Positions 1 to 64,000 of a DNA stretch of 64,000 bases are shown in pieces; the stretch's first letter is position 1, and each line of letters begins with the position of its first letter. The notes beneath the pieces were generated by a model. The model worked only from the letters and a program-made list of their open reading frames with translations. It did not search any database and was not told the DNA's origin. The stretch comes from Micromonospora echinaurantiaca (GTDB lineage Bacteria > Actinomycetota > Actinomycetes > Mycobacteriales > Micromonosporaceae), in contig NZ_LT607750.1 of the NCBI RefSeq assembly GCF_900090235.1, positions 7,139,134 to 7,203,133 of the forward strand. The letters run 5' to 3'. Both the position numbers and the translations under genes were made by a program.

Positions 1-1
1 C

Positions 2-1285
2 GGCACGCTGACCGCCGCCTGCCTGCTACTGCTGGCCGGGGTGGCCGGCAAGAGCGCGCAGTTCCCGCTGCACACCTGGCTGCCGGACGCGATGGCCGGC
101 CCGACCCCGATCTCCGCGCTGATCCACGCCGCGACCATGGTCGCCGCCGGGGTGTACGCGGTCACTCGGCTCTACCCGCTCTTCGAACGCGCGCCGGTCG
201 CGCTGGCGGTGCTCGGGGTGATGGCCGTGGTGACCCTGCTGCTCGGCGCGCTCGCCGCCACCGCCCAGGACGACCTCAAACGGGTGCTGGCCTGGTCGAC
301 GGTCTCCCAGATCGGCTACATGACCGGTGCGCTGGCGGTCGGCGCGCCCGCCGCGGCGCTGTTCCACCTGCTCACCCACGCCGCGTTCAAGGCGCTGCTG
401 TTCCTCGCCGCTGGTGCGGTGATCCACGCGGTCGGCACCACGCTGATGTCGCGGATGGGCGGCCTGCGGCGGGGCATGCCGGTGACCTTCTGGTGCACGG
501 TGGTCGGTCTCGGCGCGCTGGCCGGGCTGCCGCCGCTGCCCGGTTTCTGGAGCAAGGACGGCGTGCTCGCCGCCGCCCAGGAGGCCGCCCTGCACGACGC
601 CGGCCCGGCCGCGTCCTGGGTGGGCTGGCTGGTCTGGCTGGCCGGCCTGGCCGGCGTCGCGATCACCGCCTGGTACGCCACCCGACTGCTGCTGCGCACG
701 TTCTTCGGCGAGGCGCGCACCCCGCTCGTCCAGCCGCACGACCCGCCCGCCGTGATGCGCTGGCCGGTGCTGCTGCTCGCCGTCCCGGCCGCGCTGCTCG
801 GGCTGGCCGGGTTCGCCGGCCCGTTCACCGACCTGCTGCGGCCGGTGGCAGCGGCCACCCCGGAGCGGCCGTCGGATTTGCTGCCGTCGGCGCCGCTGGC
901 CCACCTCGGCCCGGGGGTGCTGCTGCCGCTCGCCCTGCTGACGATCGGGGCGGGGCTCGCCTGGGCCCGCTGGCGGCGCGACCCGGCCGGTGATCCGGCC
1001 ACCACGCTGGGCCGGCTGCGGCCGGTGTTCGCCCGCGCGTTCCGGCTCGACGACGTCCAGCACGCCCTGGTCGTACGCCCCACCGGCGCGCTGGCGAGCG
1101 GCGTGCGTACCGCCGACGAGGTGGTGGTGGACGGCGCGGTCACCGGCAGCGGCCGGGCCGCGGTCGGGCTCGGCGGCGGGCTGGCGGCGCTGCACCGGGC
1201 GGCGCTGCCCCGCGCGGCGGCCGGGGTGCTGGCCGGCGCCCTGCTGATCGGCCTGGCCGCCGCCCTGATCGGAGTCGCGGCATGA
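2..1285 (+). CDS. nuoL: NADH-quinone oxidoreductase subunit L, C-terminal part (5' end outside window)
   Basis: Distal part of the NuoL/ND5 subunit, the outermost antiporter-like proton-pumping subunit in the membrane arm of respiratory complex I. The frame is open at the left edge, so the start and first helices are missing; 427 codons remain. The antiporter hallmark GKSAQFPLHTWLPDAM, with its conserved lysine, and the helix DLKRVLAWSTVSQIGYM are visible, followed by further hydrophobic helices, as expected for this family. The order L, M, N is the canonical end of the nuo operon. The TGA stop overlaps the ATG of an 80-bp repeat unit, so coupling to nuoM runs through the repeats. Confidence 0.97.
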   Translation, partial: GTLTAACLLLLAGVAGKSAQFPLHTWLPDAMAGPTPISALIHAATMVAAGVYAVTRLYPLFERAPVALAVLGVMAVVTLLLGALAATAQDDLKRVLAWSTVSQIGYMTGALAVGAPAAALFHLLTHAAFKALLFLAAGAVIHAVGTTLMSRMGGLRRGMPVTFWCTVVGLGALAGLPPLPGFWSKDGVLAAAQEAALHDAGPAASWVGWLVWLAGLAGVAITAWYATRLLLRTFFGEARTPLVQPHDPPAVMRWPVLLLAVPAALLGLAGFAGPFTDLLRPVAAATPERPSDLLPSAPLAHLGPGVLLPLALLTIGAGLAWARWRRDPAGDPATTLGRLRPVFARAFRLDDVQHALVVRPTGALASGVRTADEVVVDGAVTGSGRAAVGLGGGLAALHRAALPRAAAGVLAGALLIGLAAALIGVAA

Positions 1286-1441
1286 GCGAGCGCAGCGAGC
1301 GAATCATCGGGCTCAGCGCGAAGGTGCCTCATGGCGGCGCGGAGCGAAGCGGAGTGCCGGCATGAGCGAGCGCAGCGAGCGAATCATCGGGCTCAGCGCG
1401 AAGGTGCCTCATGGCGGCGCGGAGCGAAGCGGAGTGCCGGC
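1282..1441 (+). repeat. Two 80-bp tandem repeats at the nuoL/nuoM junction, each a 27-codon coupled mini-ORF
   Basis: Two identical 80-bp units (1282-1361 and 1362-1441) fill the gap between nuoL and nuoM. Each begins ATGAGCGAGCGCAGCGAGCG and encodes 27 residues (starting MSERSERII) plus a TGA that overlaps the next ATG as ATGA. Mini-ORFs therefore run 1282-1365 and 1362-1445, and the chain nuoL, mini-ORF, mini-ORF, nuoM is linked by ATGA overlaps throughout. The 3' end of each unit carries GGAG 7 nt before the following ATG, so each unit supplies a Shine-Dalgarno sequence. A related array lies before nuoN. Whether the peptides are made or matter is unknown. Confidence 0.9.
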
Positions 1442-2943
<1,502 letters not shown>

Positions 2944-2947
<4 letters not shown>

Positions 2948-3184
2948 GCGAGCGCCAGCGAGCGAATCATCAGGCTCGGTGCGGTGGTGTCTCAGGGCGG
3001 CACGCAGCGGAGCGGAGTGCCGGCATGAGCGAGCGGAGCGAGCGAATCATCAGGCTCAGCGTGGAGGTGTCTCAGGGCGGCACGCAGCGGAGCGGAGTGC
3101 CGGCATGAGCGAGCGGAGCGAGCGAATCATCAGGCTCAGCGTGGAGGTGCCTCAGGGCGGCACGCAGCGGAGCGGAGTGCCGGC
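2944..3184 (+). repeat. Three tandem repeats (81+80+80 bp) at the nuoM/nuoN junction
   Basis: Three units (2944-3024, 3025-3104, 3105-3184) related to the nuoL/nuoM repeats but with their own shared substitutions. Units 2 and 3 differ by one base. Unit 1 has one extra base (GCGCCAGCG), making it 81 bp and therefore in frame with unit 2, so the ORF starting at the ATGA overlap with nuoM runs through both units to the stop at 3106-3108. That stop overlaps the ATG of unit 3 (3105), whose stop overlaps nuoN's ATG (3185). The stop-start chain is thus intact despite the indel. GGAG sits 7 nt before each internal ATG and before nuoN. Confidence 0.9.
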
Positions 3185-4714
3185 ATGAGCGTGGTGCAGA
3201 GCGTCGACAGCGTGGCGCTGCTGCCGGCGTACCTGGCCGCCGGCACTGCCGTCCTGGTGCTGGTCACCGACCTGGTGCTGGCCCGGCCGCGGGCCACCGT
3301 CGCGGCGGGCGCGCTCGGCGCGGCCGCCACCGCGCTCGGCGCGGCGCTGGTCGGCGCCGGCGGCGAGCGGCGGACGTTCTGCGTCGGCGCGGACTGCTCG
3401 TACGTCTTCGGCGGCCGGGCCGCGCTGGTCGGCGCCGTCGTCGCCCTGCTCACCCTCGGCGTGCTGGCGCTGTCCGGACCGGCGCTGCGGGCCGGGCAGT
3501 CGCCGGTGGGGGAGTACGCCTTCCTGCTGGCCTGTTCGATGACCGGTGGTGTGGTGCTCGGCGCGGCCGGCGACCTGATCACGCTGATCGTGGCGCTGGA
3601 GACGCTCACCCTGCCGCTCTACGTCCTGGTCGGGCTGCGCCGGGGCAGCCTGGCCAGCGCCGAGGCGGCGGTCACGTTCTTCGTGGTGAGCGTGGTCGCC
3701 ACCACCCTGACGCTGCTCGGCGCCGCGCTGCTCTACGCGGCCACCGGCGCGCTGCACCTGGGTCGGCTCGGCGCGCTCTTCGCCGACCGGCCGGAGCTGC
3801 TCGACCTGCCGTTGACCGGAGTCGCCGTCGCCCTGGTGGTGCTCGGCCTGGCGTTCAAGGTGGCGGCGGTGCCGTTCCACGCCTGGGCGCCGGCCACCTA
3901 CGACGGCGCGCCGCTGCCGGTGGCTGCCTACCTCTCCACCGCCTCGAAGCTGGGCGGGGTGGTGGCCCTGCTCGCCGTGGTGCAGTACGCGCTGCCGGCC
4001 GAGGTGACCGGCCCGGTGCTCGCCCTGCTCGCGGTGTTGACGATGACCGTCGGCAACCTGGTGGCGCTGCGCCAGCGGCGTACCGTCCGGCTGCTCGCCT
4101 GGTCCTCGGTGGCCCAGGCCGGCTACATCCTCGCTCCGCTCGGCGCGCTGGCGCTGGCGGCCGGCCGCACCGGTGACGCCCGCACCGCCGCCTACGCGGC
4201 CGCCGTGGCGTACGCCGTCTTCTTCGTGGTGCTGGAACTGGCCGCGTTCGCCGGGGTGGTGGCGCTGCGCCCGGCCGGCGCGGACGGCGGCAGCCTCGAC
4301 GAGCTGCGCGGCGCGGCCCGCCGCCACCCGTGGCGGGCGGCGGCGTTCGGCCTGGCGCTGATCGGGCTGGCCGGCCTGCCACCCGGCCTGGCCGGACTCT
4401 TCGCCAAGGTGACGGTGGTCCGGGCGCTGCTGGACGGCGCCGCCGGCTGGCTGGCCCTGGTGGTGGCGGTCAACGCGGTCGTCGGCCTCGCCTACTACCT
4501 GCGGCTCACCGCCGCCCTCTACGCCGCGCCCGCCGCCGCTCCGCCGGCCACCACACCAGCCGCTGGCGCCACACCGGCCACCGCACCGGCCGGTCCGTCG
4601 ACCCGCGGGGTCGTGCCGGCCGGCGCGGTCGTCGTGGTGCTGGCGGTGGTCACCGCGGTCGCCCTGGTCATCGGCTTCGCTCCGCAGCTCGTGCTCGATC
4701 TCGCCGCCCGCTGA
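3185..4714 (+). CDS. nuoN: NADH-quinone oxidoreductase subunit N
   Basis: Third antiporter-like membrane subunit of complex I (ND2 family), 509 aa. Conserved charged residues are E139 in LIVALETLTLPLY and K225 in LAFKVAAVPFHAWAPATYDG. A low-complexity Ala/Pro/Thr stretch near residues 448-475 separates the last helices, a common variable loop. ATG 3185 directly follows the third repeat unit and overlaps its stop codon. It is the last nuo gene; the next gene is 117 bp downstream and unrelated. Confidence 0.97.
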   Translation: MSVVQSVDSVALLPAYLAAGTAVLVLVTDLVLARPRATVAAGALGAAATALGAALVGAGGERRTFCVGADCSYVFGGRAALVGAVVALLTLGVLALSGPALRAGQSPVGEYAFLLACSMTGGVVLGAAGDLITLIVALETLTLPLYVLVGLRRGSLASAEAAVTFFVVSVVATTLTLLGAALLYAATGALHLGRLGALFADRPELLDLPLTGVAVALVVLGLAFKVAAVPFHAWAPATYDGAPLPVAAYLSTASKLGGVVALLAVVQYALPAEVTGPVLALLAVLTMTVGNLVALRQRRTVRLLAWSSVAQAGYILAPLGALALAAGRTGDARTAAYAAAVAYAVFFVVLELAAFAGVVALRPAGADGGSLDELRGAARRHPWRAAAFGLALIGLAGLPPGLAGLFAKVTVVRALLDGAAGWLALVVAVNAVVGLAYYLRLTAALYAAPAAAPPATTPAAGATPATAPAGPSTRGVVPAGAVVVVLAVVTAVALVIGFAPQLVLDLAAR

Positions 4715-4831
4715 GCCGGGCGCGTGGTCGCGCTCCCAGGCAACTCACAGCCATACGACGGATGGTTGACGGGTACCGGGTTGTTGAACCGGTCAGCGGA
4801 TCCTCGCGATCCGTGCACCGAAGGAGCGAAC

Positions 4832-5707
4832 GTGCATCACAACCGTCTGAAGACCGCCGCGCTGCTCGGCCTGCTCACCTCGCTGATCCTGGCGGTGGGC
4901 TACTGGTTCGGCGGCAGTGGTGGACTCGTCATCGCCGTCGTCGTGTCCCTGCTGATGAACGGCTTCACCTACTTCTACTCCGACAAGCTGGCACTGCGCT
5001 CGATGCGGGCGCAACCGGTCACCGAGGCACAGTTCCCCGAGCTGTACCGGATGGTCCGCGAGCTGGCCACCGAGGCCCGGCAGCCGATGCCGCGGCTCTA
5101 CGTGAGCCCGACGTCGCAGCCGAACGCGTTCGCCACCGGGCGCAACCCGCAGAACGCGGCGGTCTGCGTGACCCAGGGGATCACCGAGATCCTCGACTAC
5201 CGCGAGCTGCGCGGCGTGATCGGCCACGAGCTGTCGCACGTCTACAACCGGGACATCCTCATCTCCAGCGTGGCCGCCGGCCTGGCCGGCATCATCACCA
5301 CGCTGGCGAACATCGCCTGGTTCATCCCGCTCGGCGGCGGGGACGACGAGGACTCGCCGAACCCGGCCGTGCTGCTGCTCACCATCATCCTGGGCCCGAT
5401 CGCCGCGACGGTCATCCAGTTGGCCATCAGCCGGAGCCGGGAGTTCCAGGCGGACGCCTCCGGCGCCCAGCTGACCCGGGACCCGCTGGCCCTGGCGAGC
5501 GCGCTGCGGAAGATCCACATGGGTACCCAGCGCCGGCCGCTGCCGGCTCAGGGGCAGCTCACCAGCACCGCGCACCTGATGATCGACAACCCGTTCCGGG
5601 GTGGCGGCGTGGCGGCGCTCTTCTCCACCCACCCGCGGATGGAGGAGCGGGTCGCCCGGCTGGAGCGGATGGCCGCCAGCGCCGGCCCGGTCCAGTTCGA
5701 GCGCTGA
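4832..5707 (+). CDS. htpX: HtpX-type membrane zinc metalloprotease
   Basis: Member of the M48B family, integral membrane proteases that degrade damaged membrane proteins; 291 aa, the usual length. Two N-terminal helices (about 9-26 and 31-46) are followed by the zinc motif HELSH at 132-136 inside [14 protein letters not shown], two more helices, and a third ligand region [14 protein letters not shown] 4832 was chosen because GGAG lies 6 nt upstream and [15 protein letters not shown] matches the usual HtpX N-terminus; the ATG-proximal extension from 4724 looks non-coding. A strong hairpin follows the stop. Confidence 0.92.
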
Positions 5708-5720
5708 CCTGAGCATCGCC

Positions 5721-5760
5721 GGCTCCGCCCGTACCCGGACTCCCGGGTGCGGGCGGAGCC
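5721..5760 (+). terminator. Rho-independent-type hairpin after htpX
   Basis: Perfect inverted repeat GGCTCCGCCCG / CGGGCGGAGCC with an 18-nt loop that itself contains CCCGG/CCGGG pairing. There is no T-run, as is usual for high-GC actinobacteria. It lies 13 nt after the htpX stop. Confidence 0.75.
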
Positions 5761-5852
5761 GTGTGTACGGGCACAAACCGTTTCTCCGCCGGGCGACCGA
5801 GCGTTAGGGTCAAAACGTCTTCCACTCATTACACCCGTCATGGAGGTCGATC

Positions 5853-7112
5853 GTGGCCGCACTGCGCCAGTACCTGGGCGTCTGGCGGGTCCCCGGAGCG
5901 CCGATGCTGCTGGTCACCGGCATCGTCGGCCGGCTCGGGATCGGCATGACGCCGCTGGCGCTGCTGCTCGTGGTCGAGCAGGTGACCGGGGGATACTCGC
6001 TCGCCGCGGTCGCCGGCGGCATCTACGCCCTCTCCGGCGCCGCGCTCAGCCCGGTCGCCGGGCGGATCGCCGACCGGGTCGGCCCCACTCCGGTGCTGCT
6101 CGGCACCGCTGTCGCCCACCCACTCGCCCTGCTCGGCCTGCTCGGCGCGGCCCGCCCCGGCAGCGGCAACCTGGCGCTGATCTTCCTGGCCGCCGGGGTG
6201 GCCGGAGCCACCTACCCGCCGCTGACCGCCGCGATCCGGGGCGCCTGGAACGACCTGACCGCTCCCGCCACCGGCCGGCACCACCTGCGCAACACCGCGC
6301 TGGCCGCGGAGACCACCCTGTTCGAGATCGTCTTCGTGCTCGGCCCGCTGCTGGTGGCCGGTTTCGTGCTGGTCGCCGACGCCCGGGCCGCGCTGGTCGG
6401 CTCGGCCGTGGTGACCCTCGTCGGCACCACCGCGGTGGCGCTCGGCCGGGTGATGCGCGGCTGGCGTCCGCACCCGCACGAAAACCGGGCCCGCGGGCTG
6501 GGTCCGCTGCGGGTCGCCGGTTTCCCGGCGCTGCTGCTCTGCGTGGCCAGCCTGGGCATCGCCTTCGGCGCGGCCGGTGTGATCGTGCCGGCATTCGCCA
6601 CCGACTACACCGCCGACGACCCGGACAGCCTCGCCGGCGTGCTGCTCGCCGTCTGGGGGATCGGCAGCGCCGCCGGCGGCTTCTGGTTCGGCGTCCGCCG
6701 GCCGTCGCCCAACATGACCCGGCAGTTCGCCTGGCTGCTCGGCGCGGTGGCGGCCAGCTTCGCCGTCTTCGCGCTGATGCCCACCCCGGCCGCGCTGGGC
6801 GCCGCGCTGGTGATCGGTGGCGCCACCATCGCGCCCGCGCTCACCCTGGAGAACACCCTGGTCGGCCGGATCTCGCCGGTCAGCATGCTGAACGAGGCGT
6901 ACACCTGGGTGGTCACCATGTCGGTCGGGGCGAGCGCGGCCGGCGGCGCGGTCGCCGGGCTGATCGTCGACCACGCCGGCGGGGTGCCCTGGGCGTTCCT
7001 CTTCGCCGGGGCCGCGGTCGCCGTCGGGGCCGCGGTCGCCGCGCTGCCCGCCGGCCCCATCGCCCGCGCGGAGGCGGCGACGGTACGCGTCGACGAGCCC
7101 GTCCCGGCCTGA
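5853..7112 (+). CDS. MFS transporter
   Basis: Major facilitator superfamily membrane transporter, 419 aa, about 12 predicted helices with a central cytoplasmic loop around residues 195-215 ([14 protein letters not shown]). The first cytoplasmic loop motif is [14 protein letters not shown], the MFS motif A. GTG 5853 is preceded by GGAGG at 5842. Substrate cannot be deduced. It is monocistronic or followed by the tiny gene at 7155; no regulator is adjacent. Confidence 0.85.
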
Positions 7113-7154
7113 CCGGGAGGTCTGGGGCCGACCCGGAGCGGGTAGGTGACGGCC

Positions 7155-7250
7155 ATGTTCGTCTTCTTCTCGAACCGGGTCGGCTGCCTCGGCTCGCTGC
7201 TGATCAGCGCGATCCTGACCGTGATCCTGCTACTGGTCTTCGCCACCTGA
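7155..7250 (+). CDS. 31-residue single-helix membrane peptide
   Basis: A very short gene encoding a peptide that begins MFVFFSNRVGCLGSLL and ends LLLVFAT. After a short N-terminal segment ending in an Asn-Arg pair the rest is one hydrophobic helix with a conserved-looking GCLGSLL entry. GGTAGGTGACGGCC precedes the ATG. I recall similar 30-residue 'FFSNRLGCLGS' peptides in other actinobacteria, but that is memory, not a search. No function is known to me. It sits 42 nt after the MFS gene and may be cotranscribed. Confidence 0.6.
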   Translation: MFVFFSNRVGCLGSLLISAILTVILLLVFAT

Positions 7251-7320
7251 CCCCGGCCGTCCGGTCGGCGGGCAGCGGGCGAGCGCGGCCCGAAATCCTG
7301 GATCCGAAGGGAACAGCCTC

Positions 7321-8343
7321 ATGCGTGGTGCGGTCCTGCACGGCCCCGGCGACGTCCGGGTGGAGGAGCGGGCGGATGCCCGGATCGTCCTACCAACGGA
7401 CGCGGTCATCCGCCTCTCCGCCACCTGCGTCTGCGGTTCCGACCTGTGGCCGTATCGCGGCATCGAAGCGGTCAGCGGGCCGTCCCCGATGGGCCACGAG
7501 TACGTCGGGGTCGTCCAGGAGGTGGGCAGCGAGGTCAGGAACGTCAAGCCCGGCCAGTTCGTGGTGGGCTCCTTCTTCGCCTCCGACAACACCTGCCCCA
7601 TCTGCCGCGCGGGCTACCAGTCCTCGTGTGTCGAACGGGAGCCGGTCGGTGGCCTCGGGGCCCAGGCGGAGTACCTGCGCGTCCCGCTGGCCGACGGCAC
7701 CCTGGTCGCCACGCCCGAGCTGCCCCCGGACGACCTCGTCCCGGACCTGCTCGCCGCCTCCGACGTGCTCGGCACCGGGTGGTTCGGCGCGGTGGCCGCC
7801 CAGGTGGGTCCGGGCAAGACCGTCGCGGTCGTCGGTGACGGTGCGGTGGGTCTGCTCGCCGTACTGGCGGCCAGGCATTTCGGCGCGGAACGCATCATCG
7901 CCGTCAGCCGGCACGAGCCCCGCCAGAAGTTGGCGGCCCACTACGGTGCCACCCACATCGTCACCGAGCGCGGCGACGAGGGCGTGGCGCGGATCAAGGA
8001 CCTCACCGACGGCCTCGGCGCACACTCGGTCATCGAGGCCGTCGGCACCCAGGAGTCGATGATGCAGGCCATCCGCTCCACCCGCGCCGGCGGCCACGTC
8101 GGCTACGTCGGGGTGGCGCACGGCGTCGAACTGCCCGGCGAGGAGCTTTTCTTCTCGCACGTGCACCTGCACGGCGGTCCGGCCCCGGTGCGTCGGTTCC
8201 TGCCGGAGCTGATCGACCTGATCTGCAGGCGCGAGATCGACCCGGGCCGGGTCTTCGATCTCGCCCTGCCCCTTGAGCAGGCCGCCGAGGGCTACCGCGC
8301 GATGGACGAGCGTCGGGCCATCAAGGTGCTGCTGAACCCCTGA
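7321..8343 (+). CDS. Zinc-dependent alcohol dehydrogenase (MDR family)
   Basis: Medium-chain dehydrogenase/reductase, 340 aa, expected to oxidise an alcohol or reduce an aldehyde with NAD(P). Catalytic zinc ligands are C38 (CVCGSDLWPYRG) and H59-E60 (GHEYVG). The Rossmann motif GDGAVG is at 172-177. The structural zinc lobe reads DNTCPICRAGYQSSC: three of the four usual cysteines (C92, C95, C103) are present, while the first position is D89, so the structural zinc may be absent or bound differently. AAGGGA precedes the ATG. No pathway genes are nearby. Confidence 0.88.
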   Translation: MRGAVLHGPGDVRVEERADARIVLPTDAVIRLSATCVCGSDLWPYRGIEAVSGPSPMGHEYVGVVQEVGSEVRNVKPGQFVVGSFFASDNTCPICRAGYQSSCVEREPVGGLGAQAEYLRVPLADGTLVATPELPPDDLVPDLLAASDVLGTGWFGAVAAQVGPGKTVAVVGDGAVGLLAVLAARHFGAERIIAVSRHEPRQKLAAHYGATHIVTERGDEGVARIKDLTDGLGAHSVIEAVGTQESMMQAIRSTRAGGHVGYVGVAHGVELPGEELFFSHVHLHGGPAPVRRFLPELIDLICRREIDPGRVFDLALPLEQAAEGYRAMDERRAIKVLLNP

Positions 8344-8361
8344 GCCGGGCCGTCACCGGGC

Positions 8362-8411
8362 CGCCGCCGTCAGCCGTTGATGACGAACGACGGCCCTTGA
8401 CGACGGCGGCG
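8362..8411. terminator. Bidirectional terminator between convergent ADH and yajQ genes
   Basis: Outer stem CGCCGCCGTC (8362-8371) pairs with GACGGCGGCG (8402-8411); an inner imperfect stem CCGTT/AACG lies in the loop. It is placed between two converging stop codons. Confidence 0.6.
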
Positions 8412-8459
8412 AAGGTCAGTAAGCGTGTCCGCGCCAGCGGCCGGCGGGGCGGCCGAGGC

Positions 8460-8954
8460 TCACCGGTAGTTGGTGAACTGCAGGGCGACGCCGAAGTCTT
8501 CGCCCTTGAGCAGGGCGATGACGGCCTGGAGGTCGTCCTTCTTCTTGCCGGTCACCCGCAGCTGGTCGCCCTGGATCTGGGCCTGGACGCCCTTCGGGCC
8601 CTCGTCGCGGATCTTCTTGCTGATCGCCTTGGCCTTGTCCGAGTCGATGCCCTGGATGACCTTGCAGTCGATCTTGAACACCTTGCCCGAGGGCCGCGGG
8701 TCGCCGGCGTCCAGCGACTTGAGCGAGATGTTCCGCTTGACCAGCTTCTCCTTGAAGACGTCCAACGCGGCCCGCACCCGCTCCTCGGTCTCGGCCTGAA
8801 GACTGATCGCCTCCTCGCCCGACCAGGAGACCTCGGCGCCGGTGCCCCGGAAGTCGAACCGCGTCGCGAGCTCCTTCTCGGTCTGGCGGAGAGCGTTGTC
8901 GACCTCCTGCCGGTCGACCTTGCTCACGATGTCGAACGACGGGTTCGCTGCCAT
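8460..8954 (-). CDS. YajQ-family nucleotide-binding protein
   Basis: 164-aa member of the YajQ/UPF0234 family, two ferredoxin-like domains; some family members bind cyclic di-GMP, others RNA or tRNA. Typical features: N-terminus [31 protein letters not shown] in the middle, and the C-terminal [24 protein letters not shown] region. Two in-frame ATGs lie 6 nt apart; the second (8954) is chosen because GGAG is 7 nt upstream of it, while only 1 nt before the first (8960). It is divergent from tRNA-Tyr. Confidence 0.92.
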
Positions 8955-9033
8955 GCTCATGCTCCTGCTGTCCGGCGGTTTGTGGTCCTGTGTCCCCCGC
9001 TGACCAGCGGTACGACCCCCTGACGGTACCCGC

Positions 9034-9064
9034 TTGCGCCTGCGCCGGGGGGAGCCGCTATCCT
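9034..9064 (+). promoter_or_regulatory. Putative promoter of tRNA-Tyr
   Basis: TTGCGC (9034-9039), 19-nt spacer, TATCCT (9059-9064), about 39 nt before the mature tRNA 5' end. The spacer is one longer than ideal, so this is tentative. Confidence 0.4.
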
Positions 9065-9102
9065 TGCTCTCGCTGCCGCGTCACGACGCGGTGGGGTGCC
9101 CT

Positions 9103-9186
9103 GGCGGGTTGCCCGAGCGGCCAATGGGAGCGGACTGTAAATCCGTCGCGAAAGCTACAGAGGTTCGAATCCTCTACCCGCCACCA
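9103..9186 (+). tRNA. tRNA-Tyr (anticodon GTA)
   Basis: Class II tRNA: acceptor stem GGCGGGT/ACCCGCC, anticodon loop ACTGTAAAT with GTA, long variable arm, T arm with GGTTCGAATCC, discriminator A and an encoded CCA (9184-9186). It reads the UAC/UAU tyrosine codons. A terminator follows 11 nt later. Confidence 0.96.
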
Positions 9187-9197
9187 GGTGCTGAGTA

Positions 9198-9233
9198 GGC
9201 CCCGTGAGCTGCGGAAAGCGCTCCGGGGCCTTT
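9198..9233 (+). terminator. Terminator after tRNA-Tyr
   Basis: Stem GGCCCCG (9198-9204) with CGGGGCC (9224-9230) followed by TTT. Confidence 0.8.
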
Positions 9234-9391
9234 CTCGTTGGGTTCGGCCGAGTCCAGGCTGATCCGGTGCTCCGCGAGCCGCCACGGGAACCGGGCGGGA
9301 ACGCCGAGCCGTCAACCGCCCGCCCGCGAGCCGACAGCGACTTCAGTGAGGCCCACAGCGGCCGCGCGACGCCAATCATGCCAACAACTCG

Positions 9392-9424
9392 TTGCAAAGA
9401 ATTCTTTGCAAAGCTATCTTTGCA
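9392..9424 (+). promoter_or_regulatory. Palindromic operator overlapping a probably leaderless promoter
   Basis: Perfect 20-bp palindrome TTGCAAAGAATTCTTTGCAA at 9392-9411, plus an extra half site CTTTGCA at 9418-9424. The left arm doubles as a -35 (TTGCAA, 9392-9397); after a 17-nt spacer comes TATCTT (9415-9420) as -10, placing the transcription start close to the ATG at 9427. There is no Shine-Dalgarno sequence. The layout suggests that the downstream ArsR-type protein represses its own operon by blocking polymerase. Confidence 0.8.
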
Positions 9425-9426
9425 TC

Positions 9427-10119
9427 ATGACGGAGGATCCGCACAAGCCTGGGTACGACTCCACGCAGGACGTGGTTCTCGACGCACGGACGCTGCGCGG
9501 CGTAGCCCATCCACTGCGCCTGCGCCTGCTCGGCTCACTGCGCCACGACGGACCGCAGACCGCCACCCAGCTGGCCGCCCGATTCGGCGAGTCCAGCGCG
9601 GCGACCAGCTACCACCTCCGCACACTGGCCGCGCACGGCTTCGTCGCCGACGCGCCCGAGCTGGGCCGCGGCCGGGAACGCTTCTGGCGCGCCGTGCACC
9701 GCTCGACCTGGTTCGACACTCCAGACCGGGACGCCCCGGAGCGTGAACTCGGCGAGGCGTACCTGCGCACGGTCGCGCGGATGTACGCGGAGAACGTCGA
9801 GCGGTCCATCACCGAGCTGGCCGACTGGCCGCAGGAGTGGGTGCGGGCGGCCAGCATGAGCGACCTCACGGTCAGCCTGAGCGCCGCCGAGGCGCAGCAG
9901 CTCGCCGACGACATGATGGCCCTGCTGGTGCGGTATCGGGACCGGGCGGCGGAACGGGCCGGCGACGGATCGGAACGCGTCGCGATGAGCACGCAGTTCC
10001 AGATCTTCCCGCGGCGCGGCCAGCTGGACGCGCTGTTGGCGGCGCGAGCCGCGTCCACCGGCACGTCCGGTACCGCGGCCGATGAATCGTCCGACAGTGC
10101 GGACGGAGACCGAGCATGA
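9427..10119 (+). CDS. ArsR-type winged-helix transcriptional repressor
   Basis: 230 aa. An N-terminal winged helix-turn-helix (about residues 20-95: VAHPLRLRLLGSLRHDG, TATQLAARFGESSAATSYHL, then a wing with GRGRERFW) is followed by a helical C-terminal half of the kind found in actinobacterial HTH_20/ArsR regulators that control an adjacent MFS pump. There is no obvious metal-binding cysteine cluster, so the ligand is probably an organic compound (inference). ATG 9427 is chosen because the operator/-10 abuts it and upstream codons look non-coding. Its TGA overlaps the ATG of the transporter (ATGA). Confidence 0.87.
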   Translation: MTEDPHKPGYDSTQDVVLDARTLRGVAHPLRLRLLGSLRHDGPQTATQLAARFGESSAATSYHLRTLAAHGFVADAPELGRGRERFWRAVHRSTWFDTPDRDAPERELGEAYLRTVARMYAENVERSITELADWPQEWVRAASMSDLTVSLSAAEAQQLADDMMALLVRYRDRAAERAGDGSERVAMSTQFQIFPRRGQLDALLAARAASTGTSGTAADESSDSADGDRA

Positions 10120-11375
10120 GTCAGCGGTCCGCGTACGGCTTGCTCGTCGCCCAGGCTGTATCGGTCACCGGCACCCGGATGTCGGTCGTGGCGGTGCCCT
10201 GGTTCGTGCTGCAGACCACCGGCGACGCCCTGCTGACCGGCGTCACCGCGTTCGTGGAGATGGGCGCCCTGGTCGCGGCGCGCATCCTCGGCGGGCCGTT
10301 GGTCGACCGGATCGGGCCGCGGATGGCCAGCATCGGCGGTGACCTGATCGCCGGGCTCGTGCTCGGCGTGGTGCCGCTGCTGTACGCCGCCGGCCTGCTC
10401 GGCTATCCGGTCCTGCTGGTACTGGTCGGCCTGGTCGGGCTGTTCCGCGGGCCGTCGGACAACGCGAAGTACGCGATGGTGCCCGACGTCGCGGCCACCG
10501 CCGGCTGGAGTAACGAGCGTGCCGCCGGGCTGGCCGACAGCGTGCACCGCCTCGGGTCGCTGATCGGGGCGCCGCTGGGCGCGGTGCTGATCGCGCTGGT
10601 CGGCGCTCCCGCCGTCATCGCGCTGGACGCGGCCAGCTTCCTGCTCGCCGCCGCGCTGGTGGCGACCCTGGTCCGGGTCCGGCGGGCCGAACCCGATCCG
10701 GCCGAGGCGGGCCACCGCACCGGAGTCCGCGGCTACCTCGCCGACCTCGGGGCCGGGCTGCGCTTCGTCCGGCGTGATCCGCTGCTCCGGGCGATCGTCG
10801 CGATGGTGCTGCTGACGAACCTGCTCGACCAGGCGATGACGGCGGTGCTGGTCCCGGTGTGGGCGGCCGAGCGCTTCAACGACGCCGCACCCGTCGGGCT
10901 GGTGTTCGGCTCCCTGAGCGCCGGCGCCTTCGTCGGGTCGCTGCTCGTGTCGGTGTACGGCGCGCGACTGCCGCGGTGGCGCACGTACGCCCTGGCCTTC
11001 CTGTTCGGTGCCGTCCCGCGGATCTTCGTGCTGGCGCTGCCGGTCGGACTGCCCGTCATCGCGGGCGTCGCACTGGTCGGCGGGGTGCTGATCGGGGCCA
11101 TCAACCCACTGCTGTCCGCCGCGGAGTTCGAACGCATCCCGGCCGGCCTGCGGGCGCGTGTCCTCGGCGCGGTCGGCGGCCTGGCCTGGGCCGGAATCCC
11201 GCTCGGCGGGCTCGTCGGCGGTGTGCTCGCGGCCACGCTCGGCGCCACCGGCGGCATCCTCGTCGTGGGCATGGCGTACCTGCTGGTCACCCTCGACCCC
11301 CTGGTCCGCAGGCGCACCTGGCGGCTGATGGACCGGCCCGCTCCAGCCGCCGCCCCGGTCCCGGTGCCGGGCTGA
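10116..11375 (+). CDS. MFS efflux transporter cotranscribed with ArsR-type regulator
   Basis: 419-aa major facilitator with about 12 helices, resembling the MFS_3/enterobactin-exporter-like group (N-terminus YGLLVAQAVSVTGTRMSVVAVPWFVL split over the first helix; GGPLVDRIGPRMA as motif A). Translational coupling to the regulator (ATGA) and the shared operator point to an inducible efflux unit for a toxic small molecule. Substrate unknown. Confidence 0.87.
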   Translation: MSQRSAYGLLVAQAVSVTGTRMSVVAVPWFVLQTTGDALLTGVTAFVEMGALVAARILGGPLVDRIGPRMASIGGDLIAGLVLGVVPLLYAAGLLGYPVLLVLVGLVGLFRGPSDNAKYAMVPDVAATAGWSNERAAGLADSVHRLGSLIGAPLGAVLIALVGAPAVIALDAASFLLAAALVATLVRVRRAEPDPAEAGHRTGVRGYLADLGAGLRFVRRDPLLRAIVAMVLLTNLLDQAMTAVLVPVWAAERFNDAAPVGLVFGSLSAGAFVGSLLVSVYGARLPRWRTYALAFLFGAVPRIFVLALPVGLPVIAGVALVGGVLIGAINPLLSAAEFERIPAGLRARVLGAVGGLAWAGIPLGGLVGGVLAATLGATGGILVVGMAYLLVTLDPLVRRRTWRLMDRPAPAAAPVPVPG

Positions 11376-11488
11376 CGACGGCGTCACCGGCGCCATGTCC
11401 GGACCGCATCACGAGGTCCCGGCAGGAAGGACGTCGACAACACCCCCGGCGGTCGTCGGACCGGCTCAGCAACTGGCGCTGAGCGGCT

Positions 11489-11528
11489 CGACCGGCCGGC
11501 GGCGGCACAGCCCGCCGCCGGCCGGTCG
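11489..11528. terminator. Strong bidirectional terminator
   Basis: Perfect 17-bp stem CGACCGGCCGGCGGCGG / CCGCCGCCGGCCGGTCG with a 6-nt loop CACAGC, followed by TT. It lies between the converging MFS gene and the gene at 11538. Confidence 0.85.
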
Positions 11529-11537
11529 TTCCGGAGG

Positions 11538-12704
11538 TCAGTTCCCGACGTCCGCCGCCGGCGGGTCGTCGTCGGTGCTCGTCGACACCAAAACCAGGTC
11601 GTACGTGTACAGCGCCCCCGGTGCCAGCCACGACCACGAGTCACGCGGCTGCACCACGCGGAGCTCCCTGCTCAGGGCCTGCCCGGTGTCGGGGTCGATG
11701 ATCAGCCGTACCTCGAGCCCGTTCCCGGGGCCACCCGGCGTGAATGCGATCGCCTGCCCGGGCCGACCGCGCATGTCCTGCACGGCTCCCAGTCCACGCA
11801 CCCCCGGCAACGTGGCGAGCATGCGGTACGCGGCGGCCCGCACCTCGTTGCTGACCGGCAGGTCGATCACCACATGGGTGGCGACGGTGAACAGCCACTC
11901 GTCGCGGTCGGTGGGCATGTCGCCACCTCCGCCGTCGAAGCGGCCGAGCAGTACGCCACGGAGGCCGGCCGGATCGGTCGGCAGCGCGTCGAGTTCCGCC
12001 TGCGAGACGTTCCGGTCGCCGAGGGCGAACAGGTGCGCCGGGTCGACCTTGTCGCCGTAGACCTTGCCCGGACCGATCCGCAGGTCGTACGGCTTCGGCT
12101 TGGTGATCCGGACGACGGACGGCGAACCGTCGCGCCGCCAGGCGGCCTCGTCGCCCGGCGTGGCGGGGGTGGCGCCGAGCGACTGCCCGAACACCCAACT
12201 GCTGTCGGCGTCGGAGCGGGCCAGCCAGTACTGGTCGCCGCTCCGGTCGACCATGGTGTACGTGCCGTCGGCGGCCTCGACCGGCACCGCCCGGCCGCTC
12301 TCGGTCTGCATGGTCAGGTAGCGCCCGCCGGATCGGGGGGCGCTGTCGCTACGTTCGGCGGCCACGAGCAGCAACCGGCTGGAGTCCATCGGCGCCTGGG
12401 TGGCGGGCGCCGCGGCGCCGGGGACGGTGTCGGGCACGGTGCGCGGAGCGGTGCCCGGTCCGGTCACGGCCACGACGACGGCGGTCACGGTCGCCGCGGC
12501 CGCCCCCACCGTCCCGAGGAAGGCCACCCGCCGACGCCGGGGCCCGCGCAGCCGGTCGAGCGCGACGTGCTGTTCGGCGGCCGAGGCGTCGGCCACGATG
12601 TCGGCGACGGCCGGCGGGAGTTGGTCGCTCCGGTGCGGCGGCGGGTCCAGCCGCGCCGGCCGGGCCTTGGCGAGCAGGTCCATCACGTCTGGTGATCGGT
12701 TCAT
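11538..12704 (-). CDS. Membrane-anchored partner protein of ECF sigma factor (CU044_5270-like)
   Basis: 388 aa. An N-terminal cytoplasmic segment of about 65 residues (MNRSPDVMDLLAKARPARLD) precedes one transmembrane helix around 66-88 (VAFLGTVGAAAATVTAVVVAV) and a large extracytoplasmic domain. Proteins of this layout encoded directly after sigma factors are known in actinobacteria as the CU044_5270 family. Its ATG overlaps the TGA of the sigma gene (ATGA), so the two are coupled. By position it could act as an anti-sigma or signal sensor; no classical zinc anti-sigma motif (HxxxCxxC) is visible, so that role is inference. Confidence 0.72.
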   Translation of the reverse strand: MNRSPDVMDLLAKARPARLDPPPHRSDQLPPAVADIVADASAAEQHVALDRLRGPRRRRVAFLGTVGAAAATVTAVVVAVTGPGTAPRTVPDTVPGAAAPATQAPMDSSRLLLVAAERSDSAPRSGGRYLTMQTESGRAVPVEAADGTYTMVDRSGDQYWLARSDADSSWVFGQSLGATPATPGDEAAWRRDGSPSVVRITKPKPYDLRIGPGKVYGDKVDPAHLFALGDRNVSQAELDALPTDPAGLRGVLLGRFDGGGGDMPTDRDEWLFTVATHVVIDLPVSNEVRAAAYRMLATLPGVRGLGAVQDMRGRPGQAIAFTPGGPGNGLEVRLIIDPDTGQALSRELRVVQPRDSWSWLAPGALYTYDLVLVSTSTDDDPPAADVGN

Positions 12705-13261
12705 CGGGTCGACTCCTTCGGAACGAGCGTGGCGGCGGGTCGAGGAAGCTCCGGTTCGGTGGCGGCGACCATGGCGTTCTTCAGGTGACGCCGGGCGCGG
12801 TGCAGGCGCACGTAGTACGTCGCGGTGGAACAGCCGAGGACCCGAGCCGCCTGGCCGGGCACCAGCCCGTGCCAGGCGACCAGCGTCAGCAGTTCGCGGT
12901 CGTCGTCGGACAACCGGGCCAACGCGGTGAGCACCGCGGCCCGTTCGGCGACACCGTCCGCGACGTCGGCGACGGACGCGTCGGTGATCCACGCGCGCAG
13001 CTCGGCGGCGACGGCCTGCTGCCGTTCCTCGGCGCGGTACCGCTCGTACACGATCCGGCGGGCGACGGCGAGCAGCCATGGCAGCGGAGTCGCCCTGGGC
13101 AGCGCCGGCAGCCGCCGCCACGCCACCAGGAACGTCTCGGCGACGACCTCGTCGGCCAGCTGGCGACCGGCGCGCGTGACGGCGTACGCGTACACCTGCC
13201 GGTAGTGCGCCTGGTACACGGCGGTGAAATGATCACCGGGATCGGGTTCGGGTTCTGGCAC
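12701..13261 (-). CDS. ECF-type RNA polymerase sigma factor
   Basis: 186 aa. Region 2 is at about residues 10-75 (HFTAVYQAHYRQVYAYAVTR, then ADEVVAETFLVAWRR). Region 4 is at about 113-165 (LARLSDDDRELLTLVAWHGL, GQAARVLGCSTATYYVRLHR, the DNA-reading helix-turn-helix). The last ~20 residues are a Pro-rich tail. GTG 13261 is preceded by GGGAGG about 10 nt upstream. It is translationally coupled to the membrane protein downstream and divergent from an MFS gene. The regulon cannot be read from the sequence. Confidence 0.9.
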   Translation of the reverse strand: MPEPEPDPGDHFTAVYQAHYRQVYAYAVTRAGRQLADEVVAETFLVAWRRLPALPRATPLPWLLAVARRIVYERYRAEERQQAVAAELRAWITDASVADVADGVAERAAVLTALARLSDDDRELLTLVAWHGLVPGQAARVLGCSTATYYVRLHRARRHLKNAMVAATEPELPRPAATLVPKESTR

Positions 13262-13463
13262 TGGTTCCGGCCCTCCCTGTCAGGCTTCTCAGTCACCAGG
13301 AAATGTCTCGCGCACGCCGTTTCTTACCGGCAGCGTTCACCGGGGTGCGAGGTGGACCCTCGCGGCCCTGATCCGGCTCCGACCGGGGATCTCCATCGGC
13401 CCGCGGGCGCGACGATCTCGCACGCCGGGCCGTGGGGCGAAGCGGCGACGGAAGGGGTGGGAG

Positions 13464-14705
13464 TTGGCGCCGGAGGTCTCGCCGCGCAGGGCCTGGGCGG
13501 CGCTCGTCGTGCTGTCTTCCGCCGCGTTCGCGTTCATCACGACCGAACTGCTGCCGATCGGTCTGCTCACCCTCATGGCACCGGATCTCGACCGGTCCCG
13601 GTCGCAGGTGGGCCTGCTGGTCAGCGGGTACGCCGTGGTGGTCGTGCTGGCGTCCGTACCGCTGGCCCGGTTGACCCGTCGGATCCCCCGCCGCGGGCTG
13701 CTCGGCGGCACGCTCGCGTTGTTCGCGGCCGCGAACCTGGTGGCCGCGCTCGCCTCGACGTACGCCGTGCTGGCCGGCGCCCGGGTCGTCACGGCGCTCA
13801 CCCAGGCCCTGTTCTGGTCCATCGTCTCGCCCGCGGTGACCGGTCTCTTCCCGGTCACCGTGCGCGGCCGGGTGGTGGCGTTGTTCGCGACCGGGGCGGC
13901 GCTCGCCCCGGTGCTCGGGGTCCCCGCCGGCACCTGGCTGGGGCAGCAGGCCGGCTGGCGCGCGGCGTTCGCGGTGCTGGCCGCCGTCGGCGCGGCCATC
14001 GCCGCCGCGGTCGTCGTGCTGATCCCGTCGTACGCCCCGGCGTCCGGCGGCGCCGCCCGGGGCACCGCGCCGCACCGGCGTCGCTTCGCGATGCTGCTGG
14101 TCGCGACCGCCGTCGGCATCGGCGGCTTTCTGACGTTGCAGACGTACGTGACACCGCTGCTGCTCGACGTCAGTGGCTTCACCGACGCCGCGCTGGCGCC
14201 GCTGCTGTTCGTCTCCGGCGCGACCGGCGTGGTCGGCACCATCCTGGTGGGCCGCACCCTCGACGCCCACCCGACCGGGTCGCTGCTGGTGCCGCTGAGC
14301 GTCGGCACCACCGCCCTGCTCGGCCTGTACGCCCTCGGCACGCTCCAATCCGCAACGGTGGTCCTGCTCGCCGGCGTCGGCTTCGCCTACGCGGCGTTCG
14401 GCACCGCCGTGCAGAGCCGGATGCTGCAACTCGCCCCCGGCAGCACCGACATCGCCTCGGCCGGCGTCAGCACCGCCTTCAACGTCGGGATAGCCGGCGG
14501 GTCGATGCTCGGCGGTGCCCTGCTGCCCGGCCCCGGCCCGCGGCTGCTCGCCCTCGTCGGCGGGCTGCTGACCCTGGTCGCGCTCGCGGTGCTCGCCGTC
14601 GACGCGCGACGGCACGCCGTGCGCCCGGGGCCCGCCGCTCCGGCGGCGGCGCCCGCTGCGCTGGACAGGACCGAGGGCGACGAGACGGCCGCCGCCACCC
14701 GGTGA
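13464..14705 (+). CDS. MFS transporter (DHA1-like drug exporter)
   Basis: 413 aa with about 12 helices. The N-terminus AFITTELLPIGLLTLMAPDL and the loop ARLTRRIPRRGLLGG are typical of the AraJ/CmlR-type DHA1 exporters (sugar or drug efflux). TTG 13464 is the start, preceded by GAAGGGGTGGGAG; no better ATG is in frame nearby. It is divergent from the sigma gene and followed by a strong hairpin. Confidence 0.85.
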   Translation: MAPEVSPRRAWAALVVLSSAAFAFITTELLPIGLLTLMAPDLDRSRSQVGLLVSGYAVVVVLASVPLARLTRRIPRRGLLGGTLALFAAANLVAALASTYAVLAGARVVTALTQALFWSIVSPAVTGLFPVTVRGRVVALFATGAALAPVLGVPAGTWLGQQAGWRAAFAVLAAVGAAIAAAVVVLIPSYAPASGGAARGTAPHRRRFAMLLVATAVGIGGFLTLQTYVTPLLLDVSGFTDAALAPLLFVSGATGVVGTILVGRTLDAHPTGSLLVPLSVGTTALLGLYALGTLQSATVVLLAGVGFAYAAFGTAVQSRMLQLAPGSTDIASAGVSTAFNVGIAGGSMLGGALLPGPGPRLLALVGGLLTLVALAVLAVDARRHAVRPGPAAPAAAPAALDRTEGDETAAATR

Positions 14706-14746
14706 GCCGGGCCCCGCTGCCGCGATCAGCGGCGGCGGGGCCCGGC
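14706..14746 (+). terminator. Terminator after MFS gene
   Basis: 18-bp stem GCCGGGCCCCGCTGCCGC / GCGGCGGCGGGGCCCGGC with one G-T wobble and a 5-nt loop GATCA, starting directly after the stop codon. Confidence 0.8.
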
Positions 14747-14770
14747 GCGGGCTCGGCGGCCGTCGACCCC

Positions 14771-14802
14771 GGCCGCACCCGGGCGGATCGCCGGGTGCGG
14801 CC
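14771..14802 (-). terminator. Terminator of the DoxX-like gene
   Basis: 12-bp stem GGCCGCACCCGG / CCGGGTGCGGCC with an 8-nt loop, abutting the stop of the minus-strand gene. Confidence 0.75.
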
Positions 14803-15147
14803 TCAGTTGGCGAGCAGCGCCAGCGAGCCGACCACCGGCGCCGCGTAGAGCAGCGGGAACGGAATGTGCCCGTACGACCGGGCCCGGAGCACGGTGACCA
14901 CCGCACCGGTGAAGTACAGCGCCAGGCCGACCCCGGCCAGCACACCGACGACCGGTGCGACCAGGCCGACCAGCAGGCCCACGGCTCCCGCCGCCTTGGC
15001 GGCGCCGAGCCAGGGCCACCAGGACCGGGGCACGCCGTAGTCGGCGAGTGGCTCCACGACCCACTTGGCGCGCAGGAACACGGAGGCGGCGGAGAAGCCG
15101 ACCATCGCGGCGGCCAGGACGGTGACGACGAGGTAACTGCTGGACAT
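14803..15147 (-). CDS. DoxX-like small membrane protein
   Basis: 114 aa, four hydrophobic helices. The pattern VFLRAKWVVEPLADYGVPRSWWPWLGAAKAAGAVGLL is that of DoxX_2/DUF4267-like proteins (shown here only as a pattern of positions: RAKW about 28-31, WWPWLGAAKAAGA about 44-56). Family members are poorly characterised membrane proteins linked to redox stress. ATG 15147 is chosen because AGGAG lies 7 nt upstream; an ATG 15 nt earlier has no ribosome site. Confidence 0.75.
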   Translation of the reverse strand: MSSSYLVVTVLAAAMVGFSAASVFLRAKWVVEPLADYGVPRSWWPWLGAAKAAGAVGLLVGLVAPVVGVLAGVGLALYFTGAVVTVLRARSYGHIPFPLLYAAPVVGSLALLAN

Positions 15148-15162
15148 GGCGATGCTCCTCAT

Positions 15163-15703
15163 GGTGCGGATGCCGGTGCGGTGGTGACGCCCGGCTGGCT
15201 GACTCCCTCACCGCGTTGACCCGTCGCGCCGCGCCCGTGTGACAGGAGACCGGAAGGAATTTCCGAAGTGCCGCCGAGATCCGGTCACCGGTGCGGTGTC
15301 GGTTCGGCTCCGGTGGCCCCGACGGCGGTTACGCAACGGAGGGTGTCCGGGTGCTGGCGTCCGGGAGCCGAGGATGTATGGTGGTCGATGTGCCCGCCGC
15401 GCCGTCGTGCCGCCGGGCCGGGAGGCCAGTGGTATGGCGGGATGTGATCCGATCCGCCGGGAACGAGTCGATCAAGCGGTTACCACGGATTGCCGTGAAG
15501 GTCTTAATCCGCAGGGTGCGAAGTGGTCGGTGACGCGCGACCCCCGTGATCTGGGCTGGCTCGACGATGGCGGTGGCCCGAATGGCGCAACCTGGTCAAC
15601 GCTCGGGCGGGGCGGGCTGGCGCGGCTTTTCCGTGTGCCCGCTCGTGTGGCACGATCGTGGAACCTCCACCATCCCTGTGACACTTCCCCGACAGGAGCA
15701 AAC
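15163..15703. other. 540-bp stretch without a convincing gene; possible structured leader
   Basis: Open frames here have poor codon character and lack a ribosome site, apart from the one belonging to the next gene. A nested pairing is visible: GTGGTA (15429-15434) with TACCAC (15481-15486), enclosing GGCGGGAT and ATCCGCC. CACGATCGTG (15651-15660) is a 10-bp palindrome just upstream of the small gene; it could be an operator or, with TTTTCC 18 nt before it, a weak promoter. No known riboswitch signature was recognised. Confidence 0.4.
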
Positions 15704-15922
15704 ATGTCTGGTCGAAGGCTGGGCCGACTGGCTGGCTCGCTCCTCGTGCTTGCTGCCGCTGCCGCGATCGTCTACACCACCGGTCTCTACGCCATCGCCG
15801 GTAACTACCAGGCTGCCGACATCATCTGGACCATCAGCCCCGGCGACTCCGCCAGCTACCAGGCCGGCGACATCATCTGGACCGTCAGCCCGGGCGACTC
15901 CGCCGTCGACAGCGGGCTCTGA
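15704..15922 (+). CDS. Small membrane/secreted peptide with two DIIWT repeats
   Basis: 72 aa. An Arg-rich N-terminus (MSGRRLGRLAG) and one hydrophobic helix (about 10-32) could be a signal anchor or uncleaved signal. The rest is two 17-residue repeats, YQAADIIWTISPGDSAS (35-51) and YQAGDIIWTVSPGDSAV (52-68). CAGGAG precedes the ATG by 7 nt. It ends 59 nt before the large cyclic di-GMP gene, so the two are likely cotranscribed. The function is unknown to me; the repeats lie on the outside if the helix is a normal signal anchor. Confidence 0.7.
   Translation: MSGRRLGRLAGSLLVLAAAAAIVYTTGLYAIAGNYQAADIIWTISPGDSASYQAGDIIWTVSPGDSAVDSGL
15806..15907 (+). repeat. 51-bp tandem duplication inside the small gene
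   Basis: Two copies (15806-15856, 15857-15907) with a few substitutions, giving the two 17-residue DIIWT repeats; the reading frame is preserved. Confidence 0.85.
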
Positions 15923-15981
15923 CCGGAGCCATCATCATCACCGGCTGACGGCCGAGGCCGCGCCGGTTGTAGGGGAGCGGC

Positions 15982-18510
15982 ATGGCGCAGCGTGAGCGCC
16001 CGCGACGGCGGTCGACCGACCATGCCTGGCTCATCACCGGGCCGCTCGCCCTGTTCGCCGTCGTCTGCGCCACGGTGACCGCGCTGGTCGCCGACGAGCC
16101 GGTCGGCGAGTGGCCGCAGGCGGCTCTCCTGCTGGTCGTCATGATCGGCGTCGGCATCCCGGTGCTCAACTTCGTCGTCCGGCGTCAGTCGTTCGGCGTG
16201 ACGCTCACCGAGATACCGCTCGTCGTCGCGCTGTACCTGCTTCCGCCGCTCACCGTCGTGGTCATCTACACGGTGGCCTCGGTGGTCACCCAGACCCGGC
16301 ACCGCTTCTCACCGGCCAAGTTCTGGTTCAACGTCGCCAAGGCGGCGGCGGGCACCTCGCTGGCCGGGCTGGTCCTGCAGGCGCTGCCGCCGATGGGGGT
16401 GGTGGGCCCTGGCACCTGGTTGAGCCTCTTCGCCGCGGTCACCGCCGTGATCCTGGTCAGCCTCGCCGCGGTGGTCGGCGTGCACACCCTGTTGCAGGGC
16501 TGGCAGGCCGGCCGGGACGCGCTCCGTACCGCTCCGCCGGCGCTGCTGACCGCGGCGATCAACGTCTCGATGGGCCTGATCATCCTGATCGCGGTCACCG
16601 CCACCTGGTGGTCGTTGGTGCTGCTGGCGGCGCTGGCCGCGGCGCTGGTCCTGGTCTACCGCTCCTACGCCCAGTTCTTCCGCCAGCACCGCACGCTCGC
16701 CGAGATGTACGACCTGACCCGGGCGATCGCCGAGCGCGGCCAGGACGGCAGCCTGGTCGACGCGCTGCTGGGCCGGGTGCGGGCCCTGATGCAGGCCGAG
16801 TACGCGACGCTCTGGCTGCCCGCCCAGGGCCGGCACCCGGAGGTGCTGCTCACCGCCCGGGTGGACGACCCGGGTCTGCTCGACGTCGTGCCGACCCCGG
16901 CCACCCTTCGTGAGCGGGCCGCGGCCGAGGGCCGGACGATCGCGGTCGGCCGGGCCTTCGACGGCGCCCAGGAGGCGCGCCGGACGTTGAGCGACGGCAA
17001 GATCAAGGATGTCGTCGTGGTGCCGCTCCGCTCCGGCCAGGCGGTCATCGGCACCCTGGAGGTCGCCAACCGGCTCAGTGACGTCGGCCACTTCAGCCCG
17101 GGCGACATTCCCATCTTCGAGACCGTGGCGGCACACGCCGCGGTCGCCCTGGAGAACTCGCGGCTGGTCGACCGGCTGCGCCACGACGCCTACCACGACG
17201 CGCTGACCAAGCTGCCCAACCGGCGCCGGATCGTCGGCGCGCTGGACGAGTCGGTCCGGATCCGGGCACCCGGCGAGGTGGTCGCGCTGCTGCTCTTCGA
17301 CGTCGACGGGCTGCGCCAGGTCAACGAGTCGCTCGGTCACGCCGCCGGCGACAAGGTGCTCGCCGAGGTCGCCGACCGGTTGCGCGCCTGCGCGCCGTCG
17401 GCCGCCCTGGTCGGCCGGGCCGGCGGCGACGAATTCCTGGTGACGCTGCGACTGGAGAGCGTCGACGCGGCCCTCGACCTCGCCGCCCAGCTGCGCGAGC
17501 AGATCCGCGACGAGATGGTCTTCGACGGGCTCACCCTGGACGTCGACACGGCGGTCGGGGTGGCCGTACACCCGGATCACGGCAGCGACGCGGCCTCCCT
17601 GCTGCAACGGGTCGACCTGGCGGCGACGGCGGCGAAGTCGGTGCCGGGCAGCGTGCAGCTGTTCAACCCGGCGCTGGAGTCCCGGTCGCTGCGCCGGCTC
17701 GGCCTCGCCGGCGACCTGCGGCGGGCGCTCGACGACGGCGAGCTGAAGGTCTACTTCCAGCCCAAGGTGACCCTGCGGGACCGCCGGCTGGTCGGGGTGG
17801 AGTGCCTGGCCCGCTGGGAGCACCCGGCGCACGGCACGGTCGCCCCGGAGGACTTCGTGGCGGTGGCCGAGCACACCGGCCAGCTCGGCCGGCTCACCGA
17901 GTTCGTGCTCCGGGAAGGGCTGCGGCGCAGCCGGGACTGGACGCCCGGCGGCCAGCCGCTCGCGGTCGCGGTCAACCTCTCCGCCCGTACGCTCACCGAC
18001 CAGCACTTCCCGGCCCGGGTCGCCGAACTGCTCGACGAGTACGGCGTACCGCCGCACCGGCTCACCCTGGAGATCAAGGAGTCCGGGGTGCTGGACGGCA
18101 CCGACCGGCCCATCCCGACCCTGCGTCGGCTGCGCGACCTCGGCGTACGGCTCTCGGTGGACGACTTCGGCACCGGCGACTCGTCCCTGGCCCACCTGCG
18201 CCGACTGCCGGTGCACGAGGTCAAGGTCGACCGTTCGTTCGTGCAGGGCATGGCCACCGACCCGGGCGACCTGGCGATCGTGAACGCGGTGGTCACCCTC
18301 TCCCAGCAGTTCGGGCTGGCGGTGGTGGCCGAGGGCGTGGAGAGCGAGCTGACCCTGGAGCTGCTGCAGGACATCGGCTGCGAGATCGGGCAGGGCTTCC
18401 TGTTCAGCCGCCCACTGCCGTACGAGCGGCTGGAGGCCTGGTTCGGCGCCCAGGTGGACCCGGAAACGATCACCGCGGGCGAGCTTCCGCGCCTGCGTGT
18501 GGTGCCCTGA
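15982..18510 (+). CDS. Membrane GAF-GGDEF-EAL protein (cyclic di-GMP turnover)
   Basis: 842 aa. The N-terminal ~230 residues hold about 8 membrane helices; a GAF domain follows (about 255-395); then a GGDEF domain with the intact catalytic motif AGGDEF (GGDEF at 481-485) and an EAL domain. The EAL signature reads ECLAR (E607, Cys for Ala), but NLSART, DDFGTG (D727-D728) and AEGVES are present, so both synthesis and hydrolysis of cyclic di-GMP are chemically possible. The GAF domain may sense a ligand or redox state. GGGGAG precedes the ATG. Cyclic di-GMP controls development in streptomycetes through BldD; a similar role here is inference. Confidence 0.93.
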   Translation: MAQRERPRRRSTDHAWLITGPLALFAVVCATVTALVADEPVGEWPQAALLLVVMIGVGIPVLNFVVRRQSFGVTLTEIPLVVALYLLPPLTVVVIYTVASVVTQTRHRFSPAKFWFNVAKAAAGTSLAGLVLQALPPMGVVGPGTWLSLFAAVTAVILVSLAAVVGVHTLLQGWQAGRDALRTAPPALLTAAINVSMGLIILIAVTATWWSLVLLAALAAALVLVYRSYAQFFRQHRTLAEMYDLTRAIAERGQDGSLVDALLGRVRALMQAEYATLWLPAQGRHPEVLLTARVDDPGLLDVVPTPATLRERAAAEGRTIAVGRAFDGAQEARRTLSDGKIKDVVVVPLRSGQAVIGTLEVANRLSDVGHFSPGDIPIFETVAAHAAVALENSRLVDRLRHDAYHDALTKLPNRRRIVGALDESVRIRAPGEVVALLLFDVDGLRQVNESLGHAAGDKVLAEVADRLRACAPSAALVGRAGGDEFLVTLRLESVDAALDLAAQLREQIRDEMVFDGLTLDVDTAVGVAVHPDHGSDAASLLQRVDLAATAAKSVPGSVQLFNPALESRSLRRLGLAGDLRRALDDGELKVYFQPKVTLRDRRLVGVECLARWEHPAHGTVAPEDFVAVAEHTGQLGRLTEFVLREGLRRSRDWTPGGQPLAVAVNLSARTLTDQHFPARVAELLDEYGVPPHRLTLEIKESGVLDGTDRPIPTLRRLRDLGVRLSVDDFGTGDSSLAHLRRLPVHEVKVDRSFVQGMATDPGDLAIVNAVVTLSQQFGLAVVAEGVESELTLELLQDIGCEIGQGFLFSRPLPYERLEAWFGAQVDPETITAGELPRLRVVP

Positions 18511-18520
18511 GCTGGGCGAA

Positions 18521-18537
18521 CACCCCGGTGCGGGGTG
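18521..18537 (+). terminator. Short hairpin after the GGDEF-EAL gene
   Basis: CACCCCG gtg CGGGGTG, 7-bp stem with a 3-nt loop, 10 nt after the stop. Confidence 0.55.
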
Positions 18538-18551
18538 GGCGGGGGATCCGA

Positions 18552-18581
18552 TTTCACCTCCGGCGCGGGGCCGTGTAGTCT
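18552..18581 (+). promoter_or_regulatory. Promoter of tRNA-Thr/tRNA-Met
   Basis: TTTCAC (18552-18557), 18-nt spacer, TAGTCT (18576-18581), 36 nt before the tRNA. Confidence 0.6.
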
Positions 18582-18617
18582 TACCCCTGCGCGTCACCCC
18601 CCGGGGAGATCGCGCAG

Positions 18618-18690
18618 GCCCCCTTAGCTCAGTCGGCAGAGCGTCTCCATGGTAAGGAGAAGGTCTACGGTTCGATTCCGTAAGGGGGCT
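18618..18690 (+). tRNA. tRNA-Thr (anticodon GGT)
   Basis: Acceptor stem GCCCCCT/AGGGGGC, D arm TAGCTCAGTCGGCAGAGC, anticodon stem TCTCC/GGAGA around the loop ATGGTAA (anticodon GGT), T arm GGTTCGATTCC, discriminator T. No CCA is encoded. It reads ACC/ACU. Confidence 0.95.
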
Positions 18691-18714
18691 CGAGGGTTCA
18701 GCTGGACCCACCGC

Positions 18715-18787
18715 GGCGGTGTAGCTCAGATGGCAGAGCAAGCGGCTCATAATCGCTGTGTCGCCGGTTCAAGTCCGGCCACCGCTA
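18715..18787 (+). tRNA. tRNA-Met (anticodon CAT), elongator type
   Basis: Acceptor stem GGCGGTG/CACCGCT (terminal G-T pair), D arm TAGCTCAGATGGCAGAGC, loop CTCATAA with CAT, T arm GGTTCAAGTCC, discriminator A; no encoded CCA. There are no three G-C pairs in the anticodon stem as in initiator tRNA, so it is called elongator; tRNA-Ile2 (lysidine-modified) cannot be excluded from sequence alone. It lies 24 nt after tRNA-Thr, so the two are probably cotranscribed. Confidence 0.9.
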
Positions 18788-18826
18788 CTCTCGTCCTCCG
18801 GGCGTGTTCCTGGTGGTCAGTAGGAC

Positions 18827-18843
18827 GGGCGCCACTGGCGCCC
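18827..18843 (+). terminator. Terminator of the tRNA-Thr/Met unit
   Basis: Perfect GGGCGCC act GGCGCCC stem-loop; the next promoter starts 3 nt later. Confidence 0.55.
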
Positions 18844-18846
18844 ACT

Positions 18847-18876
18847 TTGCATGTCCGCGTAGTCAGCGCGTAGGCT
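18847..18876 (+). promoter_or_regulatory. Promoter of rpmG
   Basis: TTGCAT (18847-18852), 18-nt spacer, TAGGCT (18871-18876); the predicted start gives a leader of about 37 nt. Confidence 0.65.
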
Positions 18877-18919
18877 GATGCGCCGTAGTTGTTACCCGTA
18901 GCGAGGAAGGCACTCCGCC

Positions 18920-19087
18920 GTGGCGAAGGCGACCGATGTCCGGCCGAAGATCACTTTGGCGTGTGTGGAGTGCAAGGAGCGCAACTACATCACGCGCAAG
19001 AACCGTCGTAACGACCCGGACCGCATCGAGCTGAAGAAGTTCTGCCCGCGCGACGGCCGGCACACGGTCCACCGCGAGACCCGCTGA
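18920..19087 (+). CDS. rpmG: 50S ribosomal protein L33
   Basis: 55 aa, too short to stand out but unmistakable ([18 protein letters not shown] at the N-terminus, HRETR end). GTG 18920 is preceded by GAGGAAGG. Of the usual two zinc-binding CxxC pairs the first is intact (C15, C18); in the second only C42 remains and D45 replaces the last cysteine. The paralogue with or without full zinc ligands cannot be judged here. The position upstream of the dehydratase pair, tRNA-Trp and secE-nusG matches the order I know from mycobacteria. Confidence 0.95.
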
Positions 19088-19125
19088 CCTGCGGCCGGCC
19101 CCGCCGGCCCGGTCCACAGCACACC

Positions 19126-19190
19126 CGAGCGCCGATCTGTACGGCACGGCGCGGCTTCGAGCCGCCGCCGACCGCGCAGATCGGCGCTCG
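19126..19190 (+). terminator. Long composite hairpin after rpmG
   Basis: Perfect 14-bp outer stem CGAGCGCCGATCTG / CAGATCGGCGCTCG with a 37-nt loop that contains a second hairpin (GCGGCTTCGAGCCGC). It probably terminates rpmG; it is unusually elaborate for a simple terminator. Confidence 0.7.
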
Positions 19191-19213
19191 CGTTCTGCGT
19201 GTAGGTTCGCGGC

Positions 19214-19660
19214 ATGTCCCTGGACCCGTCCTTCGTCGGCCGGAGCTACCCGCCGACCGCCCCGTACCAGGTGGGCCGAGAGAAGATCCGCGAGTTCGCG
19301 ACGGCGATCGGCGCCACCGACCCGGCCCACCACGATCCGGAGGCCGCCCGCGCGCTCGGCCACCCGGACGTGGTCGCCCCGCCGACCTTCCCCGTGGTGA
19401 TCACGATGGCCGCCAGCCGGCAGATCATCGAGGACCCGGCGCTGGGCGTCGACTACAGCCGCGTCGTGCACGGCGACCAGCGGTTCGCGTACACCCGCCC
19501 GGTGGTGGCCGGTGACGAGCTGGTCTGCGTCAACACCGTGGAGGACGTCACCTCCCGCGGTGGGCACGGCTTCCTGACCACCCGTACCGAGGTCAGCACC
19601 GTCGCCGGGGAGCCGGTGGTCACCGTCTGGTCCAAGATCGTCGTGCGTGGGGAGGGCTGA
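19214..19660 (+). CDS. HadA-like FAS1-type dehydratase-domain protein
   Basis: 148 aa, MaoC/hot-dog fold N-terminal type (FAS1-like dehydratase; motif VGREKIREFATAIGATDPAH). In mycobacteria the HadA subunit pairs with HadB to dehydrate 3-hydroxyacyl-ACP in FAS-II; HadA itself lacks the catalytic Asp/His pair, and none is evident here. TAGGTT lies 6 nt before the ATG and there is no Shine-Dalgarno sequence, suggesting a leaderless mRNA. The next gene begins 1 nt after the stop, so a heterodimer is likely. Confidence 0.8.
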   Translation: MSLDPSFVGRSYPPTAPYQVGREKIREFATAIGATDPAHHDPEAARALGHPDVVAPPTFPVVITMAASRQIIEDPALGVDYSRVVHGDQRFAYTRPVVAGDELVCVNTVEDVTSRGGHGFLTTRTEVSTVAGEPVVTVWSKIVVRGEG

Positions 19661-19661
19661 G

Positions 19662-20054
19662 ATGGAACTGCCCGCCAAGACCTTCCGGGTCACCCGGGCG
19701 GACCTGGTCCGCTACGCCGGCGCCTCCGGCGACTTCAACCCGATCCACTGGAGCGACCGGACGGCCACCAAGGTGGGCCTGCCCGGGGTGATCGCCCACG
19801 GCATGTTCACCATGGCGCTGGTCGGCCGGGCGGTCACCGAGTGGGCCGGCGCGCCGGACGCGGTGGTCGACTACGGCGTCCGCTTCACCCGGCCGGTGGT
19901 CGTCCCGGACGACGACCAGGGCACCGAGATCGAGGTGACCGCGGTGGTCCGGGAGGTCACCGAGGACGGCCTGACCAGGCTCGACGTGACCGCCACCTGC
20001 CTCGGCGAGAAGGTGCTGTCGCAGGCCCGGGCGACCATCCGGACGGCCCGCTGA
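19662..20054 (+). CDS. HadB-like MaoC dehydratase
   Basis: 130 aa hot-dog enzyme with the hydratase motif ASGDFNPIHWSD carrying the catalytic D24 and H29. It probably forms the active subunit of a (3R)-hydroxyacyl-ACP or -CoA dehydratase with the preceding HadA-like protein. ATG 19662 is preceded by GGGGAGGG. No HadC homologue follows; instead tRNA-Trp and secE come next, as in mycobacteria minus hadC. Confidence 0.85.
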   Translation: MELPAKTFRVTRADLVRYAGASGDFNPIHWSDRTATKVGLPGVIAHGMFTMALVGRAVTEWAGAPDAVVDYGVRFTRPVVVPDDDQGTEIEVTAVVREVTEDGLTRLDVTATCLGEKVLSQARATIRTAR

Positions 20055-20085
20055 GCGGGCTCGCGACGCGCGATGGGCAGACCGG

Positions 20086-20115
20086 TTGGGAAAGTCGTGC
20101 CGCTACCCGTACACT
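20086..20115 (+). promoter_or_regulatory. Promoter of tRNA-Trp
   Basis: TTGGGA (20086-20091), 18-nt spacer, TACACT (20110-20115), 67 nt before the mature tRNA. Confidence 0.65.
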
Positions 20116-20182
20116 GGTCCGCCGTGGGGCAATCGACCCCTGCCCGGCCGTGCGCGGTCGGGTGGGGCGAGCGTTGCCGCAC

Positions 20183-20255
<73 letters not shown>

Positions 20256-20285
20256 CGCCTCAGGCCTGACCGTTCCCGTGGGTCG

Positions 20286-20303
20286 CGCCGCCGTCCGGCG
20301 GCG
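20286..20303 (+). terminator. Possible terminator between tRNA-Trp and secE
   Basis: CGCCGCCG TC CGGCGGCG inverted repeat followed by TT; effective stem about 6-7 bp. Confidence 0.45.
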
Positions 20304-20464
20304 TTCGGCCCGTGGTGGTGGCATTGGCGGGGTGGCTCCGAGGCATCGGGCCCCCGGTTGATCCGCCGGCCGCGGCCCGTCGCGGGACGGTTGGTCCGGC
20401 CGGCGTGACCAAGCGCCGCGCACGCCGACGGCGTGCGACCCCGACATCCCGCACGGAGGGCGAA

Positions 20465-20857
20465 GTGGCCGACAACAAGCGGCGCGGCGAGGACGCCGGC
20501 GACGACCGTCTGCACGACGAGGTCGTCGACGACGTGGCCGACGACGACGCCACCGACGCGGAGGAGCCGGTCTCCCGGGGCGGCGGCACCGCCACCCGGT
20601 CCCGGGCCAAGGCGGAGTCGGCCGACCGGCCGAAGACCCGGGCCGAGACCGACAGGGTGGGCCTCTTCGGCCGCATCGCCCGATTCATCCGCGAGGTCGT
20701 CGCCGAACTGCGTAAGGTCATCTGGCCGACGCGCAAGGAGCTGCTGACCTACACCGCCGTGGTGGTCGCCTTCGTCGCGGTGATGCTGACGATCGTGGCC
20801 GGCCTGGACTACGCCTTCGCCAAGGGCGTGCTGTGGGTCTTCGGCAACCCCAGCTGA
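20465..20857 (+). CDS. secE: Preprotein translocase subunit SecE
   Basis: 130 aa. An acidic, low-complexity N-terminal extension (about 1-70, rich in D/E and R) precedes the conserved SecE core RFIREVVAELRKVIWPTRKE (about 73-92) and a single membrane helix (about 97-117). It stabilises SecY in the inner membrane translocon. GTG 20465 is preceded by GGAGGG; longer in-frame starts upstream would add an Arg-rich stretch and lack a better site. Confidence 0.93.
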   Translation: MADNKRRGEDAGDDRLHDEVVDDVADDDATDAEEPVSRGGGTATRSRAKAESADRPKTRAETDRVGLFGRIARFIREVVAELRKVIWPTRKELLTYTAVVVAFVAVMLTIVAGLDYAFAKGVLWVFGNPS

Positions 20858-20895
20858 CCGGCTGACTGTGCCGATAGTGACGGAAGTGAGCGAGC

Positions 20896-21618
20896 GTGCC
20901 TGAGTACGACGAGACCGCCGGACCCGAGGACGAGCAGTCCACGGTGGCGACGGCGGCTGGTGACGAGTCGGTCGAGGCCGCCAGCGAGCCGGAGTTCCCC
21001 ACCAGTGAGCCCGCGCCCGACGAGGACTACGACCCGGTCGCCGAGCTGCGCCAGAAGCTGCGCTACGCGCCGGGCGACTGGTACGTGGTGCACTCGTACG
21101 CCGGCTACGAGAACAAGGTCAAGACCAACCTCGAGACCCGGATCACGTCCCTCGACATGGAGGACTACATCTACCAGGTCGAGGTGCCGACCCGGGAAGA
21201 GGTCGAGGTCAAGAACGGCAAGCGGTCCCAGGTGCAGGCCAAGGTCTTCCCGGGCTACATCCTGGTCCGGATGGAGCTGACTGCCGAGTCGTACTCCTGC
21301 GTGCGCAACACGCCGGGGGTCACCGGCTTCGTCGGCGCGACCGACCGGGCCGACCGCCCGGCGCCGCTCTCCCTCGACGAGGTGCTCAAGTGGCTGGCGC
21401 CGGCCGTCGAGACCGAGCAGAAGAAGGCCAAGCCCGAGGTCAAGGTCCTCGACTTCGAGGTCGGCGACTCGGTCACCGTCACCGACGGCGCCTTCGCCTC
21501 GCTGCCGGCCACGATCAGTGAGATCAACGCCGACCAGCAGAAGCTCAAGGTGTTGGTGTCGATCTTCGGCCGCGAGACGCCGGTCGAGCTGAACTTCAAC
21601 CAGGTCGCCAAGATCTGA
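20896..21618 (+). CDS. nusG: Transcription termination/antitermination factor NusG
   Basis: 240 aa. A ~55-residue acidic N-terminal extension, usual in actinobacteria, then the NGN domain ([20 protein letters not shown] through [11 protein letters not shown]) and a C-terminal KOW domain ([20 protein letters not shown]). NusG binds RNA polymerase and couples it to Rho or S10. GTG start; it lies 38 nt after secE, so the two are cotranscribed. Confidence 0.97.
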
Positions 21619-21627
21619 CGTACGTCG

Positions 21628-21663
21628 GCACCGGCGGTGGGCCTCGCGGCCGGCCGCCGGTGC
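21628..21663 (+). terminator. Hairpin between nusG and rplK
   Basis: GCACCGGCGG / CCGCCGGTGC, perfect 10-bp stem, 10 nt after the nusG stop. TACCCT (21716-21721) downstream could be the -10 of a separate L11 operon promoter, but no good -35 is visible. Confidence 0.6.
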
Positions 21664-21803
21664 GTCGTTTCGCCGCCCGCCGGACCTCGGCCGGAGGGGC
21701 GGTGGACGGCTGCGCTACCCTAGAACGTCGGCTGTCCGCACCGCGCTGACCGTGCGCGCCCGCTGGCCGGCGACAATCCCAGTTCCAAGCCCCAGGAAGA
21801 GAC

Positions 21804-22235
21804 ATGCCTCCGAAGAAGAAGCTCGTCAAGACGTTCACGCTTCAGCTGCCGGCGGGCCAGGCCACCCCGGCGCCGCCGGTCGGCCCCGCGCTCGGCCAGC
21901 ACGGCGTGAACATCATGGAGTTCTGCAAGTCCTACAACGCGCAGACCGAGTCCCAGCGGGGCGACATCGTCCCCGCCGAGATCAGCGTGTACGAGGACCG
22001 GACCTTCACCTTCGTGCTGAAGACCCCGCCCGCCGCCCGGCTGCTGATCAAGGCCGCCGGCGTGCAGAAGGGCTCCGGTGTCCCGCACAAGGAGAAGGTC
22101 GGCTCGGTCACCCGCGCCCAGCTGCGCGAGATCGCCGAGAAGAAGATGGCCGACCTGAACGCCAACGACATCGACCACGCTGAGAAGATCATCGCCGGCA
22201 CCGCTCGGTCGATGGGCCTCGACGTCACCGACTGA
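21804..22235 (+). CDS. rplK: 50S ribosomal protein L11
   Basis: 143 aa. N-terminal domain with the thiostrepton-site prolines ([20 protein letters not shown]) and a C-terminal rRNA-binding domain ending [13 protein letters not shown]. It forms the GTPase-associated centre with L10/L12. AGGAAGAG precedes the ATG. Confidence 0.98.
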
Positions 22236-22315
22236 TCCCGGTCACCACCAGATCCAGTTCGTGGGAGGGCGCGCGGACGCCGCGGCCCGCCATAGACCAC
22301 AGGAGTTACCAGAAC

Positions 22316-23032
22316 ATGCAGCGCAGCAAGAGCTACCGCAAGGCCGCCGAGGTCATCGACCGGTCCAAGCTCTACACCCCCGCCGAGGCCGTGAAGCTGG
22401 CCAAGGAGACCACCAACGTCAAGTTCGACGCCACGGTCGAGGTCGCCATGCGCCTCGGCGTCGACCCCCGCAAGGCGGACCAGATGGTCCGCGGCACGGT
22501 CAACCTGCCGCACGGCACCGGTAAGACCGCCCGCGTGATCGTCTTCGCCGCCGGCGCGAAGGCCGAGGAGGCCGCCGCGGCGGGTGCCGACGAGGTGGGC
22601 ACCGACGAGCTGGTCGCCCGGATCCAGGGTGGTTGGCTCGACTTCGACGCGGCGATCGCCACGCCGGACCAGATGGCCAAGATCGGCCGGATCGCGCGGA
22701 TCCTGGGCCCGCGCGGTCTCATGCCGAACCCGAAGACCGGCACGGTGACCATGGACGTCACCAAGGCGGTGCAGGACATCAAGGGCGGCAAGATCACCTT
22801 CCGGGTGGACAAGCACTCGAACCTGCACCTGATCATCGGCAAGTCGTCCTTCTCCGAGGCGCAGCTGGTCGACAACTACGCCGCGGTCCTCGACGAGGTG
22901 CTGCGGGCCAAGCCGTCCGCGGCGAAGGGCACGTACCTCAAGAAGGTCACCCTCACCACCACCATGGGCCCGGGCGTCCCGGTCGACCCGAAGCTGGTGA
23001 AGAACCTCCAGGAGGCCCCGGCCGAGGGCTGA
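22316..23032 (+). CDS. rplA: 50S ribosomal protein L1
   Basis: 238 aa, L1 stalk protein; the signature [14 protein letters not shown] and the interrupted two-domain layout are present. In E. coli L1 represses its own operon by binding the rplK leader; the leader here (21619-21803) could carry such a site, though none was proven. CAGGAG lies upstream of the ATG. Confidence 0.98.
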
Positions 23033-23047
23033 GCATCCGCTCCCGCA

Positions 23048-23080
23048 ACGGGGCGTCGCCACACCGTGGCGGCGCCCCGT
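23048..23080 (+). terminator. Terminator after rplA
   Basis: ACGGGGCG-T-CGCCAC acc GTGGCG-G-CGCCCCGT: 14 paired bases with one mismatch and a 3-nt loop, 15 nt after the stop. It ends the L11-L1 transcript before the inserted ABC genes. Confidence 0.8.
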
Positions 23081-23109
23081 CCGCGTTCTGCTGTGGCAGG
23101 CTTCACCGC

Positions 23110-24066
23110 ATGCGGCTGGAGAACGTCTGGTTGCGGTACCGCCGGCGGGGGCCGTGGGTGCTGCGCGGCACGGACGCCCGGATCGACCCGGGTGAGGTGG
23201 TGGTCGTGCTCGGCCGCAACGGCGCCGGGAAGTCCACCCTGCTGCAGGTCGCGGCGGGGGTGCTGCGGCCGGTCCGGGGCCGGGTCACCGATCGGCCCGG
23301 TCGGGTCGGCTGGGTCCCCGAGCGGTTCCCCGCCGACCAGCCCTTCACCGTGGCGCGCTACCTGACCGCGATGGCGCGGGTCGCCGGCCTCGACGCCGCG
23401 GCCGCCGGCCGGGCGGTGGCCGACTGGACCTCGCGGCTCGGCCTGTCCGCGTTCCGCGACGTACGGCTGCCGGAGCTGTCCAAGGGCACCGCGCAGAAGG
23501 TCGGTCTGGCCCAGGCGATGCTCCGCCGGCCCGGCCTGCTGGTGCTCGACGAGCCCTGGGAGGGGCTGGACGCCGGCGCCCGCGAGCTGGTCCCGGCGGT
23601 GATCGACGAGGTGCTGGCCACCGGCGGCTCGGTGCTGGTCAGCGACCACCGCGGCGAGACCGTCCGGCTGCCCGGCGCGCGGCACTGGACGGTGGCCGAC
23701 GGCACGGTCACCGAGGAGGCGTCGGTCGGCTCGGCGATGGCCGTGGTCGAGGTCGCGGTGCCCGCCGCGCGGGTCGCCGGCGCCGTCGCCCGGTTGCGCG
23801 CCGAGGGCCACCACGTCCTGCGGGTACGTCCCGCCGAGCCCGCGTCGTCCGGCCCCGGTGTCGACCAGCCCGCCGAGCCCACGTCGTCCGGCCCTGGTGT
23901 CGACCCGGCCGTCGAGCCCGGTACCGGGCCCGCGTCGCCCGGTTCGGGTGGCCCGGTCGGCTCCGGGCCGACGTCGTCCGGTCCGGCCGCGGGCCGGGCG
24001 GCGGAGCCGGCGCCCGCCGCGGGGGTGGCTGCCGAGGCCGGGCCGATCACCGGGGCGCCCCGATGA
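23110..24066 (+). CDS. ABC transporter ATP-binding protein with low-complexity tail
   Basis: 318 aa. Walker A GRNGAGKST (35-43), signature LSKGT (123-127, replacing LSGGQ), Walker B LLVLDEP (D147, E148). After about residue 235 comes an Ala/Pro/Ser/Gly-rich tail of about 80 residues with repeated SSGPGVD units. CAGGCT sits 7 nt before the ATG and no ribosome site is visible, so the mRNA may be leaderless. The TGA overlaps the permease ATG (ATGA). The pair lies between rplA and rplJ; a link to ribosome assembly is not implied by sequence. Confidence 0.88.
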   Translation: MRLENVWLRYRRRGPWVLRGTDARIDPGEVVVVLGRNGAGKSTLLQVAAGVLRPVRGRVTDRPGRVGWVPERFPADQPFTVARYLTAMARVAGLDAAAAGRAVADWTSRLGLSAFRDVRLPELSKGTAQKVGLAQAMLRRPGLLVLDEPWEGLDAGARELVPAVIDEVLATGGSVLVSDHRGETVRLPGARHWTVADGTVTEEASVGSAMAVVEVAVPAARVAGAVARLRAEGHHVLRVRPAEPASSGPGVDQPAEPTSSGPGVDPAVEPGTGPASPGSGGPVGSGPTSSGPAAGRAAEPAPAAGVAAEAGPITGAPR

Positions 24067-24752
24067 TCGCGCTGGTCCGGCTGCGGCTGGCTGGCTTCCT
24101 GCGTACCGGCCGGGCGCTCGCCCCGGTGCTGGCCGGCCTGGTTGCGCTCGGCGTCCTGTACGGCGGCGGCCGCGCCCAGCCGGGGGAGGCGTACGGCGTC
24201 TCGGCGGCGGTGCTCTTCCCGGTGCTCGCCTGGCAGACCAAGGTGCTGCTGGACGTCGAGCCGGACGGCCAGCGCCGGCTGGCCCGGGTGGTGGCCGGGG
24301 TCCGGGGCGAGCAGGTGGCCGGGCTGTTGGCGGCCGGCGTGGCGGGGCTCGGCACGGTGGCCGTCGCGCTGGTCTTTCCGTGGCTGGTCGGCGGCGTCAC
24401 CGGTCCGGTCGAGCCGGGGGACCACGCCGTGGTGATCGGCGTCACCCTCGGCGCTTGGGCGCACCTGCTGGTCGTACCGGCCGCGGTGGCGCTCGGCGCG
24501 CTGGCCAGCCGGGCCAGTACGGGCAGCGCGGGGTACGGCGTCGCGGTGCTGGCGGTCGGCGGGGTCGGCGCGGTTGTCCTCGGCCTGAGCGGCTCGGTCG
24601 CCCCTTGGCTGGCGCCGCCGGTGATGGCGACCGCCCGGGCGGTCGCCGGCGACCCGACCCTGCCGAGCGGCGCGCTGCTCACCGCGTGGGCGGCCGGCTG
24701 GAGCGCGGTCGCCCTCGCCGGCTACTCCTGGCGCCGCCGTTCCCGCCCCTGA
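24063..24752 (+). CDS. ABC transporter permease (six-helix integral membrane protein)
   Basis: 229 aa, about six hydrophobic helices, no recognisable catalytic motif. Coupled by ATGA to the ATPase gene, so the two likely form an exporter of the small ABC-2-like type. Substrate unknown. Confidence 0.75.
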   Translation: MIALVRLRLAGFLRTGRALAPVLAGLVALGVLYGGGRAQPGEAYGVSAAVLFPVLAWQTKVLLDVEPDGQRRLARVVAGVRGEQVAGLLAAGVAGLGTVAVALVFPWLVGGVTGPVEPGDHAVVIGVTLGAWAHLLVVPAAVALGALASRASTGSAGYGVAVLAVGGVGAVVLGLSGSVAPWLAPPVMATARAVAGDPTLPSGALLTAWAAGWSAVALAGYSWRRRSRP

Positions 24753-24821
24753 GTGCCGGGCCCGCCGGCGCCGGGGCAGCCGGCCGGCCGGGGGAGTGAG
24801 CCGGGCCACCCGGGGGGCGAT

Positions 24822-24851
24822 TTGGCGGCTGCCGGAGGCGTCGCGTAACCT
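24822..24851 (+). promoter_or_regulatory. Promoter of rplJ-rplL
   Basis: TTGGCG (24822-24827), 18-nt spacer, TAACCT (24846-24851); predicted start near 24858, giving a ~250-nt leader. Confidence 0.7.
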
Positions 24852-24857
24852 TGGCCG

Positions 24858-25050
24858 CGAAGTTCCACCCAGAGACCGCTGGTCACCGTGCTCCGGCACG
24901 GTCGAAGGTCCCGCGACGACGGGCGACCCGCGCAGGGCGGCAAGCGAAAATCGGCAGTTCAGCATGGTCCGCCGACCGTGCCTGCGGCTGCCGGCCCTCG
25001 CCCCGTGCGCCCTGCGCCGGGGCTTTCCTCGTTGTCGTGTCGCCTCCGCC
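24858..25050 (+). ncRNA. L10-type ribosomal protein leader with attenuator
   Basis: The long leader before rplJ begins with a region containing CCCAGAGACCGCTGGTCACC (GACC gct GGTC hairpin), the sort of element bound by L10(L12)4 in L10 leaders. Downstream, GCCCCG-T-GCGC cct GCGC-CGGGGC (25000-25023) followed by TTTCCT is a clear intrinsic terminator before the ribosome site. Regulation by attenuation, with L10 feedback, is the natural reading. Exact borders are approximate. Confidence 0.65.
25000..25028 (+). terminator. Attenuator in rplJ leader
   Basis: 10-bp GC stem with one bulged T, 3-nt loop and the downstream tract TTTCCT, about 80 nt before the rplJ start. Confidence 0.75.
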
Positions 25051-25109
25051 ACCGTCGACAGCTCCGCTGCCCGACGGTGACCAGCCTCGAGCAACGAGAG
25101 AGGAGGGAC

Positions 25110-25655
25110 ATGGCGGACAAGCCGATCCGGGCCGACAAGGCCACGGCCGTCGCTGAGCTGACCGAGAGCTTCCGCACCGCGGGCGCCACGGTGCTGACCG
25201 AGTACCGCGGTCTGACGGTTTCCCAGCTCACCCAGCTGCGGCGCTCGCTCGGCAAGGAGACCACCTACACCGTCGCGAAGAACACGCTGGCCAAGCGTGC
25301 CGCGACGGACGCGGGCATCGCCGGCCTCGACGAGCTGTTCACCGGTCCTACCGCGCTGACTTTCGTTTCGGGCGACGTCGTCGAGGCGGCGAAGGGCCTT
25401 CGCGACTTCGCGAAGGCCAACCCGAAGCTCGTCATCAAGGGCGGTGTCTTCGAGGGCAAGGCCATTTCCGCGGCCGAGGTCACGAAGCTCGCCGACCTGG
25501 AGTCCCGTGAGGTGCTGCTGGCCAAGCTGGCCGGCGCGATGAAGGGCAACCTGAGCAAGGCCGCGGCCCTGTTCCAGGCTCCGCTCTCCAAGGCCGCCCG
25601 TGCGGCGGCCGCCCTGGCGGACAAGCGCGAGAAGGAGGGCGCCGAGGCGGCCTGA
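25110..25655 (+). CDS. rplJ: 50S ribosomal protein L10
   Basis: 181 aa. It begins [20 protein letters not shown] and contains the rRNA-binding [16 protein letters not shown] and the C-terminal helix that carries L12 dimers ([20 protein letters not shown]). A strong AGGAGGG lies 5 nt before ATG 25110. It is followed 57 nt later by rplL. Confidence 0.98.
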
Positions 25656-25712
25656 GGCCTCCCGGCGTACCCAGTTCAGTCTTAGTAGATCCAGTTGGAA
25701 AGGACGCCAGAC

Positions 25713-26102
25713 ATGGCGAAGCTCAGCACCGACGAGCTGCTCGACGCGTTCAAGGAGATGACGCTGATCGAGCTCTCCGAGTTCGTGAAGCAGTTCGAGG
25801 AGACCTTCGAGGTCACCGCCGCCGCCCCGGTCGCCGTGGCCGCGGGTGCCCCGGCCGCCGGTGGCGCCGCTGCCCCGGCCGAGGAGGAGAAGGACGAGTT
25901 CGACGTCATCCTCGAGGCTGACGGCGGCAAGAAGATCCAGGTCATCAAGGTCGTGCGCGAGCTGACCGGCCTGGGCCTCAAGGAGGCCAAGGACCTGGTC
26001 GAGGCCGCGCCGAAGCCGGTCCTGGAGAAGGCCAACAAGGAGACCGCCGAGAAGGCGAAGGCCAAGCTCGAGGGCGAGGGCGCCAAGGTCACCCTCAAGT
26101 GA
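25713..26102 (+). CDS. rplL: 50S ribosomal protein L7/L12
   Basis: 129 aa. N-terminal dimerisation domain, Ala/Pro-rich hinge (about 34-55) and a C-terminal factor-binding domain with [20 protein letters not shown]. It recruits EF-Tu, EF-G and IF2. ATG 25713 gives the standard [13 protein letters not shown] start; AAAGGA lies upstream. Confidence 0.98.
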
Positions 26103-26158
26103 CCTGAGGTACGACCAGGCGCGCGTCCGGCTCACGTGAGCCGGGGCACACCGCGTCG

Positions 26159-26196
26159 CGGCGGGCGGTGATCCGGGACCGGATCGCCGCCCGCCG
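26159..26196 (+). terminator. Terminator/attenuator between rplL and rpoB
   Basis: 16-bp stem CGGCGGGCGGTGATCC / GGATCGCCGCCCGCCG (one wobble), 6-nt loop, then TGTT. Such a partial terminator typically lowers rpoBC expression relative to L12. The rest of the 574-bp gap holds the rpoB promoter. Confidence 0.75.
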
Positions 26197-26520
26197 TGTT
26201 GGTGGACCCGGCCGGCAGCGGCGTGAGCAGGGCGTCCGTCGCCCGGTGCGGAGCGTGCGGCGACCCGGTGTCGGTAGTCCGTCGGTGGGAAAGACGCGCG
26301 ACCCGGTTACCGGCCCTTGACGCGGCACCGGCCTGCCAGGCACGCTGACACCAGCAAGACCTTCCGCGCTTGCAACGGCCACCACTTGGGTAATGGCAGC
26401 GGCAGCACCACCGGCCGCGGCATCCCGAGCGGCCCGGCGGGAACGTCGCGTTCCGAGCGGCCCGGTCGACCCGGTTTCCAGGGTCCCGAGGCACGTTCCG
26501 CGACGACCTGCGGGGTGGGC

Positions 26521-26549
26521 TGGACAGCGGTTAGCCTCTCGGCTACACT
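26521..26549 (+). promoter_or_regulatory. Promoter of rpoB-rpoC
   Basis: TGGACA (26521-26526), exactly 17 nt, TACACT (26544-26549). The predicted leader is about 120 nt and contains CGGAAA tgtccg TTTCCG as a small hairpin near its start. Confidence 0.7.
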
Positions 26550-26676
26550 GCTAGTTTGCGCTGCCTTCCGACTTGACCCCTGCTCGGAAATGTCCGTTTC
26601 CGGATATTTCTGGTGGGGTCATTGGAGTGCACGCGTACCAGCCGTTCTGCAGCACCGGTCCTCGGAAGGACGCATC

Positions 26677-29600
26677 TTGGCAGCTTCCCGCCCTGCGAAG
26701 ACCAGTCGTACGTCGAGCGCTTTCGCTCCCCGCCGAGTTTCATTCGGCAGGATCACCGAACACCTCGAGGTCCCCAACCTCCTCGCCATCCAGAACGAGT
26801 CCTTCGACTGGCTCGTCGGCAACGAGGCTTGGCAGGGCCGGTCGGCGGACGACCCGCACGCACGCTCGGGTCTCGCGGAGATCCTCGACGAGATCAGTCC
26901 CATTGAGGACTTCTCCGGCACCATGTCGCTCTCCTTCTCGGCTCCGCGCTTCGACGAGGTGAAGGCCTCGATCGAGGAGTGCAAGGAGAAGGACCTCACC
27001 TACTGCGCGCCGCTCTTCGTGACCGCGGAGTTCACCAACAACACCACCGGCGAGATCAAGAGCCAGACGGTGTTCATGGGTGACTTCCCGATGATGACGC
27101 CGAAGGGCACCTTCATCATCAACGGCACCGAGCGCGTCGTGGTCAGCCAGCTCGTCCGGTCCCCGGGCGTCTACTTCGACAAGCAGCCGGACAAGACCTC
27201 CGACCGCGACCTCTCCAGCGTCAAGGTCATCCCGAGCCGGGGTGCCTGGCTGGAGTTCGACATCGACAAGCGCGACACGGTCGGCGTCCGCATCGACCGC
27301 AAGCGCCGGCAGGCCGTCACGGTCCTGCTCAAGGCCATCGGATGGTCGGCCGAGCAGATCCGTGAGCGGTTCGGCTGGTCCGAGCTGATGATGACCACGC
27401 TCGAGAAGGACCACATCGCCGGCCAGGACGAGGCGCTCCTCGACATCTACCGCAAGCTGCGCCCCGGCGAGCCGCCGACGCGCGAGAACGCCCAGACCCT
27501 GCTCGACAACCTCTTCTTCAACCCGAAGCGGTACGACGTCGCCAAGGTCGGTCGGTACAAGTTCAACAAGAAGCTCCAGCTGGACGTGCCGATCACCACC
27601 GGCACGCTGACCGAGGACGACATCGTCGCCACCGTGGAGTACCTCTGCCGGCTGCACGCCGGTGAGGAGGGCTACGAGGCCGACGACATCGACCACTTCG
27701 GCAACCGGCGCCTGCGTACCGTGGGCGAGCTCATCCAGAACCAGGTCCGGGTGGGCCTGTCCCGGATGGAGCGGGTCGTCCGGGAGCGGATGACCACCCA
27801 GGACGTCGAGGCGATCACGCCGCAGACCCTGATCAACATCCGCCCGGTGGTGGCGGCGATCAAGGAGTTCTTCGGCACCTCGCAGCTGTCCCAGTTCATG
27901 GACCAGACCAACCCGCTGGCGGGCCTGACCCACCGGCGCCGGCTGAGCGCGCTCGGCCCGGGTGGTCTGTCCCGGGAGCGGGCCGGCTTCGAGGTCCGTG
28001 ACGTGCACCCGTCCCACTACGGCCGGATGTGCCCGATCGAGACGCCGGAAGGCCCGAACATCGGTCTGATCGGCGCGCTGTCCACCTTCGCCCGGGTCAA
28101 CCCGTTCGGCTTCATCGAGACGCCGTACCGGAAGGTCGTCGACGGTCGGGTCACCGACCAGATCGACTACCTGACCGCGGACGAGGAGGACCGGTTCGTC
28201 AAGGCGCAGGCCAACGCGCCGCTGAAGGCGGACGGCTCGTTCGCCGAGGACCGCGTCCTGGTCCGCCGTAAGGGCGGCGAGACCGAGGACGTCCCGCCGG
28301 CGGCCGTGGACTACATGGACGTGTCGCCGCGGCAGATGACCTCGGTCGCGACCGCGATGATCCCGTTCCTCGAGCACGACGACGCCAACCGGGCGCTGAT
28401 GGGCGCGAACATGCAGCGCCAGGCGGTGCCGCTGGTCAAGGCCGAGTCGCCGCTGGTCGGCACCGGCATGGAGTACCGGGCCGCGGTCGACGCCGGCGAC
28501 GTGGTGGTCGCCGAGGTCGGCGGTGTGGTCGAGGACCTCTGCGCCGACTACATCACCGTGCACCAGGACGACGGCCACCGTCGTACCTACCTGCTGCACA
28601 AGTTCCGCCGCTCCAACGCCGGCTCCTGCGTCAACCAGAAGCCGGTGGTCTTCGAGGGCGACCGCGTCGAGGCCGGCCAGGTCATCGCCGACGGTCCGTG
28701 CACCGACGAGGGCGAGATGGCGCTCGGGCGCAACCTGCTCGTGGCGTTCATGACCTGGGAGGGGCACAACTACGAGGACGCGATCATCCTGTCGCAGCGC
28801 CTCGTGCAGCAGGACGTGCTCACCTCGATCCACATCGAGGAGCACGAGGTCGACGCCCGGGACACCAAGCTCGGCCCGGAGGAGATCACCCGCGACATCC
28901 CGAACGTCAGCGAGGAGATGCTCGCCGACCTCGACGAGCGCGGCATCATCCGGATCGGCGCCGAGGTCGTCCCCGGCGACATCCTGGTCGGCAAGGTCAC
29001 GCCCAAGGGCGAGACCGAGCTGACCCCGGAGGAGCGGCTGCTCCGCGCGATCTTCGGTGAGAAGGCGCGCGAGGTCCGGGACACCTCGCTGAAGGTGCCG
29101 CACGGTGAGACCGGCACGGTCATCGGCGTGCGTACCTTCTCCCGGGAGGACGGCGACGAGCTGCCCCCGGGCGTCAACGAGCTGGTCCGGGTCTACGTCG
29201 CCCAGAAGCGGAAGATCCAGGACGGCGACAAGCTCGCCGGCCGGCACGGCAACAAGGGCGTCATCTCCAAGATCCTGCCGATCGAGGACATGCCGTTCCT
29301 GGAGGACGGCACCCCGGTCGACATCGTGCTCAACCCGCTCGGTGTGCCGAGCCGGATGAACATCGGCCAGGTGCTGGAGACGCACCTCGGCTGGGTGGCC
29401 AAGACCGGCTGGAGCGTCGACGGTGACGACGCCGAGTGGAAGCGCCAGCTCCGCTCGATCGAGGCGCACGAGTCCGAGCCGGACACCAACGTGGCCACGC
29501 CGGTCTTCGACGGTGCCCGCGAGGAGGAGATCTCCGGTCTGCTCGCGTCGACCCTGCCCAACCGGGACGGCAAGCAGCTGATCGGCTCCAGCGGCAAGGC

Positions 29601-30108
29601 GCAGCTGTTCGACGGTCGCTCCGGCGAGCCGCTGCCGGACCCGATCGCGGTCGGCTACATCTACATCCTGAAGCTCAACCACCTGGTCGACGACAAGATC
29701 CACGCCCGGTCGACCGGCCCGTACTCGATGATCACGCAGCAGCCGCTGGGTGGTAAGGCGCAGTTCGGTGGCCAGCGCTTCGGTGAGATGGAGTGCTGGG
29801 CGATGCAGGCCTACGGCGCCGCGTACGCGCTGCAGGAGCTGCTGACCATCAAGTCCGACGACGTCCTCGGCCGGGTCAAGGTCTACGAGGCCATCGTCAA
29901 GGGCGAGAACATCCCCGAGCCGGGCATCCCGGAGTCGTTCAAGGTGCTGCTCAAGGAGCTGCAGTCGCTGTGCCTCAACGTCGAGGTGCTCTCCAGCGAC
30001 GGTGTGGCCCTGGAGATGCGCGAGACCGACGACGAGGTGTTCCGGGCCGCGGAGGAGCTGGGCATCGACCTGTCCCGGCGCGAGCCGAGCTCGGTCGAAG
30101 AGGTCTGA
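26677..30108 (+). CDS. rpoB: DNA-directed RNA polymerase subunit beta
   Basis: 1143 aa. TTG 26677 ([20 protein letters not shown]) is chosen because GGAAGGA precedes it and mycobacterial rpoB also starts with TTG; the frame remains open upstream but runs across the promoter. The rifampicin cluster is at about residues 402-426: D409, H419 and S424 match the sensitive-type D516, H526 and S531 of E. coli, while T411 and A415 replace N518 and S522. The C-terminal clamp sequences [13 protein letters not shown] and YGAAYALQ are present. Confidence 0.98.
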
Positions 30109-30115
30109 GGTGAGC

Positions 30116-30145
30116 GGTCGGGAGCCGGCTGGCCGGCTCCCGACC
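30116..30145 (+). terminator. Perfect hairpin between rpoB and rpoC
   Basis: GGTCGGGAGCCGG ctgg CCGGCTCCCGACC: a perfect 13-bp stem with a tetraloop, 7 nt after the rpoB stop and 44 nt before rpoC. There is no T-run; it could be a partial terminator, an RNase site or an RNA stabiliser. Confidence 0.7.
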
Positions 30146-30189
30146 CCACCCACTAGCTAAGCAGTACAGACGACGACATAGGGGACATA

Positions 30190-34080
<3,891 letters not shown>

Positions 34081-34092
34081 TCGCACCAACGC

Positions 34093-34124
34093 ACGAGGCC
34101 CCCGGCAGCCGCCGGGGGCCTCGT
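34093..34124 (+). terminator. Terminator after rpoC
   Basis: ACGAGGCCCCCGGC agcc GCCGGGGGCCTCGT, perfect 14-bp stem, 12 nt after the stop. Confidence 0.88.
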
Positions 34125-34180
34125 CGTGTCCGGGCCGGGAGTGCCTGCCGGTGGCGCGGGGCCGGGGCATGATGGTGGGC

Positions 34181-34549
34181 ATGACGACAGCACCCGGGCA
34201 GGTGCCCGTCGCCCCGCAGCCGCTGCGCCACCCGCTCGACCCGGACCCGGCCCGGGCCACCAAGGCCAGGGCGGTCTTCGCGCTGGGGCTGATCGGCGCG
34301 CTCACCGGCCTGTTCCTGGGCGGGGTGGTGCCCGCCACGGTGGCGCTCCAACTGGCCCGGCAGGCGCGCCGGGAGGCGTACGCCTCGGGTGGTTTCCTGA
34401 CCGGCGCGGCCTGGCTGCGGCGGGGTGAGCAGCTGGCCTGGACGGGCCTGGTGCTGGCAGCGGTCAGCCTGGTGGTCGCCGTGGTGGTCGGCGTGGTCCG
34501 GCTGGCCGACGCGCCCTTCGGCCAGGACTTCGCGCCGAACGTGGACTGA
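34181..34549 (+). CDS. Hypothetical membrane protein, two helices
   Basis: 122 aa. A Pro-rich N-terminus, then a helix at about 35-60 (AVFALGLIGALTGLFLGGVV) and another at about 88-107 (WTGLVLAAVSLVVAVVVGVV), with a basic loop QLARQARREAYASGG between. The pattern recalls DUF4190-type proteins, but I cannot assign it. ATG 34181 is chosen over two ATGs 9-12 nt upstream because CATGAT lies 7 nt before it in a leaderless layout. Confidence 0.6.
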   Translation: MTTAPGQVPVAPQPLRHPLDPDPARATKARAVFALGLIGALTGLFLGGVVPATVALQLARQARREAYASGGFLTGAAWLRRGEQLAWTGLVLAAVSLVVAVVVGVVRLADAPFGQDFAPNVD

Positions 34550-34660
34550 CGCCGGCGAGGGACCCCGTCCCCGCCGGGCACGGCCGCCGTGCGTCGCGGC
34601 GGTAGCCTGGCCGGTGTCCGTCGCGCGGCGGTGGACGCCGACGGCCGACAGGAGGAGTTC

Positions 34661-35590
34661 GTGACGGATCCGGCGCGCCCCACGGGCGGTGACCCCGGGC
34701 AGCCCGCGTCTCCGGCGTCCCCCGCGTCTCCGGCGTCCCCGACGTCCGGTCCGTCCGAGTCGCGGGTCGGGGGACCGGGGGTGGCGCAGTCCGCAGCCGA
34801 GGGGGCCGGCAACCGGTCCGACCAGCCTCCCGCGAGCCCCTGGGGATCCCCGTCGGGCCAGCCGCCGGCGAGCCCGTGGAGTGCCTCGCCCAGCCAGGCG
34901 TCCGGAAACTCCTGGGGGGTGCCGTCCGGCCAGCCAGCAGCCAGCCCGTGGAGTGCTCCCCACGGTCAGCCGTCCGGGAGCCCGCCGGGCCACCAGCCGG
35001 CGAATCCGTGGGGAGCGCCGTCGGGCCAGCCGCCGGCGCACCCGTCGGGGCAGCCTGCGGTGGGTCCGTGGGGTGGCCCGGCCGGCCAGCCGGCGGGGGG
35101 CCAGCCGGCGCCGGGTGCGTGGGGGCCGCCCGCGCCCGGCTGGGGTGGGCCCCCGCCCGGCGGACCGGGGCTGCCCCCGCCACCCCGGGAGACGGCCCGC
35201 CCGAGCCGGGTAGACCCGGTGCCCGGTACGCCGTTCGCCGTGGTGCACCTCGACGTGCCGCCGGTCACCTCGGGCCTGGCGGTGGGCTCGCTGGTGGCCG
35301 GGGTGGCCGCGATCCTGGTCTCGGTGCTGGTCTTCTGCTTCGGGGCGACCGGGGCGTCCGCCGGCGGCGTCTGGGCCGCTGGCGCGTTCACCGTGCTGGG
35401 CGTGCTGGCCGGGGCCGGCGCCGTGGTGGCCGGCCTGCTCGCCCGGCGGCAGATCCGCCGCCCGGCGCCGCCGCCCGGGGTCCGGTTCACCGGTCGGGGC
35501 CTGGCCGTGGCGGGGATCAGCTGCGGCGGGGCGGGGCTGGGGCTCAGCCTGCTCGGGTTGGCGCTGGCGGTGCTGCTCTCGCTGAGCTGA
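34661..35590 (+). CDS. Proline/glycine-rich repeat membrane protein
   Basis: 309 aa. The first ~190 residues are low complexity, built from variable copies of PSGQPPASPW-like units (Pro, Ser, Gly, Gln, Trp). The last ~110 residues hold three hydrophobic helices (about 203-225, 232-256, 283-307) with an RRQIRRPAPPPG loop. GGAGGAG precedes GTG 34661; TAGCCT at 34603 may be the -10. The layout (disordered proline tail, then a small membrane domain) is common in actinobacteria; function unknown. Confidence 0.65.
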   Translation: MTDPARPTGGDPGQPASPASPASPASPTSGPSESRVGGPGVAQSAAEGAGNRSDQPPASPWGSPSGQPPASPWSASPSQASGNSWGVPSGQPAASPWSAPHGQPSGSPPGHQPANPWGAPSGQPPAHPSGQPAVGPWGGPAGQPAGGQPAPGAWGPPAPGWGGPPPGGPGLPPPPRETARPSRVDPVPGTPFAVVHLDVPPVTSGLAVGSLVAGVAAILVSVLVFCFGATGASAGGVWAAGAFTVLGVLAGAGAVVAGLLARRQIRRPAPPPGVRFTGRGLAVAGISCGGAGLGLSLLGLALAVLLSLS

Positions 35591-35766
35591 GCGGCCGGGT
35601 CGCCGGCTGCCCGGGCCGACGTCCAGCAGGTGGGACCGGTCGGTCGGGGCCGACGGGCCGCGCCGCCGAGAAGCCGGTACACTTGTGTCTGTAGGTGCCC
35701 ATCACGGCGGTCGGGTGCGATGGAGCGATCAACGGGCGGTCACACGTCCGGGTGAGCCACTCCGTT

Positions 35767-35795
35767 TTGACCTGCACGGCTGTGGTAGGTACTCT
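35767..35795 (+). promoter_or_regulatory. Promoter of the str operon (rpsL)
   Basis: TTGACC (35767-35772), 17 nt, TACTCT (35790-35795), near consensus. The predicted leader is about 300 nt. A second TACACT at 35678 lacks a good -35. The rest of this 509-bp gap is leader RNA with the elements listed below. Confidence 0.75.
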
Positions 35796-35804
35796 TTCCC
35801 CTTG

Positions 35805-35824
35805 TGCCCGGGCCAGCCCGGGCA
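35805..35824 (+). promoter_or_regulatory. Hairpin at the 5' end of the str leader
   Basis: TGCCCGGG ccag CCCGGGCA, perfect 8-bp stem beginning a few bases after the predicted start site; it may protect the transcript 5' end. Confidence 0.55.
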
Positions 35825-35966
35825 ACTCGTGCGTGCGCTGGTTCCGGTGAGTCCGGGCAGCGGCCGACAGGCACGACAGAGCCAGAAGACCCGGCGCGCG
35901 GAGAGTCGTGTGCCGGCGACAGACCCCGGTACGTGCGCGAGCGTCCGCACCGGGACCGTGATCTGG

Positions 35967-36016
35967 GCGACACGCCCGACCGCGGGTGCCGGGACTCCGC
36001 GAGGGGACCTGGTCGG
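35967..36016 (+). promoter_or_regulatory. Conserved leader element shared with the S10 operon
   Basis: GCGACACGCCCGACCGCGGG (35967-35986) is found identically at 40787-40806 before rpsJ. Here CCGACC can pair with GGTCGG (36011-36016), enclosing a CGCGG/CCGCG hairpin. It lies 113 nt before the rpsL start. Likely a structured RNA control element; function not known to me. Confidence 0.65.
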
Positions 36017-36099
36017 AATGTAAGAGGGTCGATCACCAGATCGGCTACGGCAGACGGCGCGGCCGCACCACCTGCGGCCGAAGGGAGCGGAGAAACCCG

Positions 36100-36474
36100 G
36101 TGCCCACGATCCAGCAGCTGGTCCGAAAGGGCCGCCAGGCGAAGACGAGCAAGACCAAGACCCCGGCGCTGAAGGGTTCCCCTCAGCGGCGCGGCGTGTG
36201 CACCCGCGTGTACACCACCACCCCGAAGAAGCCGAACTCGGCGCTGCGCAAGGTCGCTCGTGTCAAGCTCAGCAGCCAGATCGAGGTGACCGCCTACATC
36301 CCGGGTGTCGGCCACAACCTGCAGGAGCACTCGATCGTGCTCGTCCGCGGCGGCCGGGTGAAGGACCTCCCCGGCGTGCGGTACAAGATCGTCCGCGGCT
36401 CGCTGGACACCCAGGGTGTCCGCAACCGCAAGCAGGCGCGCAGCCGTTACGGCGCGAAGAAGGAGAAGAGCTGA
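36100..36474 (+). CDS. rpsL: 30S ribosomal protein S12
   Basis: 124 aa, exactly the family length. Decoding-centre motifs [15 protein letters not shown] and [12 protein letters not shown] carry the lysines (E. coli K42 and K87) whose mutation gives streptomycin resistance, here wild type. GTG 36100 is preceded by GGGAGCGGAG. rpsG begins 1 nt after the stop. Confidence 0.98.
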
Positions 36475-36475
36475 C

Positions 36476-36946
36476 ATGCCGCGTAAGGGACCCGCTCCGC
36501 GGCGGCCGCTGGTCGCTGACCCGGTGTACAACTCGCCGCTGGTCACCCAGTTGGTCAACAAGATCCTGCTGCGCGGCAAGCGCCAGCTCGCCGAGCGCAT
36601 CGTGTACGCGGCCCTCGAGGGCTGCCGGGAGAAGTCCGGCACCGACCCGGTCGTCACCCTGAAGCGGGCGATGGACAACGTCAAGCCGACCCTCGAGGTG
36701 CGCAGCCGCCGGGTCGGTGGCGCCACCTACCAGGTGCCGGTCGAGGTCCGTCCGGCCCGGGCGACCACCCTGGGCCTGCGCTGGCTGGTCACCTACTCCC
36801 GCGCCCGGCGCGAGAAGACCATGGTCGAGCGGCTGATGAACGAGCTGCTGGACGCGAGCAACGGCCTCGGTGCCGCCGTCAAGCGGCGCGAGGACACGCA
36901 CAAGATGGCCGAGTCCAACAAGGCCTTCGCGCACTACCGCTGGTAA
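36476..36946 (+). CDS. rpsG: 30S ribosomal protein S7
   Basis: 156 aa; starts [20 protein letters not shown] and contains [20 protein letters not shown], the mRNA-exit-channel hairpin. It nucleates the 3' domain of 16S rRNA. Coupled to rpsL. Confidence 0.98.
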
Positions 36947-36952
36947 CACCCT

Positions 36953-36981
36953 GGTTCCGGCGCTCACGAGGCGCCGGAACC
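36953..36981 (+). terminator. Hairpin between rpsG and fusA
   Basis: GGTTCCGGCGC tcacgag GCGCCGGAACC, perfect 11-bp stem 6 nt after the rpsG stop. Confidence 0.6.
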
Positions 36982-37021
36982 GCCACCAGTTGTGTCGAGA
37001 CGACGATAAGTAGGGATTGAA

Positions 37022-39118
<2,097 letters not shown>

Positions 39119-39151
39119 CGCTCGCCTGAGCTGATCCGATGAGCCGGGTCT

Positions 39152-39181
39152 GGTCGCGGGAGGGTTCTCCCGCCCGCGGCC
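39152..39181 (+). terminator. Hairpin between fusA and tuf
   Basis: GGTCGCGGG / CCCGCGGCC (one wobble) with GGG/CCC extending the stem around a TTCT loop, 33 nt after fusA. It probably separates tuf from upstream transcription in part. Confidence 0.6.
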
Positions 39182-39186
39182 ACCTC

Positions 39187-39218
39187 GGTCGGAATGTGTG
39201 AATCCGGGCCTGTAGGCT
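39187..39218 (+). promoter_or_regulatory. Putative tuf promoter region
   Basis: TAGGCT (39213-39218) is a good -10; the -35 is poor. The 11-mer GGTCGGAATGT (39187-39197) is also present at 36011-36021 in the str leader. tuf genes often have an additional promoter, so this is plausible. Confidence 0.45.
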
Positions 39219-39340
39219 TCATCGCCGCAGAACCCACAAAGGCTCTCCGGCCGTCAGGTCGGAAAGGCTGTCGACAGAGTCCTAAGCGCCGACCGGCGCA
39301 CCGGGGCGAACGAACCAAGAAAGTCCACAGGAGGACACCA

Positions 39341-40534
39341 GTGGCGAAGGCGAAGTTCGAGCGGACTAAGCCGCACGTCAACATCGGCACCATTGGTCAC
39401 ATCGACCACGGTAAGACGACGCTGACGGCGGCCATCACCAAGGTCCTGCACGACCAGTACCCGGACCTGAACCCGTACACGCCGTTCGACGAGATCGACA
39501 AGGCGCCCGAGGAGAAGGCCCGCGGCATCACGATCTCGATCGCGCACGTCGAGTACCAGACCGAGGCGCGGCACTACGCGCACGTCGACTGCCCCGGTCA
39601 CGCCGACTACATCAAGAACATGATCACCGGTGCCGCGCAGATGGACGGCGCGATCCTGGTGGTCGCGGCGACCGACGGCCCGATGCCGCAGACCCGCGAG
39701 CACGTGCTGCTGGCCCGCCAGGTCGGCGTGCCGTACATCGTCGTGGCGCTCAACAAGAGCGACATGGTCGACGACGAGGAGCTCCTGGAGCTCGTCGAGC
39801 TCGAGGTCCGTGAGCTGCTCTCGTCGCAGGAGTACCCGGGTGACGACCTGCCGGTCGTGCGGGTCTCGGCGCTGAAGGCCCTCGAGGGTGACCCCGAGTG
39901 GACCGGCAAGCTGATGGACCTGATGACCGCTGTCGACACCGCGATCCCGCAGCCGGAGCGCGAGACCGACAAGCCGTTCCTGATGCCGATCGAGGACGTC
40001 TTCACGATCACCGGTCGTGGCACCGTCGTCACCGGTCGCGCGGAGCGCGGCGTGCTCAAGCCGAACGAGGAGGTGGAGATCGTCGGCATTCGCGAGAAGT
40101 CGATCAAGACCACCTGCACCGGCATCGAGATGTTCCGCAAGCTGCTCGACGAGGCCCGCGCGGGTGAGAACGTCGGTCTGCTGCTGCGTGGCATCAAGCG
40201 CGAGGACGTCGAGCGCGGCATGGTCGTCATCAAGCCGGGCACCACGACCCCGCACACGGAGTTCGAGGCGACGGTCTACATCCTCTCCAAGGAGGAGGGC
40301 GGCCGGCACACCCCGTTCTTCCAGAACTACCGTCCGCAGTTCTACTTCCGGACCACGGACGTCACCGGTGTCGTCACGCTCCCCGAGGGCACCGAGATGG
40401 TCATGCCGGGTGACAACACCACCATGACGGTGAAGCTGATCCAGCCCATCGCCATGGAGGAGAACCTCAAGTTCGCGATCCGCGAGGGTGGCCGCACCGT
40501 CGGCGCCGGGTTCGTCACCAAGATCATCAAGTGA
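39341..40534 (+). CDS. tuf: Elongation factor Tu
   Basis: 397 aa. G1 GHIDHGKT (19-26), effector [15 protein letters not shown]3 DCPGH, G4 NKSD, and domains 2-3 with [13 protein letters not shown] and [15 protein letters not shown] at the end. It delivers aminoacyl-tRNA to the ribosome. GTG 39341 with AGGAGG upstream. Confidence 0.99.
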
Positions 40535-40549
40535 GCTGGGTAACCCCGA

Positions 40550-40579
40550 TTAGACCCGCCGCCGGTCGTGCGGCATACT
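40550..40579 (+). promoter_or_regulatory. Putative S10 operon promoter
   Basis: CATACT (40574-40579) as -10 with TTAGAC (40550-40555) 18 nt upstream; the -35 is weak. The 350-bp tuf-rpsJ gap is otherwise leader sequence holding two structured elements. Confidence 0.4.
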
Positions 40580-40666
40580 AGTCAGGTTGCGTAACGACAG
40601 TTCGTCGCTCGCGTTCGGCTTTCGCCGAACCTCCGGGCGGTAGGACAGTCGAGCGTAGGGTGGTTG

Positions 40667-40699
40667 GCGGCCCGTCCGCCAACCACCCTCGCGCGGCGT
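40667..40699 (+). terminator. Perfect 14-bp hairpin in the tuf-rpsJ gap
   Basis: AGGGTGGTTGGCGG cccgt CCGCCAACCACCCT. Either the tuf terminator or, if transcription starts near 40586, an attenuator of the S10 operon. Confidence 0.75.
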
Positions 40700-40786
40700 T
40701 CAGGTCGCGGTAGTGCGATCGGCGCCTTGACCCACCGCGCGGTCAGAATCGCTCCGGAGTCCCGGGGCGGAGCCTGGCCCGAGGGC

Positions 40787-40842
40787 GCGACACGCCCGAC
40801 CGCGGGGGTCGGCGAAGTGGGCCTGTGCCAGCCGGTACAGGC
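40787..40842 (+). promoter_or_regulatory. S10 leader element shared with the str leader
   Basis: The same 20-mer GCGACACGCCCGACCGCGGG (40787-40806) as at 35967; here CCGACC pairs directly with the adjacent GGTCGG. A second stem GCCTGT (40821-40826) / ACAGGC (40837-40842) follows. It lies 78 nt before rpsJ. Confidence 0.65.
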
Positions 40843-40884
40843 GCCCGCAACACAGCGGCATCGAGAGAAGGAACAGAAGCCACC

Positions 40885-41193
40885 ATGGCGGGACAGAAGA
40901 TCCGCATCCGGCTCAAGGCCTATGACCACGAGGTCGTCGACTCCTCGGCTCGGAAGATCGTCGAGACGGTGACGCGCACCGGGGCGCAGGTCGCAGGCCC
41001 GGTGCCGCTGCCCACGGAGATCAACCGTTTCTGCGTTATCCGCTCGCCGCACAAGTACAAGGACTCGCGCGAGCACTTCGAGATGCGCACGCACAAGCGG
41101 CTGATCGACATCATCGACCCGACCCCGAAGACGGTCGACTCGCTCATGCGCCTCGACCTGCCGGCTGGCGTCGACATCGAGATCAAGCTGTAG
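40885..41193 (+). CDS. rpsJ: 30S ribosomal protein S10 (NusE)
   Basis: 102 aa, family length; starts [20 protein letters not shown]. Also the NusE transcription factor that contacts NusG. First gene of the S10 operon; AAGGAAC precedes the ATG at 10 nt. Confidence 0.98.
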
Positions 41194-41204
41194 GGACCGG
41201 ACAA

Positions 41205-41870
41205 ATGGACAGGCAAGTTAAGGGGATCCTGGGCGCGAAGCTCGGCATGACCCAGGTCTGGGACAACAACCGTGTTGTCCCGGTGACCGTGGTTCAGGCC
41301 GGCCCCTGCGTCATCAGCCAGGTTCGTGACGCCGACAAGGACGGTTACTCCGCGGTCCAGCTGGCGTACGGCACGATCGACCCGCGCAAGGTCAAGAAGC
41401 CGATCAGCGGGCACTACGCGAAGGCGGACGTGGCGCCGCGCCGGCACATCGTCGAGCTGCGCACCAGCGACGCCGGCGACTACTCGCTGGGCCAGGAGGT
41501 CACGGTCGAGCAGTTCCCGGCCGGCATGTCGGTCGACGTGACCGGCAAGACCAAGGGCAAGGGCTACGCCGGCCCGATGAAGCGGCACGGCTTCCACGGT
41601 CTGCGCGCCAGCCACGGTGTCGAGCGCAAGCACCGCTCGCCCGGCTCGATCGGCGCCTGCGCCACCCCGGGTCGCGTCTTCAAGGGCACCCGGATGGCGG
41701 GCCGGATGGGTGGCGTGCGCTTCACCGTCCAGAACCTGACCGTCCAGGCGGTCGACACCGAGAACAACCTCCTGCTCGTCCGTGGCGCCATCCCCGGCCC
41801 CAAGGGCGCGCTGGTCCTGGTCCGCAGCGCGGCCAAGACCAAGGCGAAGAAGGGCGGTGTGGCCAAGTGA
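41205..41870 (+). CDS. rplC: 50S ribosomal protein L3
   Basis: 221 aa; starts [20 protein letters not shown], with the peptidyl-transferase-reaching loop [20 protein letters not shown]. Early assembly protein. It begins 11 nt after rpsJ and its stop overlaps the rplD start (GTGA). Confidence 0.98.
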
Positions 41871-42517
41871 CCACCGTTGACGTCCTCACCGTCGAAGGCA
41901 ACAAGGCGGGCTCCGTCGAGCTGCCGGCCGACATCTTCGACGCTCAGGCCAACGTCGCGCTGATGCACCAGGTCGTGGTGGCCCAGCTCGCGGCGGCCCG
42001 GCAGGGCACGCACAAGACCAAGACCCGCGGCGAGGTCGCCGGCGGCGGCAAGAAGCCGTACAAGCAGAAGGGCACCGGTCGCGCCCGGCAGGGCTCGATC
42101 CGCGCGCCGCAGTTCGCCGGCGGTGGCGTGGTGCACGGTCCCGTGCCGCGCGACTACAGCCAGCGGACCCCGAAGAAGATGAAGGCCGCCGCGCTGCGGG
42201 GCGCCCTCTCGGACCGGGCCCGCGCCGGGCAGGTGCACGTCGTCGAGGCGTTCGTCTCGGGCGAGAAGCCGTCGACCAAGGCGGCCCTGGCCACGCTGGC
42301 CAAGCTGACCGACGCCCGCCGGGTGCTGGTCGTGCTGAGCAGCACCGACGAGCTGAACTGGGTGTCGCTGCGCAACGAGCCGCGGGTGCACCTGATCGAG
42401 GCCGGCCAGCTCAACACGTACGACGTGCTGGTGGCCGACGACGTGGTCTTCACCAAGGACGCCCTGGACGAGTTCCTCGGTGTTCCCGCCGAGACCACCG
42501 AGGAGGGTGGCAAGTGA
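41867..42517 (+). CDS. rplD: 50S ribosomal protein L4
   Basis: 216 aa; long tunnel loop with [20 protein letters not shown]4 represses the S10 operon in E. coli; whether that applies here is not shown. GTG start overlapping rplC; stop overlaps rplW. Confidence 0.98.
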
Positions 42518-42816
42518 GCACGATCGCCGACCCGCGCGACATCATCGTGGCGCCGGTCGTCTCGGAGAAGAGCTACAGCGAGCTGAACCGCAACTGGTAC
42601 ACCTTCCTGGTGCACCCGGACGCGAACAAGACGGAGATCAAGATCGCTATCCAGCAGATCTTCAACGTCCGCGTCCTGACGGTCAACACGCTCAACCGCG
42701 AGGGCAAGCGCAAGCGGACCCGTACCGGGTTCGGCCAGCGCAAGGCCACCAAGCGGGCGATGGTGAAGCTGGCTGACGGTGACCGTATCGAGGCCTTCGG
42801 CGGCCCGGTCAGCTGA
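42514..42816 (+). CDS. rplW: 50S ribosomal protein L23
   Basis: 100 aa; starts [20 protein letters not shown] and contains [19 protein letters not shown]. Docking site for trigger factor and SRP at the tunnel exit. GTG start overlapping rplD by 4 nt. Confidence 0.98.
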
Positions 42817-42828
42817 GGGGTGTAGACA

Positions 42829-43668
42829 ATGGCTATCCGTAAGTACAAGCCGACGACGCCGGGCCGGCGTGGCTCGAGCGTCGCCGACTTCGCCGAGATC
42901 ACCCGGTCGACGCCCGAGAAGTCGCTGCTGGCTCCGCTGCCCAAGAAGGGCGGTCGCAACGCCCACGGCCGGATCACCACGCGGCACCACGGCGGCGGCC
43001 ACAAGCGGCAGTACCGTCTGATCGACTTCAAGCGGGTCGACAAGGACGGCGTGCCGGCGAAGGTCGCGCACATCGAGTACGACCCGAACCGCACCGCGCG
43101 GATCGCGCTGCTGCACTACGCCGACGGCGAGAAGCGGTACATCATCGCGCCGAAGGACCTGAAGCAGGGCGACACCGTCGAGTCGGGTCCGGGCGCGGAC
43201 ATCAAGCCGGGCAACAACCTGCCGCTGCGCAACATCCCGGTCGGTACCACGATCCACAACGTGGAGCTCCGTCCCGGTGGTGGCGCCAAGCTGGCCCGCT
43301 CGGCCGGCGTCGGCATCCAGCTGCTCGGCCGCGAGGGCGCGTACGCGACCCTGCGCATGCCGTCCGGCGAGATCCGGCGGGTCGACGTCCGCTGCCGCGC
43401 GAGCGTCGGCGAGATCGGCAACGCCGACCAGTCGAACATCAACTGGGGTAAGGCCGGCCGGATGCGGTGGAAGGGCAAGCGCCCGACCGTCCGTGGTGTC
43501 GCGATGAACCCGGTCGACCACCCGCACGGTGGTGGTGAGGGTAAGACCTCCGGTGGTCGCCACCCGGTCAACCCGCAGGGTAAGCCCGAGGGCCGCACCC
43601 GTCGTAAGGGCCAGCCGAGTGACCGGCTGATCGTCCGCCGCCGCTACGCCACGCGTAAGCGCGGCTGA
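42829..43668 (+). CDS. rplB: 50S ribosomal protein L2
   Basis: 279 aa; universal motif [14 protein letters not shown] with the histidine (E. coli H229) near the peptidyl-transferase centre; N-terminal [20 protein letters not shown]. 12 nt after rplW. Confidence 0.98.
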
Positions 43669-43680
43669 GGGAGATAAGAC

Positions 43681-43962
43681 ATGCCTCGCAGCCTGAAGAA
43701 GGGCCCGTTCATCGACGACCACCTGCTCAAGAAGGTGGAGACGCAGAACGACAAGGGCTCGAAGAACGTCATCAAGACCTGGTCGCGGCGCTCGACGATC
43801 ATCCCGGAGATGCTGGGTCACACGATCGCGGTGCACGACGGACGCAAGCACGTCCCGGTGTTCGTGACCGAGGCGATGGTCGGGCACAAGCTCGGCGAGT
43901 TCGCGCTGACCCGCACGTTCAAGGGTCACGAGAAGGACGACCGGAAGAGCCGTCGGCGCTGA
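43681..43962 (+). CDS. rpsS: 30S ribosomal protein S19
   Basis: 93 aa; starts [20 protein letters not shown]; contains [20 protein letters not shown]. Head protein contacting the A-site finger. GGGAG lies 8 nt upstream. Confidence 0.98.
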
Positions 43963-44002
43963 CGCCGCGGGCATACGGATAGAGGAACAAGGGGTTACAG
44001 CG

Positions 44003-44458
44003 ATGCCAGGAAAGGGCGACGCTCCGGTGCTTCCGGGCGCGCGGGCGGTTGCGCGGCACGTGCGCATCTCGCCGATGAAGGCGCGCCGGGTGGTCAACCT
44101 CGTCCGCGGTTTGCCCGCGAAGGAGGCGCTCACGGTGCTGCAGTTCGCGCCGCAGGCCGCGAGCGAGCAGGTGTACAAGGTGCTCGCGAGCGCGATCGCC
44201 AACGCGGAGAACAACGAGCGGCTGGACCCCGACGCGCTGCTCGTCAGCGAGGCGTACGTGGACGAGGGCCCGACCATGAAGCGGTTCCAGCCGCGGGCGC
44301 AGGGCCGGGCGTACCGGATCCGGAAGCGCACCTGCCACATCACGGTGGCGGTCGAGGCCGTCGCGCCGGCCGCCCCGCGTAAGGCCGCGAAGAAGACGGC
44401 CCCGGCGAAGCAGGCCGCGCCGGCCGAGACGCAGAGCAACACGGAGGGCGCGGAGTAA
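44003..44458 (+). CDS. rplV: 50S ribosomal protein L22
   Basis: 151 aa; core with [20 protein letters not shown] and tunnel hairpin [20 protein letters not shown]. The last ~30 residues are an Ala/Lys/Pro-rich tail absent from E. coli L22 (110 aa). Its TAA overlaps the rpsC ATG by one base. Confidence 0.97.
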
Positions 44459-45312
44459 TGGGTCAGAAGGTTCACCCGCACGGGTTCCGGCTCGGTATCT
44501 CGACCGACTGGAAGTCCCGCTGGTTCGCGGACAAGCTCTACAAGGACTACATCGGCGAGGACGTCAAGATCCGCCGGATGATGTCCAAGGGCCTGGAGCG
44601 TGCCGGCATTTCCAAGGTCGACATCGAGCGCACCCGGGACCGGGTCCGGGTCGACATCCACACCGCCCGGCCGGGCATCGTCATCGGCCGTAAGGGTGCG
44701 GAGGCCGACCGGATCCGCGGCGAGCTGGAGAAGCTGACCGGCAAGCAGGTGCAGCTCAACATCATCGAGGTGAAGAGCCCCGAGTCGGACGCTCAGCTGG
44801 TCGCGCAGGGCGTGGCCGAGCAGCTGTCCAGCCGGGTCAGCTTCCGTCGGGCGATGCGCAAGGCCATGCAGTCGGCGATGAAGAACCCGGTCTGCAAGGG
44901 CATCCGGGTGCAGGTCTCGGGCCGCCTCGGCGGCGCCGAGATGAGCCGGACCGAGTTCTACCGCGAGGGCCGGGTCCCGCTGCACACGCTGCGGGCCAAC
45001 ATCGAGTACGGCTTCTTCGAGGCCCGTACCACCTTCGGCCGGATCGGCGTGAAGGTCTGGATCTACAAGGGCGACGCGGTGCCGGGTCGGGAGACCCCGG
45101 CCGAGGCTCCGTCGCGCCCGCGCCGTGAGCGCGGCGACCGCCCCGAGCGGCCGCGCCGTGGTCGGTCCGGCTCGTCCGGCACGACCGCCGGCGGCACCGA
45201 GGCCGGCCGGGCCGCCGCGACCACGCTCGCGCAGCAGGCCGAGACGCCGAGTGGTGACGCGGTGGACCCCGCCGCCGTCGCCGCCGCGGCAGAAACGCAG
45301 CAGGAGGGCTGA
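44458..45312 (+). CDS. rpsC: 30S ribosomal protein S3
   Basis: 284 aa. KH domain ([19 protein letters not shown]) and C-terminal S3 domain ([20 protein letters not shown]). From about residue 210 there is an Arg/Pro/Gly then Ala-rich extension ([20 protein letters not shown]), about 50 residues longer than E. coli S3. It binds mRNA at the entry channel. Confidence 0.97.
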
Positions 45313-45315
45313 CAG

Positions 45316-45741
45316 ATGCTGATGCCGCGCAAGCCCCCGAAGGGCTTCCGCAAGCCGCACCACCCGGACCGCAGCGGCGCGTCCAAGGGCGGCAACCGGG
45401 TGGTGTTCGGCGAGTTCGGGATCCAGGCTCTCGAGCCGGCGTACGTGACGAACCGCCAGATCGAGTCGGCGCGTATCGCGATGACCCGCCACATCAAGCG
45501 TGGTGGCAAGGTCTGGATCACCATCTTCCCGGACCAGGCCCTCACCAAGAAGCCGGCCGAAACCCGGATGGGTTCCGGTAAGGGCTCGCCCGAGTGGTGG
45601 GTCGCCAACGTGAAGCCGGGGCGGGTGCTCTTCGAGATGTCCTTCCCCAACGAGCAGATCGCGCGAGAGGCGATGCGTCGCGCGATCCACAAGCTCCCGA
45701 TGAAGTGCCGCATTGTGACGCGCGAAGTGGGTGAATCCTGA
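45316..45741 (+). CDS. rplP: 50S ribosomal protein L16
   Basis: 141 aa; starts [20 protein letters not shown]; contains [20 protein letters not shown] at the loop near the peptidyl-transferase centre. An internal ATG 6 nt downstream is an alternative start. The stop overlaps rpmC. Confidence 0.98.
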
Positions 45742-45977
45742 TGGCAGCGGGCGTTAAGGCCGCCGAGCTGCGTGAGCTCTCCGAGGAGGAGCTGGTCACG
45801 CGGCTGCGCGAGGCCAAGGCGGAGCTGTTCAACCTCCGCGTGCAGGCCGCAACCGGGCAGCTGGACAACAACCGGCGGCTGCAGGTCATCCGTCGGGAGA
45901 TCGCCCGGATCTACACGATCATGCGTGAGCGCGAGCTGGGGCTCTCGGCCGCGCCGACTGAGGTGACTGCATCATGA
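45741..45977 (+). CDS. rpmC: 50S ribosomal protein L29
   Basis: 78 aa, helical hairpin; [20 protein letters not shown] and [20 protein letters not shown]. Tunnel-exit protein. ATG overlaps the rplP TGA and its stop overlaps rpsQ (ATGA). Confidence 0.97.
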
Positions 45978-46249
45978 GCGAGAACACCACCGCCACCGCG
46001 CGGGCCCGCCGCAAGGTGCGTGAGGGCCTCGTGGTCAGCGACAAGATGGAAAAGACCGTCGTGGTCGAGGTCGAGGACCGGGTCAAGCACGCGCTGTACG
46101 GCAAGATCATGCGCCGGACCAGCAAGCTGAAGGTGCACGACGAGCAGAACTCGGCCGGCATCGGCGACCGGGTCCTGATCATGGAGACCCGGCCGCTCTC
46201 CGCGACCAAGCGGTGGCGGCTCGTGGAGATCCTCGAGAAGGCCAAGTAG
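45974..46249 (+). CDS. rpsQ: 30S ribosomal protein S17
   Basis: 91 aa; [22 protein letters not shown]-fold, ending LVEILEKAK. Last gene of the S10 operon; the 98-nt gap after it carries a hairpin. Confidence 0.97.
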
Positions 46250-46297
46250 CGAAGGCTCGAGCTCGGCCGGTCTCGGTCGGGCGCAGGTTCCGCCAGG

Positions 46298-46323
46298 CTC
46301 CGGCCGCCGCGGTGCGGCCGGAG
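46298..46323 (+). terminator. Hairpin between rpsQ and rplN (S10/spc boundary)
   Basis: CTCCGGCCGC cgcggt GCGGCCGGAG, perfect 10-bp stem; no T-run. Possible partial terminator or processing site. Confidence 0.55.
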
Positions 46324-46347
46324 AACCGGCAGACATAGGAGATAGAC

Positions 46348-46716
46348 GTGATTCAGCAGGAGTCGCGACTGCGCGTCGCCGACAACACGGGTGCCCGGGA
46401 GATCCTGTGCATCCGGGTTCTCGGTGGCTCCGGTCGGCGCTACGCGAGCATCGGCGACGTCATCGTGGCCACCGTCAAGGACGCGATCCCGGGTGCCGGT
46501 GTGAAGAAGGGCGACGTCGTCAAGGCGGTCGTCGTTCGCACCGCCAAGGAGAAGCGGCGCCCGGACGGCTCGTACATCCGCTTCGACGAGAACGCCGCCG
46601 TCATCATCAAGGACGGCGGGGACCCGCGCGGCACCCGTATCTTCGGCCCGGTGGGCCGGGAGCTGCGGGACAAGCGGTTCATGAAGATCATTTCTCTCGC
46701 GCCGGAGGTGTTGTGA
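46348..46716 (+). CDS. rplN: 50S ribosomal protein L14
   Basis: 122 aa; [20 protein letters not shown] and the C-terminal [20 protein letters not shown]. Forms an intersubunit bridge. GTG start with AGGAGA upstream; first gene of the spc operon; overlaps rplX (GTGA). Confidence 0.98.
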
Positions 46717-47033
46717 CCGTGAAGGTCAAGAAGGGCGACACGGTCGTCGTCATCGCCGGCAAGGACAAGGGTGCCAAGGGCAAGGTCATCGCGGCCTACC
46801 CGCGGCAGGACAAGGTCCTGGTCGAGGGCGTGAACCGGGTCAAGAAGCACACCCGCATCAGCACCACTCAGCGTGGCGCCAAGACCGGTGGCATCGTCAC
46901 CCAGGAGGCCCCGATCCACGTCTCGAACGTGCAGGTCCTGGACTCCGACGGGAAGCCGACCCGCGTCGGCTACCGGATCGACGAGAACGGCCAGAAGGTC
47001 CGCATCGCGCGTAGCACCGGTAAGGACCTGTGA
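46713..47033 (+). CDS. rplX: 50S ribosomal protein L24
   Basis: 106 aa with an N-terminal KOW motif ([20 protein letters not shown]). Assembly initiator. GTG 46713 overlaps the rplN stop and is preceded by GGAGG; another GTG 6 nt downstream is possible. Confidence 0.97.
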
Positions 47034-47602
47034 TGAGCACGGCTACCGAAACCAAGACCATGCCGCGTCTCAAGGAGCGGTACCGCAACGAGATCGTGGC
47101 CCAGCTGCGCGAGCAGTACAACTACGGCAACCCGATGCAGGTGCCGCGGCTGGTCAAGATCGTCGTCAACATGGGTGTCGGCGAGGCCGCCCGGGACGCC
47201 AAGCTGATCGACGGCGCCGTCCGCGACCTGGCCACGATCACCGGTCAGAAGCCGCAGGTGCGGCGGGCGACCAAGTCCATCGCGCAGTTCAAGCTGCGGG
47301 AGGGCATGCCGATCGGCGCGAAGGTGACCCTGCGCGGCGACCGGATGTGGGAGTTCCTGGACCGGCTGCTGTCCATCGCGCTGCCGCGTATCCGTGACTT
47401 CCGCGGTCTGGACGGGCGCAAGCTCGACGGGCACGGCAACTACACGTTCGGTCTGACCGAGCAGTCGGTGTTCCACGAGATCGACCAGGACAAGATCGAT
47501 CGACAGCGGGGCATGGACATCACGGTGGTCACCACCGCCACGACCGACGACGAGGGCCGGGCGCTGCTCAAGCTCCTGGGCTTCCCGTTCAAGGAGAACT
47601 GA
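47033..47602 (+). CDS. rplE: 50S ribosomal protein L5
   Basis: 189 aa; [20 protein letters not shown] near the start and [20 protein letters not shown]. Binds 5S rRNA. ATG 47033 overlaps the rplX TGA by one base; a GTG one codon earlier is also possible. Confidence 0.97.
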
Positions 47603-47603
47603 G

Positions 47604-47789
47604 ATGGCCAAGAAGGCGCTGATCCTCAAGGCGGCCGCGAAGCCGAAGTTCTCGGTTCGCGCGTACACCCGCTGCCAGCGGTGCGGGCGTCCGAAGGCGG
47701 TCTACCGCAAGTTCGGTCTCTGCCGGGTGTGCATCCGGGAGATGGCCCACCGCGGTGAGCTGCCCGGCGTGTCCAAGGCTTCCTGGTAA
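47604..47789 (+). CDS. rpsN: 30S ribosomal protein S14, zinc (type Z) form
   Basis: 61 aa with four zinc cysteines C24, C27, C40, C43 ([20 protein letters not shown]). This is the short C+ form; many actinobacteria keep a zinc-free paralogue elsewhere for zinc limitation. ATG 47604 is 1 nt after the rplE stop. Confidence 0.97.
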
Positions 47790-47837
47790 TAGCCCGGCGC
47801 GCTTCGCGCGTCAGCTGAACTGTCTCTTCGCCGTAGG

Positions 47838-47856
47838 CCCCGGGCCGTGCCCGGGG
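47838..47856 (+). terminator. Hairpin between rpsN and rpsH
   Basis: CCCCGGGC cgt GCCCGGGG, perfect 8-bp stem with a 3-nt loop in the 96-nt gap; CGCGC ttc GCGCG lies just upstream at the rpsN end. Confidence 0.5.
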
Positions 47857-47885
47857 AACCCCGGCGAGAAAGGTTGACGAATTTC

Positions 47886-48293
47886 ATGACGATGACCGAC
47901 CCGATCGCAGACATGCTCACGCGTCTGCGTAACGCCAACCAGGCGTACCACGACCGGGTGACGATGCCGTACTCCAAGATCAAGGCGAACATCGCCGAGG
48001 TCCTGAAGTCCGAGGGCTACATCTCCACCTGGTCGGTCGAGGAGCCCGAGGAGGGCGCCGTCGGCAAGCGACTGGTCGTCGAGCTGAAGTACGGCCAGAA
48101 CCGGGAGCGGAGCCTGGCCGGCATCAAGCGTGTGTCCAAGCCCGGTCTCCGGGTGTACGCCAAGTCGGACGGGCTCCCGCGGGTGCTCGGCGGGCTGGGC
48201 GTGGCGATCATTTCGACGTCCCAGGGGCTGCTCACCGACCGGCAGGCCCGCAAGCGGAGCGTTGGCGGGGAAGTCCTCGCCTTCGTCTGGTAA
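47886..48293 (+). CDS. rpsH: 30S ribosomal protein S8
   Basis: 135 aa; [20 protein letters not shown] start and the C-terminal [20 protein letters not shown]. Binds helix 21 of 16S rRNA. ATG 47886 follows GAGAAAGG; the second ATG 6 nt later is an alternative. Confidence 0.97.
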
Positions 48294-48309
48294 CGGGAGA
48301 CAGGTAGAA

Positions 48310-48852
48310 ATGTCGCGTATTGGACGTAAGTCGATCCCGGTACCGTCCGGTGTCGATATCACCATCGACGGCCAGACCGTCAAGGTCAAGGGCCCGAAGG
48401 GCGAGCTGTCGCACACCCTGGCCGAGCCGATCACCATCGAGCGGGCCGAGGACGGGCAGCTGAACGTCAACCGCCCGAACGACGAGCGCAAGGCCAAGGA
48501 ACTGCACGGCCTGAGCCGGACCCTGGTCGCCAACATGATCGTCGGCGTCACCGAGGGCTACCGTAAGAGCCTGGAGATCGCCGGCACCGGTTACCGGGTC
48601 ACGGCCAAGGGCAAGGACCTCGAGTTCGCGCTCGGGTTCTCGCACCCGGTCACCGTGCAGGCGCCGGACGGCATCACCTTCACGGTGGAGAAGCCGACCC
48701 TGTTCCACGTGGCCGGCATCGACAAGCAGCTGGTCGGCGAGGTCGCCGCCAACATCCGGAAGATCCGTCCGCCGGAGCCCTACAAGGGCAAGGGTGTCAA
48801 GTACCAGGGCGAGGTCATCCGCCGCAAGGCTGGAAAGGCAGGTAAGAAGTGA
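48310..48852 (+). CDS. rplF: 50S ribosomal protein L6
   Basis: 180 aa, two similar domains; [20 protein letters not shown] and the C-terminal [20 protein letters not shown]. Near the sarcin-ricin loop. Its stop overlaps the rplR GTG. Confidence 0.98.
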
Positions 48853-49238
48853 GCGCCACGCTGCTCAAGCGCCGCCGCGGCGTTGCCGCCAAGCGCGCCG
48901 TCGGGCGTGCGCGTCGGCACTTCCGGGTCCGCAAGAACATCAGCGGCACCGCCGAGCGTCCCCGCCTCGTGGTCACCCGTTCGCTGCGGCACATCGTCGC
49001 CCAGATCGTCGACGACACCAAGGGTCACACCCTGGCGTCGGCCTCGACCCTGGACGCGTCGCTGCGCGGTGCGGAGGGCGACAAGAGCGCCCTGGCCGGC
49101 AAGGTCGGTGCCCTGCTCGCCGAGCGGGCCAAGGCCGCCGGTATCTCCAAGGTCGTCTTCGACCGCGGTGGCAACCGGTACGCGGGGCGGGTCGCCGCGC
49201 TGGCCGATGCCGCCCGCGAAGCCGGGCTCGAGTTCTAA
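48849..49238 (+). CDS. rplR: 50S ribosomal protein L18
   Basis: 129 aa; [20 protein letters not shown] and [20 protein letters not shown]. Binds 5S rRNA with L5. GTG start overlapping rplF. Confidence 0.98.
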
Positions 49239-49271
49239 CAACCCCGTCACGAGAGAGAAGGAAGGCTGCTG

Positions 49272-49886
49272 ATGCCAGGTCAACAGCGCCGTGGCGGCGG
49301 GTCCGGTGGCAACGAGGGTGGTCGCCGCGACAACCGCCGTGAGGGCGGCCGCGGAAACGCGCCCGTCGAGAAGACCCCGCACCTCGAGCGGGTCGTCGCG
49401 ATCAACCGCGTCGCCAAGGTCGTGAAGGGTGGTCGTCGCTTCAGCTTCACCGCCCTGGTGATCGTGGGCGACGGCGACGGCACCGTCGGCGTGGGCTACG
49501 GAAAGGCCAAGGAGGTGCCCGCGGCGATCGCCAAGGGTGTCGAGGAGGCCAAGAAGCACTTCTTCAAGGTGCCGCGGATCGGTCAGTCGATCCCGCACCC
49601 GGTCCAGGGCGAGGACGCCGCCGGCGTCGTGCTGCTCAAGCCGGCCTCCGCCGGTACCGGTGTCATCGCCGGTGGTCCGGTGCGTGCCGTGCTGGAGTGC
49701 GCGGGCATCCACGACGTGCTCTCCAAGAGCCTCGGGTCGTCCAACCCGATCAACATCGTGCACGCCACCGTGGCGGCGCTGAAGGGGCTGGAATCCCCCG
49801 AGGCGGTCGCGCAGCGTCGTGGCCTGCCGGTGGAGGACGTCGCGCCGGCCGCCATGCTGGCGTCGCGGGCGGGGGTGGCTTCCTGA
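49272..49886 (+). CDS. rpsE: 30S ribosomal protein S5
   Basis: 204 aa with a Gly/Arg-rich N-terminal extension ([20 protein letters not shown]) before the core [20 protein letters not shown] and [20 protein letters not shown]. Role in decoding fidelity. GAGAGAAGGAAGG precedes the ATG. Confidence 0.98.
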
Positions 49887-50068
49887 TGGCACGTCTCAAG
49901 GTCACCCAGGTCCGGTCCGAGATCGGGACCAAGCAGAACCAGCGTGACTCGCTGCGTTCGCTCGGTCTCAAGCGGATCAACGACGTGGTGGTCAAGGAGG
50001 ACCGGCCCGAGATCCGCGGCATGATCTTCACTGTGAACCACCTCGTGAAGGTCGAGGAGGTCGAGTAA
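49886..50068 (+). CDS. rpmD: 50S ribosomal protein L30
   Basis: 60 aa; [20 protein letters not shown] and [23 protein letters not shown] overlaps the rpsE TGA by one base; its TAA overlaps rplO's ATG. Confidence 0.97.
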
Positions 50069-50511
50069 TGACGATCAAGGTCCACCACCTGCGTCCGGCG
50101 CCGGGGGCCAAGACCGCGAAGACCCGCGTGGGTCGCGGTGAGGGCTCCAAGGGCAAGACCGCCGGTCGCGGTACCAAGGGTTCGAAGGCCCGCAAGAACA
50201 TCTCGGCGGCGTTCGAGGGTGGGCAGATGCCCATCCACATGCGCCTGCCGAAGATGAAGGGCTTCAAGAACAAGTTCAAGGTGGTCTTCCAGGTGGTCAA
50301 CCTGGACCGGCTCGCCGAGCTGTTCCCGAACGGTGGCCAGGTCGGCCCGCTGGAGCTGGTCGAGGCCGGCGCGGTCCGCAAGGGCCAGCCGGTCAAGGTG
50401 CTCGGAACGGGCGACCTCGGTGGCGTGGCTCTCCAGGTGTCGGCGCACGCGTTCAGCGCGTCGGCCAAGGAGAAGATCACCGCTGCCGGCGGCTCGGTCA
50501 CCGAGCTGTAA
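50068..50511 (+). CDS. rplO: 50S ribosomal protein L15
   Basis: 147 aa; [20 protein letters not shown] and a central region [20 protein letters not shown]. Last ribosomal gene before secY; followed by a long hairpin. Confidence 0.98.
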
Positions 50512-50523
50512 GGACTGCACGAC

Positions 50524-50566
50524 CCGTGGCGTCCGTCCAGTTGCCCGTAACTGGCGGGCGCCACGG
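50524..50566 (+). terminator. Long hairpin between rplO and secY
   Basis: CCGTGGCG-t-CCG-t-CCAGTT gcccgt AACTGG-CGG-g-CGCCACGG: about 17 paired bases with small bulges, 12 nt after rplO. A strong partial terminator; the next stretch holds its own promoter candidates. Confidence 0.7.
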
Positions 50567-50614
50567 TCTACCTGGGCCGTGTGCGCCGGGTAACATCAAA
50601 CTCGGTTTATGTAG

Positions 50615-50654
50615 CCGGGCACATCTGCCCGGACCGGGATCGGGCTGTTAGAGT
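50615..50654 (+). promoter_or_regulatory. Candidate secY promoter and hairpin
   Basis: CCGGGCA catc TGCCCGG hairpin (50615-50632) followed by TAGAGT (50649-50654) as -10; the -35 is unclear. TAACAT at 50591 is another -10 candidate. TAGAGT is also the -10 proposed for map. Confidence 0.4.
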
Positions 50655-50746
50655 CCCTTCCCAGCTATGGATATCGGGCACTCGCCCGGCACCCACCCCG
50701 ACCCGCCAGGGATCACCGGCGGCCCGCCTCGCGCAGGAGGAAGAAG

Positions 50747-52075
50747 TTGCTGTCCGCCTTTCTCAGTGCGTTCCGTACGCCTGACCTGCGCAAGAAGCTG
50801 CTGTTCACAGTAGGCATCATCGCGATCTACCGGCTCGGCGCCACGCTGCCCAGCCCGGGCGTGTCCTACGGCAACGTGCAGAAGTGCCTCGACACCATCC
50901 AGGGCGACTCCACGAGCGTCCTGAACCTGCTGAACCTCTTCTCCGGCGGCGCGCTGCTGCAGCTCTCGGTCTTCGCGCTGGGCATCATGCCCTACATCAC
51001 CGCGTCGATCATCCTGCAGCTGCTGACCGTCGTGATCCCGCGGCTGGAGCAGCTCCGCAAGGAGGGCCAGGCCGGCCAGGCGAAGATCACCCAGTACACC
51101 CGTTACCTGACCCTGGGCCTCGGTGTCCTGCAGGCCTCGGCGTTCGTCGCGCTGGCCCGCTCCGGGCAGCTGTTCAACAACCAGTGCGACCAGTTCCCGA
51201 TCATCCCCGAGGGCACCGGCATCCCGGACTGGCTGACGCTGTCCATCCTGGTGATGACGATGACCGCCGGCACCGGCCTGGTCATGTGGCTCGGTGAGCT
51301 GATCACCGACCGGGGCGTCGGCAACGGCATGTCCGTGCTGATCTTCACCTCGATCGCCGCCCGGCTCCCCAGCGAGGGCTGGCAGATCAAGCAGAGCCAG
51401 GGCTGGTGGAAGTTCATCCTGGTCCTCGCGCTGGTCCTGGTGGTCATCACCGCGGTCACCTTCATCGAGCAGGCGCAGCGCCGGATCCCGGTGCAGTACG
51501 CCAAGCGGATGATCGGCCGGCGGATGTACGGCGGCACCTCGACCTACATCCCGCTGAAGGTCAACCAGGCGGGTGTCATCCCGGTCATCTTCGGCTCGTC
51601 GCTGCTCTACCTGCCGCAGCTGGCGCTCCAGTTCTTCGACCAGACCAACCCGGGCAAGACCCAGGCGTGGATCCAGAACAACCTGGTCGACCCGACCAGC
51701 CCGATCTACATCGCGGTCTACTTCCTGCTGATCATCTTCTTCACGTACTTCTACGTCTCGATCACGTTCAACCCGACCGAGGTCGCGGACAACATGAAGA
51801 AGTACGGCGGCTTCGTGCCGGGCATCCGCCCCGGCAAGCCGACCGCCGACTACCTGGACTTCATCCTCAGCCGCATCACCCTGCCGGGCTCGCTCTACCT
51901 GGGCATCATCTCGATCCTGCCGAACTTCTTCTTCATCTGGCTGGACAAGCAGCAGTACATGAACTTCCCGTTCGGCGGTGTCGCTGTGCTGATCATGGTT
52001 GGCGTCGGTCTGGAGACCGCCAAGCAGATCGAGAGCCAACTGATGCAGCGGAACTACGAAGGGTTCCTGCGGTAG
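50747..52075 (+). CDS. secY: Preprotein translocase subunit SecY
   Basis: 442 aa, ten membrane helices; RRIPVQYAKRM, plug and lateral gate regions, VIPVIFGSSLLYLPQLALQF, and the C-terminal GVGLETAKQIESQLMQRNYE. Main channel of the general secretion pathway with the SecE gene at 20465. TTG 50747 with AGGAGGAAG upstream. adk begins right after the TAG. Confidence 0.97.
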   Translation: MLSAFLSAFRTPDLRKKLLFTVGIIAIYRLGATLPSPGVSYGNVQKCLDTIQGDSTSVLNLLNLFSGGALLQLSVFALGIMPYITASIILQLLTVVIPRLEQLRKEGQAGQAKITQYTRYLTLGLGVLQASAFVALARSGQLFNNQCDQFPIIPEGTGIPDWLTLSILVMTMTAGTGLVMWLGELITDRGVGNGMSVLIFTSIAARLPSEGWQIKQSQGWWKFILVLALVLVVITAVTFIEQAQRRIPVQYAKRMIGRRMYGGTSTYIPLKVNQAGVIPVIFGSSLLYLPQLALQFFDQTNPGKTQAWIQNNLVDPTSPIYIAVYFLLIIFFTYFYVSITFNPTEVADNMKKYGGFVPGIRPGKPTADYLDFILSRITLPGSLYLGIISILPNFFFIWLDKQQYMNFPFGGVAVLIMVGVGLETAKQIESQLMQRNYEGFLR

Positions 52076-52729
52076 ATGAGACTCGTTCTGGTTGGCCCGC
52101 CGGGCGCGGGCAAGGGCACGCAGGCCGAGTTCATCGCCGCGCACCTCTCGGTGCCGAAGATCTCGACCGGGGACATCTTCCGGGCCAACGTGTCCCAGGG
52201 GACCGAACTCGGCGTCGAGGCGAAGCGCTACATGGACGCCGGCAAGCTGGTGCCGGACGAGGTGACCATCAACATGGTCCGGGACCGGCTCGCCGAGCCG
52301 GACGCCAGCGAGGGCTTCCTGCTCGACGGCTTCCCCCGGACGACGCCGCAGGCCGCCGCGCTCGACAAGCTCCTCGCCGACCTGGGCACCGCGCTCGACC
52401 TGGTGCTGGAACTGGTCGTCGACGACGACGAGGTGATCCGCCGGCTCTCCGGCCGGCGGACCTGCCGGGGCTGCGGCAAGATCTGGCACGTCGAGTTCGA
52501 CCCGACCACCCGGGACGGCATCTGCGACCGTTGCGGCGCCGAGCTGTTCCAGCGGGACGACGACAAGCCGGAGACCATCGCCGCCCGGCTGCGGGAGTAC
52601 GCGGAGAAGACCGCGCCGCTGGTCGACTACTACGGCGCCCAGGGCAAGCTGGTGGGCATCGACGCCACCGGCCCGGTGGAGGACGTCACCGTCCGGGCCA
52701 TCGACGCCCTGCGCTCGTACGGCGGCTGA
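52076..52729 (+). CDS. adk: Adenylate kinase, zinc-containing LID
   Basis: 217 aa; P-loop [10 protein letters not shown] (7-16) and LID with four cysteines C130, C133, C150, C153 (zinc type). Converts ATP plus AMP to two ADP. It abuts secY (0 nt between stop and start), so translation is coupled. Confidence 0.97.
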
Positions 52730-52789
52730 CGTCCCGGCCACGGCGGATAGAGTGCGAACAGCGGGGTACGCCCGGCGTGCCCCGCTGTT
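52726..52789 (+). promoter_or_regulatory. Promoter and 5' hairpin of map
   Basis: CTGACG (52726-52731), 16 nt, TAGAGT (52748-52753). A 15-bp hairpin AACAGCGGGGTACGC ccg GCGTGCCCCGCTGTT (52757-52789) starts at or just before the predicted +1. It may be a terminator of secY-adk or a structured map leader. Confidence 0.6.
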
Positions 52790-52812
52790 CGGCAACGAAA
52801 GGTAACGGCTCC

Positions 52813-53658
52813 ATGCGTCGTCCCCAGCTGGACATCCAGCTGAAGACCCCCGACCAGATCGAGAAGATGCGCGCCGCCGGTCTGGTGGTCGCCGAGGCGC
52901 TGCGCCGGATGCGCGAGGCGGTCGCCCCCGGGGTCAGCACCGCCGACCTGGACGCCGTCGCCGAGTCGACCATCCGCGAGGCCGGCGCCGTCCCCTCGTT
53001 CAAGGGCTACCACGGCTTCCCCGCCTCGATCTGCTCCTCGGTCAACGAGCAGGTGGTGCACGCGATCCCGGCGTCCGAGCAGGTGCTCCGTGAGGGTGAC
53101 CTGATTTCGATCGACTGCGGCGCGGTGCTGAACGGCTGGCACGGCGACGCCGCCATCACCGTCGGCGTGGGCGAGGTCGACCCGGCCCTGCTGAAGATGG
53201 CCACGGTGGCCGAGGACGCCATGTGGGCCGGTATCGCCGCGGCGGCGCGGGGAGCGGCCAGCGGCAAGGGCCGACTCACCGACATCTCGCACGCGGTGGA
53301 GGACGCGGTCCGCCGGGGTGGCCGGTACGGCATCGTCGACGGCTACGGCGGGCACGGCATCGGCACCGAGATGCACCAGGACCCGCACGTGCTCAACCAC
53401 GGCCGGCCGGGCAAGGGCCCCCGCCTGGTGCCCGGCATGGCGCTGGCGATCGAGCCGATGATCACGATGGGTTCGCCGCGCACCGTCGAACTGGCGGACG
53501 GCTGGACGGTGGTGACCCGGGACGGGTCGATCGCAGCGCACGTCGAGCACACCATGGCGCTGCTGCCCGACGGGGTCTGGGTGCTGACCGCCGAGGACGG
53601 CGGCCGCGCCCGCCTCGGCGAGCTGGTCACCGCCCGCCAACCCGCCCCGACCCCCTGA
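52813..53658 (+). CDS. map: Methionine aminopeptidase type I
   Basis: 281 aa. Metal ligands D101, D112 (IDCGAVLNGWHGDAA), H181 (GGHGIGTEMH), E214 (AIEPM), E245 (EHT), with H83. Removes initiator methionine. ATG 52813 gives MRRPQLDIQLKTPDQIEKMR; AAAGG lies about 8 nt upstream. The Pro-rich open frame continuing after the stop in another frame is not coding. Confidence 0.96.
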   Translation: MRRPQLDIQLKTPDQIEKMRAAGLVVAEALRRMREAVAPGVSTADLDAVAESTIREAGAVPSFKGYHGFPASICSSVNEQVVHAIPASEQVLREGDLISIDCGAVLNGWHGDAAITVGVGEVDPALLKMATVAEDAMWAGIAAAARGAASGKGRLTDISHAVEDAVRRGGRYGIVDGYGGHGIGTEMHQDPHVLNHGRPGKGPRLVPGMALAIEPMITMGSPRTVELADGWTVVTRDGSIAAHVEHTMALLPDGVWVLTAEDGGRARLGELVTARQPAPTP

Positions 53659-54150
53659 CCCAGCCCTCAACCCACCCAGCGGGCAGCCCTCCCAGCGGGC
53701 GGCCCCCACGCAGCCCTGGCCCACCCGGCCCCGGTTCTCCCGGCCCCGGTCCTCCCAGCCCCGGTCCTCCCGGCGGGCGGCTCACCCGGCCGGCAGCCCT
53801 ATCCGGCAGGCGGTCCCCCCGGCGTCGTCCGGCCCCGGCGGCGGCACTCTTGATCAAGAGCCGTTCGTCATCCAGGGGCCGTATCGTGACGCGAACCACT
53901 TGATCACCAGCTCCGGCCGCACCGGTTCCTCTGGCCCCGCGCCCGGGGCAGTCGCCCAAGGGTTCGCCTCGCCCAGTGCCCGCCCCCGGGACACCAACCC
54001 CATGATCACCTGGCCCCCGGCCGGCGCCGGCGCCTGGAGCCGGGGCGTGATCAAGGGGTTTGCGTCATGAGGGGCGGTGGTCGCTGACGTTAATCCCTTA
54101 TCACGCAGGAGGGGTGGGTGGTTCGGGGGAGTCGTCGGGGTGGTGGGGTG
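53659..54150. repeat. ~500-bp non-coding stretch with C-rich tract and TGATCAAG-type repeats
   Basis: 53690-53830 is a C-rich low-complexity tract with repeated TCCCGGCCCCGGTCC-like units. Then arms of one repeat family: TTGATCAAGAGCCGTTCGTC (from 53850), an inverted copy GTGACGCGAACCACTTGATC (from 53886), and TGATCAAGGGGTTTGCGTCA (from 54048). Such TTGATCAAGG...GCGTCA repeats I associate with Micromonospora intergenic regions (memory). No gene is convincing here. Confidence 0.6.
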
Positions 54151-54167
54151 GTGGCATGCTTGCGGGC

Positions 54168-54692
54168 ATGGAGGGGCGGGACGGGATGCGGGCCGCCGAT
54201 GCCGACCGCGCGGCGGTGGCCGACCGGCTGCGGGCGGCGCTCGACGAGGGCCGGCTGAACCTGTACGAGTACGACGAGCGGTTGCAGCAGGCCTATGCCG
54301 CCCGCACGTACGCCGAGCTGGACGCGCTGGTGCGGGATCTGCCGGCGGTGGCGCCCCCGCCCGCGGCCGCGCTCGCGGAGCCGGTGGAGACCACCCCGGC
54401 CCGGCCGGCGACCGCCCGCTGGCTGGCCGAGGTGTGGATGCCGTACCTCCAGGTGGTGCCGATCGTCGTGGCGATCTGGGCGATTTCCTCCCTGTTCGCG
54501 CGCGATCTGCTCTATTTCTGGCCGGGCTGGGTGGCCGGGCCGTGGGGCGCGGTGCTGCTGGTGCGTACCGTCACCGGCCTGGCCGGGGGTGAGCCACGGC
54601 GGTGGGAGGCCGAGCGGGAGCGCCGCCGGCGGCGGAAGCTGGCGAAGCGGGCCCGCCGGCGGGCGCTGGAAGCCGGCGGCCCGGACGACTAG
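54168..54692 (+). CDS. DUF1707 domain membrane protein
   Basis: 174 aa. The N-terminal DUF1707/SHOCT-like helical domain (MRAADADRAAVADRLRAALD, then GRLNLYEYDERLQQAYAART) is followed by one or two membrane helices (about 92-109 and 115-133) and a basic tail RRRRRKLAKRARRRAL. Function of the domain is unknown. CATGCT lies 7 nt before ATG 54168, suggesting leaderless translation. It separates map from infA, which are often closer in other actinobacteria. Confidence 0.8.
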   Translation: MEGRDGMRAADADRAAVADRLRAALDEGRLNLYEYDERLQQAYAARTYAELDALVRDLPAVAPPPAAALAEPVETTPARPATARWLAEVWMPYLQVVPIVVAIWAISSLFARDLLYFWPGWVAGPWGAVLLVRTVTGLAGGEPRRWEAERERRRRRKLAKRARRRALEAGGPDD

Positions 54693-54873
54693 CGGCCCCT
54701 GGCCCCCGTGACCGGGGCGGTTCGGTCACCAGCCGGCGACCGGGCCGAGCGCCGCGTGCGGCGCGGCCGGTGAGCGGAGCGGGCGGCGCCTGGCGGAGCG
54801 GGCGCCCGGCGTGCGGGTCGGGGCTGGCCTGATGCCGGATTTGCCCGGTACGGTGAATCCGCTGGTGGCCGGT

Positions 54874-54903
54874 TTGGCGACGGCGCGCAGGCGCGCGTAC
54901 ACT
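54874..54903 (+). promoter_or_regulatory. Promoter of infA and the alpha operon
   Basis: TTGGCG (54874-54879), 18 nt, TACACT (54898-54903); same -35 and spacing as the rplJ promoter. The leader is about 150 nt. The remaining gap 54693-54873 shows no gene. Confidence 0.7.
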
Positions 54904-55058
54904 GACTGATCGGCGCACAGCGTCCACTCCGGCATGCCCACCAAGCGCTTCGGTGGGACTCGGAGCCGCGGCTGGCGCGGGCTTTCTGATCATGGTCAGT
55001 CACCCGTGTAAGACGTTGTGGGCCGTCCGGAGCAACCGACGTCAGGACAGCGGAGGAC

Positions 55059-55280
55059 ATGCCGAAAAAAGACGGAGCCATCGAGATCGAGGGTCGGGTG
55101 ATCGAGCCCCTGCCGAACGCCATGTTCCGGGTGGAGCTCGCGAACGGCCACAAGGTGCTGGCTCACATCAGCGGCAAGATGCGGCAGCACTACATCCGCA
55201 TCCTGCCGGAGGACCGGGTCGTCGTCGAACTCTCGCCGTACGACCTGACCCGCGGGCGCATCGTCTACCGCTACAAGTAA
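55059..55280 (+). CDS. infA: Translation initiation factor IF-1
   Basis: 73 aa OB-fold protein; [20 protein letters not shown] and [20 protein letters not shown]. Binds the ribosomal A site during initiation. ATG follows AGCGGAGGAC. Confidence 0.98.
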
Positions 55281-55368
55281 GCCTGACGACGGCCGGGCCG
55301 TCCCGTGTCCGTCTTCGACGTCCGGGTCGCACCTCGCGACTCCGGGCCAGATGGGAAGTAAGGCAACC

Positions 55369-55482
55369 GTGAAGGTCAAGCCGAGCGTCAAGAGGATCTG
55401 CAACAAGTGCCGGGTGATCCGCCGGCACGGCCGGGTCATGGTCATCTGCACCGACCCGCGCCACAAGCAGCGCCAGGGCTGA
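55369..55482 (+). CDS. rpmJ: 50S ribosomal protein L36
   Basis: 37 aa, [20 protein letters not shown] with zinc ligands C11, C14, C27 and H32. GTG 55369 (AAGTAAGG upstream). This is the zinc-containing form. The 263-nt gap to rpsM contains small inverted repeats (GTACGC agc GCGTAC at 55574-55588) but no clear promoter. Confidence 0.97.
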
Positions 55483-55745
55483 GCCAGTCCCACCGGTCGT
55501 GACACGGCCGGTCGGATCGGTCCGGGCCGCAGATCCAGACAACACATCATCGAGCTCGTCCCAGCCGCGAGCGGTACGCAGCGCGTACTCCCTCGTGGTT
55601 GACCCCCGGTCGGAGGCCGGGGCCCGCTCGGGCAGCGGCCGATCCCGGTCGCCGGCGCGGAAGGCGCCGGAAGGACGGGACGGTCGGTAGCGGGGTGGGA
55701 CGGGTCCACACCTCCGCCAGAACACCACGAGGAGTACGCCCGCAC

Positions 55746-56126
55746 ATGGCACGTCTAGTCGGCGTCGACCTCCCCCGCGAGAAGCGGATGGAGATCGCGC
55801 TCACCTACATCTTCGGCGTGGGTCGCACCCGCGCCCTGGAGACGCTCGCCGCCACCGGCATCTCGCCGGACAAGCGCGCCCGGGACCTCACGGACGAGGA
55901 GCTGGTCCAGCTCCGCGACCACATCGAGGCCAACTACAAGGTTGAAGGCGACCTGCGCCGCGAGGTCGCCGCTGACATCCGCCGCAAGGTCGAGATCGGC
56001 TGCTACGCCGGCATCCGGCACCGCCGGGGCCTGCCCGTGCGTGGTCAGCGGACGCGTACCAACGCCCGCACCCGCAAGGGCCCGAAGCGGACCGTCGCCG
56101 GCAAGAAGAAGCCCGGCAAGAAGTAA
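55746..56126 (+). CDS. rpsM: 30S ribosomal protein S13
   Basis: 126 aa; starts [20 protein letters not shown], with the C-terminal [20 protein letters not shown] tail that contacts the P-site tRNA. ATG 55746 follows GAGGAG. First gene of the alpha block proper. Confidence 0.98.
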
Positions 56127-56144
56127 CTAGGAGCGCACAGACTT

Positions 56145-56552
56145 ATGCCACCGAAGGCTCGTGCCGGAGCCGCTGTCAAGAAGGTCCGGCGCAAGGAACG
56201 CAAGAACGTCGCCCACGGGCAGGCGCACATCAAGAGCACCTTCAACAACACCATCGTGTCCATCACGGACCCGACCGGTGCGGTCATCTCCTGGGCCTCC
56301 GCGGGCCAGGTTGGCTTCAAGGGCTCGCGCAAGTCGACCCCGTTCGCCGCGCAGCTGGCCGCCGAGGCCGCCGCGCGCCGGGCGATGGAGCACGGCATGC
56401 GCAAGGTCGACGTGTTCGTCAAGGGCCCCGGCTCCGGCCGGGAGACCGCCATCCGTTCGCTGCAGGCCGTGGGCCTGGAGGTCGGTCAGATCTCCGACGT
56501 GACCCCGCAGCCGCACAACGGGTGCCGTCCGCCGAAGCGTCGCCGGGTCTGA
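56145..56552 (+). CDS. rpsK: 30S ribosomal protein S11
   Basis: 135 aa; basic N-terminus, [20 protein letters not shown], and C-terminal [18 protein letters not shown]. Platform protein. 18 nt after rpsM; TAGGAG upstream. Confidence 0.98.
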
Positions 56553-56565
56553 GAGGTAGAGAGAG

Positions 56566-57192
56566 ATGGCTCGTTACACCGGTGCTGACTGCCGCCGTTG
56601 CCGGCGGGAGAAGATGAAGCTGTTCCTCAAGGGCAGCAAGTGCGATGGCCCGAAGTGCCCGTTCGAGTCCCGGCCGTTCCCGCCCGGGCAGCACGGCCGC
56701 GGCCGCACCAAGGAGACGGAGTACCTGCTCCAGCTCCGCGAGAAGCAGAAGGCCCGCCGGGTCTACGGCGTGCTGGAGAAGCAGTTCCGCGGTTACTACG
56801 AGGAGGCCGTGGCCAAGCAGGCCAAGACCGGTGAGGTCCTCCTGCAGATCCTCGAGTCGCGGCTGGACAACGTGGTCTACCGGGCCGGCTACGCCAAGTC
56901 CCGGGACATGGCCCGTCAGCTGGTCAAGCACGGTCACTTCACGGTGAACGGCAAGAAGGTCGACATCCCGTCGTACCGCGTCAAGGAGCACGACATCATC
57001 GAGGTGCGGGGCAAGAGCAAGGAGCTCACCCCGTTCCTGGTCGCGCAGGCCGAGGCCGGTTCGCGGAGTGTTCCGGCCTGGCTGGAGGCGATCCCCAGCC
57101 AGATGAAGATCCTCGTGCACTCGCTCCCGGCCCGGCAGGTCATCGACACCCAGGTCCAGGAGCAGCTGATCGTCGAGCTCTACTCCAAGTAA
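56566..57192 (+). CDS. rpsD: 30S ribosomal protein S4, zinc-binding form
   Basis: 208 aa; [20 protein letters not shown] with four cysteines C9, C12, C26, C31 (zinc finger) and the S4 RNA-binding domain [20 protein letters not shown]. Assembly initiator and, in E. coli, alpha-operon repressor. 13 nt after rpsK. Confidence 0.98.
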
Positions 57193-57202
57193 GAGCTCGT
57201 TG

Positions 57203-57234
57203 CGGTGGCCCGCCCCAGCCGGGGCGGGCCGCCG
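57203..57234 (+). terminator. Hairpin between rpsD and rpoA
   Basis: CGGTGGCCCGCCCC agcc GGGGCGGGCCGCCG, 14-bp stem with one wobble and a tetraloop, 10 nt after rpsD. It may lower rpoA relative to ribosomal proteins. Confidence 0.7.
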
Positions 57235-57290
57235 GAACGGTTTGTGTCGTGGGCGTCATATGGCGGGCGCCCCGGAAGAGAAGAGAAGAC

Positions 57291-58313
57291 ATGCTCATCA
57301 GCCAGCGACCGACTCTCTCCGAGGAGTCGATCAACGAGACCCGGTCCCGGTTCACCATCGAGCCGCTGGAGCCGGGCTTCGGCTACACCCTGGGCAACTC
57401 GCTGCGGCGCACGCTGCTGTCGTCGATCCCGGGTGCGGCGGTGACCTCGATCAAGATCGACGGTGTGCTGCACGAGTTCACCACGATCCCCGGGGTCAAG
57501 GAGGACGTGGTCGAGCTCGTCATGAACATCAAGGAGCTCAACGTCAGCTCCGAGCACGACGAGCCGGTCAGCATGTACCTGCGCAAGCAGGGCCCGGGCG
57601 ACGTGACCGCTGGTGACATCCAGCCGCCGGCCGGCGTCTCGGTGCACAACCCGGACCTGAAGCTCGCCACCCTGAACGGCAAGGGCCGGCTCGACATGGA
57701 GCTGACCGTCGAGCGGGGCCGGGGCTACGTCACGGCGGCGCAGAACAAGCAGGCCGGCGCCGAGATCGGCCGGATCCCGGTCGACTCGATCTACTCGCCG
57801 GTGCTCAAGGTCACCTACCGGGTCGAGGCGACCCGGGTCGAGCAGCGGACCGACTTCGACCGGCTGATCATCGACGTCGAGACCAAGCCGTCGATGGGTC
57901 CGCGCACCGCGCTGGCCTCCGCCGGTTCGACGCTGGTGGAGCTCTTCGGGCTGGCCCGGGAGCTGGACGAGACCGCCGAGGGCATCGACATCGGGCCGTC
58001 CCCGCAGGACGCCCAGCTGGCGGCGGACCTGGCCCTGCCGATCGAGGAGCTGGACCTGACCGTCCGCTCCTACAACTGCCTCAAGCGCGAGGGCATCAAC
58101 ACCGTTGGTGAGCTCATCGGGCGTACCGAGGCCGACCTCCTCGACATCCGCAACTTCGGCCAGAAGTCGATCGACGAGGTCAAGATGAAGCTCGCCGGGA
58201 TGGGGCTGGGGCTGAAGGACTCGGCTCCGAACTTCGATCCGGCGCACGTCGTGGACGCCTTCGGCGAGGCCGACTACGACACCGACGACTACCGCGAGAC
58301 CGAGCAGCTCTAG
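57291..58313 (+). CDS. rpoA: DNA-directed RNA polymerase subunit alpha
   Basis: 340 aa. N-terminal dimerisation domain ([20 protein letters not shown]) and C-terminal DNA/activator-binding domain ([40 protein letters not shown]). ATG 57291 ([20 protein letters not shown]) is preceded by GAAGAGAAGAG. Confidence 0.98.
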
Positions 58314-58347
58314 TCCGCGCTGCCGCCACACCTGAGGAGCACCAAGC

Positions 58348-58905
58348 ATGCCCACGCCCACCAAGGGCCCCCGCCTCGGCGGCAGCCCCGCGCACGAGCG
58401 GCTGATGCTGGCCAACCTGGCCACCGCGCTGTTCCAGCACGGCAAGATCCAGACCACCGAGACGAAGGCCCGGCGGCTGCGTCCGCTGGCCGAGCAGCTC
58501 ATCACCAAGGCCAAGCGCGGCGACCTGGCGTCCCGCCGGCGGGTGCTGGGTGTCGTCAAGGACAAGGACGTGGTCTACGCCCTGTTCGACCAGATCGCGC
58601 CCCGGTACGCCAACCGCAACGGTGGCTACACCCGGATCGTGAAGACCGGTCCGCGCAAGGGTGACGCCGCGCCGATGGCGATCATCGAGCTGGTCGAGGA
58701 GCTGCAGGTCGCCGAGCCGAAGGCGAACAAGAAGACCGCCGCCCGCAAGGCGGCCCAGCAGGACAAGGTCGAGGCGCTCGCCCCGGCGGAGGAGACCCCG
58801 AAGTCGAACTCGGGTGACCAGGACGCCGAGCCTCCGGTCTCGGCCAGTGGCGACACCCCCCAGGCGCGCGAGGACGACGACGAGGCCAACGAGAACAAGG
58901 CCTGA
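58348..58905 (+). CDS. rplQ: 50S ribosomal protein L17 with long acidic tail
   Basis: 185 aa. The core (1-120: [40 protein letters not shown]) equals the whole of E. coli L17; the last ~60 residues are Ala/Glu/Asp-rich low complexity. Such tails are common in actinobacterial L17. Followed by a terminator. Confidence 0.97.
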
Positions 58906-58919
58906 GCCAGGCCACCATC

Positions 58920-58951
58920 GGGCCCGGCATCCCTCACGGGGTGCCGGGCCC
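58920..58951 (+). terminator. Terminator after rplQ
   Basis: GGGCCCGGCATCCC tcac GGGGTGCCGGGCCC, 14-bp stem with one wobble; marks the end of the alpha operon. Confidence 0.85.
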
Positions 58952-58973
58952 GACCCATGAGGCGGAGGTACGA

Positions 58974-59804
58974 GTGGACGAGCGGACCCGGCTGCGGTTG
59001 GACGTCGCGTACGACGGCACCGACTTCTCCGGCTGGGCCGCCCAGCCGACCCGGCGCACGGTGGCCGGGGTGCTCGTGCAGACCCTCGACCTGGTGCTCG
59101 GCGCGGGCGTCGCGACCGGGCTGACCGTGGCCGGCCGGACCGACGCCGGGGTGCACGCCACCGGCCAGGTCTGCCACCTCGACCTGCCCACCGCGGTCTG
59201 GCGGGAGCGGGCGGGGAGGCTGCTGCGCCGGCTGGCCCGGCTGCTCCCCACCGACGTGCGGGTACGGGCGATGACCGAGGTGCCGGCCGACTTCGACGCC
59301 CGGTTCTCGGCCACCTTCCGCCGCTACGAGTACCGGGTCACCGACGCCCCGTACGGCGCGGAGCCGCTGCGCCGGCACGAGATCCTGGCCTGGCCGAAGC
59401 CGCTCGACCTGGCCGCGCTGAACGCCGCGGCGGCCGGACTGGTCGGCGAGCACGACTTCGCCGCGTACTGCCGGCGGAAGGAGAACGCCACCACGCTGCG
59501 CGAGGTGACCCGGCTGGACTGGCGGCGCGACCCGGACGGGGTGCTGGTCGCCACCGTGCAGGCGGACGCGTTCTGCCAGGCGATGGTGCGCAGCCTGGTC
59601 GGCGCGATGCTGGTGGCCGGGGACGGCCGCCGGCCGGTGGACTGGCCGGCGGGCCTGCTGACCCGGCGGGCGCGGTCCAGCGAGGTGACCGTCGCGCCGG
59701 CGCACGGGCTCACCCTGGTGGCGGTCGGCTACCCCGCCGACCCGGCCGAGTACGCCCACCGCGCCGAACTCACCCGCCGGCTCCGGGTGCCGACCGAATC
59801 CTGA
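58974..59804 (+). CDS. truA: tRNA pseudouridine(38-40) synthase TruA
   Basis: 276 aa. Catalytic D57 in AGRTDAGVHATGQ; RRYEYRV and AFCQAMVRSLVGAML motifs. Modifies the anticodon stem-loop. GTG 58974 is chosen (GGAGG 7 nt upstream); a longer start would overlap the terminator. It follows rplQ as in many bacteria. Confidence 0.95.
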   Translation: MDERTRLRLDVAYDGTDFSGWAAQPTRRTVAGVLVQTLDLVLGAGVATGLTVAGRTDAGVHATGQVCHLDLPTAVWRERAGRLLRRLARLLPTDVRVRAMTEVPADFDARFSATFRRYEYRVTDAPYGAEPLRRHEILAWPKPLDLAALNAAAAGLVGEHDFAAYCRRKENATTLREVTRLDWRRDPDGVLVATVQADAFCQAMVRSLVGAMLVAGDGRRPVDWPAGLLTRRARSSEVTVAPAHGLTLVAVGYPADPAEYAHRAELTRRLRVPTES

Positions 59805-59835
59805 CCGCTGGCCGCCGCACCATCCCGCACAGGCG

Positions 59836-59868
59836 ACGGGTGCGCGGCCGGTGTGGCCGCGCACCCGT
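59836..59868. terminator. Bidirectional terminator
   Basis: ACGGGTGCGCGGCC ggtgt GGCCGCGCACCCGT, perfect 14-bp stem between converging genes. Confidence 0.85.
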
Positions 59869-59883
59869 TGCTCGTCGGAGCGG

Positions 59884-61161
59884 TCAGTTGCCCGAGCCTT
59901 CGTCATCCTCCGGGCGGCCGTTGTCGGCGCCGGTGCCGTCGTCGGTCCGGCCCGCCGTCGGCTGGCCGGCCACGCCGCCGTCGGCCCGCCGTTCCAGCAC
60001 CCCCTGGTTCAGGTGCAGCTCGATCATGTCGAAGAGGATCTCGCGGACTGCGGTGTCACCGGACCTGATGGTCTCGCCGTCGGCCCGGGCGACCACCGCG
60101 TAGGCGAGGTAGTGGCCGCGTACCTGCCAGCCCACCCGGGCGGGGGCGGTGGCCATCGCCTCCGTACCGGCGTCGGCGGCCATGCCCCGGAACCGGCCCT
60201 GCCGCTCGTCGAGCAGTTGCCGGATCCGGTCCCGGGCCCGCTCGGCGCTGGCCCGGTCGGTCAGGTTGAACAGGCCGGCGGTGACCAGGTGGTCGCGGTC
60301 CGGGGTGCGCAGGGTGGCCCGTACCACCTGGCTGCAGCCGAGCCGGACCAGCAGGTCGGCGACCTCGTCGGTGGCCGCCACCGCGCAGCTGGCGCTGGAC
60401 TGGGTCTTCAGCACCTGGTAGGCGGGCTGCCCGTCGGTGACCGTCAGCTGCTTGCCGGGGAAGACCTCCTTGCCGGTGAGCGGCGCCTGGTCGGTGTCCC
60501 GGGAGTCGAGGTAGTCGGCCTCGGGGGCGGCGGACTGGGCGACGCCCGGCTGGGTGGTGGGCTCGGACGTCGTCGGGTTGCCGGTGCGGTCCATCAGCAG
60601 GGCGGCGGCGCCGAGACCGCAGAGGGCGAGCAGCACGAGGACGGCTGCGCCGCCGATGAGCACCTGCCACATGCGACCGCCGCCGCGGCGGGGCGGCAGC
60701 GGCTCGGCCGGCCCGGCGGTGGCGTAGCCGCCCGGCGACTCGGTCGGCGGTGGGGCGTACCGCTCGGCCCGGGGCGACTCGGCCGGCGGGGCGGCGGAGG
60801 TCGTCGCGGGGGACAGCTCCACCGGTGGCGGCGGGGAGTAGGGCTCCGCGATGGACTCCACCGGCGGAGGTGCGGCGTAGGCCGCGGCGCGGGGCGGTTC
60901 GCCCGGCGGCACCAGGTCCCGCGGCGGCACCGGGTCCCGTGGCGGCACCGGGTCCCGTGGCGGCGCCGGGTCCCGTGGCGGCGCCGGTTCGTCGGCGGGC
61001 GGCAGCGCCACCCGGGTGGCCCGGGGCAACGACGGGGTCGGGAAGCGAGACGGGGAGGGCCCGGCCGGTGGTGGCGGACCGGCGCCGAGCACCGACCGGT
61101 CGGACCCGGACCCCGGGTACTCCACGTATGCGTCCTCATCGGACTCGTACCGATACACCAT
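59884..61161 (-). CDS. Proline-rich single-pass membrane protein
   Basis: 425 aa. A disordered cytoplasmic N-terminal half (about 1-200) is rich in Pro with PPRDP repeats; one helix (about 204-226: MWQVLIGGAAVLVLLALCGL) follows; then a ~190-residue domain, presumably extracytoplasmic, with two Cys (SASCAVAATDE and RLGCSQVV) that could form a disulfide. No family recognised. ATG 61161 (MVYRYESDEDAY) is chosen: TACTCT lies 7 nt upstream in a leaderless layout. Divergent from the methyltransferase. Confidence 0.75.
   Translation of the reverse strand: MVYRYESDEDAYVEYPGSGSDRSVLGAGPPPPAGPSPSRFPTPSLPRATRVALPPADEPAPPRDPAPPRDPVPPRDPVPPRDLVPPGEPPRAAAYAAPPPVESIAEPYSPPPPVELSPATTSAAPPAESPRAERYAPPPTESPGGYATAGPAEPLPPRRGGGRMWQVLIGGAAVLVLLALCGLGAAALLMDRTGNPTTSEPTTQPGVAQSAAPEADYLDSRDTDQAPLTGKEVFPGKQLTVTDGQPAYQVLKTQSSASCAVAATDEVADLLVRLGCSQVVRATLRTPDRDHLVTAGLFNLTDRASAERARDRIRQLLDERQGRFRGMAADAGTEAMATAPARVGWQVRGHYLAYAVVARADGETIRSGDTAVREILFDMIELHLNQGVLERRADGGVAGQPTAGRTDDGTGADNGRPEDDEGSGN
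60905..60994 (-). repeat. Five 18-bp tandem repeats encoding PPRDP units
   Basis: Units such as GGCGGCACCGGGTCCCGT at 60905, 60923, 60941, 60959 and 60977 (last one diverged). They preserve the frame and encode PxPPRD hexapeptides. Copy number is probably variable among strains. Confidence 0.85.
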
Positions 61162-61300
61162 GTCGCCCAGAGTAGGAGTGATTGTCCCTTTAGGGGGTAA
61201 TAATGGGAAATTGTCGTGCGCGGCGTTTCGTGTCGTGCTGCACCCGCGGCCAGGACGGCCCCGGCCGGCCCCGCCCACCGGCGGTGCGAGAATTGCCGGC

Positions 61301-61906
61301 GTGACCGGCGACCACTACTTCACCGCTGAACCCGCGACCGCAGCCGCGCCGCGCGAGGTCGAGTTCTCCGTCGCCGGCCGCGACTACACGCTGACCTCCG
61401 CCGGCGGCGTCTTCTCCGCCGACCGGCTCGACCCCGGCACCGCCGTGCTGCTGCGCAAGGCCGACCTGCCGGCCCCCGGCACCACCGGTGACCTGCTCGA
61501 CCTCGGCTGTGGCTTCGGGCCGATCACCTGCGTGCTGGCCGACACGGCGCCGGCGGCGACGGTCTGGGCGGTCGACGTCAACGAGCGGGCCCGGGCGCTC
61601 ACCGCCGCCAACGCGGCGCGCACCGGCGCCGCCGACCGGGTACGCGTCACCGCTCCGGACGACGTACCCGACTCGGTGACCTTCGCCCAGCTCTGGTCCA
61701 ACCCGCCGATCCGGATCGGCAAGGACGAGCTGCACCGGCTGCTGCTGCGCTGGCTGCCCCGGCTCGCCCCGGATGGGGTCGCCTGGCTGGTGGTCGCCCG
61801 GCACCTGGGCGGCGACTCGCTGCACCGCTGGCTGGTCGAGCAGGGCTGGCAGGTCGAGCGGCGGGCCAGCCAGAAGGGCTACCGGGTGCTGCGCGTCACC
61901 CGGTAA
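61301..61906 (+). CDS. RsmC-like class I SAM methyltransferase
   Basis: 201 aa. SAM motif LLDLGCGFGPIT (65-76) and the substrate motif NPPIRIGK (from N134), typical of N2-guanine rRNA methyltransferases of the RsmC/RlmG type; only the catalytic half of E. coli RsmC is present, usual for actinobacterial members. GTG 61301 is preceded by GAGAAT at 7 nt rather than a ribosome site. Confidence 0.85.
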   Translation: MTGDHYFTAEPATAAAPREVEFSVAGRDYTLTSAGGVFSADRLDPGTAVLLRKADLPAPGTTGDLLDLGCGFGPITCVLADTAPAATVWAVDVNERARALTAANAARTGAADRVRVTAPDDVPDSVTFAQLWSNPPIRIGKDELHRLLLRWLPRLAPDGVAWLVVARHLGGDSLHRWLVEQGWQVERRASQKGYRVLRVTR

Positions 61907-61947
61907 TTGGTTGGGCCGCCCGGCGGGTGCTCGGGCAGGATGCCGGC

Positions 61948-64000
<2,053 letters not shown>

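Follow-up and report, generated by a model that had tools for sequence, protein, structure and literature searches.

Mycobacterial interspersed repetitive units (MIRUs) are oriented like the genes adjacent to them and are not known to have dyad symmetry, and REP/BIME and MITE-type repeats are small, non-autonomous, dispersed, and partly palindromic. A passage of a 2025 review, citing Supply et al., 1997, places MIRUs at start codons, with an internal open reading frame (ORF) that overlaps the neighboring gene by 4 nt and with a minimal effect on expression expected; on this account, a mode of existence at start codons is already known for a repeat element. Between senX3 and regX3, where identical 77-bp units stand in tandem with length variants, the gap of two M. 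tuberculosis strains holds either three 77-bp units or two 77-bp units and one 53-bp unit; one paper restricts MIRUs at this position to M. leprae and the M. tuberculosis complex. The enterobacterial RU elements are presented, in the title of a paper (PMC2759123), as small mobile sequences carrying ORFs, and its abstract compares them to MITEs.

Here, we describe two families of short repeats, A and B, which we followed from the window, a 64,000-nucleotide stretch of Micromonospora echinaurantiaca DNA, into the rest of its genome and those of its relatives. Family A resembles MIRUs in four ways: its short direct repeats are dispersed at start codons, single or in tandem; ORF and gene overlap by 4 nt (39 of 40 arrays in the window's own genome form such a chain, 34 of them with the gene met at the array end); orientation is sense (39 of 40 arrays, the best downstream frame of the 40th also being sense); and MIRU lengths of 77 and 53 bp leave a remainder of 2 when divided by 3, as do 80 and 71 bp in family A and 59 bp in family B. 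As far as a comparison of descriptions rather than of sequences allows, the two families differ from MIRUs in their lengths, in being hosted by Micromonosporaceae and not mycobacteria, in a hairpin that is predicted, with paired changes, toward the right end of the family-A unit, in the sharing of junctions by A and B, and in the occurrence of lengths that fuse in frame. They are small, non-autonomous, dispersed, and partly palindromic, as are REP/BIME and MITE-type repeats, but they lie at start codons, in the sense orientation only, under a frame rule, and inspection of the unit ends by eye shows no evident terminal inverted repeats. With RU elements, they have in common that they are small, probably mobile sequences with ORFs; stop-start coupling is not mentioned in the title or the opening of the abstract on RU (PMC2759123). 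An initial annotation of the window had known of no described mechanism for such an arrangement, a statement that finds no support in the 2025 review, whose passage on MIRUs, citing Supply et al., 1997, uses just these terms. Searches of an open-access library listed no paper describing either family in Micromonospora or other actinomycetes. Added here are the sequence family, its host family, the hairpin, a second family at the same junctions, the fused lengths, and the duplication associated with family B.

Results

Tandem units at two nuo junctions

Two 80-bp units of identical sequence lie head to tail between nuoL and nuoM (TRF over 1270-1447: period 80, 97% matches), each with a mini-ORF of 27 aa, MSERSERIIGLSAKVPHGGAERSGVPA, whose TGA overlaps the ATG that follows. 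The features of the region are:

1..1285, + strand: nuoL, 3' part, with a TGA stop at 1283-1285 that overlaps the ATG of the first mini-ORF
1271..1274, + strand: GGAG within nuoL, a likely Shine-Dalgarno sequence, separated by 7 nt from the ATG at 1282
1282..1361, + strand: family-A unit 1, 80 bp, with mini-ORF 1282-1365
1335..1359, + strand: hairpin SL2 as predicted in unit 1, with arms at 1335-1340 and 1354-1359, just 5' of the next ATG
1351..1354, + strand: GGAG of unit 1, with the ATG of unit 2 following after 7 nt
1362..1441, + strand: family-A unit 2, 80 bp, identical to unit 1, with mini-ORF 1362-1445
1415-1439, + strand: predicted hairpin SL2 of unit 2, in the place equivalent to that in unit 1
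1431-1434, + strand: GGAG of unit 2, 7 nt before the ATG of nuoM
1442..2947, + strand: nuoM (TIGR01972, above cut-off)
2944..3024, + strand: 81-bp family-A unit, reading in frame into the unit after it, with mini-ORF 2944-3108
3025..3104, + strand: family-A unit, 80 bp
3105..3184, + strand: family-A unit, 80 bp, with mini-ORF 3105-3188
3185..4714, + strand: nuoN (fitted best by TIGR01770 at E = 1.9e-82, without reaching its cut-off)

The nuoL fragment is best fitted by models of NADH-quinone oxidoreductase subunit L, whose cut-offs it does not reach, probably owing to its truncation at the edge of the window. Everything that the initial annotation had reported of the nuoL/nuoM junction, namely the two identical units, the 27-aa mini-ORFs, the TGA/ATG overlaps, and the 7-nt spacing of GGAG, is confirmed, and the phenomenon proves larger than it had claimed. 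A second array, absent from that annotation, occupies nuoM/nuoN (2944-3184, units of 81, 80, and 80 bp); since its 81-bp unit is in frame with the next, the chain there consists of one 54-aa and one 27-aa mini-ORF. An 84-base query has 66 matches in the 7.2-Mb single-contig genome, the best beyond the window's two copies being 96% identical (E = 8.7e-34), and these genome-wide matches exclude chance as the origin of the nuoL/nuoM repeat. No Rfam match was obtained for window positions 1-6000 at E <= 1. Elsewhere in the window, short tandem repeats cluster at 34703-35161; they are imperfect, and their periods range from 9 to 60 bp.

Placement at start codons throughout the genome

The 66 matches form 40 arrays, all in the sense orientation (62 matches were used for the layout; the other four are short end fragments adjoining included arrays). 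Following ORFs from the left RTGA through successive 4-nt stop-start overlaps leads to a sense gene in 39 arrays (a gene being a frame with GC3 > 0.85 that has 90 codons or more or stays open up to the end of the stretch), and in 34 the gene is met exactly at the BLAST-defined array end; the 40th array lacks a left RTGA, and its best downstream coding frame is still sense. Base composition gives a similar picture: the frame of best GC3 downstream begins at the right RTG in 37 of the 39 arrays that have a right edge, and, of the 39 arrays that have a left edge, 30 have their best upstream frame stop at the left TGA, some left edges being possibly a few bases off (e.g., 4618916). This second test counted 41 arrays, which become 40 when the two halves of one unit are merged. 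The layout thus keeps stop-start coupling, with the Shine-Dalgarno sequence and start at the right end of the unit, as had been proposed from the window alone, and the expected preference for ATGA or GTGA starts and for one orientation holds genome-wide, the exceptions in placement being this one family-A array and four family-B arrays without a left RTGA, two of which are remnants away from starts.

In family A of this genome, the R bases of the left and right RTGA show no significant agreement (Fisher p = 0.56). Outside gene interiors, the window contains 33 RTGAGC sites, of which 12 either lie at a start or overlap the stop of a called gene and 21 are in other non-coding DNA, as counted with rough gene calls (coding fraction 0.78); with 21 of 33 sites away from starts, insertion at any tolerated RTGAGC alone would not yield the observed placement. 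At one locus (L066, 1578-1736), about 75 bp of other sequence interrupts a family-A unit, and a single frame of 155 bp remains.

Occupied and empty junctions, and a predicted hairpin

Whether these junctions are occupied varies among relatives. NuoM is present in 60 of 61 same-genus genomes (the exception, G023, has no match at the limit used). Junction motifs resolved 51 of 58 nuoL/nuoM junctions, of which 25 are empty, 25 carry an exact chain, and one is of another form, the window's own array (80+80) falling among the remaining seven, and 57 of 60 nuoM/nuoN junctions (21 empty, 33 exact chains, and three others, with three remaining). Both junctions together, in about 60 genomes, amount to 46 empty and 62 filled. 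The chain is exact in 58 of the 62 fillings, compared with 13.6 expected for shuffled sequence in random frame and 24.9 after one random deletion of 0-2 bases; the four non-exact fillings still leave a route open, three restarting at TGATG and the fourth being joined in frame to nuoN. Among 23 inserts that contain neither A nor B words, the chain is exact in 21. On a nuoM tree, parsimony requires at least 13 changes between filled and empty at nuoL/nuoM and at least 14 at nuoM/nuoN, gains and losses being indistinguishable; these counts are independent of the labels A, B, and other on the tree, which come from simple word matches by which a few variants are missed. Occupancy is polymorphic. 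In G025, the sister of the window genome on this tree, nuoL/nuoM holds a B-like unit of 56 bp and nuoM/nuoN an A-related insert. In another genome (G044, L083), nuoM/nuoN holds a 173-bp insert unlike A or B, with a long inverted repeat, GTGGAACACCATGGGTG...CACCCATGGCGTTCCAC, and an intact chain.

The last 29 bases of family A contain a predicted hairpin, CGGCAC/GTGCCG, immediately 5' of the next start. Its paired columns (SL2) can be followed across the 62 distinct 80-mers, 58 of which fall into two frame classes (44 in class 1 and 14 in class 2). In the consensus structure of class 1, both members of a pair have changed in 14 cells, and two pairs of this hairpin account for 13 of these; none of 500 column shuffles reaches 14, and the best slid control has 8. 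Class 2 shows four such cells, a count that 12 of 500 shuffles attain. These cells count related sequences rather than events, and kinship can inflate them. The folding energy of the whole unit is ordinary (z about -1).

A hairpin beside a start codon with paired changes is what one might expect of a domesticated regulatory device, an RNA hairpin or attenuator that tunes translation of particular operons, and MIRUs are credited in the literature with driving regX3 expression. We nevertheless regard such a device as unlikely, since 25 of 51 nuoL/nuoM and 21 of 57 nuoM/nuoN junctions do without it, occupancy has changed at least 13 and 14 times, one and the same junction is filled by differing sequences, the both-side changes count related sequences, and folding is energetically unexceptional.

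A second family, host range, and the search for a mobilizer

Family B is a repeat of about 59 bp (VSARSEPGLRAPQSRTE...) that often occupies the nuo junctions of relatives. We looked at 35 arrays in the window's own genome, leaving out five weak matches (E >= 0.0025). A left RTGA is present in 31 of the 35; 29 of these 31 chain to a gene, and in 26 of the 31 the upstream coding frame stops at the left TGA. Two of the four arrays without a left RTGA are decayed remnants not at a start codon (L213, 1543-1581, and L214, 1493-1525), one of them present as two partial copies. About 1.7 kb before the window (G000:C1:7137425; L209, 1526-1562), a degenerate family-B unit leads into a 192-aa ORF.

The bases just upstream of the left RTGA of family B match the last bases of the unit, as a duplication would produce. 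The mean exact run is 1.93 in 41 single copies, compared with 0.63 when shuffled (none of 1,000 shuffles reaches it), in a set where a few rows come from relatives at one junction or have element-like left flanks; the cleaner set of 19 sites from the window's own genome gives 1.84 compared with 0.82 (1 of 5,000 shuffles). The excess is confined to the first four bases or so. Family A shows no such duplication upstream of RTGA at 19 single-copy sites of the same genome (1.32 compared with 1.32). In a larger set of 40 family-A contexts, matching windows are reached by 57 to 310 of 1,000 shuffles, no clear excess, and an excess of exact runs (0 of 1,000) leans partly on two rows with an element-remnant left flank. 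The family-B duplication is the best lead to the mechanism of insertion.

The two families are likely, although not certain, to be independent. The B1 form has no significant likeness to family A (its scores are reached by 286 and 87 of 1,000 shuffles), and the B2 form has a stretch of 12-14 bases in common with it, AGCGCAGCGGAG (15 of 1,000), which could reflect exchange between families or chance.

Family A occurs in 59 of 61 genomes of a genus sample and 74 of 150 genomes (21 of 44 genera) of a family sample. An order sample has it in 59 of 298 genomes, of which 43 are Micromonosporaceae; the matches in the 16 from other families are weaker (best E = 1.8e-10). A phylum sample, at E <= 1e-6, has it in two of 396, both from the same genus. 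Family B is in all 61 genomes of the genus sample and in 45 of 298 of the order sample, all of these Micromonosporaceae. As 14 candidates per genome were scored for A in the genus sample, six in the family sample, three in the order sample for A and for B, and two in the phylum sample, copy numbers are minimum values, and weak relatives can escape. A 37-base family-A pattern matches 14 named genome records, every one of them assigned to Micromonospora or Micromonosporaceae. Plasmids and phages gave no family-A match by blastn at E <= 1e-5, nor did viral contigs contain one exact 26-base pattern.

One conceivable source of mobility is a single-strand transposase of the IS200/IS605 type (Y1), recognizing hairpins as in REP-like systems. 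The hairpin, the RTGA at both ends, and the net gain of one RTGA resemble IS200/605 outcomes, and the window's own genome has one Y1 (IS200-like) transposase gene (L221, around 1507-1872). However, Y1 matches are present in 18 of the 61 genomes (many of them drafts) compared with 59 for family A, and two single-contig carriers, G041 (16 A matches) and G036 (14 A matches), have none; the 1.3 kb around the Y1 gene of the window's genome shows no A-like ends by eye; and the duplicated bases of family B, upstream of RTGA, are unlike an IS605 insertion. We rejected the resident Y1 transposase as a general mobilizer because most carrier genomes lack a Y1 match, and consider mobilization of this kind improbable. 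No other mobility enzyme emerged from the analysis.

A length rule and an open frame

Family A obeys a length rule: in 82 of 83 distinct contexts from all fetched loci, the spacing from RTGA to RTGA (80, 71, 74, or 83 bp) leaves a remainder of 2 when divided by 3, the exception being 81 bp. The rule rests on this frame-blind spacing because the chain test makes units 2 mod 3 by construction. In family B, 104 of 128 contexts are 2 mod 3, 23 are 0 mod 3 and thus fused in frame, and one is 1 mod 3. In both counts, the choice of RTGA favors the usual length, being the one nearest the BLAST edge for family A or nearest to 59 bases for family B. The rule anticipated from the window's two units is supported, with in-frame fusion as a second outcome in B.

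The frame is also kept free of stops. None of the 58 distinct 80-mers in the two family-A classes has an in-frame stop; another frame is stopped in 16 of 44 (class 1) and three of 14 (class 2), and the remaining one by the built-in TGA. Among 80 distinct family-B 59-mers, none has an in-frame stop, and the other frames have them in 13 and 55. Mean entropies in bits at codon positions 1, 2, and 3 are 0.362, 0.402, and 0.336 for class 1; 0.292, 0.422, and 0.411 for class 2; and 0.754, 0.640, and 0.597 for family B. In none of the three sets does position 3 vary most, and so the frame rather than the peptide seems to be conserved. Class 2 has an extra base early and one fewer later, a +1 shift and back that turns SERSERII into SERQRANH and keeps the length at 80 bp. 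As judged from these patterns, frame and openness appear to be kept and the peptide not.

An open frame in 58 of 58 distinct 80-mers of the two main classes, with 27-aa products that are alike, might also be read as copies of a small gene whose peptide is functional. We set this idea aside on the codon-position entropy, and it is very unlikely in any case: position 3 is not the most variable in A class 1, A class 2, or B; one whole subfamily shifts its frame and returns at constant length; the mini-ORF product matches no Pfam family; and relatives are often without copies at a given site.

Local amplification

The largest family-A array has nine copies. Neighboring units (16 pairs) have a mean identity of 99.1%, with 11 pairs identical, compared with 78.2% between loci, where single pairs reach 98.8%. 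With 66 matches in 40 arrays, the initial description of a dispersed and locally amplified cassette is borne out. In G036 (L124), the nuoL/nuoM junction has a repeat of about 45 bp made up of nuoL-end-like sequence and ATGAGC, and cassettes may thus arise by tandem duplication across a junction. Plain tandem duplication of the local junction sequence (minisatellite slippage) is likely to be the mode of local amplification, given the identical neighbors, the nine-copy array, and the repeat in G036, but as a full account without dispersal it is contradicted and scarcely credible, because one unit family makes up 40 arrays in one genome, is up to 98.8% identical between loci, and is found in 59 of 61 same-genus genomes.

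Discussion

We consider it highly probable, from the sequence patterns, that both families are small non-autonomous elements, mobile now or in the past, that settle on RTGA starts and preserve termination-reinitiation. Because a unit carries a stop, a start, and a Shine-Dalgarno sequence, the termination-reinitiation of genes that depend on a neighbor would probably survive its arrival. The initial annotation had called the cassette "mobile or amplifiable": local amplification and differences in presence between relatives are both seen, and mobility, past or present, is probable. As no target duplication was found for family A, we infer its insertion from the empty and filled sites.

The following course of events would account for the layout. 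A family-A unit would settle on an RTGA start, usually one where the upstream stop overlaps the downstream start, and would supply a left start codon, a stop-free frame, a Shine-Dalgarno sequence, and a new stop-start RTGA on its right. At nuoL/nuoM, a ribosome that ends nuoL would restart on the first mini-ORF by means of nuoL's own GGAG, stop 27 codons on at the next ATGA, and pass by way of the unit's GGAG to the second mini-ORF and then to nuoM. The original Shine-Dalgarno sequence would thereby come to serve the mini-ORF, and the element's own would serve the gene. The hairpin before the right-hand start may hold the unit's Shine-Dalgarno sequence closed until the mini-ORF has been translated. 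Such an element would be nearly neutral for the operon and could spread, with local multiplication in tandem afterward. Units of 0 mod 3 would become in-frame N-terminal extensions of the gene, and old units may dwindle to short, frame-preserving linkers.

A wider proposal is more tentative, and we put it forward as a possibility somewhat short of an even prospect: that start codons are a general safe harbor for small mobile DNA in actinobacteria, that at least three families (MIRUs, A, and B) have independently evolved landing on RTGA together with a stop, a start, a frame, and a Shine-Dalgarno sequence, and that the enzyme involved reads the context of translation starts, leaving in the case of family B a duplication of about 4-6 bases upstream of RTGA.

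For the annotation of Micromonospora genomes, N-termini of the MSERSER and VSARSE types, and very small ORFs, are probably derived from these elements. Naturally empty and filled junctions in about 60 genomes allow direct tests of three things: the effect of termination-reinitiation, the length rule, and how insertion proceeds. The occurrence of two families in one genus, at dozens of places that include the genes of respiratory complex I, suggests that the strategy known from MIRUs is not a mycobacterial oddity.
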